A stretch of 64,000 nt of DNA, from positions 1-64,000 of the forward strand of contig WPIO01000257.1 of NCBI GenBank assembly GCA_009760855.2. The letters are read 5' to 3'. Shown piece after piece: positions 1-64,000 of this stretch (position 1 is its first letter; each line of letters starts with the position of its first letter). A model generated the notes under the pieces. That model searched no databases. It was not told the origin of the DNA and saw only the letters and a list, made by a program, of their open reading frames with translations. The translations under genes and the position numbers were made by a program. The DNA is from Cristatella mucedo (taxonomy: Eukaryota > Bryozoa > Phylactolaemata > Cristatellidae).

Positions 1-590
1 AGCAATTCACTAAAAAACCACGATGCAATTGAAAGCTGTTGGCGGGCTGCCAGGCTTATGCTAGTCATACTGCACACACTGACGGCTCGACACCTGGCCA
101 CCAAATGAGACAAATCTACATTACATATTGTGACAAATTGACACAGGCTTTGTTGAACTACAGAGGCCGAGAAACCATTCTTCGAGTATTTGTACGATAA
201 GTTCACTCCTACGTTGGGAGCAGTTATCCAATTTTGAGGCAGATCATTCTTCCTTAAATGTAACAAAGAATTCGAGTCCAACTGCTACACAATTTTCCCT
301 ATTAATTCGACAAAAGAAGGACATTTTCCACATGGCCCCCACTTGCACGGCACGCTGCAAAAAGAGCCAGTGGCCAAGCCAGACTGAGCATTCAATACAT
401 GCTCTAGGAACGAGAGCAGAAAAACAATCGTGACGTTAACGCCAGCCATAAAAATGCGTGTTCGGTGCAGCATGGAAAATCTAGATGCTCAAGCAAAATG
501 ACCGAGCACTGCATTAAGCTAGGCTTCACAAATCACTGTGCACGAAGTGCATTTCAAGGTAAATTAATTTAATGGTACATGACATCTCTG
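1..590. other. Unassigned sequence left of the first SINE
   Basis: AT-rich, intron-like DNA inside or beyond the STK3/4 gene. No exon for the rest of the kinase domain and no repeat family was recognised here. Confidence 0.5.
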
Positions 591-762
591 ATCGCCACGA
601 TAGCCCAGGAGGTAAGGTGCTCGCTCTTCAGGACCAAGGTCGTGGGTTCGAATCCTGTAGTGGGCGATTCTTTATTGCCAACTGACATCGGTGGTGACAG
701 CCGTTTAAGGCTCTTCTGCTGCTATACACATGAGGCTGTTAAATCAGCTAATATTTAATTAA
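591..762 (+). repeat. SINE-1 copy (tRNA-derived)
   Basis: It contains a perfect A box (TAGCCCAGGAG) and B box (GGTTCGAATCC) of a tRNA-type RNA polymerase III promoter. The SINE-1 body follows (GGTGGTGACAGCC, GGCTCTTCTGC, GCTATACA) with the tail GAGGCTGTTAAATCAGCTAA. One of about eleven copies here. It is a retroposon, not a working tRNA. Confidence 0.85.
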
Positions 763-999
763 TGGGACAAGCCTCGCCAATCTAAGTTTGCAGCCCGGTT
801 TTACTCTATGAGGGCAAGCCATATTTACATGAAGCACAATACACTATTGCCAAGGAACTACCAATGTTTTCCTGCTGTGCTGTGTAGGTAAAAGCAGATA
901 GATTTGACTTGCTAATCTAATAATGTAGCAAACTAACATTTGGGATCCGGCCCTCCCGCGCCTGTATACAGGCTACAGGGGATATGGTGTCGTGCTAGT

Positions 1000-1150
1000 T
1001 ACGACCTTAGCCCAGAGGTAAGGTAATTACTCTCTAGGTCTTGGATTCGAGTTCTGCATTAGGCAATTCTTTATTATCTACTGCAAGCGGTTGTGATAGC
1101 AGTAAGGCTCTTCAGCTGCTATACAAATGAGGCTGTTGAATCAGCTAACC
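1000..1150 (+). repeat. SINE-1 copy, diverged
   Basis: It shows the same head and tail as the copy at 591, with a mutated B box (GATTCGAGTTC). The tail GAGGCTGTTGAATCAGCTAA is present. Confidence 0.75.
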
Positions 1151-1254
1151 TTTTAACAGTCATTTTTAGTTCGTATCGTGTGAGGCCGTCAGCAGACCGG
1201 TCATCAGTGGAGTATTTGATATTTTTTGTACGACTTTTCTTTATGCACAATGAG

Positions 1255-1450
1255 TCAGCTTCATGGGAGAGTCATTTGGGGTCGTGGTGTCGAGTATCAA
1301 TCTATGCCGACGACGTCCAGCTGGACTTATTCAAAACCTCCCAATCAGCTTAGGCTTACTAATAAAGCTAATGCCTGATTCGAAGAAATTTATTTCCGGA
1401 TATCAAGCGATTTCCTTAAACTAAACAGTAATAAAACCAAACGCTTCATA
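1255..1450 (+). pseudogene. LINE reverse transcriptase fragment with YADD box
   Basis: The frame encodes SIYADDVQLDLF, the catalytic YxDD box of LINE reverse transcriptases, followed at 1410-1445 by FP*TKQ, matching the FLKLN motif that comes after it in other copies here. Stops and shifts show it is dead. Confidence 0.7.
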
Positions 1451-1516
1451 GAATACCAGATTTGATACTTATGACTGGTACAAGTGAATGTGCTCTCCTA
1501 TTCTCTTATAACGATT

Positions 1517-1683
1517 GGCCGTGATAGCCCAGGAGGTAAGGTGCTTGCTCTTCATGACCAAGGTCATGGAGGTTTGAATCCTTTTGTAGGCTATCAGCAA
1601 GTTATGGTTAACTGAAAGCGGTGGTGACAGCCGTTAAGGCTCTTCTGCCACTATACAAATGAGGCTGTTAAATCAGCAAATAT
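1517..1683 (+). repeat. SINE-1 copy
   Basis: Complete head (GTGATAGCCCAGGAGGTAAG), body and tail (GAGGCTGTTAAATCAGC). It lies just outside kinase exon 6, within 100 bases of its donor. Confidence 0.82.
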
Positions 1684-1772
1684 TAGTGAGCTACAAAAGT
1701 CGGAAACTTTACCTGACATTGTTGCATATTTATATAATGCATCCACGGCAAGACGTAACAATCGCAAAATTA

Positions 1773-13221
<11,449 letters not shown>

Positions 13222-14430
13222 CTTCGTTTTCAATGTGACAGCACTGCAGGAGACTTTACACAGGAAAAATGCAATCCACTACTGGTGCCATCTTCCTGGC
13301 GGAAGTGCTTTCTCACCTCCGGGCAGCGCCCGTCTAGGTCCTACCATTGGGAGGAGTTAAGAAGACGCTAAGCTGACAGTGTCTGTCCGTTTGAAGTACA
13401 AAAGAACCAAAGAAATGAATTAAGAATTTAAAAAAATAACTTAAAAAGTGAATTATGATATCCATCAACGGATTCTCATAGACGGATACCAACCTACTAA
13501 CCGTGGGGGGGGGACAGTGGCTGCTAACAAGAGTAGACGGTACGGCGCCCTACGTCTCTATTAGTAGCCTCAAATGAGCTTATTACAAAAATCCACAGAA
13601 AATTTATCAGAGCTGTTAAATCGCATTCTATTAAGGTGCATTAAGCAACTACTTTTAAGCGAGGAATAAGGAAATCAGAAAGTTGTTGGCAGGCGGAAGT
13701 CGAGGGCGACCCTGACTAAGGGATTTATGATGCAACTGGCGTGTCTACGGCGAGTTTTCGACAATGTTGCTAAAAGCTCACAAGATTTAGTGCCCTGCAT
13801 TAATTTTACTGTCCAACATTGACTCACTGCTTGGGGTAGAGCACCATACTTAGCATAGCCGCGGAGAAGGAAGAGATAAAATAGTCTACTCATAAGTGCT
13901 CCTGATAACATAATGGATAAGAGAGCTACATTTCTGACGGCATTATTTCTGCTTGATTGGAAGAAAGCTCTAAATATCAGTCAACCGATTATTACAGTCT
14001 CATCAAGAACCATTTTACGCCGGACAACCGAGTTTTTGCATTCAGATTTGTTTAAGGCACTCTTACAAAAGCTGAACTTAAAACGGCGGCTTTCAGCTAC
14101 TAAGACCCAAAATTCTTTTTCACTTTAACAAATATAGCTAATAAAGAATCTCATACAGATTTTTGCATAACAGCATGGGCGGCCTTAAACTCCGCTGACC
14201 GAACGAGGCTTGCTTGGTTCCTGCATTTTAACGTTATGGTCCATAGCATCCTGCTGAAAGAGAAGGATTTTATCCCTGAAAGGCTGAGAATCCGGTTATA
14301 GCAGCGAGCTATTGCGGCTATTAAGATTACTTTATACTTTATGAAGTATACTTTTTTGAGATTCTCAAACTGTGCATGGGAACAGCTTACTGTAATGCTG
14401 AACCCTCGTGGGAGAGATGGGCGCGCTCCG
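13222..14430. other. Region upstream of the kinase gene, no recognised gene
   Basis: If the proposed exon 1 is right, the STK3/4 promoter lies here, reading leftward. No clear TATA box was picked out. A G-run is at about 13504-13512. Short open frames show no family signature. Confidence 0.35.
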
Positions 14431-15740
14431 TCGCCGCTCAAGCCCGAAGCCCACTCCTGAATGCAGGTTCGGGGCTCGCTGGGTGAGCAATCAGTAGAAC
14501 GTCACGCCTAGGGAGTTTTAGGCTCGATTCTAGCTCACTATCACTAGGATCGGAAGTTTGTTTGCATGCGCTAGCTCGAGTTACTAAGCACGAATTGGGG
14601 ATTTTATTGAACTTTATTCGCCGAAGCACAATGCCGACGCCCGTCTTATTTAGTCTCGTTACCATGCTCCTGACAGACGCTTTCCAAGAGCATTGCTCAG
14701 ACATGGCCAAATTTACAGGGAACTCTTATGGAGGAAATATCGACACCATACTCAGGTCAACTGCATCTATTGCTGGGACGCAACCCGCATAGACTAAGGC
14801 CCAAGCAGCATGAAGATCGCGACAAGTTTCGCGTCGTTTCAGACCTCTCGTGCCCCGACTGTCGCTTCACCGATGTCTACTTCCCAACAGAAAAATACGC
14901 TTGCTTCTATCTTCTGCCCAGAGATAGGAGCTAGGCCGTTTTCGCTTGCCGAAAACGTTCCTTCTACTCACAAACCTGAGGCAGAGAAATCCAGACTCTG
15001 TGGGCGTGGCCACGTCCACAATGCAGTTAAGCCCCAGCCGAACTCACACCACTCCGCCCGGCCGACGGGCGCGCTGAATACCGCCTCATTAGGCGCTGCA
15101 GTTGGACAGCGTCGGCTAACTAAGCCGGATTTAATTGGAATGGGTCAGCTGTGGTCGCATGACCCGCTAGTCCTGCAGCAAAAAGCTTCCTGCTTATCCA
15201 CCGGCCTGTGTAGAGGCTCTCTCCCTCTCACTCTCTGTCTCTCTCCCTTTTCTCTTACTCCCTTATCTACGGGCGCTACGGAGCTTCTACCACGACGGCT
15301 ACCGCTTCATCCGTATGTACGCTTGCTCGCTTCGCGTTTGCCTGCCTGCGTATGATACAACTCACTTGTGGGTGCAAAGTTCATCTTCGCGTGCAACGTT
15401 CGCCATCATGCGTCGCCATCGTGCGCACTAGCCCCTACAACTCAAAAACACTGTGCTAAGTTCCTAGTCGGGAGCGAACATGCACTCGAGCGAGCTCGCA
15501 TACATACGCTCGCACATACGAGCACCCACACCCACAGAATGCAGGTCGCCGGGCTATATGAATGTATTACGTCGCCGCTCTTCCGTGGTCGTCGATAAGT
15601 GGCGTGAGTGCCGGCCCACCTCACAGGTTTTAACAGAATTGAGTGAAGCAACTGTCGGGCGCTGGCTGCCTTGAGCGAGCGTCGTCTTGGTCTGAAGTAG
15701 ATAGATTGGACAAAAGTTAAAGAATGCCGAGAAAGAGTTT
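14431..15740 (-). repeat. Possible diverged LTR of the 36.9-40.0 kb solo LTR family
   Basis: On the plus strand GATTTTATTGAACTTTATTCG at about 14597 nearly repeats the poly(A)-signal region of the solo LTR at 38568-38588. The surrounding GC-rich, CT-rich and stop-poor DNA differs in composition from its flanks. Ends and target duplications were not found. Confidence 0.3.
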
Positions 15741-16140
15741 AAATTATTGGGCTTCAAATTTTAATGGTAAAGCACCACTACAGTAAATCGTCTGTTGAGG
15801 CACGCTCGATTGCCCGTAGGAGGGTCCAGACAATATTCTCAAAGAGATATGATGCTGATGTTGACTGGTCGTCTGCCGACACCAATCGGGTGCTCCTGTT
15901 GAGCACATCGCGACAGGCAGTGAAACTCCCACAGTTGGTTCTCGAGCCTTTCTTACCTGAGCTAAGCTTCCTAAATGATCCTACTGTGACTGCTGCACCC
16001 TGATGGTCTATGTTCAAGGACAGAGGTGTTTTTCTACCTTGCATTTCTTTTGCGACCCAAAATTCAGCCAGCATGGCCATAAGCTAAGATTAATTTTAGT
16101 CATAATGCCAACGAGAAGCAGCGTATAACAATGCTGCATC
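15741..16140. other. Unassigned open region
   Basis: Stop-free stretches exist on both strands (79 codons at 15764-16003 plus, 100 codons at 16080-15778 minus). I see no known motif. It may be a decayed element. Confidence 0.25.
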
Positions 16141-16149
16141 AAAATAATA

Positions 16150-16640
16150 ATAATGTCAATAGTTATAAAAAAATGTGCACTGTAACAGATCTAAAATATT
16201 CTGCTAGGGCACTCCACATTGGCTGGAAAGGAACCAAAGTAACTGATAAGTAACTGTGGCAGGAACAATTGTATCACGTGGAAGCATGGAAAGTAAACAT
16301 AGTGCGAACCAAGCAGATGAGTGAACAGATTGTTTTTATTTTACTTTTAAATGTTATCAAGTCAGGGTATGTAAGCCGACGGTGATTCCAGGCTTTAGGG
16401 GCATAGGAACTAAATGCACTGTTTCGGAGAGATTTGAGGCACACTTCAACGAATCAAGTCAGACGAGTGGATTGTAAGAGGGTAAGCTTGAGGGAGTAAG
16501 TAATTCAGATGGCTGAGTTGGATAAAGATAAATAAAGGGCATATAAGTGATTTATAGGACCGTGACGCCGATACAACGCTTGATGGGAAGCCAGTGCAGG
16601 TCAGAGAGAAGTGGTGTAATGTGAAGTTGCAACTCTTACT
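16150..16640 (-). mobile_element. LINE-A-related 3' fragment, diverged
   Basis: On the minus strand it shows the counterparts of the SLTCTGFPS and AFGTN blocks (CACTGGCTTCCCATCAAGCG; AGCCTGGAATCACCGTCGGC) seen in LINE-A C-terminal regions, but far more diverged. It is probably a separate subfamily. Confidence 0.55.
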
Positions 16641-17239
16641 ATAGACAAACCTGGTTGCCTAGCTTTGCACTATCTGTAAGTATTTTGTATAGTTGGTAGA
16701 ATAAACTACAACTATAGTTGTGAAATAGTCAAGAAGATGCATAGAATAACTTTACTGTTGTATCCTTTTTTAATCTAACCCGAGTTTGCAATGTTACAAA
16801 ATTGAAAGAAAGTTGACTTGCCTGTCAAGCTGACGTGATCAACTAGACAAAGGCAATTTTAGAACAGCGAATACCTGGGGTATGGTGACCTAGGGTTTTT
16901 GAGGGTTTAACAGCCTTGTTTTTGTACATTATTAAAGAGCGATCCATGTAAGAGGTATGGCATCGCAGTGAGGTAAGTGGTTTATTGCTCCCGAGGTTTT
17001 AGTATTGATAGTGGCACTCTTATATACAGCACCCAAGAGAACTCTTATCTATTTGGGCAATTTCCAACTCACTGCAAGAGAAACAATAACCATGATTTAA
17101 TGAAAATCGAAGTATCCTGGTTAGGTAAGCATGCAAAATCACATACTTATCATGCCAAGACACGTATGAAAAAAACCCTAAAGACTCACGAGTCGCAATC
17201 GATGGTTTTAGTAAGACCCTTCCCGTTTAGTAGCACGAA

Positions 17240-17712
17240 CAGCAAAACCTACCGGAAAAAACAGCTACACTTGGATGCTGGAAAAACATGTTGTTATCCT
17301 TGGTCACGATGTGCACAATGTCATCAGGAACAACCAGTTAGAAAAACGGTGTGCCCAACCCAAAAATACTGCCGTCTACGATCAATCGTCTCCTTAACCA
17401 CTCCCAGAATAGTTCATTACCTCGATCCTTGTGGCGATTTAGCTGGTCGCTTTTCTGGCTTTTTTGGCAGCACAATAGACAAGATCAAAGGTCATCCATA
17501 AGGTAGCAGAATTCATTCTGGACCCGTCACTCAATAATAACCCCACAAGACTCCTCTCCCTCAATTTGGTGCAGAACTTTATTGTCTCCTAAAGAATGCC
17601 ACGAGTGACATCGTCCGGAAATTCACCTCCCAGTCAAATGAGGCTCCTAGTATTCTAGACCCTATACCTGCTGTCCTAATTCTACTATACATAGATCCGC
17701 TGCTGCCATATG
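17240..17712 (+). mobile_element. LINE-A, left piece (endonuclease-RT linker)
   Basis: It encodes DLAGRFSGFFGSTIDKIKG, matching the [19 protein letters not shown] linker of the LINE-A copy at 47.8-50.2 kb. Then come the counterparts of its downstream sequence (GACCCTATACCTGCTGTCCT, GATCCGCTGCTGCCATATG). It stops at about 17712 where LINE-B begins and resumes at about 19590. Confidence 0.7.
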
Positions 17713-18590
17713 TAATGTAATGTATCTCCATCTGTAACTCCACAAAATCATATAAACCATGTGGGTGTTTTGTATAGCCCACTCACAGCCTAAGCGGCTT
17801 TCGGTACGCATTCGGTAGCCAACAGACTTCGTCTCACGAAACAAAGAGAAAGTGGGAAGCATAGCAGAGTCAGGAGAGCAGTTGAGGTAGCGAGTAGCAT
17901 GGAAGCAGCAGCTCAGGATCGCTGAAAAAGATGAGCCATAGTCGGCAGCAGGGGAGTAGTAGTCGTTGCCTAAGAATTGTGTAAGCGAGCTCCACAGTCT
18001 AGGACCTGCAGAGCTACAGCTTCTGTCGCCAACGGTCTTTAAGCGGAGGAATGGAACAGCTAATTTATTGTCCACACAGGACCCGAGGGTGCAAACAGGC
18101 TAAAACTGGTGCAGCAGTTCAGCTAGGTACGAAGGAGCCAAGCCGTGGCGGACCTTGTGGGTCAGCATAGGAACTTTGCTCTGAATCCTTTGCTCAACCA
18201 GCATCCATCCTAGCTCTTTTAGCAAAGGAGACACGTGCTCAAACCTCTGGGACTTGAAGACCAGCCTTGCAGCCATATTCATAGTCAGCTGCAGTGGCCT
18301 AATCATTTTTTTTTGGTAGCCCAGCCAAAAGGGAATTGCAATAATCAAGCCGAGACAGAACTAAGGAGCTAGTTAAATGTTTTGCAGCCGCTGTGGAAGA
18401 CAGCTCCTAATCTTGGATAGGGATAGGACGTGATGGCTAGCTGCAGAAGCAGTCTTCGAATGAAGCTTTTAAAATTGAGGCAGTTGTCGAAAACGAAAAA
18501 TACATTTCGAGAGAGCAGTGATGGTCACACAACAGCATCACCTATAAGAAGAGCAAAGTCCTTTAATCCAGCCATACGCTTAGGGTGTGT
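17708..18590 (-). mobile_element. LINE-B 3' part, minus strand
   Basis: The minus strand encodes RPLQLTMNMAARLVFKSQRF, LLKELGWMLVEQRIQSKVPM, LRLKTVGDRSCSSAGPRLW and the LINE-B tail with TACATTACATTACAT at 17708. The frame is broken in several places. Confidence 0.8.
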
Positions 18591-19244
18591 TTCGATGTTG
18601 TATGGCGACAAATATAGTAACCATCTTGTTATTCGTCACCTACATGCTTTGGCACCTTAAGTTGGCTTCTCTGAGTGCTGTCACAGCAGTAGTACATGGT
18701 ACCTGGTAAATTGTACAACTTGGTCGATACTGGGCCGATCTGTGTGAAACTTGGAATATAGGTGGAGCTCACCTGCCTCGACACTCTCCCCCTGTGCATC
18801 TACGCATGATGGGTGTGTATGCATATAATGTGCCTGTGACAAAGTGTCCGTGGGCTGTGTTCGTGATGACAGTCAACAGTTTAAGATGTCAAGTTTTTTT
18901 TTAAAGTTTTTTGTGGGAGGAGAGTCTCCAGTCGAGTGTCTTGCATTTTTTGAGTGGTTTGCCATATTTCTAGAATGACGTTTTTATAATCGAAAAAATT
19001 TGGAGCTGCCTTTTACCAGCAGTGCTATACGTGACCTTGGACTTTTAAAGGTCACCAGAAGGTAAAAACAGCAGCTATATCACATCAAACAATAGCTAAT
19101 GCTACCAGTGTTCTTCGTGCCAATTTTCATGCCAATCAGTTTACTGGTCTTCGTACAATATTTTATAAACATGCTTTTGGAGGGACAACTCCCCCAATTG
19201 GCGGCCATTTTGGCGGATAACTCCCACTACTGCCGGACATACCC
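18591..19244. mobile_element. Unknown insertion of about 0.65 kb within LINE-B
   Basis: LINE-B coding stops at FLK (about 19245) and resumes near the AAGCGTATGGCTGG block (about 18590). The sequence between matches no repeat elsewhere in the window. It has a T-rich tract at 18894-18911 and a GGGAGTTATCCGCC / GGGGGAGTTGTCCC pair near 19177-19230 on the minus strand. No clean terminal repeats were found. Confidence 0.5.
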
Positions 19245-19590
19245 CCTTTCAGGAAGTTTTCCGACATCCAGGATCGAATATCGGCAATGCAAGCATTCAA
19301 TTTTTCAGTTGCTGCAGCATATTCCGACGGTTTGAATGAATAATACAACTGAGTATCGTCATCATAAAAGTGATATCCTATTCCATGGGCCTTAATCACT
19401 TTTCCCAGAGGTTGTGTATAAATGGAGAACAGCAAGGGACCGAGTACAGACCCTTGAGGGACTCCACAGGTGACCTTTCTCGTGTGTGAGACCTGACCCC
19501 CACACAATACGGATTGAACACGATCGGAAAAGTACGATTTAAACCACGCCAGTGCTTCGTCCGCCAGACCAATCGTTGTTCTCAATCGTA
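19245..19590 (-). mobile_element. LINE-B reverse transcriptase piece
   Basis: The minus strand encodes GLADEALAWFKSYFSDRVQS, GVPQGSVLGPLLFSIYTQPL and YHFYDDDTQLYYSF. The YxDD box reads YDDD, so the second residue is altered but both aspartates remain. It ends with SWMSENFLK, where the unknown insertion begins. Confidence 0.85.
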
Positions 19591-21175
19591 ACATCATAAA
19601 TATCCTTAGTTTCAGAAAATATCCCTACCCCTTTCAAAAAGGCAGTAGTTAGGCCAATAATTAACAAAGAAACACTAAACCAAGAAAACTTAAGCAGTTC
19701 TCCCAATCTCCCTTCTATCAAAGACCCCGGAACGAGTTGTGGCAGACCAGCTGAACTCTCAAATCGAAAATTCGAACCTAGCAAGTAGGTTCTAGTGTGG
19801 ATTTAGAGCTAAAAGATCATTAGATTCAGCATTGCATAGGGTGTATTATAAACTTCTCAGAAATGCAGACTTGGATGAAGTCTCTCTGCTCATTTTGCTT
19901 GATATTTCGGCAGCGTTTGATGCGATTGATTATCAAGTACTTCTCGAACGCCTCTCATTTCGCCTTCGGATGAGTGGCACTGCACTGCAATTGTTTACGT
20001 CCTATCTCAGTGGGAGACTCCAGAGTATCGTCGTCAACGGAAAAAGATCATCCGAGGAACCACTGAAGTATACGGGACCTCAAGGCTCTGCGCTTGGTCC
20101 GCTTCTTTTCACAAAGTATATTCTCCCTCTTGCCGATATGATCACCAAGCACAGTCAGGGTTTCACTTATGTGCAGATGAGTTCACAGTTCGTACCTTTG
20201 CTTTGACCTCTCCCAGCCATCCAGCACGAGAAGCTCTCTGAATTTCTCGTGCGGCGTGTATTTCTGACATCCACAAATACATGGCAGAACACTTTTTTAA
20301 ATTAAGTTATGGTAAAAAGATCTTACTAGTTTTAGGCAAACCAAGTGGGACTCAGAAATTCGAAAGATTAACGTTCAAAACCAGCTCTGCCAGCATTTCT
20401 CCTGTTGCATCTGCATGAAACCTAGTTGCCCTGCTTCAAAGCGATATCTTGCACTCGACGACCACATCAGCTCCATAGCCAAGTCTGCCTACTTTCAGCT
20501 ACATTGCTGAAATTCTGGCTTGCTTAGACAGGGATACTACATCCAAATTGATCCATGCTCTTCTGAAATCCCGTCTCGATCTCTGCAACTTGCTGATCCA
20601 CCGGCTTGAGCAATCAGATGCTTACATACAGCTTATGCAAAACTCTGCAGCTAGGGGTCAGTCTATCGTGAGCGTCGCAGTTACCATATCACACACCACT
20701 TCTTGATGATCTGCACTGGCTCTCAATCCGGCTGCGCATCGACTTCAAGGTCTCGTCACTCACTTGTAGGTCCCTTCATTCTCTGACTCCAGCCTACCTA
20801 TCTGAACTACTCCACCACAAGGCTAGGCATCGTTTCACCCGCTTTTCTGAATCAAATTGTTTATCTGTACCTTGTACAAACCTCAAATCATTTGAAGGCC
20901 GTTCCTTTAGATCGCATGCTCCTAGAGCCTGGAACTTACTCCCGACTGACGTCACGGTATCCCTAGACTTGATGATATTTAAAAAGACACCAAAATGCAC
21001 CTGTCTTTGACAGAATTTACTAGGTCTTTATGATTTGTCATGTATGTGCTTATGCGTGACATCGTGCATGCTGCCATTAACAGTTTGATCATTGCTGCCG
21101 TTACGGCACATATAAAGTGCCTGGGAACATTAAGTTCTCTGTGGACACTATGCACATGTATTATTATTATTATCA
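19591..21175 (+). mobile_element. LINE-A, right piece (RT to 3' end)
   Basis: It continues the LINE-A interrupted at 17712: the CCAAGAAAACTTAAGCAG block, then ISAAFDAIDYQVLLERLSFR, GPQGSALGPLLFTKYILPLA, the C-terminal DLHWL region and the 3' untranslated end with (ATT)n at 21160-21171. Frameshifts and stops are numerous; the GVPQGS motif reads TGPQGS. Confidence 0.82.
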
Positions 21176-22670
21176 TAAAGGGCTGTTCTCTCGAACAGAG
21201 CTACGACTTTGTTGAACATTTATGTTTTCAGCTTATTTGAATGTCATTAAATCAGGAGATTAAGCCATGTTGCTCTGCAATGAACTCCGAGCTTTTTGAG
21301 CTGGAAGATGGATAGTTAAGTATTTTTGGCCATTTAAATTGTGGCCCGCTGATTCACAGAAACAGCATAAAAAACACTGCTTTTACGAGGGCTGATGACA
21401 CAGCAAAGAAAAAAGTCATTCCGCGAAATGACCATACCTTAATAACAACTATTTGTCGTCGGTGTCACGCTGCTGGTCACAGAACCAAGCCACTGAGGAT
21501 TCCAGTGCGTGGCATTAGTAATGCTTTAGTTTAAATACGTGCTAAATATGGTTTGTCTAAAATCAAATTTGTTAGGTCTATCTTGTTGTCAGTCAGTAAT
21601 TACTCCAGAACTAAAAAACAGTTAGATATTATTTATAAGATTTCTAGCAACTGCATTCAGATGAGCCTGCGCCGAATTTTCTTTACTCCCGAGGGAGTTA
21701 TCATATGCGTGGAATAGCAAAGCTCTTCATCAGTACGATTACCGTAGTCGCTAAGAAGGCAAATATGCAATATGCATAATATGCATACGCTTGGGCAACA
21801 GTGAATGCTGCTCTCTCGCGTACAGCTATAGGTGTGAGTGTGCATATTGATTGTCTTACGTATTTGCTGGCGCGTGCTTTAATGTGCGTGAGTATGCGTG
21901 TGTGTGTGTGTTTTTTGCCTTGGTGCACGCCTGTGTAAATAGTACTCTCCTTCTGCAGATTAAGAATGACTTGTCTATGCGAAATCGTTTTTCGGAATTC
22001 TTTACTACGGCAGATGGCCAGTATTTTGAAATTACTGCTCGACTTGTATTAGCAGCTAAAGGCCACACATACGTACATACAAGCTCAGCTATTAATGAGC
22101 GGCCGGCCAAGGACGCAGTGGCAGGCCGATCCGAGCGTGCGGACCTTCCCCTACTTGCCTGAATCTATATAAGTCGTGCAGCGCACAGCGGGTCCCCGGT
22201 TGCCGACCACAGCGGGCGTAATGGTTGCGGCTTGGAGTTGAATTTGAAATTATAATCACGCGCATTTATTCACGCTATGCAAAGATAGTCGCCGCGTCCG
22301 ACACTGTTTAATCGTCCGCCGCCGTTCGTCGCATGTTACGCCAAGGTTTCGCGAGCTCTGGCAGTTCTTTTCCAATACGACTTGAAGTGGCAGATCTGTC
22401 CTCATCTCCCGGGCCGACTCAATTTGAAGCCGCTTTTCTCCTGATTTATTAGAAACCATTCTCGGGCCGTTGGCTACTGGTCTTGCTGACTCGAATACCT
22501 TCGGTTTTAATTATCGTGCATATGGCTGAGCCCGACGCCTCCTGTCGCGCGAAGGCTTCGATAGGTAGGTCACCCTTCAAGATCACGGACTGAACCATCT
22601 TTCTAGGCTTGAATCCCACCACTGCTTCATTCCGTGCGGTCGATACTTTTCAGTGCTTCCATTGCAACCG
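21176..22670. other. Unassigned sequence with one TATA-like motif
   Basis: No gene or repeat family was recognised. (TG)n lies at 21897-21911, and CTATATAAG at about 22165 is followed by GC-rich DNA, which would suit a promoter on the plus strand, but no coding exon follows. Confidence 0.35.
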
Positions 22671-22674
22671 GTTT

Positions 22675-22795
22675 TGCCCAGGGGTGAGGTGCTCGCCTTT
22701 CGCGGCCGGGTTCGTGGGCTTGAGCTCAGCGGTATAAGTAAAGCGCCTGAATAGACATTACGTTTTCTTAGGGCGATGTATAAAAAAATATTAGA
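22675..22795 (+). repeat. SINE-2 copy
   Basis: It shows a tRNA-like head (GGTGAGGTGCTCGCC, GTGGGCTTGAGCTC), then AAGCGCCTGAATAGACATTA and GGGCGATGTATAAA. Confidence 0.72.
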
Positions 22796-22986
22796 TTTAT
22801 TTATATTTGTGTCGGCAATCAAGAGGAAAGTGGGGTTGTGTTATGAAGCACTATTCGCAGCATTTGCTCGTCTTCCCTTGACAGGTTATTGAGCGGCTGT
22901 TCGACATTCCAAGCAGTCGAAATCCTATCGCAACAGGTCTCGACGGCTCTACTTAAGTTGCTTCGTGGAGGCAAAATACGCTCGCG

Positions 22987-23481
22987 TTAAGCCTGGTGTT
23001 TAGACGGCGAGTCTTGCTTCCTACCGGGCAGCCAAACAGGTTGCTACTTTTCCAGCCGAGACTTAGCAAGTGACCAATCGTATACGCCGTTCAGGCCACG
23101 CCCACTGCTTCTTCGATAGGAATGCTGGTGGGGGGGGGGGGCAACTTGACCGGTGAACTTGTCGATGCGTTCGGCGCAAGTCCCTGTTGATGGAACACCT
23201 TGAGTTCAGAGTTGAAAAAAATCATATTTTGAGGCGGTGAGCGGTAAAGGCTGTAGCAGACAGGTTTTGTACTACCGGTAATTGCATTAGCGGAGCGTGG
23301 CCGTGGAGAAATGATGCAGCTATCCCACGGACGCTCAGTGGGCAGAACGAGTAGGAAGCAAGACTTGGAGCAAGACAGCAAGACTGCCGTCTAATACGCC
23401 TACAAACCGGAAAATCCCAGTAAGACTCAAGTAAGTAGGAAGCAGGTAGGAAGCAAGACTCGCCATCTAAACCAGGCTTTA
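22987..23481. mobile_element. Harbinger/PIF-type MITE with TTA target duplication
   Basis: Terminal inverted repeats of about 34 bases begin AGCCTGGTGTTTAGACGGCG at 22990 and end with its near-complement (CGCCATCTAAACCAGGCT) at 23478. They differ by one 2-base gap and one mismatch. Both ends are flanked by TTA (22987-22989, 23479-23481), the 3-bp TWA target typical of Harbinger elements. The 489-bp interior has no transposase and carries extra GTAGGAAGCAAGACT copies near the right end. Confidence 0.85.
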
Positions 23482-23574
23482 TAGTATCTTACCTAGAGCA
23501 TACTTGGCTGTTTTGAAATGCGTTGGTGGATAGAATCTATATCTCAGCTAGAAGTCTGAACGTTTACTACTATA

Positions 23575-23915
23575 ATAATGATAATGCACTTAATAAAGCG
23601 CCCTCGGAGAACTCAATCTCTTTCTAGGCGCTTAACATTTGCTGCAAAGGAAAACGCGATTAAAAGGTGAGTAATATCCTACTCGATAAACAACACGAAT
23701 AACATGGTTAGGGGTGACGTGCACAGGGTCAGCATGCACGTGTGGTTAGTGGCAGCATGCACAATGTCAGCATGCATAAGCACATGAAGGACGAATCAGA
23801 GAGACCCACAAAATGCTGTCCCAAATAGGTGTGTTTATAAGCTCTTTTTAAATGTGGTCAAATCAAGGGATGTTCTGACGCAAGTCGGGAGTGAGTTCCA
23901 GGCTCCAGGAGAAAT
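23575..23915 (-). mobile_element. LINE-A 3' end
   Basis: Minus-strand tail (GCGCCTAGAAAGAGATTGAG, GGGCGCTTTATTAAGTGCAT) with the GCTGAC...TGTGCATG duplication. It breaks off within the coding end near CTGGAACTCACTCCCGACTT. Confidence 0.82.
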
Positions 23916-24082
23916 TCGCAGGAGCACTATATATTCGAGCACACCTTCGCTCGAATCATTACAATAAATTACAATTATTACACGAGCTGCGTAGATATTT
24001 CTGTCTGTCTGTCTCTATGTCGCTCTCTCACGGCACATGGCCGTTCCTGGCTTATGCGTGCGGAACATGCTGCCTCGCAGCC

Positions 24083-24264
24083 TAAATAAATGAATAAATC
24101 CTAGCTGTTTAAGCAGCCTCTTTTGTATAGCAACAGAAGAGCCTTGACGGCTATTACCACCGCTTGCAGTGGCAATACAGGATCGCCCACCACAGGAATC
24201 GAACCCACGACCTCGGGACCGGGGTCATAAAAGCAACCATCTTACCAAGTGTGCCATCACGGCT
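24083..24264 (-). repeat. SINE-1 copy
   Basis: Minus-strand copy with tail, body, B box (GGTTCGATTCC) and head ending near 24264. A (TTTA)n-like tail lies at 24083-24097. Confidence 0.82.
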
Positions 24265-24467
24265 CAGGCAGTGCGGATATTCTGGCGATAGCTGAAAGGG
24301 CCAAACGGAATGCTGGCCGCCCTTGGCCCGGTAGTACTGCTATTAATTAAGCAGCAACCTGCTCCGACGCATTGATACACCTTAATTCGCATAGGCTAGA
24401 TATTTCAGGCCAGCCGCTGTGTCATGTTGACCGGGTGCTATTGCTTGGCGCCATTTGTTCTGCTCCA

Positions 24468-24600
24468 TTAGTTTGGTTCAGAGGTAAGGTGCTCGCTCGC
24501 CTTTGACTGCTGAGATTGTGTGTGCCATCTCTGCGGTATATTTAATGCACGAGATATAATCCACGGTTTTCTAAGAGCGCTGTACAAATGAATTATATTA
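24468..24600 (+). repeat. SINE-2 copy, diverged
   Basis: Head with GTTCAGAGGTAAGGTGCTCG; the tail TCTAAGAGCGCTGTACAAAT ends in GAATTATATTA. Confidence 0.6.
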
Positions 24601-24767
24601 AACAGTGTTAGTCGAAGCGAATGTGTCTGCTTAGCAGCCTTACGCCCAAAGAATACAACACCTTGTGATTAACAGAGTTCGTCGACAGCTGAGCCAGGTG
24701 CCCTCCGATCCGAATCTGATGGTGAAAGACGGCCGACTTCCGTCAAAGTTTGACCAGCAGTCGTGCT

Positions 24768-24820
24768 GTAACCCCAGCATACATCGTGTAACATGCTCGT
24801 GTAACCCCAGCATACATCGA
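24768..24820. repeat. Short direct repeat
   Basis: GTAACCCCAGCATACATCG occurs twice, starting near 24769 and 24801. Confidence 0.8.
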
Positions 24821-24912
24821 AACTGCCCCCTTTGACTACGTTCTCGGGCGCTTCGTGTATACTGTACATGTACGCCGAGAGGCAACTTATGAGCTTACTA
24901 TCTCACTCTCAA

Positions 24913-24942
24913 TCTCTCTCTCTCTCTCTCTCCCTCTCTCTC
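24913..24942. repeat. (CT)n microsatellite
   Basis: Alternating CT, nearly perfect, inside the LTR-like end. Confidence 0.9.
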
Positions 24943-25545
24943 CGCTGGGTGCCGGTTTGGGTTTTCGCTTTTCCTGAGACGTGCATGCCGCCGTAGCCAC
25001 AGCCGCACTACAACTGGTAGCAGAGAATGGCCTATTCACGCCGAAAAAAGAATCCCAGATCTTCTACAGTCCAGATTGACTTCCAGCGCTCGGGTACGAA
25101 GCGTTTAATTGCATTTCGGAACCAACGTCTTACGTTGGCTACTGATAATAGAAAAGGCAGTAACGTGGTTGAATATCGTGTTGCCGTAAAGTAAATATCG
25201 TGTTGCCTAAAGCATGCCGTACCTACGGGTCTTGGTGAAAATCCTATATGCTATTATGCCGAGCAGCAGGCAGATAGAAAACAAGATTGTGGCAGGCTGA
25301 GTGAGCCTAGAGTTAATATTGCTTCTCACAATGCTGACTGACGAGGAGGCCGAGCTAGAGGCACAGAGAATTCGGCTGGAGCAGAAGCGGCTTACCGGAG
25401 GAGAGGCAGCTACGGCGGTAAGCGCGCGGGACAGTTTGGCCACCGGTAGAGGCCACAGTCAAAACCTCCCTAGGATCGCCGAGCCGAGCTTGCAGCTGCC
25501 CTCGCAAGCCAATTTCAAAGCTTGCGCAGGAAGCGGGTATTAGAC
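24940..25545 (+). mobile_element. LTR end, initiator-Met primer site and gag leader of a Ty3/gypsy-like element
   Basis: A primer-binding site TGGTAGCAGAGAATGG lies at about 25015-25030. It is complementary to the 3' end of initiator tRNA-Met except for one base. The preceding 75 bases look like an LTR end and a similar diverged end lies at 33050-33125. The following frame encodes MLTDEEAELEAQRIRLEQKR, a charged helical segment closely matching the one at 30242. Confidence 0.6.
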
Positions 25546-25565
25546 AGATGCGGCACAGGACTACC

Positions 25566-25808
25566 TGTGGTTTCGTTTAATTGATGACACTGCATTGTAC
25601 GAGTGGGCTGTGACACTCGATGTGGTATGCGGTCGGGACGTGCTATTGGTGATTGTTGTGACGAGAGAGTCGGGAGGGGGGGGGGAGACGCCGGTGGTGA
25701 GAGCAGTGAAGAGAGTCGTGCTTCGCCCTGCTCCCGTGCGTTGGGAAATAAACTGGCGGCGTTGCTAGTCGGCTAGCGTTCTGTGCTGTTCGCGACGACA
25801 ACTCAAGC
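25566..25808 (+). repeat. LTR-like repeat segment
   Basis: 25566-25650 (TGTGGTTTCG ... GGTGATTG) recurs at 29419-29517, and 25654-25805 (TGTTGTGACGAG ... AACTCA, with AAATAAACTGG) recurs at 32428-32549. The TG...CA ends and AATAAA suggest an LTR. The order differs between copies, so the parent structure is unclear. Confidence 0.5.
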
Positions 25809-25987
25809 TGTGATGGCTCACTAGGTAAGGCGGTTGCTTTCACGATCTCGGTCCCGGGGTCGTGGGTTCGATTCATGCGGTGGGCAATTCTTTATCGCCG
25901 CTGCAAGCGGTGGTGATAGCCTAAAAGGCTCTTCTGTCGCTATACAAAAAGAGGCTGTTTAATCAGCTAGGATTTATTTATTTATTA
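25809..25987 (+). repeat. SINE-1 copy inside the LTR element
   Basis: Complete SINE-1 with TGATGGCTCACTAGGTAAGG, a strong hairpin before the B box (GGTTCGATTC) and tail GAGGCTGTTTAATCAGCTAG, then ATTTATTTATT. It lies between the LTR-like repeat and gag. Confidence 0.87.
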
Positions 25988-26710
25988 AGCTACAAGCTAC
26001 TTCGGCGGCCATAGAGAACGTAAAATTCAGCCACATCGTCACTCAATTCGACGGCAGTGAAGACTTTTCGGGCTTGGTTGTAAAGTTTGATCTGGTGGCA
26101 GAGATTCAAGGTACTGTCGTTGCCGACCGCCACAAGCTCCTGCCCTTTTTTCTAACCGGTGGAGCGTTAGCCGTGTACCAGAGCGTCGATGGATATACCA
26201 TCGTAAAAGAGGCTCTCCGAGCTGTATTTTCGGGGGGTAAATTTAAAGCGTTTATGGAGCTCACGACACGGTGGCTCCAAGCTGGGGAAACAGTGGAGAT
26301 ATATGCAACGGTTTTGGCCCGGCTGGCCGGACTGGTGAGTTTGGCTGCGGAGAATGACTTGCTAAAATTCGCTTTCGTCACTGGTCTTCCCGAGGATATC
26401 CGCAAGCAACTACGCGCGGCGTGTGCACTCGACGAGATAGCGATTTTCGAGGTGGCTGAGAATGCTCGAGCGCTTACAAGTTGCCAGGAGCCGAGCTACG
26501 CTGCTGCCGCTGGGGGCACTAGGAGCTAGAGGCTCTCGCCCGGCTCCACGGAAGCGCTTTGATTTCGCCTGCAAAATTGAAGGGCACATTCGTCGCGACT
26601 GCCGTTCGTTGCAAAGGCAACGAATGCTGTGCTTTGTATGTGGGTACGATTTGCACCTAGCAGCGATATGTCTGGAGCGTCGCACCGATTCGAAGTCAAA
26701 AACGAGTTAG
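25988..26710 (+). pseudogene. Ty3/gypsy-like gag with zinc knuckle, frameshifted
   Basis: A 151-codon gag frame (26074-26529) covers the capsid-like region (FKAFMELTTRWLQAGETVEI, FVTGLPEDIRKQLRAA). A shift leads into 26462-26710. There ACKIEGHIRRDC is a CCHC knuckle that has lost its first cysteine, and CFVCGYDLHLAAIC is an intact C-x2-C-x4-H-x4-C knuckle. The order gag, protease, RT, RNase H, integrase follows. Confidence 0.82.
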
Positions 26711-26756
26711 GGTGAAGCGGGTGTTATAGCGCTGGCGCATTCCCCTGCTTGTCAAC

Positions 26757-27085
26757 TCGACTGCCTACAATAAATGTTCTCAACGGCGGTCGTATTATGA
26801 AGGCGCTCCTTCATACTAGCTGCTCTCGGTCGATTGTGATTAAATCGGCCGTACTGCGCCGCCACCTCGGCACAGTCTTATCCGGTAAACGAGCCTGTAA
26901 TTGCGTTTAATGGAGCAGTCGCTCGTTGCCGGTCGGCGTGCCGCATGGCGTGCTCTGTGCAGGGCATCGAAATAGAGCTGGGCTGCCTTGTATCTGATAT
27001 CGTACCGGGCTATGAAATGCTCCTTGGCATGGATGCTGTTCGGCAGCGTGGCGATAGGCCTCAAAGGTGATTCAGTAACCTTCAA
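26757..27085 (+). pseudogene. Retroelement aspartic protease, active site lost
   Basis: NGGRIMKALLHTSCSRSIVI is the protease active-site segment; the D-T/S-G triad reads HTS, so both the catalytic Asp and the Gly are changed. A downstream DIVPGYEMLLGMDAV matches the flap/LLGMD region. The frame is broken. Confidence 0.72.
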
Positions 27086-27229
27086 TAGAACGCTAAGTGA
27101 AATCGGGGCTCTGTCGAGCGACGTCAGTGTTTCCGATAGAGACTTCTCGGCGATGTATCGTGACGGAAAATGGGTCGTAAAGTGGCATTAGGCCGATGGC
27201 GTTACTTCTGCCTCATTGGTAAACCGTGT

Positions 27230-27960
27230 CGAAGCTTACAGCGTGCCGCTGACTTGCAGGCCGACTACGATACGGAGATCCAAGAGTGGATCCAACTCGG
27301 CTGGCTGAAGCCCTACGAAGGGGAGTGTGAAGGCCTTGTGCCGCTAATGGCAGTGTTCCAGAGTAATAAAGACAAAGTTCGACCCTCTTTAGACTACTGA
27401 GAGCTGAACCAATACGTTTCCAGCCACGCTGCCAACGGTGACGTTAGCAGCGAGAAACTTCGGGCAAGGCGCGGCGTGGGAAGTAACGTCAGCATCATCG
27501 ACTTTTGAAAGACGTATTTACAGCTTCATGTCGACCCTACCCTTTGGAAATACCAGGTTGTCGCCTACCAGGAGAGACGGTACCGCCTTACTCGGCGAGG
27601 TTTCGGACTAAATGTAGCGCCTAAGATAATGTAGCGCCTAAGATAATAAACGCCGTGTTAAATAAGGTGCTTTCTATGGACCCACGGGTGCGCGAAGGCA
27701 CCGACTCATACTTGGACGATATAATCGCCAACAATGACATTGTCACGAATAAGCATGTTATATCTCTCCATAACGACAGTTCGGGCTTGAAGCTAAGCCC
27801 CCCCGAGATGTTGGTCGGAGGTCACGTGCTAGGGCTTCCCATCAATGACCGTGAAGGGGAGCTTAAGTGGGGCAGATATTACGATGTTGAGCCGCTACCT
27901 CAGTGTGCGACCCGGAGGTAGCTTTTCTCGTGGTGTGGACAGTTAACGGGTCATTTCCCG
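27230..27960 (+). pseudogene. Ty3/gypsy-like reverse transcriptase, frameshifted
   Basis: It encodes EIQEWIQLGWLKPYEGECEG, VPLMAVFQSNKDKVRPSLDY (then a stop), VSIIDF*KTYLQLHVDP, LTRRGFGLNVAPKIM and the active-site YLDDI at about 27712. Two aspartates of the box are intact. A 17-bp tandem duplication at 27611-27644 and several stops inactivate it. Confidence 0.87.
27611..27644. repeat. 17-bp perfect tandem duplication in the RT
   Basis: The unit AATGTAGCGCCTAAGAT is present twice in a row (27611-27627, 27628-27644). Seventeen bases is not a multiple of three, so it shifts the frame between LNVAPKI and the YLDD part. Confidence 0.93.
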
Positions 27961-28715
27961 TTACCAGATGGCTCCGACCGGCCTGTAGCTACGTTAAGAG
28001 AGCCACAAAAGACCTATTGTGGGATGCCGAGGTTACGGAAGACATCCTTCGGATGGCAGACGAGATCAGCCGTCGAGTGATAAAAGTAGATCCAGTATCC
28101 GGAGTGTGGAGTTTGCCGTCGTCACCTAGCGGACAGGTATGGTTCGACGGAAGCAGCTTAGCGATAGGCCCCTGCTTGCGATTTGGAGGGCAGACTGTCG
28201 AGGATGCCTAGTAATGGCTCGCAAGCTCCGGCGGTTGCTTTTCACGACCTCGGCCCCGAGGTCATGGGTTCGAATTCTGTGGTGGGCGATCCGTTATCGC
28301 CACTGCAAGCGGTGGTGATAGCCGTCAAGGCTCTTCAGTCGCTATACAAAAATAGGCTGTTAAATCAGCTAGTAGTGGCTTAGAAAGCCAGATGATGTAG
28401 AGCATATAAATCTGGCCAACTCGAGGCTGTCGTTAAGAGCCTAAACTTATCCCCGGCCTGGGGCCTTCGCGAGATCGAGTGGTTTACTAATTCGGCCTCT
28501 GTGCATTCGTGGCTTCGATTGCTGGTCGAAGGCTATATGCCTATCCGTACTCGAGGTCTGGGCGAGGCATTAGAGCGATGGCGGACAGAAATAATACGCG
28601 ATGTAGTTAAGGAGTATGACCTTCGGGTGAGAATAAAGCGTGTGCGTTCGGCTGACAACAAAGAATACCACTTAACGAGTACCGCGTTAGCTCAAGCCAA
28701 TCGCGATTCTTGAAG
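27961..28715 (+). pseudogene. RNase H-like region, split by a SINE-1
   Basis: Before the SINE: TRWLRPACSYVKRATKDLLW and VWFDGSSLAIGPCLRFGG (first RNase H Asp present). After it: WGLREIEWFTNSASVHSWL, where the expected TDS reads TNS, and RTRGLGEALERWRTEIIRDV. The SINE occupies 28210-28377. Confidence 0.78.
28210..28377 (+). repeat. SINE-1 inserted in RNase H
   Basis: Complete copy with the perfect hairpin CACGACCTCGGCCCCGAGGT, B box GGTTCGAATTC and tail AGGCTGTTAAATCAGCTAGT. RNase H coding flanks it on both sides. Confidence 0.88.
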
Positions 28716-29330
28716 CTGCTACTCCAGCACAAGAAGTAGACCTGTGAGCGTTCTACGACTGGCATCCCCTAGGGGTTGATCTACGTTGTACCATTGTACT
28801 TGTACCAGGCTCTGCATTTCAGTAATGCGGGAGATGGCTGAAGGCGTTGTTAAATCGTGCATGCATTGCCGGTCTGTGGATCCAGCGCCAGTGTCTTTGA
28901 GTCATGGACATCTGGACGTAGATGCCAACTGGCGCCACCTGGCCATTGATGTTACCTTCTTCCACTGGGCGATCTGCTCCTTATCTGATCTCCTGTATCT
29001 GACCCTTGTCGATAGCGGCCCCAGCAGGTTTGCCATCGGGCGGCGTATAACCGACGTCAGCAGGTTTTCGTAAAACCCCCTAGAGCCCGTTGCACCACTC
29101 ACTGGCCTCAGGGGACAGTTACTGCTCCGGCGGAAGGAGTCGGCATTGAAATTGATGGAATCCCCCGCTACCTATCGGACATCAGACCAGTGCCGATCGC
29201 CAACGAACTCCTCGACGCACACTTCGATGCTGGCCCTGATAGTTCGGCCAGAGCCGACGAACAAGGCAGACAGCTCAGGCCAAGATGGCCTGTGACCACC
29301 AGCGTGCTATGAGGACTATGTGCTTACTGT
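28716..29330 (+). pseudogene. Retroelement integrase remnant
   Basis: It contains the zinc-binding CMHC at about 28861, the core LAIDVTFF and YLTLVDSGPSRFAIGRRI, then after a shift GVGIEIDGIPRYLSDIRPVP, a C-terminal integrase segment. The N-terminal half is decayed. Confidence 0.75.
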
Positions 29331-29418
29331 TTAGCCTTCTCGTTGCCAAAGCAGTGGAGAAGAACAGCTGCTTGCTGCTCTGGCTACGCCATGGATTGAT
29401 ATCCAGATCAGGCGGGTA

Positions 29419-29525
29419 TGTGGTTTCGTTAAAATTGATGACACTGCCCCTGATCGTTGTACGAGTGAGCTGTGACACTCGATGTGGTATTCGGTCGGGG
29501 CGGGCTATTGGTGATTGCGTTGTCA
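29419..29525 (+). repeat. LTR-like repeat after pol
   Basis: It matches 25566-25650 and follows the integrase directly, preceded by GGCGGG. It may be the start of the 3' LTR of the gypsy-like element, but no full-length pair can be drawn. Confidence 0.5.
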
Positions 29526-29686
29526 CGAAGAAGAAGCTCGTCCCCCGGTTCTCTACAGGTGGACTGTGTGATGCAGTGCTGCAGTGCGGTTAAAACACAA
29601 GCGGCCACAACTGGGTGGCGAAGCGACAGTTTATTATGGGCCTGTTAGTAGTGGCTATGCGCCAGCAAAAGCGCTTTACGCGGCTT

Positions 29687-29952
29687 TGTGTGAGCCTGGA
29701 GCTTCTCGGCCGCTAGCTAGTATATGCCCACCTGCGGCGGGTGGTTGAACCAAGCAGCCTTTGACGTCAGCATGTGGCCCACCACAGATGCACTCACTTA
29801 TCTGTGGTGAGTCAGCCCCTAGCTCCCATATGTACCCGCTAGGGAATAAAGAAGGATAGTCTCGTTCACCACTCACGTTCGCCCGCTCGTGTCTTCGTGT
29901 CTCCGTGAGACTCCGCTAGTCCTGCTGCAGCCGGAGACACAGTAACGTAACA
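29687..29952 (+). repeat. 5' LTR of the non-autonomous element
   Basis: About 266 bases. It holds a segment with AATAAAGAAGG (about 29843) that is lacking or replaced in the 3' LTR, which explains the length difference. Confidence 0.83.
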
Positions 29953-29953
29953 T

Positions 29954-29969
29954 TGGTAGCAGAGAATGG
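29954..29969 (+). promoter_or_regulatory. Primer-binding site, initiator tRNA-Met type
   Basis: TGGTAGCAGAGAATGG pairs with the 3' end of animal initiator tRNA-Met at 15 of 16 bases. It starts two bases after the LTR end. The same 16-mer occurs near 25015. Confidence 0.87.
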
Positions 29970-30673
29970 TTTACTCGAGCCAAAAAGAGTACCAGACTTT
30001 CTACGGTCTAGATGGAACGACCATATTAAGGTACGAAATGTTTGACGGCGGACCGGACTTTATGCCTTGGCTTCTAACGCTTGAGAAGGCTGTAGCAAGG
30101 CTAAAGATTCCGATGCCGCTAAAGCATGTTGTGCCAGTGTGTCTGAGCGATAACGCGATACACGGTTGGGGTGATTAGCCGGCCGACGTAAAGCAAGATT
30201 ACCACAAGCTGCGAAATGAATTAATCCTGATCTTCTCGTGGTTGACGGATGAGGAGGCCGAGCTTGAGGCCGAGAGGTTTCGGCTGGAGCAGGAGCAGCT
30301 CGCCGGAGCCGAGACCGGAACAAAGGTGAGCGACGTGCCAGCTGCATTACCGATCAACTCCACTGTCAACTGCCCGAAAGATTCAGACAAGCGAGCGGAA
30401 CTCATTCGGATGCCGCAGCTATCCGATGGCAATACCGGTGGAGGAAGCGGGCATGGGACCGCTTCCAACATAGTAGCCATAACCGCCGAAGAGCGCCAGA
30501 ACAACGTAAGTGCGCAGCTGGAGAATAAGGAGGTGGAGCGTGCGACGGCTTTCAGCGGCGAGGCGGTAGTTGCCTGTGAAAAGGCGCAGGCGGCCCAAGC
30601 GAGCGACATCTTGGCGGTGAAGCGCAGCAGTGAGAGCTTCGTAGCAGCGAGAGCATCTCGGCGGCAAAGAGTG

Positions 30674-30744
<71 letters not shown>

Positions 30745-30922
30745 CGTCATGGCCGCAGAACTCAGCGACTACAGCTTCTTCGAAGTGGAGAGCATCCGCA
30801 CAAGCATCTCGGCCCAGAGTGCTGAGGAGCACCGCGAGATTTCGGTAAGCGGCGAGGCGACAGTAGCCGGTGATCAGGCCCAGGCAGCCCACAAGAGTGA
30901 CGTCATGGCTGCTGCAGCATGA
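29966..30922 (+). CDS. gag-like frames of the non-autonomous element
   Basis: The frame starts MVYSSQKEYQTFYGLDG at 29966 and ends at TAG near 30178. A second frame (30242-30922, 226 codons) begins LTDEEAELEAERFRLEQEQL, a charged helix, and runs through a (GA)n tract coding RERERE. It then shows SAQSAEEHREI-type repeats that recur after 31060. It looks like a rapidly changing coiled-coil protein rather than a standard gag. Confidence 0.55.
30676..30741. repeat. (GA)n microsatellite inside coding frame
   Basis: About 33 GA units. It reads as Arg-Glu repeats on the plus strand and Ser-Leu on the minus. It lies inside the 226-codon frame and keeps it open. Confidence 0.95.
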
Positions 30923-31590
30923 GCGTCGCAGCAGCAGCGATATGCATCCGTGAGACCGACGTCTTGGCCGCCAAGCGCTGCAGCGCAAGCGTCGTAGCGG
31001 CGGAGAGCATCTCAGCGGCCGCGGAGAGCAGAGCCAAGAGCGTCTCGGTGGTGAAGAGCAACCACACGAGCGTTTCTGCCCAGAGCGCTGAGGAGCACCG
31101 CGAAATAGCAGTCAACAGCAAGGCGATATGGCCTACGATGAGGTGCAGGTTTCCTGCGAGCGAAGCAGCGGGAGCTTCGCTGCGGCGAAACACAACAGCG
31201 TGGGCAATGCGGCGGTGAAGAGTTCCTGCGAGAGCGTCTCGGTGCTGACCTCAGAGCAACACGACCGCAAGATCGACTCGGCGGAGTGGAACTCCGAGAA
31301 CGGTTAGGCAATCATAAGCAGCAGTGGTGTTCGAAGTGCGGGATCGGCCGGCGACGAGCGCATGCGACCGGCCATCGGGGCTCCCACGGAGGTGACAACC
31401 GGGAACCATCTGACAGTGGGGGCGGTGCCCCACCCTTGCCTAAAGGTGGGCAGTATCTACGACCGGCTGCTCGTGAGGGGTAGAGCTGACGTGAGCCTCC
31501 TGCGAGTGGCAGTCACGTAGCTTGCACGAGTTTCGGGCCGCGAGCGCCGCCCCCTGTCAGGATGGCGGACTATGTGGTTTTTTGACATTC

Positions 31591-31603
31591 AATGGGGGAG
31601 GGA
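31591..31603 (+). promoter_or_regulatory. Polypurine tract
   Basis: AATGGGGGAGGGA directly precedes the TGTCGTG start of the 3' LTR, as expected for plus-strand DNA priming. Confidence 0.85.
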
Positions 31604-31825
31604 TGTCGTGTGAGCCTGCTGCTTCTCGGCCGCTAGTATATGCCCACCTGCGACGGGTGGTTGAACCAAGCAGCCTTTGACGTCAGCATGTGGCCCACCA
31701 CAGATGCGCGAGTGCAAGTGCGCTGGGGATAGTCTCGTTCACAGCTCACGTTCGCCCGCTCGTGTCTTCGTGTCTCCGTGAGACTCCACTAGCGCTGCTG
31801 CAGCCGGAGACGCATTAACGTAACA
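31604..31825 (+). repeat. 3' LTR of the non-autonomous element
   Basis: 222 bases, from TGTCGTGTGAGCC to CGTAACA, closely matching the 5' LTR apart from the segment noted there. Confidence 0.86.
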
Positions 31826-32147
31826 GTACCGGACCGACGGAGTTAACTGCACGAGCTCCCGGAGCAAGCGTATAATAAACTATCCTATGCGCACGTCGCA
31901 AGCCATGGTCCCAAACCCGAAGGCGGGCCGACACAGCACCGCAAGGTACGAGCAGCTAACTGAGTAGCCGGCAGAACACAACTGTGCAGTCTAAGTTGCA
32001 CTTAGTTGTTCGTCGCCGTAGGTTCGTCTCTCGTGCTCTCGAAGCGTAGTCTCGCATCGACTACCGTGCTGCAGCTCTGTCAGTCGTCGATTATATTCTC
32101 TCTCATCTAAACTCCTGACCTCGCTAACGTAGCTGCTATTTCTACTT

Positions 32148-32382
32148 AAGCACATTCGTCGGTGCACATCATGATCGCATCGTCTGCACCGGGCTTCATT
32201 CTAACTTTAGCTGGTGGACAGGAGCCGGGCCTGTACTAGGTGTCCTAGTCGAACCCGCTAAGACAAGCACATTAGTCGCTCCATCTCCTAACCGCATCGC
32301 CTGCATAAAGCTCCATTCTAACCTGAGCTAAGTGGATTAGGATATGGGTCTGTACTAGGTGCCCTAGTCGAACCCACTAAGG
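32148..32382. repeat. Tandem dimer of about 117 bp
   Basis: Two diverged units (32148-32264, 32265-32382) both start AAGCACATT and share CTGTACTAGGTG/CCCTAGTCGAACCC near the end. Confidence 0.83.
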
Positions 32383-32427
32383 CAAGGGCTACCATCGCGG
32401 CTAAGCTGAGAGCTTCCCCAGTGCAAT

Positions 32428-33125
32428 TGTTGTGACGAGGGAGTTGGGGAACTCCCGTGGGCGAGAGGGTGAAGAGAGTCGTACGTAGGGAAATAAACTG
32501 GTGGTGTTGCTAGTCGGCTAGCTTCTGTGCTGTTCGCGAGGGTAACTCAAACTAAACCACCTCCAGCCCAGTGGCTGAGCCAGCCGGAGTGCTTACGAGC
32601 AGGGCCAAGGCCAAGCAGCCGGCGGCGGCCAGCGAATGACGGCATAGGGCGGCAGCAAGAGCGACTTCAGCCGCAGATGGTGGAGGAAAGACAGCAGCCG
32701 ACGATGGCGGTGCATGAGGTGAGAGCGTCCTGCGTGACGACGGCAGTTTGAGCCTAAGCTTCGAACGAGTGTGGAACATTTTTTTACTGGGAAGGAATGC
32801 TGTGTGTGGATGATTTTTATTGTTTAACGGAACTAGTCGTCAGCTGAACTCCATGCGGTGCCATTTCACATCTGCAGGTGGATGACGGCTGGCCTCTGGG
32901 CAGGGTTCGGCCTGCAGCAGTCGTTTAAACTGCAGTACAACCTGAAGCTGCATGTTGACGACTCATATGCGCTCTCGAACGCTTTGTGTACCTACCCGTA
33001 CGTATTCTGAGAATCAATATTTCTCTTTCCATCCCCCCTCTCTCTCTTTCACTTGGTGCCGCTAAGGTTCGTGCCTTTCGTGAGACCTGCTAAACCTGTG
33101 TGAGGCCGGAGACATAGCCACACCA
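32428..33125 (+). repeat. LTR-like sequences at the right end of the retroelement block
   Basis: 32428-32549 repeats 25654-25805 with AAATAAACTGG. 33030-33125 resembles the LTR end at 24940-25014 (CTCTCTCT, GGTGCCG, TGAGAC, GGAGACATAGCCACACCAC). They could be the 3' boundary of one or two gypsy-like elements. DNA between is unassigned. Confidence 0.45.
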
Positions 33126-34095
33126 CAGACTCCAAATGTAAACGGGTACCGGCTTTCTTCAGTAAGCAGCATTACTAAATGAACAAAAAAGTTGATTAAA
33201 ACATTTAATCAAGAACTTTTTCAATGCCCTTCGTAAGCAGAAGTGGTAAGCACGTGCAGCATATTCGATTTATTAATGCTGAAGCACTGAGCAGTTATGA
33301 AGTCCACAGTATTCCTTTTTCAAAAGGACAGAACAAAAATCCAATCACTTTGCGGCTAAATCGCGCATTTAAAAGATTTATCTTCACTACTATGTGTAGC
33401 CAGGTGACAGTGGAAACTTAGTTCCATAGGACAGAGTGGCTTTCATTCGGTCAAGTGCCCTAAATTATCAGCATCACGATCAATACTCTATACGAGGAAA
33501 CACTGATTGAGGTACGTGAGTCTTCATTTACTGTCACCGTAAAACAACTACTGTAATCCATCAGTTTATAATATATTGAAGATTTTGTGGTTTGTGGTCC
33601 TCTGTGCATGGCTCAGATCGCTGGGCTCGCCGGCACACTGCAAGTTAGGCAGACTGGTAGTGGCCTCGGGACAGACCAGTGCACGGCTGTGCTCTCACGG
33701 CTGTGGTTTATCCACAGGCCGGCTTTGTCCAACCGCCGACTCGCGGGATAAGTTGTGGCTGGGAGGGAGTGGGGGGAGGAGGGAACGCCAAACTGGCAGA
33801 GGGCCGTTGTGTGTGGGGGAGTGCTGCAGGCGCACGCGACAATACACGTTCCTGCGAACCCGCGTTGGTGGTCTGCCTGCGCCCGCGTACGTAAGCATTT
33901 GGAAGAGCACAGTTTAATCTACAGATTTATTGCCTTCCGGGCGGTGAGGAATAAGACCACTCAAATGTACTTCGGTCCGTGCCGTGCGTCACTAGTGGAA
34001 TTCCGCTACCGTTTAACCCAGGAGGATACATCGCCGGTATGATAAATCCACTTCACTGGATTGGCAACAAAGGCGACCTTTCAAAATGCTGCGAA
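33126..34095. other. Unassigned sequence
   Basis: AT-rich at first, then GC-rich between 33590 and 33900 with overlapping short open frames and no family signature. No repeat copy was recognised. Confidence 0.35.
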
Positions 34096-34099
34096 AAAG

Positions 34100-34762
34100 A
34101 ACTGTGTGATAATGCAGACTCAATAAATATTGAATATAATTATCACTCGCTTAAGACGTCCTGCCCAGCCCTCCAGCACCTCGAATTTATAATTTCAACT
34201 CCCTTGCTGCATGTATTGATGACATCCGCACATGGATGGCAGCAAACTTTTTTAATTTGAATGACGGCAAAACCAACTTACTAGTTATGGGCAACCGAGT
34301 ATGATTCAGATATGGGAAAGCCTAACTCTCAAAATTGGCTCTGCCATCATATTATCTCTGCTTGCATCTCCACGAAATCTAGGTTTCATGTCCCAAAATG
34401 ACCTTTCATTAGATGACAACATCAGCTCCATAGCCAAGTCTGCCTACTTTGAGCTACATAGCATAGCTAAAATTCGAGCTTTTTTTAGACAGGTATAACA
34501 CATGAAATTGGTCCATGCATTTGTGACATCACGTCTCGGCTTCTGTAACTCACTGCTTTCTGGTCTACCGGCCTGTGCAATTAGGGGCTTACAGTTGGTG
34601 CAAAACTCTGAAGCTAGGCGTGTCTGTCATGAGCGTCGCAGTTGTCATATCGCACCACATTTAGCCGACCTGCACTGGCTCCTAATCAAGCAGTGCATCG
34701 TCTTCAAGGTTCTGTCACTCACTTTTAGGTCGCTTCATTCTTTTACTCCGCTGTCAGATCGG
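34100..34762 (+). mobile_element. LINE-A fragment, C-terminal
   Basis: It covers the WMAANFFNLN region and then [40 protein letters not shown]. It stops abruptly at CTGTCAGATC (about 34762), where unrelated DNA begins. Confidence 0.82.
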
Positions 34763-35397
34763 TGTCTTGGGAATAGGGTCTGAGGCACGGTTGTTTGATT
34801 CATCAACTCTTTATATCAGTAGCAATCGCAAAAAACAACAACATTAGAACTAAACGATGCTATGGGAGAACGCTAAGTGCATTAATTAGAACGGACACCG
34901 AATCCTCGATCTGTCAGCAGCTGCCTATGTTTCACAGGAAAGTCACTGCACCGGCGTTTGAGATGCGATAGGCTGTAGGTCAGAGCAAGGGCAGCACCGG
35001 TACGGAAGTACCGGTATTAGTAAAAAAACCTGTCCGGGGGCCATTTAAAAAGCACGACTATGGGGGTTCTCGGAATGCCGTGTCGCTTAGACATCCTAGT
35101 AGCTGGTATCTCCGGTTCGTTGGTGGCCGGCTGTAATCTTCAGGAACGGCGGGACTTCATAGCTGGGAAGCCAGTCTTAAGAAATGAAGACCAATCACTT
35201 CCGTAATTCACGTTCGGATGTTACTAGAATTCTTTACTGATTGCCTCGACCTACAACTCATCATGCCCGCAAGTCAAAGGGCAGGCTTGGATCACCTTGG
35301 TGACCCCTAGCTAGCCACATTGTATCTCACATGCTCACGGATATGATCAATACTACTGTTAAATCTTAAAGGTAGGGACACTTGGCAGACACTAATA
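34763..35397. other. Unassigned sequence interrupting LINE-A
   Basis: It holds a perfect 8-bp hairpin ACCGGTAC/GTACCGGT with a 4-base loop near 34997-35016. LINE-A does not resume, so this may be an insertion or a deletion joint. Confidence 0.35.
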
Positions 35398-35525
35398 GAG
35401 ATCCGTGACGGGGTTAAGGTGCTCAACTTTGACGACTGAGGTCGTGGCTCCAGTCCTTCGGTACATAAAAAGCGCCGCAATAGAGATTAAGTTCTCTTAG
35501 AGCACTATACAAACAATTACAGTAT
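35398..35525 (+). repeat. SINE-2 copy
   Basis: Head GGTTAAGGTGCTCAAC; GAGGTCGTGGCTCCAGTCC in the B-box region; tail AATAGAGATTAAGTTCTCTT and GCACTATACAAA. Confidence 0.75.
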
Positions 35526-36907
35526 TCATTTATATTTAATTGATAATACCGAAGATGGTATTGACAACGACCGATGTAATTTGCTGGCATGTGCAATCAA
35601 TATTTATGGGCTACTTCACTAATAGCGTAGCCAAGTTAGACACAGAGAACATACATAATTCCCAAAGTAGGTACGAACGATACAGGTCCTTATTGCATTT
35701 CGATAAATAAAGAAGACTTATTTTCACAATACAAAAGCGGTATTTAGAATGCAATTATGGCCTGCTTGCTGCAAGAGCGACAATTTGCTTTTCCCATTGA
35801 GAAGCAAAATCAAATGCTGTTGAAGAACACGAAGCCAAATAGCTTCAGCGACACTTGATGTCCTTAGGAATTAACCGCATAACCAAGCACAGCAGTAATT
35901 TCAATAGCTACAACAATATTTTCCAGAGAGAACTGTCTAGCCACTGCAAAAAGTGCTAGTCCACTAAACATGACCGTCCCATACCCATGCTCCACAGTAG
36001 GGCCTGGGTGATGGTGCAAGCCCACATGAGGAAGAAGCCCCCGTAAGAGTTGCTAGGTGATGCGGATTAACGCAGGCGAACGAGCGGCATAGCATTATCT
36101 GATAGGTGCTCGCTGGCGGTGGGTAGGCAGCTCTCAATTAGAAGAGGAAGAGAGGACAGGGAATAGCTTCCGTACAAGTGGACGGACAGGCAGAAAATGA
36201 GGAGCAAGCGATGATGAGGTCCTCATGACCCAGGCAGTAACTGCTGTAGTTTGGTTCACACATCAGAGAGCCAGCCGATGAACAATGCCAACAATTTATT
36301 CTACTACTCACAGAGCAGAGGGAGCACGACTGCACTCGCCCCTCTCTCCCACTCAAGTCTCCTCTCCTTGACTCCGGCTGTGCCTTGGCCGACCCCGATG
36401 GCGAATCCACCATCTTTTCACCAGTACGTTATCGGCCTGTGTCACCGCATTATTAGAAGTGGACCACACCTGTGCACAGGCCCCTCTCGAGGATGCTCCC
36501 ACCGGATGTTGAGGAAAGGAGCGGTACCAGCCGGCATGCTATCGAACTACAATTGCCACACCCAGCTATCGGTACGCTTAAGCTGACAGCCGTCCAGTGG
36601 CGAAGGGTGAAATTGCCAACCCCTGCGGTTGACCTTGATTGGGAAAGGGACCGACATCAACCTGAACAGTCTGAACGAGTCACCTGGGCGCCCGATTCCA
36701 CGAAGCCAGCTGGAAAGCCTGCGCCAGGCCGAATCATTTGTCTCCAATAACCCGATTCAACAAGAAACACACCCAGCTAGAAAACTGAGAATTTGAAATC
36801 AGTGGATTGGGCTGCAGAACCATTTTCACGAAACTGGAGCACCACAAACGAACTTGAATCGGAAGCTGATTTGCTGTGCTCAAATCAGGCATGCACACCA
36901 ATGCATG
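35526..36907. other. Unassigned sequence
   Basis: 35526-36120 is AT-rich with no features. 36130-36780 is GC-richer with overlapping open frames on both strands (for example 91 codons minus at 36413-36138) and no known domain. It may be another LTR-type repeat. Confidence 0.3.
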
Positions 36908-38172
36908 TGTAGCGCCTTGCTGGCATTGGCCGAATTTGAGCACGAACAAGAGCTGTTCGGTGGCGGGCAAGAACTCCTTTGTCCTGGAGCAGTGAGCCAG
37001 AGAGGAGCGTCAGTGCGGTTAGAGAGCAAGAGCTTAGGAGCAAGCCAGGAAGCTCTGAGACTAGCGGTGCCGATTTGGCCTTTAGAATTGGTCCGATACC
37101 CGCGGGAGCTGCAGATTGATGTTGGCTGGCCTGTCAACCTCAGCCATCACTCTGTCCAAAAAGAATCGTCTGGAACCCATTCGCCATTCAAGCTGGACAG
37201 AGGGGCCATTCCAGTGGCCTAGTGGCGGTAATTATTCCTTACCGTAATAGGCCCTGGTGTCGGGCCCAATACCACTAAGCTCTTGCCCCATTGTCTCAGC
37301 TAAGTATTTAAGAGTCGAGCGATGCTCGCTCTTGGTCTTTTGGTCTTCTGGTCTTTTTCCGGCTCCGCGCTTCGACGCCGTCGGACTCGTTTCTCTGAAA
37401 GCGAGGGAGGAGGGCGGGCTGCTCGCCGGCGATGGACGGAACAGGACGAGCCAGCGCTAGGAGGATTCGGTGGACTCCACCGAATACGGTCGTATCGCGC
37501 CCGAGCTGGCATTTTGCGTTTCTTTTGTGTTTTGTGTGTGGGCGCTCTCACGTGGTCTCGGCATAAGGATTAGCCGGTGCGAGCTAGACGTAGTTGGCGT
37601 GTGTGGAGTCCTAGTTCTCCGGTTAGGGTTTAGGCTCCGGTTTGGGCTCTGTCTATTTGGGTCGTTCCCCATTATACATGTAAGTAGCTTAAGTGTGGAG
37701 AAGCGTTTCCTCCGCAAGAGTGCTTCAGTTGGCGTGTGGGGTATTCCTGCCGCACTGGTGGAAATGGAGTCCTAGCTCTCCGGTTAGGGTTTAGGCTCCG
37801 GTTCGGGCTCTGTCTATTTGGGTCGTTCCTAATTATAGACGTAAGCAGCCTCAGTGTGGAGAAGTGTTCCCTCCGCAAGAGTGTTGGCGCTGTTGAGAGC
37901 GTGCGATGAGTGGAGAGATAAAACTGAGCTAGACGCGCAGCGACTTTGTGCGCTTGCGAATAAAGCTCAGTAAAATCCCCACTTTGTGTGTCTCGCATTC
38001 CAAATCACGCCGCGGACTCACGACCCCCTTTAGTAATGGTAAGCAGGTCAGCGCCAGTAACGCTCGTTTCGTGGCGGCCAACTTATTGCGGTAGGCGCGC
38101 ACCGAACGGCATTAGGCGCTAGGTTACGCCGCAGGTCAAGCCCACTCCGCCGAGCCTTCGGCGTTACACATG
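36904..38172 (+). mobile_element. Solo LTR, plus orientation, with CATG target duplication
   Basis: LTR 36908-38168 begins TGTAGCGCC and ends GGCGTTACA. CATG flanks both ends (36904-36907, 38169-38172). Inside, in order: TATTTAAG promoter-like box at about 37304, two minisatellite units (each with GGTTAGGGTTTAGG) at about 37588-37890, and AATAAA at about 37959. Termini, 4-bp duplication and signals fit an LTR retrotransposon LTR left after recombination. Confidence 0.87.
37588..37890. repeat. LTR-internal minisatellite, 2 units
   Basis: Two units of about 150 bases, each with TCCGGTTAGGGTTTAGGCTC, TATTTGGGTCGTTCC and CTCCGCAAGAGTG. The matching array in the other solo LTR has five units. Confidence 0.85.
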
Positions 38173-38264
38173 TAATTACCAGTTCTATAAATATTGCCGA
38201 TGAAATGACACTAATATTCACCACATATTCGTTGGTATATTCGACTGTAATCCTTCCAAGCCAT

Positions 38265-38363
38265 ACGTGTGGAACTTGCACAACTCTTACGCAACAACTA
38301 CTCTCCTGCTGCTGACTATGGCTCACCCTTTTCAGCAGTCCTGAGCTGCTAATTCCATGCTAC
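38265..38363 (+). mobile_element. LINE-B 3' piece, left of the solo LTR
   Basis: It matches 8190-8285 of the LINE-B copy (TGTGGAACTTGC, CTACTCTCCTGCTGC, TTTTCAGCAGTCCTGAGCTG). It ends at CCATGCTAC, where the LTR is inserted; LINE-B continues at 40011. Confidence 0.85.
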
Positions 38364-40014
38364 TGTAACGCCGAAGGCTCGGCGGGGTAAGCTTGACCTG
38401 CCGCTTACCTAGCGGCGTAGCCTATCGCCTAATGCCGTTCGGTGCGCGCCTACGCGCAATAAGCTGGCCGCCACGAAACGAGCGTTTCTGGCGCTGACCT
38501 GCTTACCGTTACTAAAGGGGGTCGTGAGTCCGCGGCGTGAATTGGAAAGCGAGACACACAGATTGGGGATTTTACTGAACTTTATTCGCAAGCGCACAAA
38601 GTCGCTGCGTGTCTAGTTCAGCTTTATCTCCACACTCCTCGCACGTTCTCAACTGCACCAACACTCTTGCGGAGGGAATACTCCTCCACACTAAGCGCGA
38701 CCCGGACCCTAAACCCTAACCGGTGAACTAGGAATCCGTTCCCACCTGTGCCGAGGGAATACCCCAAACACGCCAACGTAAACACTCTTGCGGAGGGAAT
38801 ACTCCTCCGCACTGAAGCGCATACCGGAGTCTAAACCCTGACCGGTGAACTAGAACTCGGTTTCCACCAGTGCGACCGGAATACTCCACACACGCCAACT
38901 CAAGCACTCTTGCGGAGGAAATACTTCTTCCCACTGGGGCTGCTTACGTGTATAATGGGAAACGACCCAAATAGACGGAGCCCGAACCAGAGTCTAAACC
39001 CTGACCGGTGAACTAGAACTCGGTTTCCAACAGTGTGGCAGGAATACTTCACACACGCCACCTCGAGCACTCTTGCGGAGGGAATACTTCTCCACACTGG
39101 GGCTGCTTACGAGTATAATGGGAAACGACCCAAATAGACGGAGCCTGAACCAGAGTCTAAACCCTAACCGGGAACTAGAACTCGGTTTCCACCAGTGCGG
39201 CAGGAATACTCCACACACGCCAACTCAAGCACTCCTGTGGAGAAAATACTTCTCCACACTGAAGCGCGAACCGGAGCCCAAACCCTACCCGGAGAACTAG
39301 GGCTCCACAGACGCCAACTACGCCTAGGTCGCACCGGCAAACCCTATGCCGAGACCACGTCCTAGCGCGAACACACAAAACACGAAAGAACACAAAATGC
39401 CAGCCCGGGCGCGATACGACCGTTTTCGGTGGAGTTCCACCGAATCCTCTTAGAGCTGTCTCGTCCTGTCCCGCCCATCGTCGGCGGACAGCCCGCCCTC
39501 CACCCTCGCTTTTAGAGAAACGAGTGCCCGACGGCGTCGAGGCGCAGAGCCGGACCAAACACAAAAGACACGTGGCAAAAGACCTAGAGCGAGCGTCGCT
39601 CGACTCTTAAATACTTAGCTGAGACAATGGGGCAAGAGCTTAGTGGTATTGGGCCCGACACCAGGGCCCATCACGGTAAGGAATTAATGCCGGCACTAGG
39701 CCACTGGAATGTCCCCTCTGTCCAGCTTGAATGGCGAATGGGTTCCAGACGATTCTTTTTGGACAGAGTGATGGCGAAGGTTGACAGGCCAGCCAACATC
39801 AATCAGCCGCTCCCGCGGGTATCGGACCAATTCTAAAGGCCGACTCGCCACCGCTGGTCAGAGAGCTTCCTGGCTTGCTCCTAAGCGCTTCCTCTCTAAC
39901 CGCACTGACGCTCCTCTCTGGCTCACTGCTCCAGGACAAAGGAGTTCTTGCCCGCCTCCGAACAGCTCTTGTTCGTGCTAAAATTCAGCCAAGGCCAGCA
40001 GGGCGCTACACTAC
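38360..40014 (-). mobile_element. Solo LTR, minus orientation, with CTAC target duplication, inside LINE-B
   Basis: LTR 38364-40010 (1647 bp) is the reverse complement counterpart of the LTR at 36908. It begins TGTAACGCC and ends GGCGCTACA on the plus strand. CTAC is repeated on both sides (38360-38363, 40011-40014). It carries the same TATTTAAG box (about 39605, minus), AATAAA (about 38580, minus) and five minisatellite units. LINE-B is contiguous if the LTR and one CTAC are removed. Confidence 0.9.
38655..39265. repeat. LTR-internal minisatellite, 5 units
   Basis: CACTCTTGCGGAGGGAATAC or a close variant recurs near 38659, 38785, 38906, 39068 and 39229. Some units include CGTGTATAATGGGAAACGAC and others lack it, so the array mixes long and short units. 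Confidence 0.87.
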
Positions 40015-40215
40015 TCACTACCTCAACTGTTCTCCTGACTCTGCTATGCTTCCCAATTTCTCTTTGTTGCGTAAGACGAAGTCTGTTGGCTAACGAATGC
40101 GTACCGAAAGCCGCTTAGGCTGTGAGTGGGCTATACAAAACTCTCCTGCGTAACACCCACATAGTCTTTATGGCTCTGTGGAGTCACATACGTAGATAGA
40201 TTAAATTACATTCCA
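40011..40215 (+). mobile_element. LINE-B 3' end, right of the solo LTR
   Basis: It continues LINE-B from 38363: CTACTCACTACCTCAACTG, GCGTACCGAAAGCCGCTTAG, CACCCACATAGTCTTTATGG and a tail with ATTACATTCCATTACG. Confidence 0.85.
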
Positions 40216-41455
40216 TTACGTTTATTCCACTGCATTAAAGCATACAGATGGGAAGCGAGGACGCGACTTAGATCTACCGGAAACCGGCTACGCCAAAGCG
40301 TCTGGCTTGAGGAAGTATAGGTACCAGGTACAGATGGGTGCCGACCAGCATCTGCAAAGAGTGTATCTATGATAGTTAATCTATTTATGTCTATGGGTCC
40401 GAAGGGTGTGATGCCATGTTATTACGTCACAGCCCACATTTCCGGCAGCGCCGTCGGCCGAGGAATCTCCCTTCCTGGTTGTATGTATATCTTGGTTACG
40501 TCTGTCTACCTGGTTGGTGCATTGTCCTAAACATCACTTCAAGAGTTGGAGATTTAGATACGTGAGTTAATCTATGAATCGTCCCAGCATATCTGCATTG
40601 TTCGGTAGGCTTCGAAGCGGTTTGACTTTTCGGCGGTCAGGCGTAGTTGCCATTCAACGTAGATCTACCTGAGTAATACTATTATTTGAATTCTACGAGG
40701 CAATGCTTTAGCATGAGATGAGCCTACTGCAATTAGTGACCTTGGTGCTTACTGAGTGGTTGGATAAAGTACTTACCCCGAAGAACCCCTCAGCATGAGT
40801 GTCTTGCCTTTTCTGAGTCTGTGTATTAGCACGGGTATCAAAACAGAGATTTATGAACATATTATGGTTTTCACGTATGGTCTTAGCTGCACTTAGCTAA
40901 TTTATACCCAGCGGCTTAGGGCAAGTTGATCCAGCTCCCTTTTGCTTGACGGTGTGCGTCGATTTCGCGTCAAGACCTCTTCTAGTTGTAAACTAGCTAC
41001 GTGTGGTTCAGACCGCACACTTATTAATTATTTATGCTATGCTCACAAAGCACTGTTTTGATACCACTGCTGTTATGCGTACTCACATTAAATGCAGAGG
41101 GGGGTCTTTCTTCTTGGTGGGTATTTTTGCTGCACACGACCTGTTACTTGGTGCCATACTTGCCCTTTCGCGGCGAGTTGCGGCTCAGCGTGTTGATCAT
41201 CTACGGATTCCTTTCTTACAGGTCTGAGAATTCCTATGTGCGAGGTTATGTGGGTCGAAGTTATTTGGGTCGTGGCAAAGTAAATGCCTGACCTAATTGT
41301 AAAGGCTGATCCCCCATTACAGCCGATTGTAAGCCTAACCTGGTCGACCCACCGCCGTCGTAATTGATTGGCTTGATTGTGGTTCCCTCTCTGAATGATC
41401 CTAGCTCCAGGATACCTATTGTAATGGGTAGTAATGAAACAAGCAACATTGCTGG
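40216..41455. other. Unassigned sequence
   Basis: No repeat or exon was recognised. A frame at 41003-41291 is hydrophobic in places but has no family signature. Confidence 0.35.
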
Positions 41456-41640
41456 CAATCAGTATAATAATAATAATACATTTGTATAGCACCCTCATAG
41501 AACTTAGTCCCCCTAGGCACTTACATGTGCTATAAAGAAAGAATGATCATATAGTTTGTGGTAACATGCCCATTGTCAATAAGCATAATATGGTTAGAGG
41601 TGACATGTACAGTGTCAACATGTAAATAGTTGTAAACTGT
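41456..41640 (-). repeat. LINE-A tail fragment
   Basis: AATAATAATAATACATTTGT then GCACCCTCATAGAACTTAG, and the ATGGTTAGAGGTGACATGTA block, all minus-strand LINE-A 3' sequence. Confidence 0.68.
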
Positions 41641-41906
41641 TGTCTTTTCATCGTGACCACTTGCGTGCAGTTATTAAACCACAGTGTCAGTCTGTGAAAA
41701 AACACGGCACAACCCTTTTAATCCCAGTCCGTGGGTGCGGCTTAACCAGTTTGATCTTTTTGGTTTGAGGCCTTGACAAGTGCCTTAAAAAAAGCAAAGA
41801 GGTCTCGGCCAACTCAGCAGCATCGGTCGGCGGACACAGCCGTGACAAGCTCGCGAGTCAGCGGTCCATCGAGGCTTGCTTGCTATCCAATGTGGGTCTC
41901 AACTGC

Positions 41907-41909
<3 letters not shown>

Positions 41910-41978
<69 letters not shown>
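41910..41978 (+). repeat. (CAG)22 trinucleotide repeat
   Basis: Twenty-two perfect CAG units followed by CAA. One plus frame (about 41880-42146) reads 23 Gln then ELHTPAADTARRS and ends with VPVVDLSDVVV; another frame reads Ser. The frame might be a polyglutamine exon of an unknown gene, but no splice sites or homology support it. Confidence 0.9.
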
Positions 41979-42324
41979 GAGCTTCACACACCAGCTGCCG
42001 ACACAGCCAGACGCTCGGTATTAACATGCATTCCTTGGTCCATTAAATTGGATAGGCTGGTCCGATTGCAAGCCAGACAAATGAAGAGTAAGCACGACCG
42101 GCCTCCCTATGTGCCTGTCGTTGATCTTTCCGATGTCGTAGTTTAGGCAATTAGCTGGGTCTTTTGAACAGATCAGCATGTAAGTAAACTGAACTAAGTC
42201 AATTTCATATTATAGCGTTGAGTAATTCATCAAAGACATCCAGAAAAACTCAGCCATGGCTTTTCAACCCCACAATGTGAATATTTTAATAGCTATCATT
42301 TAAAGGCTTGTGAAGTGCATTACT

Positions 42325-42360
42325 TAAGTAATTTAATTATAATTATAATTAAATTACTTA
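42325..42360. repeat. Perfect 36-bp AT-rich palindrome
   Basis: Left half TAAGTAATTTAATTATAA is followed directly by its exact reverse complement, with no spacer. It can form an 18-bp cruciform. No associated element was identified. Confidence 0.95.
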
Positions 42361-42689
42361 CTATTCAGATCACAATTTTTTCGGCTGTACTGTGCAGAAT
42401 GATGGCTGCTTGTATTAACCAATAAACTCCACTGGGTAAACCATTTGCATGATGGGACCCATGTCATTAATTAATTGAATGGTGTCTCAAAACCATGTCC
42501 TCCCTGTGACGGTTAGACCAACAGTGGCCAAATGTGATCTGGTATGGTTATTTCTCAGAGAAGTAGCATCTCCACTTAATGGCTGTAAATCACAACCTGA
42601 GCTAATTATTTTTGTGACTCCAAGTTGAGCAATAATGATCTTAATATTGGCTAAGCTGTTGAAGCTTGATGTGCTGATTTTAATAGTCT

Positions 42690-43640
42690 CTGCCTAAAGC
42701 GTTTGATACCATTGATTACCAAGTCTTTCTTGGGCACATGCCATCTTGTCAATGCATCTCTTGCACTAGACTGCTCTACTGCAATGGTTTAGGTCCTATC
42801 TCAGTTGAAGATTTCCGAGCATTTGTCTACTGGCAACGATCATTCGTGGAGCCTCTAAAGTATGGGGTATTTCAGAGATCTGCGCTTAGTCCACTTCTTT
42901 TTGCAATGAATACTCTACCTCTTACCTATGTAATTGCCAAGCACAATCGAGGCTTTCATTTTTATTCAGGTGACAAACAACTTCTATCTTTTGATCCATC
43001 CCTGCTTTCAAGCATGTCCAGCTCTCTCAACTCCCTTTCTGCACGTATTGCTGACATTCTTTCCTGGATCGTAGCAAACTTTCTTAAATTGAATGACGAA
43101 ACCAACTTAATATTTACAGGCAAACCTAGTGTTACAAATAAATAGGAAAATCTGGCCCTCATATGGTCCAGCTAATATATCTCTTCCAGCATCTTCACGA
43201 AATCTGGTTGTCAAGTTCCACAGTGACCCCTTATCGATGACCACATCAGCTCTACAGTCGTTTGCCTATTTTAAGCTATGTACATTTGCAAAAATGTGAG
43301 CTTGCTCAGGTAAGGATTCCTCAACCAGTCTCATCCATGCATTTGTGATAGCCCAATTTGACTTAAAAAATTTGCTTCTTGCAGGTAACCTGTTGGTGCA
43401 ATAGAACATAATAACGATTTCTAGGTTCTGTCACTCACTTTAGGCCCTTTCACTCTCTTGCTTCCGTCTACTTTTTGGTAATACTTCCTCTTCAGGCTTT
43501 GCATTATACCACCTGCTCATTTGACGTATATCATTGAGCTGTGGCTCACCGCCCTCCAATTCCCGGAGACCCGTACTGTAGTTCGTATGCTCCCCAAGCG
43601 TGGAACTCATTAGCAACTAGCGGCACGACAGCCCCCGACT
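42690..43640 (+). mobile_element. LINE-A fragment, RT and C-terminus
   Basis: It encodes VEPLKYGVFQRSALSPLLFA, LPLTYVIAKHNRGFHFYSGD and SWIVANFLKLNDETN. GVPQGS has become GVFQRS and YADD has become YSGD, so both catalytic boxes are lost. Later blocks continue with stops. Confidence 0.84.
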
Positions 43641-43689
43641 TGGCGATATATAATATGAAAATAAGCTAAATATCTATTTTCTTCATGAA

Positions 43690-43800
43690 ATATAATACAT
43701 TTGGTATGAACCTGAGAGAACTTTTAGGCACTTTACATTTGCTGCAAAGAAAGCACGATCGAGTGGTTATTGGATAGTTACTTTTACAATCAACCTTCAT
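43690..43800 (-). repeat. LINE-A tail fragment
   Basis: Minus-strand 3' sequence: AATACATTTGGTATGAACC, AACTTTTAGGCACTTTACAT, TTGCTGCAAAGAAAGCACGA. Confidence 0.65.
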
Positions 43801-43899
43801 ATACCAGTGTGGACAAAAGGAAAAAACGATACAATGCACAAAAAGAACGATACAATGCATCTTCGACCCCTTAAGTATTTAAAAACAGCAATTTTTACA

Positions 43900-44313
43900 T
43901 TTTATAGCAAATTGAAAACTACTGGATGGCTTGCTTTGCGAGGTTCTTGGATATGTGCCACAATACGAAAGCAACAGCGCACCGAGGATAGCTTTCTATC
44001 CTTAAGCTATCTCCTGTTGACATGCATAAGACAGGCTAGGCGTCTTGCATAGGATCCTGGCATCATGACTAAAGATATTTATGTAGAGCTACTCCAGAGT
44101 GGTGCAATACAAGGTGATAGGAGGCAAATCGGAGATAATTTTGTTTTCCAACAGGACGACAGCCTTAACCACATGGCTAAGGATGTAAAATATTTTTTTA
44201 GAGGCATTTTTGAGTTTGGTTTATGCCCTATTGGAATGGCCTTGGCAATCTTGGATCTGAATCTCATTAAGCATCTCCAGGATAAAGTGAATAGAAGGCT
44301 CAGAGCACAGTAG
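43900..44313 (+). pseudogene. Tc1/mariner transposase remnant 2
   Basis: IMTKDIYVELLQ, NFVFQQDDSLNHMAKDVKYF and LDLNLIKHLQDKVNRRL match the Tc1 pattern of VFQQDN-P-HTAK and PDLNPIEHLWD. The second Asp is kept, and the third catalytic residue Glu is replaced by Lys (IEH to IKH). The preceding region ending ARRLA*DPG also fits the family but is decayed. Confidence 0.82.
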
Positions 44314-44384
44314 GGTCATGTCACGGCTCAAGACCCGCTATTCTCCAGTTTATAAGACTTTAAGATGCTGGTGAACTCGTCGTT

Positions 44385-44548
44385 AGCCGGTTTGGCCCAG
44401 CTGTTAAGAGGCTTGCCTCAACCAAGGTCAAGGCCATTGTATTTTAGACCGAGGTCGTGGGTCTGAGCCCCGTGGCCCATGTGAAGCACCTGAATAGAGG
44501 TTAAGTTCTCATAGAGCACTATAAAAAATGAATTACATTTATTTGTAC
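44385..44548 (+). repeat. SINE-2 copy, near full length
   Basis: Head GCCGGTTTGGCCCAGCTG and TTAAGAGGCTTGCC, a B box region GTGGGTCTGAGCCCCG, then AAGCACCTGAATAGAGGTTA and a CACTATAAAAAATGAATTAC tail. Confidence 0.8.
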
Positions 44549-44759
44549 TAATAACTTCATTAGCTCTATGCCCAAGTGGCTAAGGTAGATGGTTACTAAT
44601 CTTGGTGGTGCTGCTTCATTTTGTATTAGAGATTGATTAAGGTGTACTGAAACCCTCCTTACATGTTCATAAGCTTATTATATATATCATGCCCTGATTA
44701 CAGCATCTTGCAGCAACGTTTTTTTTTAGCAGAATAGAGTCTTTTATAATAAAAATAAT

Positions 44760-45422
44760 AATGCACTTGATGAAGCGCCCTCAGAGAACTCAATCTCTTT
44801 CTCGGCGCTTTACATTTGCTGCAAGGGAAATGCAATTGAATGAATGGTGAGTAATATCATGTTTGATAAACGAACAACATGAATAACATGGTTAGGGGTG
44901 ACATGCACAGGGTCAGCATGCAAATGTGGTTAGTGGCAGCTTGCACAGTGTCAGCATGCATAAGCACATCAAGGACGAATCGCAGGGACCCACTAAATGC
45001 TGTCCTAAATAGGTGTGTTTTTAAGTTCTTTTTAAATGTGGTCAAGTCAGGGGATGTTCTGACGCAAGTCGGGAGGGAGTTCCAGGCTTTGGGAGCATAC
45101 GAACTAAATGCAGGGTCTCCAAAGGATTTGAGGTTTGTACGAGGTATTGGTAGACTGTTGAATTCCGAAAAGCGGGTGGTACGATGCTTGGCCTGGTGGG
45201 GGTGCAGATCTGAGAGATAGGCTGGAGCCAAAGAATGAAGTGACCTAAAAGTGAGTGACAAAACGTCGAAGTCGATCCGTTGCTTGACTGGCAGCCAGTG
45301 CAGGTCGGTGAAAAGTGGTGTGATGTGGCAACTGTGTCGCTCACGACAAGCAAGCCTAGCTGAGGAGTTTTGCACCAGCTGTAGTCGCCTGATTGCACAT
45401 GCCGGTAGGCCAGCAAGCATTT
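44760..45422 (-). mobile_element. LINE-A 3' end, minus strand, long open C-terminus
   Basis: A 187-codon frame (45420-44857) reads [60 protein letters not shown] and [20 protein letters not shown]. It is one of the best preserved LINE-A C-termini here, followed by the 3' untranslated region with tail (ATT)n. It is cut at 45422. Confidence 0.88.
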
Positions 45423-45974
45423 AAGGCTTCAGTGGCCATTTTGAACAGCCTCGCTGATACTTCTACGCTCGAGTGTATCTGTAACAATAATACATTTTAT
45501 ATTGCTCCCTCAGAGAACTCAATCTCTTTCTAGGCACTAGTAATGTGGCATGAGCACTTGGCTGACAGCTATTTCTGCTAAGTAAACTAGCAAGTCCGAG
45601 TCAGCGAAGCACAAGACGGATCACCATCAGTCTCTGCACCTATTAACAAAGAGCTGCACAGCTAGCCATCACACCCGTATTACCAAAGAGAAACACAGAA
45701 GGCTATCACGTCGTGCCCAGAGTAGTGCAATACCTCACTGCACATCTCTACACAATGACTTCGAATAGCCAAAAGCCGTCTTTTGTCAGCATTTAGTAAA
45801 GCCTGCTGGGAAGCTCATGTGCATGAGCACTTCTTTGGTGAAGTAGAAAAACTCCTTGTATTATCCTATAGACCATCAGGACCAAGAAGGCTCATCTCCC
45901 TGGTAATATCTGCTGAGGCGACATAAAGTTGTAGAATCATATTGACCAGGTGCTACTTGAGTGGGGAGTTGCTG

Positions 45975-46075
45975 ATTAATGATAATAATAATAATAATTC
46001 ACTTGATAAAGCGCCCTCAGAGAACTTAATCTCTCTCTAGGCGCTTTACATTTGCTGTAAAGTGAAATGCATCAA
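45975..46075 (-). repeat. LINE-A extreme 3' end
   Basis: About 100 bases: GATAATAATAATAATAATTC, then CTTGATAAAGCGCCCTCAG and the TTTGCTGTAAAG block; then unrelated DNA. A very short 5'-truncated insertion. Confidence 0.8.
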
Positions 46076-46361
46076 AGGATAGCAGCTGTAGGGTCAAGAG
46101 CTGGTGTCATTTTAAGTTTGTTGTCCTTGTTTGTGCTGTCAATTTTGCCTGTACTGGCAGTCTTCACAATCGCACTGTTCTGGACAATCAGATTGCGCGT
46201 TTGAGAGGCAGGCATAGACCAAAAGGCTGATTCTCGAGTGGGAAGTGCCTCCCACTGCCCCCAGCAGAATGGCTACACTTGATGGAAACTGCCAACCGTT
46301 CTAGAGATTGTGTCAGGTCTAAAATATATACGAATTCTGCAAGTACATTGCCGGTTGGAAG

Positions 46362-46510
46362 GTAATGCAGCCAAGCGGTAAGGTGCTTGCACATAACTCA
46401 GATTGTGGGTTTAAGTTCTGCAGGCAATTCATTATTATGCACTGCAAGTGGAGTTAAAAGCCGCCAAGACAGTCCTGCTGCTACTGACATTAGGAAGTGA
46501 ATCAGCCGAA
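46362..46510 (+). repeat. Degenerate SINE-1 copy
   Basis: ATGCAGCCAAGCGGTAAGGT head, CAATTCATTATTATGCACTG and GTGAATCAGCC tail keep the SINE-1 order, with weak boxes. It lies just upstream of the Ig gene. Confidence 0.6.
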
Positions 46511-46740
46511 ATGCATTTGTCTACTGGTATGTTTATGTCAAATTCCTAGCAAGAGTCAAACTTTTCTATTTGGACCTTAAGCTGCTTATTCCACTGACAG
46601 TTCCTCAATGATTGTACCTCCCAGCAGACAGTATTGGGCTGGGTGCTCACATAAGTTACTTATCGTTGACAGTTTCGGCAAAGAATTTACGGTGTCGTGG
46701 AAGTGGAGGCTACCTTCGATAGATATCGACCTCTTTCCTG

Positions 46741-47104
46741 ATGTCTCCAGCGGACATTTGCATCCTAAGCTTACACTTGAGCTTACTGCTGATAAATAAC
46801 TATGCAGCAGCAGCTGATGTAGTCGTCTACGACAAGCCTTCTGGAGTGCCGCTCGTGTTCACTTGCCGAAGTGGCCCTACTCAAGGATCCGAGACCAATG
46901 CAGTCTGGACGTTTGGAACCGCAGCAGTGGCTGTCGGTGTTCAAGTGAACTGTACTTCAAAGTATTGTATAAACAGCACGTCCTTATACGACCTAGTTAT
47001 TGCAAATGTGTCACGGGCCGACACGGGAGAATACGGATGTAATCTCGTCTACAGTGGCAGCAATTCACCAACACAAGTCAGAAAATTTACTTTGACGGTG
47101 AGAG
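46741..47104 (+). CDS. Ig gene exon 1: signal peptide and Ig domain 1
   Basis: The ATG at 46741 opens a 121-codon exon ending at a consensus AGAG|GTAAGT donor in phase 1. A hydrophobic leader is followed by a V-like domain with Cys42, Trp56, the DTGEYGC motif (94-100) and TLTVR as the last strand. The extra pair Cys71/Cys76 may form a second disulfide. Sequons lie at 70, 78 and 89. A start further upstream is unlikely because the leader follows this Met directly. Confidence 0.85.
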
Positions 47105-47623
47105 GTAAGTTGGCTATATATGGAGACCGAGTATACATATGCATTTCATGCTAAAAGCTGTATCGCAACGTTTTAAAAAATTTCCGCAACCGTATGACCA
47201 CTGACTGAGGCATAATGTCTAAATGTGTATTGTTGTCGCCTGTTTAGTGCAAATACGACCGTAATTTTCACTCCCAATTTTGAGTCCAAAACCATAAAGA
47301 TTTTTGTTAGTTTAGCTCGAGATTTGAGTATGGTTTATCGTGTCATCTACCACAGACTGCTGGGATGAGCTAATCCTATGTTACTTTGATGGTTCAGCTC
47401 TCATGGATTATGAATTGTGGCACATGTAGCATACTGCAGGTTTTACATTTGACCCCTATACATCCCCTGTGATACTATGCATCCCCTAAATAGGTGGCTG
47501 TCTAAACAAGTTTGGCTGTATTTGTCAAGTAGGGTGCTGTTGAAGTTTGTCAATCGGAATTTTGGATTTGAAAGTGCAGTCTTTGACAATGTTTTGCCCC
47601 TAATAAATAAGCATAAGGCACAC

Positions 47624-47715
<92 letters not shown>

Positions 47716-50196
47716 ATGCATGCCTCTATATACACGACATGAGTGTGCACGTGCGTGCATGTATACAGCCAGACCCCTTACACTTGATAAAGCGCCCTCA
47801 GAGAACTCAATCTCTCTCTAGGCGCTTTACATTTGCTGCAAAGGGAAATGCAATTGAATGGTGAGTAATATCATGCTTGATAAACAAAATGAATAACATA
47901 GTTAGGGGTGACATGCACAGGGTCAGCATGCAAATGTGGTTAGTGGCAGCATGCACAGTGTCAGCATGCATAAGCACATGAAGGACGAATCACAGGGACC
48001 CACTAAATGCTGTCCTGAATAGGTATGTTTTTAAGTTCTTTTAAATGTGGTTAAGTCAGGTGATGTTCTGACGCAAGTCAGGAGTGAGTTCCAGGCTTTG
48101 GGAGCATACGAACTAAATGCACGGTCTCCAAAGGATTTGAGGTTTGTACCAGGTATTGGTAAACTGTTGGATTCCAAAAAGCGGGTGGTAGGGTGCTTGG
48201 CCTGATGGGGGAGTAGATCTGAGAGATAGGCTGGAGCCAAAGAATGAAGTGACCTAAAAGTGAGTGACAAAACGTTGAAGTCGATTCGTTGCTTGACTGG
48301 CAGCCAGTGCAGGTCCGCGAGAAGTGGTGTGATGTGGCAACTGCGACGCTCACGACAGACAAGCCTAGCTGAGGAGTTTTGCACTAGCTGTAGTCGCCTG
48401 ATTGCACATGCCGGTAGGCCAGCAAGAAGTGAGTTACAGAAGTCAAGATGGGATGTCACAAATGCATGGACCAACTTAGACGTGGTATCCTTTTCTTAAC
48501 AAGCCCGAATTTTAGCAATGTTATGTAGCTGGACGTAGGCAGACTTGATTGTGGAGGCTGATGTGGTCGTCTAACGAGAGCTCACTTTGGAAAATGACAC
48601 CTAGATTTTGTGCTGATTCAACAGGAGATATGCTGGCAGAGCCAATTTTTAGCATCAGCCTTTCCAATTTCTGAATCCCACTGGTTTTGCCCATAACTAG
48701 TCAGTTAATTTTAGCCTTGCTTAGTTTAAGAAAATTTGCTGCCATCCATGTGCGGATGTCATGAATACATGCAGCAAGTGAGTTGAGAGAATTCGAGGTG
48801 CTCGACGTTTGGGAGGGATCAAAGCAAAGGTACAACTGAGTGTCCTCCGCATAGAAGTGAAAGCCTAGAGTGTGCTTGGCAATCACATCAGCAAGAGGGA
48901 GAGTGTAAACCGTGAAAAGAACCGGACCTAGCATGGAGCCCTGAGGTACCCCATATTTCAGAGGTACCTCCGGTGATCTTGGTCGATTCATGTCAATACT
49001 CTAGAGTCTCCCACTGAGATAGGACCTGAACCATTGCAGAGCAGTGCCAGTGATGCCCAGGCAAGATGAGAGGCGCTCTAGAAGAACTTTGTGATCGATG
49101 GTGTCAAAAGCTGCCGAAAGATCGAGCAAAACAAGCAGAGACACTCTACCCATGTCTGCATTCCTAAATAGGTCGTTTTATACCCTAAGCAATGCTGACT
49201 CTGTGGAGTGATTAGCTCTAAAGCCAGACTGGAACTTACTAGCAAGGTGTGAGGTTTCGATATATGAGTTCAGCTGGTCTGCCACGACCCGTTCCAGTGT
49301 CATCGATAGGAATGGTAGAAGGGAGACTGGGTGGTAGTTGCTCAAATTCTCTTGGTCTAGTGTCGCTTTCTTGAGAAGTGGCCTGGCTACAGCTTTTCCG
49401 AAAGATGCTGGGACATGACCTGTGGCTAATGACATATTAATGATGTTACTTATGCATGGCAGCAGCAGATCAATGCTATGTAAGACCAGGACAATGGGAA
49501 TAGGGTCCAGAGGGCTTGTGTTCTTTGATTGGGATACGTACTTCAGGACTAGATCACTAGTGACCTACTTAAATGTTGACATTGAGGTGCAGCCAGGAAT
49601 CGGGAACAGCATTCTAGTGGGGATGTTGTCATCGCAGGGATGGACTCCCTGATCTTGTCTATCTTCTGCACAAAGAATCGGGAGAAGCGATCGGCTAGAT
49701 CATCACAATGATCATCAGGTAAGGAGCTAATCTGGGAGCGGTTGAGGAGATGGTTGATCGTCGACATCAGCATTTTTGGATTGTGCATCTGTGATTCAAC
49801 AATGTTTCTATAGAAGCTAGACTTGGCCTTTGCTAGGATCGATTGGTACGACCTACAGTAGTCTTCATATGCCTGTCGACGGACAGTCAGTCCTGATCTT
49901 TTGTATGCTTTTTCAAGTTTGCGCTTAGTAGACCTGGCTAGTTTAATGTCTGTGGTAAACCATAGGCCGTCAGGGCGAGGGCGCACAGTGCGCTTTATCA
50001 GAGGTGCAAACTCGTCGAGTGTGTCAGCTAGTGTCGTGTTGTAGCTATCTACCAACGATGACAGATCGGAGGGAGGACTGAGTAGCAGAGGTGAAGCAGA
50101 TATTCTTGCACGGACAGCATCAATCTCAAGGGTCTTGAGGTTTTGTGATTCACAGGTTATTTTGGAGGAGGAGGTGGGCACACACTGTAGATTGAA

Positions 50197-50237
<41 letters not shown>

Positions 50238-50311
50238 TATATACATACATATATATATATATATACATATATATAGATGTATATATATATATATGTATAT
50301 ATATATAGATG

Positions 50312-50355
<44 letters not shown>

Positions 50356-53300
50356 ACCATGTAGCATATGTAAAGTGCCTAGAAAGAAATTTAAGTTTGT
50401 GAGGGTACAAAGGTAGGTATTATTATTATGGTTGTTGTTTCCATTCAACTGTTACCTACCATAAAGGCGGTTCACATCGCGAATGCCAGTGTGTTATGTG
50501 GGTAAGGCTGAAATCCAAACTGCTCCAAAAATGCGATTTCGCTCCACTGGGTAGGTGCAATGCATGTTTGCTTGTGAATAAAACCGCAAAAATCGTCAAG
50601 TGGGCTAGATCTAAGGGGCATCATTGAACAATAAATGTAAATCATCTAAAGTTGTGAGAAAGAAGAAAGAGAACGGTCTGTTCTCTCAGGAGAAGTGTTA
50701 AGGTAAGGAACCAGCAGTCAATTAATCAGCCAAACAATGCCTATGCTGGAAGTGTGACCGAGCTGGGGCTAATGCCAATCACCGACCTCTGCTCGTGCCG
50801 GCTGGTTGATTACATTTTACTCAGAAATGGAAAAACATCCCTCAATATGGTCTTTCCCAACCACATCTGTAGCATCTGCACACAATCTGGATGTCCTGTT
50901 CCACATTGATCTTTTACTAGACGACCGCATCAACTCCACATTGAAGTCAACCTTCTTTGGGCTACGTAGCAATGTAAAAATTGAGGCATGCTTAGACAAG
51001 TATACCACATCCAAGCTGATCCATATATGCGGGGCATTTCTTCTAGACTTTTGTAGCACACCACAAGAGTGTCATCCTTGATGTGCACGTAGGCACTCTT
51101 AGTTGGTGCAACACTCTGTAGCTAGGCCTGTCTGTCATGAGCATAGCTACCACATTACACCACTTGTCACCATCCTGCACTGGCTCTTAATCAAGCAGGG
51201 TATCGACTTCTTCAAGATTTTGTCACTCACCTTTAGGTTCCTTTGTTCTTTTGCTCCATCTTACCTTACCAAACTACTTCCCAATCATGCTAGGCAACGT
51301 ACCACCTACTGTTCTGACTCCACTCGTATAGCTCTGCCCCTAATTAACCTCACACCCTTTGGAGACCGTGCCATTAGTTCGTATGCTCTCAGAACTCAGA
51401 ATTCACTTCCGACTGACGTCATGATATCCCACTGACTTGACATTTAAAAAGAAGCTAAAAATGCGCCTGTCCCTCTCAGCATTTTGTGGGTCCTGAAGAG
51501 TTTTTCTTTGTGTGCATGCTGATTCTGTGCATAATATCACTTACCAATAAACACGCTTCATCTCCAGCATATAGAAAGTATCTAGATTTTTTTTTATTGC
51601 TTTTAGGGTGAAAACCAACATCTTATTTGTACTGGTATTATTATTAATTAGTGTTGCTCAGTTCGTATGAATTGTCCTTTGAGTGCTTGTGAATGCCGAC
51701 ATTGATGGTTTTATCACTAACCTATTGACATACTTCTTTTCCAGCATACACAAACTGCCTAGAAAGAGATTTGGTTCTCGTTTGGTTCTATACAAATCTT
51801 ATTATCATTATTTTTATGAACAGCTAGCAAGTGCATGCTGCTGAAGGCTGAGAAAGCATCCAAAAAGATAGGCATTCACTTCAGCTGCACAAAATGTAGA
51901 CGTCCAAGTTTAGCCGCCAGTGCTACTACATATCCACCAGCTGGCAAGTAAGCAAGTGGGCACGGCTCATGTTCTACCTAAGATACTTGAGCACAAGGGA
52001 CCTACAACTGTCGATAGGCATGTGACGTATGCACCCGAGTCAGCATTTGTCAGTTTTGCTGTTTAATAGGCTTGTTGCATTCTGACGGAGTTGGTGTTTG
52101 TGTGTTTGAGTAGCCTAGTTGTCCTGTGTGGGGCTCCTTCCTCTCTGTTACCCTTTGTTTTTCAATTGATGGTAGAAATTCTTTGATGTATTGTTTCCCG
52201 TCATCAAGTGATTCATCGACTCGCAATCTCTAGTTCTCAAAGTAAGAAAAGTATCCACAATCAGGACTTCAGCAAACATCTTGAGTGCTGATCATGAGTT
52301 AGGGAACATGTTAAGGGGTCTAAATCTTATGCTGCTTAACCTTGGCCCTGGCCCCCTAATTATAGTACGTGGCACTGTCCCAACCGGTGGGCGTATCACA
52401 GAGGTCAAGGGTCTTCCGCCTTCACGAGCTATGCCCTAGGCGCTGATCTTTACAATTTAGGCAACTTCCCGGGGAGCCTAATTTATCAATGGACGTGAGT
52501 GCATCTCACTTTTACATGGCTATTAGGATGGATGTGCTTTTTGCATTTCAAAATAGCTGGTTTTTGGTTATAAACTAAAAACAGCACCCAATGCCAGGTC
52601 TTCTGCACCTCGATTACAGAACCGAAGTGTCAGCTTCATGAGTTTTAGAAATTCTAGATTTTAAAACTGCAATGTATCATTAATTTTGAATCAATACTTG
52701 GATGGAAACTATTGTGTGTAGTTTCGGGTTTGGCTATTCCTCAGATATGTGTGTTCTGCTTCTGTTCTATAATGACAGCCTTCCACAAAACTGTGAAGCC
52801 GTTTTTCCAAGTTTTTTATTCTACTGCTTATTGTTTTCCTAAATATGCCGACTTAAAAATTGCAAAACTATGCAGCATTTTTATGGTATTATTATATCGG
52901 TTTCTCAATATAGTTGCAAGTGTTGTAAAAGGACTACCAAGCTTTTGCACCTATCTATGTAATCCAGAAACAGACTCTCACACTGCTGCAACCTCTATAG
53001 AGCTTTTTTTGAAGTCTGGTTTGCACTCTGCCTATTTACACTGAAATCAGCAGTTTCTTAATGGAACGTCTTGCTTGATTTGTTTGCAAATGTATTGATT
53101 GTTGTAAAGTTACCATCAACCATGATGCTGACTGCATACGTATTTTTGCACCTTTTCTGTGTGTCAAATATGGAAATATCAGTAAGCCAGCTTGGCTTGC
53201 TAAATGTCGTCACGAACAAAAAATGTAGCCCTCTACAGTGTGGATGTATAATGCAAGCTTGCTTCTTATGCTTCTTATGCTTTTTTTTCTTGCATTTTTA

Positions 53301-56300
53301 TTTTGGTAGACCCTATCTATTAACTCGCTAGCTGGTTCTTCCAGTCTTTCATTCTTATTTATTTCCTTTTATCTGTCTGAACGGTCAGTCTTGAGAGGCT
53401 TGCTTTTGGTTCCCGAGGTTCAGGTCAAACCCAAGAGACCAACAAAAGCTGTATCTTTGTTCTCGGAAAAACGTGTTGATAACAGGAGAGTTTCTTTTTT
53501 GAGACTCAAGCCTTACTGCAGCATTAGCCTTATTTTGAGTTTTGATCTTTTCTTGTTTGCTGTCTCAATGCTTCAATTATTGTATGCTGGATCGTCATGT
53601 TATCGTCTTTACACAACTTTCAAAGATTAGAGCTTCTATTTCAGATTTGCCAGGACTGCCTACAATATTACCATCTGCCTTGGATATGATTGAGGGTCGT
53701 GTATCCACGGTAACATGTCAGTCGCTCGGTGGCTACCCTGCTCCGAATATTACCTGGTACAATGGTGGTCTTCTGCTGCAATCCAACGTACCTGTGACGT
53801 CCGGTAGTAGTGGAGATGTGAACAGTACCATCAGCTTCGTCCCCAACTATTCAGACGATGGAGCGTCACTAACATGTGTTGCCAAAAATGTTCTCGGCAG
53901 TAACAATTCAACCGCTTTGCTCAATGTCAGTTGTAAGTAGATTTTCTTTCTGTAGTGACAAATGATGAGCAGCCCATGCATGTATAGCATTGTGCAATGA
54001 CTGCTGCTTTGTTGATGCTGCCGATTCGGCAATTGCTATTCCCAGCATATGTCATTCCCTCATTTATATTTGATTCCATGGACTATAGTAGATTTTATTT
54101 TTTGTCTTCATTTGTCTGAAAGTCACGATGGACTGGGATACTTAAAATCTGGTGGTTGGGTTCATTTAAATATAAAAATGTGATGTATATTTAATTATGC
54201 TTTACCTGAGCTCACTGTTGCTAACGTTTCTTACATTTCACTAAAATATTTTGCATTATTTGTAAAGTTTTGTAATTTCAGGGAAATTAACCGTTTCAAT
54301 ATTAGAAAAGCTGTTGATGTATGTACAATTTGCAGATGGTTCTAGGAATGTCGTACTAAGATCATCTGCAGCTTCAATTGTGGAAGGTGGTTCTGTTATG
54401 CTAACGTGCTCTGCTCAGGGAAAGCCGCTACCCTCCATATCATGGACAACGCCTAACACAAGTAAGCAGCTATTTTCTTCCTTGCTTGTGTCCATTGATG
54501 TCGATCACATTGATCACGAAATGCTCATACTTGATGCTTTAAAAGAAGATAGAAGTGCACCTATTTGTCACTACATTTGCTGGGTTCATATGAATAGTCT
54601 TTTGTGTACTGAAGCATGTGGACACTGTGCATGTTATCTCAAACCAATTGCTACGATTCCTTTGCAGCATATTTTGAGTGTCTAGAACAAGATTAATTTC
54701 TCTTTGGATGCTACATAAATGTCATTATTGTTGTTACTATTGATCAAGCCGATGGCTGATTTTTACCTGTAGTTCTTTGCAAATGCAGGTGGGAGCAACA
54801 TCCAGTTGAACAACTCCATAGGAGTATCATACTTGTATGTGGGTCACATACAGAGGCAAGCAGCTGGCATATATATTTGCACCACTTCGAACTTTGTCAA
54901 CCAAATGAACAACTTGAGCATTTCTAGCAACATCACTCTGGATGTTCAGTGTAAGCCATTTTATACGCTTTTGTCGTTTTCATATTTGAGGTAATCTCTG
55001 AGTAGGTTTTTTCCATAATCACTTAAATATTTGATTCACCATTTACGATCTCGCTAATGTGAGCTGTTGTCGAGTAGGCGGTGAAATCGACTATTTATTT
55101 TATTCTGTATCCGATTCATGATTTGTAGATGTACCAAGCAAGCCAATCATATACCCAAGCTCGGTTAACTTATCTTCTGGAGATAATATTAGTCTGACAT
55201 GCAATGTCACTGACCCAGGTAATAAATATGCCTTTTATTCTCTCACTTATGTTGTCTGTAGGCCATGCAATGCACTATGGCATTGCGAATATTTTTTGTG
55301 ATCATATGCTTATTTACTTGGCACGTTGTGGTAGACCATCAGCATAGCCTTCTCATTTTAATGATATCTGGTTAGTGACAGTGTTTGTAGGTAGTGGGAT
55401 GCATGACTATTGACTGCATTTGTGGTGACTAGCTTAATTGTCTTCCTGAGTAGAGTTGGTTGTTTTTAGTGTGCTATGTGTGCACAGTGGCCAGTTACCG
55501 ACATGCAAGTTCTGTATCTGTGCTACCATTATCTGTTTCACTCTGAGGTAACTAATATTTTCGTATAACTACTTTCTTCGATTGTGACTTTAGCATGAAA
55601 TGCTTGGCCTATCCCCTGCATTTCCTGCTGGAACAGATAGCATGAACACATAAATGTGGTGGAATCAGTACTAATACAGCTCTCTTGGGTGACAGTCTTT
55701 ACTCCTGCCTACCTATCCCAACTGTTTCTCAATCAGGCTAGGCTCGTACAACTAGCTCTTCTAATTCAGGTCGTTAAGCTACTAACCTGAAATCTTTTTG
55801 AGACATTTCATTGAGTTCGCATGCTCCTAATGCCCTGAACTAACTCCCGAATGATTTCGTGACATCCCTGGACTTGACAGCATTTATAAAAAAAGAAAAA
55901 ACATTGTTCCTCACAGCATTTGCTGGGTTCGTGTTAATTGTTCTTAGTTTGCTTGTATTTGCTGACACGGTTTATGTCATCACCAACCAGTTGGCAAGCT
56001 TCTTTCCCCAGCATATATGTAAAGTGCCTACAAAGAGATTTATTAGTACTCTTAATTTCTAATCATTATTATTTTCTTAACCTTCTTATTTTCAAGACTG
56101 ATAGTCTAGGTGCGGTCAATTTCAGATGCTTTCCTTGAATGAGACTCCTGTGTCATTTCTTGACAGTTCTCTGATTAGTTTTGCTGCTGCACCAAATATA
56201 CGGAAATAATTCTATTAGTGTCATCCGGAGACTGACCAAAAGTGGATCTCATGCATATATTGATGTCTCTATATCAGAATAGTTTAATGTCAAGTTAATG

Positions 56301-57249
56301 AGTGGAATACAGATTAGCCAGAGATCTCTCTCCTGCTAGAGTCGTTGGGTGTCAGCCCCAGACTCCTGATGCTGGAAGAGGGATCGCATGGCTTCCGACC
56401 TGATCATAAAGGCAAAGCCACTGCATAGCTGTTGACTGTGGCTCTGGGATGCCCAATTCAGCATGGCCTGGTTGTCTGCGACTAGTTTCCAAGAGCTGAC
56501 CATGAACAGCCTTGCCACTGCCTATCGGTACCTGGCGTCCAGAAGGGGAGTGATTCCCTAATAGTAGTAGACCCTCCGTGTCACCACTAGGTCATCAGTG
56601 CTTCCGGTGAACCGGACCGTGACGTTAACCATCAGTAAGTCAATCGTGTTGTCGACGATGGCTGGCCCACGGAGTAGAAGCTCCACAAGTGTTCCAAAAG
56701 ATCTCTGATAACGTGACCAATAATCAGGTTCTTCCATAATGGATTGTAGCAATAGCCTTCGGTGGCTTATCATGTGTCATGTGGTCTCTTGTCTCTGAAC
56801 AGCTTTGGAAGCAGCTGGTCACTGTTTGTGGCCCTAATTGCTCTTGCCTGCAATACCCATCAGCATGTCAAGGCGAGCAGGGCCGACTAACCGCCAGGCC
56901 AGGAACGATAGGCCAAGACCCAAGGTTTGATATTGGCCCCGGGTTGAGAACTTGTTCATATACAGGCAACGGCTGACCTGACCCTGGACAGGTTGGTCAG
57001 CCCTCGCCTGACCTTCCTCCTTCCTGGCATACTCACCAGCATACTAGCTCAGTTTTAATATCATTGTAAACTCATGATAACCATCGTAGAAGTGTAGCCG
57101 GTCAATAGGTTCAGCATTCACAACTTCATACTGAATTTTAGCATACTAAAATAAGCTGAACGAGAGTAATGATAAGTAATGTTGACTAGAAACACACACA
57201 CATATATATATTTAGAGTAATTAAATTCCCATAGTGATATTTACATAAG

Positions 57250-57290
<41 letters not shown>

Positions 57291-60223
57291 TCGCGCACAC
57301 ACACACAACCAGTTTTGAGCCACATAGTATAGCCCTTATCCAAGCTTGAGTTGTTTTACAGCCATTTTTTATTCCCTCACTTCTTTTTCCATGCAGACAT
57401 TTAAACTATAACCCAAAGATGGCCTAAAAGCAGTTGAAAGATAAGCAGCCTACGTTAGTTGCCATAAATGATCATTGTGACCACAGCCTCGGTGACTCAA
57501 CGTATGAGCCCGATGGCGGTAACCCGGGTTACCGTGGGAACCCTGGTGCGCACGGGGTGCAATAACTACCTGAATATTGGTCCAAATTATATGCAAATAG
57601 GCTAAAAATGTGGGGCTTGTCGAGTTCTATTCGTCAGCAGAAAGCGATTTCGAAAGCTATGGTTTTTATTGTGCAAGTGTGCAGCAGCTGACCAGATTCA
57701 GGGCAAGGATCCAGGGTTCGATCACGAAAATTGAGCCTATTTTTTCGAGAAATAGCTCAAGATTGATGGCTGATTTGGGACAACCGCGGGTGCCTTCTTC
57801 TGGCGCCCCACAGAGCGTATCTGCAGGCTCTGAGCAGCCTTCTGCGCCGATGCTCTTTTTTCTCTGCCACGAGTCTTTGCCATATCGGATGCTGCCGCCA
57901 ATGGCGCGCCGATATTGTCATGATCTTTGTTCTCACTATCAGCGATACTACCTAGGCGAGCACTGGCGTCGAAATTCCGGACGTCCTGCATAATCTTTTC
58001 ATACCAGCGGGTGGTAACGAAGTTCCCGGGAAATTTTTCCAAGAACTTGCACACCAGTTCCATTTCGTTGTTAAGAACATAATTTCTAACATCTTTTATA
58101 TCGTCATTATAGCCAACCGTTGTGTGCTTCATTTCATGGAGCCCTTGCGCAGATAGTTCTTCAGATTGCTTCGACACGATTCTGACGGTGCTGCTCCTGA
58201 ATCAGGTCAACCGGGTTTTCGACTTCGAAATGCTACTGGCTCCTCTCAAAATGATCATTTACATGTGCCGAAGACCAAGCCCAAATCTTGTAGGCCCTGC
58301 ATTTCTGCGCAGCTAAAGGATAGATTTACCGCCACAACACTATCACTAGTATCTCTAATCACTGACTTTTATCATCCCTGGCTTGCAGGTGCGACCAATT
58401 ACTTCTATCAAGTGCACATCCACGCGAAATCGACTATGCAAAGCTCCAATTTCGATTGCGTTTAATAGTACGTGATATTTCATGGATATCAACATGATTT
58501 TGACCGTTGTGCCGGATGTTCTTGTGAACATGAACTGAAAAGACCCAGATCAATCCCGGGCCTTTGCTGGCCATTGCATGAGAATGTACTCGTTCAATAG
58601 GATGAAGTTTTGTTTGTGCACTCACAGTGCAGTGTAACTTCTTCAGTTAAAACTAGTTTTTTTAAGCCTCTCATTGCTATGGTTGTAGCATCCCACTGCA
58701 CCCCTGATTTGCAGACATTTAAATTTAAGCTAAAAGCACACACATGTGCCTTACGGCATTGGCTCTGTCTGTTTGTATTGTCCTTGGTGTACTTATGCAT
58801 GCTGCAATCGTACACGGCATCTTATCGGTAACCAGTGAATGTGTACAATTGATCGCCTATATTGAATACCAAGAGAGATATTGCAAGCTCTCAGGGTGCT
58901 GTTTAAACTCTTTGTTTTCATTATTGTGAAGTTGTGGTTGAATCAGTGCATGCTATTACAAAGGGGAACAGTGCAATTGTAAACGAGGCAGTGCAGATAT
59001 TGGTGTCGTTTGGCTTCAGCCCTGCAGCCAAAGCCGCATTGGTATGGCCCAGTGGTGTTAGTGGTGCTTAGATTTTTAATTTGTTTTAAAACAAACATTT
59101 TCAAATGTTTTGAACTGCACCCATATTTCCAGGGTATTTTTAATATTGTTAATTTAAAAAAGTAATTAAAAGACGACGGGTGACATCAAAGCAGTGCATG
59201 CGTCTTAGGCAAGGAAAATGTGAGAAGCAAGTCGCCATCGCGTTTAACTCGGCTCAGCTCAAGCGAGTTCTTTCCAAGAAGTGCATGTTCACATAATCTG
59301 ACCTTTTGGCTGCCACCGGTTCCATCGAATACGAAAACGTCCATGAGAAACTGCTGCAGCAAGAAGAGGAGAAATGGAGGGGTGAGGGGAAGGAAATGAC
59401 GTGGAAGAACATTATGGTGCCGGCGATATTCAGGATCAATTCCAACTCGCTGACAAGCCGAGGAGCATTCTGGTCAATATTTGGGGGCGAGGAGTTGGAG
59501 GAAATTGTCATAAGAGAAGCAACATTTCACTTTAATATAATTTGTTTAAATATTTTAAAACATTTACAATTTATTTTACAATGCCAGTAATGCTTTTCAA
59601 ATATTAACGAAATACTAGTTAAGGTGCTTGCTCTGACCGAGGTCAAGGTGAATGCATTTGATGGCAATGTCGTGGGCTCGAGCCCCGTGGCATATGTCAA
59701 ACACCTGAATAGAGATAAAGTTACAATGAAATAAATAAATAAATAAATATATATATATGTATATTTCAACATAGGGGCTGGAAGTCGGCAGCCGTGAAGT
59801 GTTTTCCATGAATGCTAGTCGGACCTTTTTTTTGTATGACTGACGCTTGCGAATTCCCGTTGCAAAAGTGACATTAATATATGGTTTTGAGGAACATGTC
59901 TTATAGGTGTATCTTTAAACCATGTAGGCCTGTACCGATGCTTGCTTGTGCAAGAAATCTATCTTCTTAAGCTGCTCGAAAATGATTTCCTTTTGGTTGA
60001 TGTATAAGTAATGCCTGATGGTAACTGACTATCTTTGCACTTTTAGGAAATCCTGCTGCTCAGTATAATTGGACTCAGAATGGTCTGACAATTCGTGCTG
60101 GTTCGTCAACAGGTGCACTGATATTGCCATTTGTTAACCTGACCTCTAATGGAGCATATGTCTGTACAGCGTACAACAGTGCAGGGCGTACAGCATCAGA
60201 AATGTGCAACATATCCGTGTTTG
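46741..60223 (+). CDS. Multi-Ig-domain secreted or membrane protein, six exons (possibly seven)
   Basis: Exons are 46741-47104, 53645-53932, 54336-54461, 54789-54950, 55129-55218 and 60047-60223. They join into an open frame of 402 residues. Residues 1-25 look like a signal peptide (hydrophobic core LSLLLIN, small residues AAAA before Asp26). Four Ig-type domains follow, each with the Cys...Trp...Cys framework: residues about 26-121, 122-217, 218-313 and 314-402. Many N-X-S/T sequons suggest an extracellular glycoprotein. Every exon junction is phase 1, the classic phase of shuffled Ig modules. The exact ortholog is not recognisable; it resembles adhesion or receptor ectodomains of the I-set/C2 type. 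No fibronectin or kinase domain is seen. The 3' end is uncertain, because either a membrane exon at 60308 or more exons beyond the window could complete it. Confidence 0.85.
47624..47716. repeat. (TA)n followed by (TG)n
   Basis: A long (TA)n tract, broken by two CA units, turns into (TG)n at about 47697. It lies just left of the LINE-A copy in Ig intron 1. Confidence 0.95.
47780..50190 (-). mobile_element. LINE-A copy, longest in window (linker, RT, C-terminus, 3' end)
   Basis: Reading leftward: linker [20 protein letters not shown] and [20 protein letters not shown] (50170-49549), RT start [20 protein letters not shown] (49435-49178), [20 protein letters not shown] with [11 protein letters not shown] (48991-48701), C-terminus (48474-48031), tail at 47780. 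The catalytic box reads YAED, and frameshifts separate the blocks, so it is inactive. It is CR1/L2-like by motif style. The endonuclease is missing, since the copy is 5'-truncated near 50190. Confidence 0.9.
50197..50355. repeat. (TG)n followed by (TA)n
   Basis: A short (TG)n passes into about 150 bases of (TA)n with CA and GATG interruptions. It abuts the 5' end of the LINE-A copy. Confidence 0.95.
50806..51600 (+). mobile_element. LINE-A fragment, C-terminus and first tail
   Basis: [20 protein letters not shown], then [37 protein letters not shown]. The tail ends near TATAGAAAGTATCTAGATTT. Heavily mutated. Confidence 0.8.
51650..51812 (+). repeat. Second LINE-A tail directly downstream
   Basis: TTCGTATGAATTGTCCTTTG, GCTTGTGAATGCCGACATTG, ACTGCCTAGAAAGAGATTTG and ATTATCATTATTT repeat the 3' end already present just upstream, as an independent truncated insertion. 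Confidence 0.7.
51813..53644. other. Ig gene intron 1, right part
   Basis: T-rich intron sequence. Open stretches such as 52712-53044 look like chance frames in AT-rich DNA; no splice-compatible Ig exon was found here. Confidence 0.5.
53645..53932 (+). CDS. Ig gene exon 2: Ig domain 2
   Basis: A 288-base exon with phase 1 on both sides, acceptor tatttcag and donor gtaagt. It encodes a whole C2/I-set domain with [20 protein letters not shown], then the second cysteine in [17 protein letters not shown]. The P-x-P-x-I-x-W pattern is typical of I-set domains. Confidence 0.9.
54336..54461 (+). CDS. Ig gene exon 3: first half of Ig domain 3
   Basis: A 126-base exon, phase 1 in and out, between tttgcag and gtaagc. 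It holds the B and C strands: [18 protein letters not shown] followed by SISWTTPNT. The second cysteine lies in the next exon, so this domain is split by an intron. Confidence 0.88.
54575..54750 (+). repeat. LINE-A tail in Ig intron 3
   Basis: TGCTGGGTTCATATGAATAG, GTGGACACTGTGCATGTTAT, TTGAGTGTCTAGAACAAGAT and TCATTATTGTTGTTAC follow the LINE-A 3' order. Confidence 0.65.
54789..54950 (+). CDS. Ig gene exon 4: second half of Ig domain 3
   Basis: A 162-base exon between aatgcag and gtaagc, phase 1 both sides. It supplies the second cysteine in [12 protein letters not shown] and the closing strand ITLDVQ, completing the fold begun in exon 3. Confidence 0.87.
55129..55218 (+). CDS. Ig gene exon 5: first part of Ig domain 4
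   Basis: A 90-base exon between tttgtag and gtaata, phase 1 both sides. It encodes [19 protein letters not shown] then [10 protein letters not shown], the A and B strands with the first cysteine. The following intron is 4.8 kb and holds LINE fragments and unassigned DNA. Confidence 0.85.
55660..56085 (+). mobile_element. LINE-A 3' fragment in Ig intron 5
   Basis: It includes CTGCCTACCTATCCCAACTG, ATGCTCCTAATGCCCTGAAC, the GACTTGACAGCATTTATAAA block and a tail AAGTGCCTACAAAGAGATTT ... ATTATTATT. Confidence 0.8.
56086..57600. other. Unassigned intron sequence with CA arrays
   Basis: 56330-56780 is GC-richer, and its minus strand has two open frames (71 and 60 codons) in the same neighbourhood without known motifs. 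(CA)n lies at 57190-57200 and 57250-57306. Confidence 0.4.
57250..57306. repeat. (CA)n microsatellite
   Basis: Alternating CA with two CACTCG interruptions. Confidence 0.92.
57737..58201 (-). CDS. Unknown open frame ending in a PIP-box-like motif
   Basis: An open stretch of about 154 codons with no stop; the first in-frame ATG gives [20 protein letters not shown] near 58130. It is rich in Asp, Glu, Lys and Asn, as in real protein, with [18 protein letters not shown], a basic Lys/Arg-rich stretch ([16 protein letters not shown]) and the C-terminus [11 protein letters not shown] before the stop. Q-x-x-I-x-x-Y-F followed by Lys fits the PCNA-interacting (PIP) box. Some transposases and DNA repair proteins end this way. 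It lies antisense within Ig intron 5, so a decayed transposon is the likeliest source; a small host exon is possible. Confidence 0.45.
   Translation of the reverse strand, partial: FRSSTVRIVSKQSEELSAQGLHEMKHTTVGYNDDIKDVRNYVLNNEMELVCKFLEKFPGNFVTTRWYEKIMQDVRNFDASARLGSIADSENKDHDNIGAPLAAASDMAKTRGREKRASAQKAAQSLQIRSVGRQKKAPAVVPNQPSILSYFSKK
58640..58925 (+). repeat. LINE 3' fragment, diverged
   Basis: GACATTTAAATTTAAGCTAA, GTATTGTCCTTGGTGTACTT, CATGCTGCAATCGTACACGG and ACCAAGAGAGATATTG follow the layout of LINE-A ends but with low identity. Confidence 0.55.
59200..59520 (+). other. Open frame of unknown origin
   Basis: 59306-59590 encodes [20 protein letters not shown], a charged helical part ([16 protein letters not shown]) and [20 protein letters not shown]. 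Codon content looks protein-like up to about 59520. No family was recognised. It lies near the frame at 57737 and could come from the same decayed element. Confidence 0.3.
59620..59752 (+). repeat. SINE-2 copy
   Basis: GTTAAGGTGCTTGCTCTGAC head, GTGGGCTCGAGCCCCGTGG in the B region, AAACACCTGAATAGAGATAA, then (AAAT)n and a short (TA)n. Confidence 0.78.
60047..60223 (+). CDS. Ig gene exon 6: second part of Ig domain 4
   Basis: A 177-base exon between cttttag and gtaaga, phase 1 both sides. It encodes [12 protein letters not shown] with the core Trp, [13 protein letters not shown] with the second Cys, and a closing strand CNISVF. It completes domain 4 with exon 5. Confidence 0.88.
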
Positions 60224-60307
60224 GTAAGATAAGTGGAATTTTAATTGCATAAAATTTGTAATATAACTAGAATTTTAATTGCATAATATTTTCTTTCCTT
60301 CGTGTAG

Positions 60308-60558
60308 GACATCGAAGTAGAAATTTAGCTGTCATCTCACACTCAATGTTCATAGTGTTAGTGGTTTTTCATGTTCTGATTTTGCCATGCCTTGCATACC
60401 AGATTATTCACCAGTCGCATGCCTCATCTGAATATGCTTTTAAACATCTTATAGTTCATACTGCTTGCAGCCTGGTAGTCAGTGTTATGATTAATTCCTG
60501 CTGTCAGCTAGTTTGCTGCTTGGTGAATCTATGCACAGTACATATGCTCTCCATTTAG
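60308..60558 (+). CDS. Possible last exon of the Ig gene with a transmembrane-like segment
   Basis: After an 84-base intron ending in a pyrimidine tract and cgtgtag, the phase-1 frame stays open for 83 codons to TAG at 60556-60558. The peptide contains a strongly hydrophobic stretch, MFIVLVVFHVLILPCLAYQI, and a second weaker one (SLVVSVMIN). This would make the product a type I membrane protein with a short tail. T-rich intron DNA can mimic this, and no clear polyadenylation signal follows at once, so it stays tentative. Confidence 0.35.
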
Positions 60559-60906
60559 GGCACGTCTTGGAATTCGCTAAGCAGGGCTAAACCTTCATAG
60601 AGAGAGGCCTAAGCTGGACCCTGCTTGAGTCGGCAAATCGTAGTAACCAGCGTGCCCCATTTGGGATTTGCCACTGTGATTTAGGGTGTCAGCAGCCCCT
60701 TTCTTTGCTACACCTCCGCACACGGTCCATAAAATCATGCCTACCGAGAATTAGCGCTTCCCACAAAACTTCGAGAAACTAAGGGCAAAACTGTGCTGTG
60801 AGGGTGATATACACATAGTCCTCAAAACCGGCTAATGATTGATGTTTTGCAATTCCTGTCCTCACTGTGTAATATTTAAATGTGTAGAGACCTTGACAAA
60901 AACCCC

Positions 60907-61060
60907 AGAAGGTAAGGTGCTTGCCCTTAACGACCGAGGTCGTACGTTCGAATCCTGCAGTGGGCGACTCTTTATTGCCAACTGCAAGCAGTGGTGATAC
61001 CAATCACGGCTCTTCGGCCTCTGTACAAATAAGGCTGTTAAATAAGCTAATGTTTATTTT
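60907..61060 (+). repeat. SINE-1 copy
   Basis: GAAGGTAAGGTGCTTGCCC, hairpin ACGACCGAGGTCGT, B box CGTTCGAATCC, and tail AAGGCTGTTAAATAAGCTAA. Confidence 0.83.
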
Positions 61061-61970
61061 ATTCATCCCAGTGCTTACATACCTAAAACACTGCAAGTTT
61101 AGGACTAGGGCTGCTTTGAAAATCAAGTCATATTCCTGGGTTACTAAGGTGATGTCGAATGGCAAAAAATGAGCTAGTTCTGAAAAATTAAGGATTTGAG
61201 TTTTTTATGACTTTATGCCTATATGGCTGCTACAACATTTACATTATACCGGAAAAGACGAGTAATTTAGATAGCTGCAATCTGACCAGTTCCAAGCCCT
61301 GAGAAATGCTTCTAATAGTAATCAAGATCCACTCGAATTTGGATCTCAGTGTATGGTGACATTTATATTGCATGCGATTTATTCTTTTTAATGGCAGCAG
61401 CTCGTTTTACTGGAAATTAAATGTGCACTTACTTGCCCAGCTTGTCTGGTTGGATCTTTTTGTAGTACATGTGTTGTTGCATCTGTAAACGCTTGTGGAG
61501 TTCTTGCATTTATGTACTCTATTAAAATCACACGGGAATTAAGATGGTGGTAATTGCTTAGTTACCAGTGTTTGCTTTTTTAAACATGCACAGCAAAGAA
61601 GTAATTCTCCAGTAATCATCAAATTAATTTACTGCTGTTATTCTCTCTATAATCGAGGCAAACGACCCTATAAGATGCACTTCCGATGTGGAAACGTTTT
61701 TAAAATGAAGTTGGGTAGTTAGCATTATGAGTTCCTCATTCAAACCATGGAATTTATAGTCAGTACTGTTGTCTCTGTTCTCTAATTAATGATGTAGGGG
61801 AACAGCCACTTTCTAGTCTCCAGTTGAATCTTATGAGAAAGCAAGTGGTGCGATTCCAGCAAACATGGGCATCGTTTCATTATGTAGCCTTGCTCATGCA
61901 TGACATTAATTGTGGTCTCCAGCCCGAGTGTAACAAGCAGCAAGTTATTCCTCAGTAGCTAGATAGAAAG
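61061..61970. other. Unassigned AT-rich sequence
   Basis: No exon or known repeat was recognised; intergenic or intron. Confidence 0.45.
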
Positions 61971-61974
61971 ATTA

Positions 61975-62110
61975 GCTGAATTAGCACCCTAATTTATATA
62001 GTATAAAAAGAGCCTCAAAGGTTATCACGACCACTAGCAGTGGGCAATAAAGGATAGCCCATGGGCATGACTTGAACCCATGGTCGTGAAGAGCACAAAC
62101 ACAACCCCTA
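61975..62110 (-). repeat. Degenerate SINE-1 copy
   Basis: Minus-strand: TATAGTATAAAAAGAGCCTC, CACTAGCAGTGGGCAATAAA, TTGAACCCATGGTCGTGAAG. Boxes are mutated. Confidence 0.65.
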
Positions 62111-62480
62111 GCTTCTTGCCATTATTCATTTTAATTGAAGTGGAACAATATCAGCCTTAAGCCTCCGGTGAAAATCTCGGAATTTCTTGAAAAGGAAAAC
62201 GTCTAATTGCACTAGCCGATGATTCCTTGCAGTACTGGATGTATATCGTTAAGGCTGCCTTCAGTTCGTGCCCCCTTGTTCTTGAACATTGTGTGTAAAA
62301 AAATGTACCCAGTATCCAAAAATTCGGCTTGCATACTGTGGATTCCCAAATGACTTTTCACGTGAAGTATTTCGCATCGCTATACTTCTTAAAATAAGGT
62401 AAGATACGCTATAAGCTGTCGTGATTATCCTTTCAAGCCACAGGATCTTGAAATTCGATCAAAGTCGAGGTAATGCTACA

Positions 62481-62610
62481 TGTGGCCAAGGGTAGGCGTT
62501 TATTGCAAGGACTGAGTGGCCTTGGGCACACGTGCATGTTGATTGGCCTTGCCGGTGCGTGCTGGGTTGTAGCAGCTGTCGTTGCAGCAGCTAGCCTTGG
62601 CTTCGGTAGA
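62481..62610 (+). other. Hydrophobic open segment, possible exon
   Basis: From an ATG near 62474 a frame of about 45 codons encodes a very hydrophobic Ala/Val/Leu/Gly-rich stretch (ACWVVAAVVAAASLGFG) before TGA. It looks like a membrane helix and lies downstream of the Ig gene on the same strand. No convincing splice site ties it to a gene. Confidence 0.2.
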
Positions 62611-63802
62611 CCCCCATGAATGAAAGCTTGCTTGCTAAATGTTTTCTTGCAGCATACATAGTTAAAACACATTGAATCTCCAAAACTCAAACATATGTGT
62701 GAATAAGGCAGCTAGAACTCTGTCGACAGATCCTCAGTCGAGTCGACCCCATCCTGCCAAGACTGGAAGGACAGCCTAGTCAGTAGCTTAGGTATGTGGG
62801 CGGTGTTCAGGTGAGGTTATGCAAGTTCTGCATTGAAAGTGTCGATTTAAATGTAATAGTTATGTCGTAGACTGTGGACTAGTTATATCGTAGACTGTGG
62901 GGGGGACATTTGAAGTCACAATGCAACCTGTTGCTATGTAGGAATGCAAAGGCCGCAGTAGCGGCTGGCTAAGGTGCTACTGCAGTGACGCATCCCAGCG
63001 AATTGTTGGTGCTGCAGTCCTTTGGTGTGATCTCGCTACTGGTCTCCTGCAGCCTTCGCACTTGACTTACACTACCAACCCACCAATGACTATGCGCTTC
63101 AGTCGAAACAGCCTGTGGCACATGTGAAGTACGAATGTATTTCTTTAATGATGTGGTTTGATGCCAGCTTTGATCTAGCAGTGGCCCTTTTTCTGTAGTC
63201 CGTTTTCTAGGCAGTCTCACTCTAGCCAAGGGGAGGCTGAAGTGTATTAGTCAAGCTATAGCACAATAATGTCGGACATTGTGTTGGTCAAGTTACCCAA
63301 AGTATCTTCTTGTTCCAAATGGAAAACAAGGCAGATGGTGGACCATCCGACCTACTAGTGGCCAATGTTGCTCTTACAGGGGTAATTGCTGTGGTTAGTA
63401 GGGCTAGCACCAGAAACATGTGGCTAGACGCGAAGGCTATGTCGCGAATTCTTGTGGTTGCACTTTTGAACAAAAGACTTCTTTTTAGTGAAAGTAAGTT
63501 AGTTACTCATTTTCAGGGCGAGTGCACATGCTGCTCTCTTTGATGCCTTATTATTAACACACTCCTATGTGATCAAATCTGTCAGGTTTTAGCACACTGG
63601 TTAATGCAGCTTCCTGTATAACATGGGTATAGACCCGTGGACCCTGTTGAGTGACAATATGCAACTCTCTGCTCCCTTTTGACTAAAGCTATTGTATGAA
63701 CGCTTCTCCAATCTCTGAGCTCTTTCCTGCCCATTGCTCCATCAAGCTAAGTTGGATGCTTTGCTTTTTGTTAACTGTTGATATTGCTTCTCTTGAGTTG
63801 TG
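62611..63802. other. Mostly unassigned sequence
   Basis: It contains the tentative exon at 63310-63495. A direct repeat of TCGTAGACTGTGG lies at about 62867 and 62889. No other feature was recognised. Confidence 0.4.
63310..63495 (+). other. Possible coding exon of unknown gene
   Basis: The open frame begins MENKADGGPSDLLVANVALT and runs to SESK, where a good donor (GAAAGTAAGTTAG) is present. The middle is hydrophobic (LLVANVALTGVIAVV). It matches no family I recognise and could be chance. Confidence 0.22.
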
Positions 63803-63960
63803 ATGACTAGGTAAGGCGGTTACATTTCACGACCTCAGGGCCGAGGTCATGGGCTCGAATCCTTTGGTGGGCAATCGTTTATTAGTGCTGCAAGCGGTGA
63901 TGATAGCCATAAAGGCTCTCCTGTCGCTATGCAAAAGAGGCTGTTAAATCAGCTAGTAGT
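63803..63960 (+). repeat. SINE-1 copy
   Basis: GATGACTAGGTAAGGCGGTT, near-perfect hairpin CACGACCTCAGGGCCGAGGT, B box GGCTCGAATCC and tail GAGGCTGTTAAATCAGCTAG. Confidence 0.86.
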
Positions 63961-63964
63961 TTAG

Positions 63965-64000
63965 TGTGAGCTGTAAAGCACCTGAATAGAGATTAATTAG
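63965..64000 (+). repeat. SINE-2 or LINE-A tail fragment at window edge
   Basis: GTAAAGCACCTGAATAGAGA and TTAATTAG match the tail start of SINE-2; it runs off the window. Confidence 0.6.

Follow-up and report, generated by a model that had tools for sequence, protein, structure and literature searches.

Two solo LTRs of one probable Ty3/gypsy family form a closely spaced inverted pair in Cristatella mucedo

Structure of the LTR pair

The window, a 64,000-nucleotide stretch of Cristatella mucedo DNA (contig WPIO01000257.1, positions 1 to 64,000), contains two LTRs in opposite orientation, designated A and B. LTR A occupies 36908..38168 of the forward strand (1261 bp) between two copies of CATG (36904..36907 and 38169..38172), and LTR B occupies 38364..40010 of the reverse strand (1647 bp) between two copies of CTAC (38360..38363 and 40011..40014). 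Read in LTR direction, A runs TGTAGCGCC...GGCGTTACA, and B begins and ends with the same nine bases; both LTRs have TG...CA termini that include short inverted repeats. The LTRs lie tail-to-tail, their U5 ends facing each other across 195 bp, and the spacer between the inner target duplications (38173..38359) includes the left part of a LINE fragment from about 38268. Both duplications are perfect (4/4 bases each), which at fixed ends has a chance of ~1.6e-5 by base composition. Alignment of A with reverse-complemented B bore out to the base the coordinates, ends, duplications and 195-bp spacing given by the initial annotation.

In this global alignment, 1142 of 1259 aligned columns were identical (90.7%), with 117 mismatches and 390 gap columns (K2P 0.10), the alignment inside the LTR being uncertain owing to tandem units. 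The gap columns and the length difference between A and B mostly reflect differing numbers of these units, which appear in A as two 119-nt matches at 161-bp spacing (37604..37883, + strand) and in B with periods of about 122 and 163 bp (38660..39303, - strand). A TATA-like TATTTAAG is found at position 398 of each LTR (37305..37312, + strand, in A; 39606..39613, - strand, in B). An AATAAA poly(A) signal, with a GT-rich stretch behind it, lies at position 1052 of A (37959..37964, + strand), 204 bases before the end of A and ahead of the spacer; that of B lies at position 1425 (38581..38586, - strand), so that in each LTR the signal precedes the spacer. Elsewhere in the window, positions 14589-14646 match the poly(A)-signal part of such LTRs weakly and are perhaps a relic of a related LTR.

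The right part of the LINE fragment lies immediately beyond B (40015..40212, + strand). When the flanks of B were joined, with B and one CTAC left out, they aligned across the junction to window positions 8193-8489, 17985-17710 and 4893-5088, which indicates that B split an existing LINE fragment. The proposal that the right LTR interrupts a LINE (labeled LINE-B in the initial annotation) is borne out, as three LINE copies of the window represent the site without the insertion of B. The copy at 4893-5088 is itself broken further on by another repeat. The stretch 19517-17710, which holds the second copy, is collinear with 3993-5088, and an overlapping ORF (19163-19624) matches RVT_1.

Assignment to a Ty3/gypsy family

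A search of the 572-Mb genome for the exact 15-base 3′ LTR end returned 922 occurrences, including some tail relics or related LTRs and the 3′ LTRs of full elements, vs. 3 for the reversed control. For A, 40 of 2171 first-look candidates were scored, and 27 loci (L002-L028) were inspected besides the window. After four partial copies (L015, L016, L017, and L028) were dropped, 31 copies with both ends, A and B included, were available; these are mostly A's best matches and not a random sample. Their LTRs measured 1081-1722 bp, and TATTTAAG and AATAAA were exact in 26 and 29 of them, respectively. The 4-bp target duplication was exact in 20 of the 31 copies, differed by one base in six and matched more poorly in five, two of which constitute a single pair (L032). 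No primer site was found in any of 33 3′ flanks, and no two of the 33 upstream or 33 downstream flanks shared sequence at the LTR edge.

The initial annotation had made its reading depend on an internal region paired with this LTR somewhere in the genome, and the search found such elements. In one of about 8.7 kb (C42:439556-448255), the two LTRs are nearly the same (1285 identities, 4 mismatches, 32 gap columns); this element carries the duplication AAGG, the primer site TGGCGCCCGAACGGGGAC and the domain order protease-RT-RNase H-integrase, with a change of reading frame inside RT. Its RNase H-integrase piece matches Ty3 Gag-Pol at 1e-24, and the primer site of these elements presumably suits lysine tRNA. 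Two shorter elements were also found. In L040 (the C27 pair), LTRs identical at 1326/1329 positions enclose 1106 bp that start with TTT-TGGCGCCCGAACGGGGAC, without an established outer duplication; in L041 (the pair at C22:3529671), LTRs with 1333 identities, 2 mismatches and 2 gaps enclose 182 bp between copies of CTCC. Genome-wide, 88 first-look candidates were obtained for the internal region of L040. Around the window pair, no match to it was detected at 36401-36907, in the spacer or at 40011-40500, and the left flank of A (36000-36907) has no second copy within the window.

Junctions between LTR and primer site numbered 46 in the genome when up to 3 mismatches were allowed, vs. 0 for the control; the exact pattern of L038 had matched once. 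The exact 15-mer was present in 27 of the 46, so that at least 27/922 ends border a primer site, a lower bound that misses junctions with more changes. Most of the 922 ends are therefore probably solo. Among the best 40 U5 matches of A (A itself included), seven are bordered by internal sequence (two on C413 and one each on C353, C332, C93, C481, and C12), which places the LTR type of the window with these elements. No polypurine tract was found directly before the 3′ LTR in L040, L041, L047, L051, and L052; CGTGGTCGATAGGTT stands there, before TGTAG, and a purine run occurs about 40 bp upstream. The missing adjacent tract concerns the full elements and not the solo copies, and it is the pol genes that carry the Ty3/gypsy assignment.

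The window LTRs resemble solo LTRs of Ty3/gypsy elements (Metaviridae) in their TG...CA ends, 4-bp duplications, TATA-like box, AATAAA followed by a GT-rich stretch, and full-length partners with a primer site and PR-RT-RH-IN. They depart from them only in their tail-to-tail placement 195 bp apart. The LTRs of the family are long, and the number of units in their tandem arrays varies.

A locus on C26, where two 3′ ends lie 7.3 kb apart in direct orientation, was considered as a full element and rejected. It consists of a solo LTR with the duplication CGGT, inserted inside another gypsy RT, and of a 78-bp tail relic. At another locus (G000:C111:9613154-9630533), seven tandem copies of the internal region recur at intervals of about 2717 bp and probably form an array of LTR-internal units.

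Inverted pairs elsewhere in the genome

Neighboring LTR ends were counted among the first 100 listed of the 922. Six pairs lay within 5 kb and eight within 10 kb, counts that include C27 and C22:3529671, each representing the two LTRs of one element. Without these, four pairs remained within 5 kb (0.8 expected, P 0.009) and six within 10 kb (1.6 expected, P 0.006); clustering of the LTR ends is modest. The six comprised two direct, three tail-to-tail and one head-to-head pair, too few to judge orientation.

Nine inverted neighbors were examined (the window, L013, L027, L032, L033, L034, L038, L039, and L053), in several of which one copy is truncated. In L034 (G000:C88:694300-698300, positions 2031-3678), a copy close to B in sequence (1610 identities, 37 mismatches and 1 gap against it) sits in inverted orientation within a further LTR of the family, at positions 84-87 of the latter, with the duplication CACT. 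The two copies of the head-to-head pair L033 share 13 rare variants within the 5′ block and none within the 3′ block, a pattern that may stem from exchange or from a common source. Two copies in direct orientation at a distance of 1.8 kb (L024) were rejected as a pair, the number of shared rare variants being 0 for the 5′ block and 1 for the 3′ block.

Swapped target duplications were observed only in L032 (C79; G000:C79:447300-451300, positions 637-3460), a tail-to-tail pair with a 115-bp spacer. Here the + copy is preceded by TTCT and followed by CGGG, and the - copy, in its own reading direction, is preceded by CGGG and followed by TTCT. The arms share 8 and 5 rare variants (ranks 3 and 1 among 465 pairs). 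Inversions are a known product of recombination between transposon copies in inverted orientation, and since an inversion between two inverted copies leaves such a pattern, the swap was likely caused by inversion of the 115-bp spacer through recombination between the LTRs. This signature is absent from the window pair. The warning in the initial annotation that two such arms could destabilize the locus is not reflected in the window, where the duplications are unswapped, but this sister pair carries swapped ones.

A third arrangement is seen on C144 (L053; G000:C144:4179300-4182900, positions 310-3274), where inverted LTRs and the adjoining primer-site bases are 99.7% identical over 1354 bp. 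Primer-site bases lie beside both LTRs, both outer ends are of U3 type, and for one arm the center matches bases 1-263 of the internal region (87.9%). On the outside, the flanks read ...TTTA and TTTA..., a single outer 4-bp match that would by itself arise by chance in ~0.4% of cases by base composition, and more often in AT-rich DNA. These features are compatible with the possible integration, in one step, of a cDNA that has U3 at both of its ends, in which an LTR and primer site would be joined to an inverted LTR, primer site and about 263 bp of internal region. Inversion, conversion or assembly may also account for this structure.

It is conceivable, and on balance improbable, that inverted LTR pairs of the family arise by several routes, as chance neighbors (A and B), one-step palindromic cDNA (C144) and flipping of existing pairs (C79), and that together they could give hairpin RNAs against the family. 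The family provides an abundant set of probably solo LTRs. On the basis of target duplications, its inverted pairs can be classified as independent insertions, as pairs that have recombined or as possible one-step palindromes. Such sorting is an inexpensive way to gauge the frequency with which inverted repeats form and are rearranged.

Origin and folding of the window pair

Taken as a whole, the data make it very likely that one Ty3/gypsy retrotransposon family inserted here twice, independently, and that A and B are the solo LTRs left behind. Two separate solo insertions are supported by the individual target duplications, the empty site of B, the lack of an excess of shared rare variants and the existence of elements with an internal region. 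The same duplications, empty site and variant counts uphold the view of the initial annotation that the LTRs are separate insertions and not one foldback element. Recombination between the two LTRs of an element is an established route to solo LTRs, and A and B would each have lost the internal region in this way. Their close, inverted placement would be due to chance, two insertions having occurred in a region rich in repeats.

Rare variants common to A and B numbered 1 and 0 in the two tested blocks (ranks 38 and 68 among 465 pairs). This test gave no sign of exchange between the two LTRs, and gene conversion between them was rejected on this ground. Some observations weigh against the reading as independent insertions. 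Over the first 430 bases, B is the nearest to A among 30 other copies (K2P 0.063), and it is one of A's three best non-self matches in the genome; B is close to other copies too (K2P 0.026 to L018), and this may explain its nearness to A. The five of 31 copies with no matching duplication were likewise counted against independent insertion.

We also considered whether the pair is a hairpin-RNA locus feeding small RNAs against its family, as proposed for Mu killer in maize. The native strand across A, spacer and B folds to a predicted minimum energy of -2494, vs. -1257 with B turned round (presumably kcal/mol, as in ViennaRNA). The predicted pairs between A and B number 1179 in the native fold, which includes 13 perfect runs of 21-73 bp, and 103 with B turned round. 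The lower energy and the greater number of pairs, the perfect runs of 21 or more, and the retention of a TATA-like box and a poly(A) signal by both LTRs speak for such a locus; any inverted repeat of this kind would fold likewise, however. Moreover, the AATAAA of A (at 37959) precedes the spacer, so that a hairpin RNA would require read-through past it. A read-through transcript of A and B could, judging from the predicted fold, form a long hairpin. With regard to the suggestion of a dsRNA source in the initial annotation, the arms are predicted to pair as envisaged and would be a potential source. Mu killer, too, consists of transposon sequence in a long inverted duplication open to read-through, but it can silence MuDR according to an excerpt of PMC3440606, whereas any such RNA or effect of A and B would be hypothetical. 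We regard the hairpin locus as quite unlikely. Among published papers screened by title and the start of the abstract, none on inverted LTR pairs with hairpins or rearranged duplications was found, which is no proof of absence.

A single foldback insertion, in which a palindromic LTR-LTR molecule entered in one step, is less probable still and scarcely credible here. The structure on C144 suggests that one-step palindromes are possible in this family; at the window, however, two separate duplications are found in place of one around both arms, and the outer flanks differ (CATG, CTAC). In addition, the arms are only 90.7% identical with different tandem arrays, the spacer consists of a LINE fragment and other DNA that does not match the internal region, and the empty site of B argues against a single event. 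Non-autonomous Ginger-type DNA transposons, described in an excerpt of PMC2836005 as having TGTNR ends, 4-bp duplications and terminal inverted repeats of 40-270 bp, agree with the TGTA ends and 4-bp duplications of the family and are extremely unlikely, as the terminal inverted match of A and B spans 9 bases with one mismatch, CCGG, CCGT and ACGG are absent among the 20 exact duplications, and copies are found in direct orientation on either side of a primer site and pol domains, these two-LTR elements refuting the reading.

The window pair, very probably the product of two independent insertions, is itself an ordinary repeat cluster, and the observation is closed as two ordinary solo LTRs.

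Other features of the window

No RNA gene was detected in the window by ARAGORN and Rfam, and exact-word scans of viral contigs and genome contigs gave no match. Two similar stretches (24980-25060 and 29940-30030) contain TGGTAGCAGAGAATGG, which we take to be the primer site of another LTR element. A dispersed repeat of ~170 bp, which looks like a tRNA-derived SINE, occurs at 24093-24264, 25806-25989, 28206-28376, 5089-5256, and 63794-63966.
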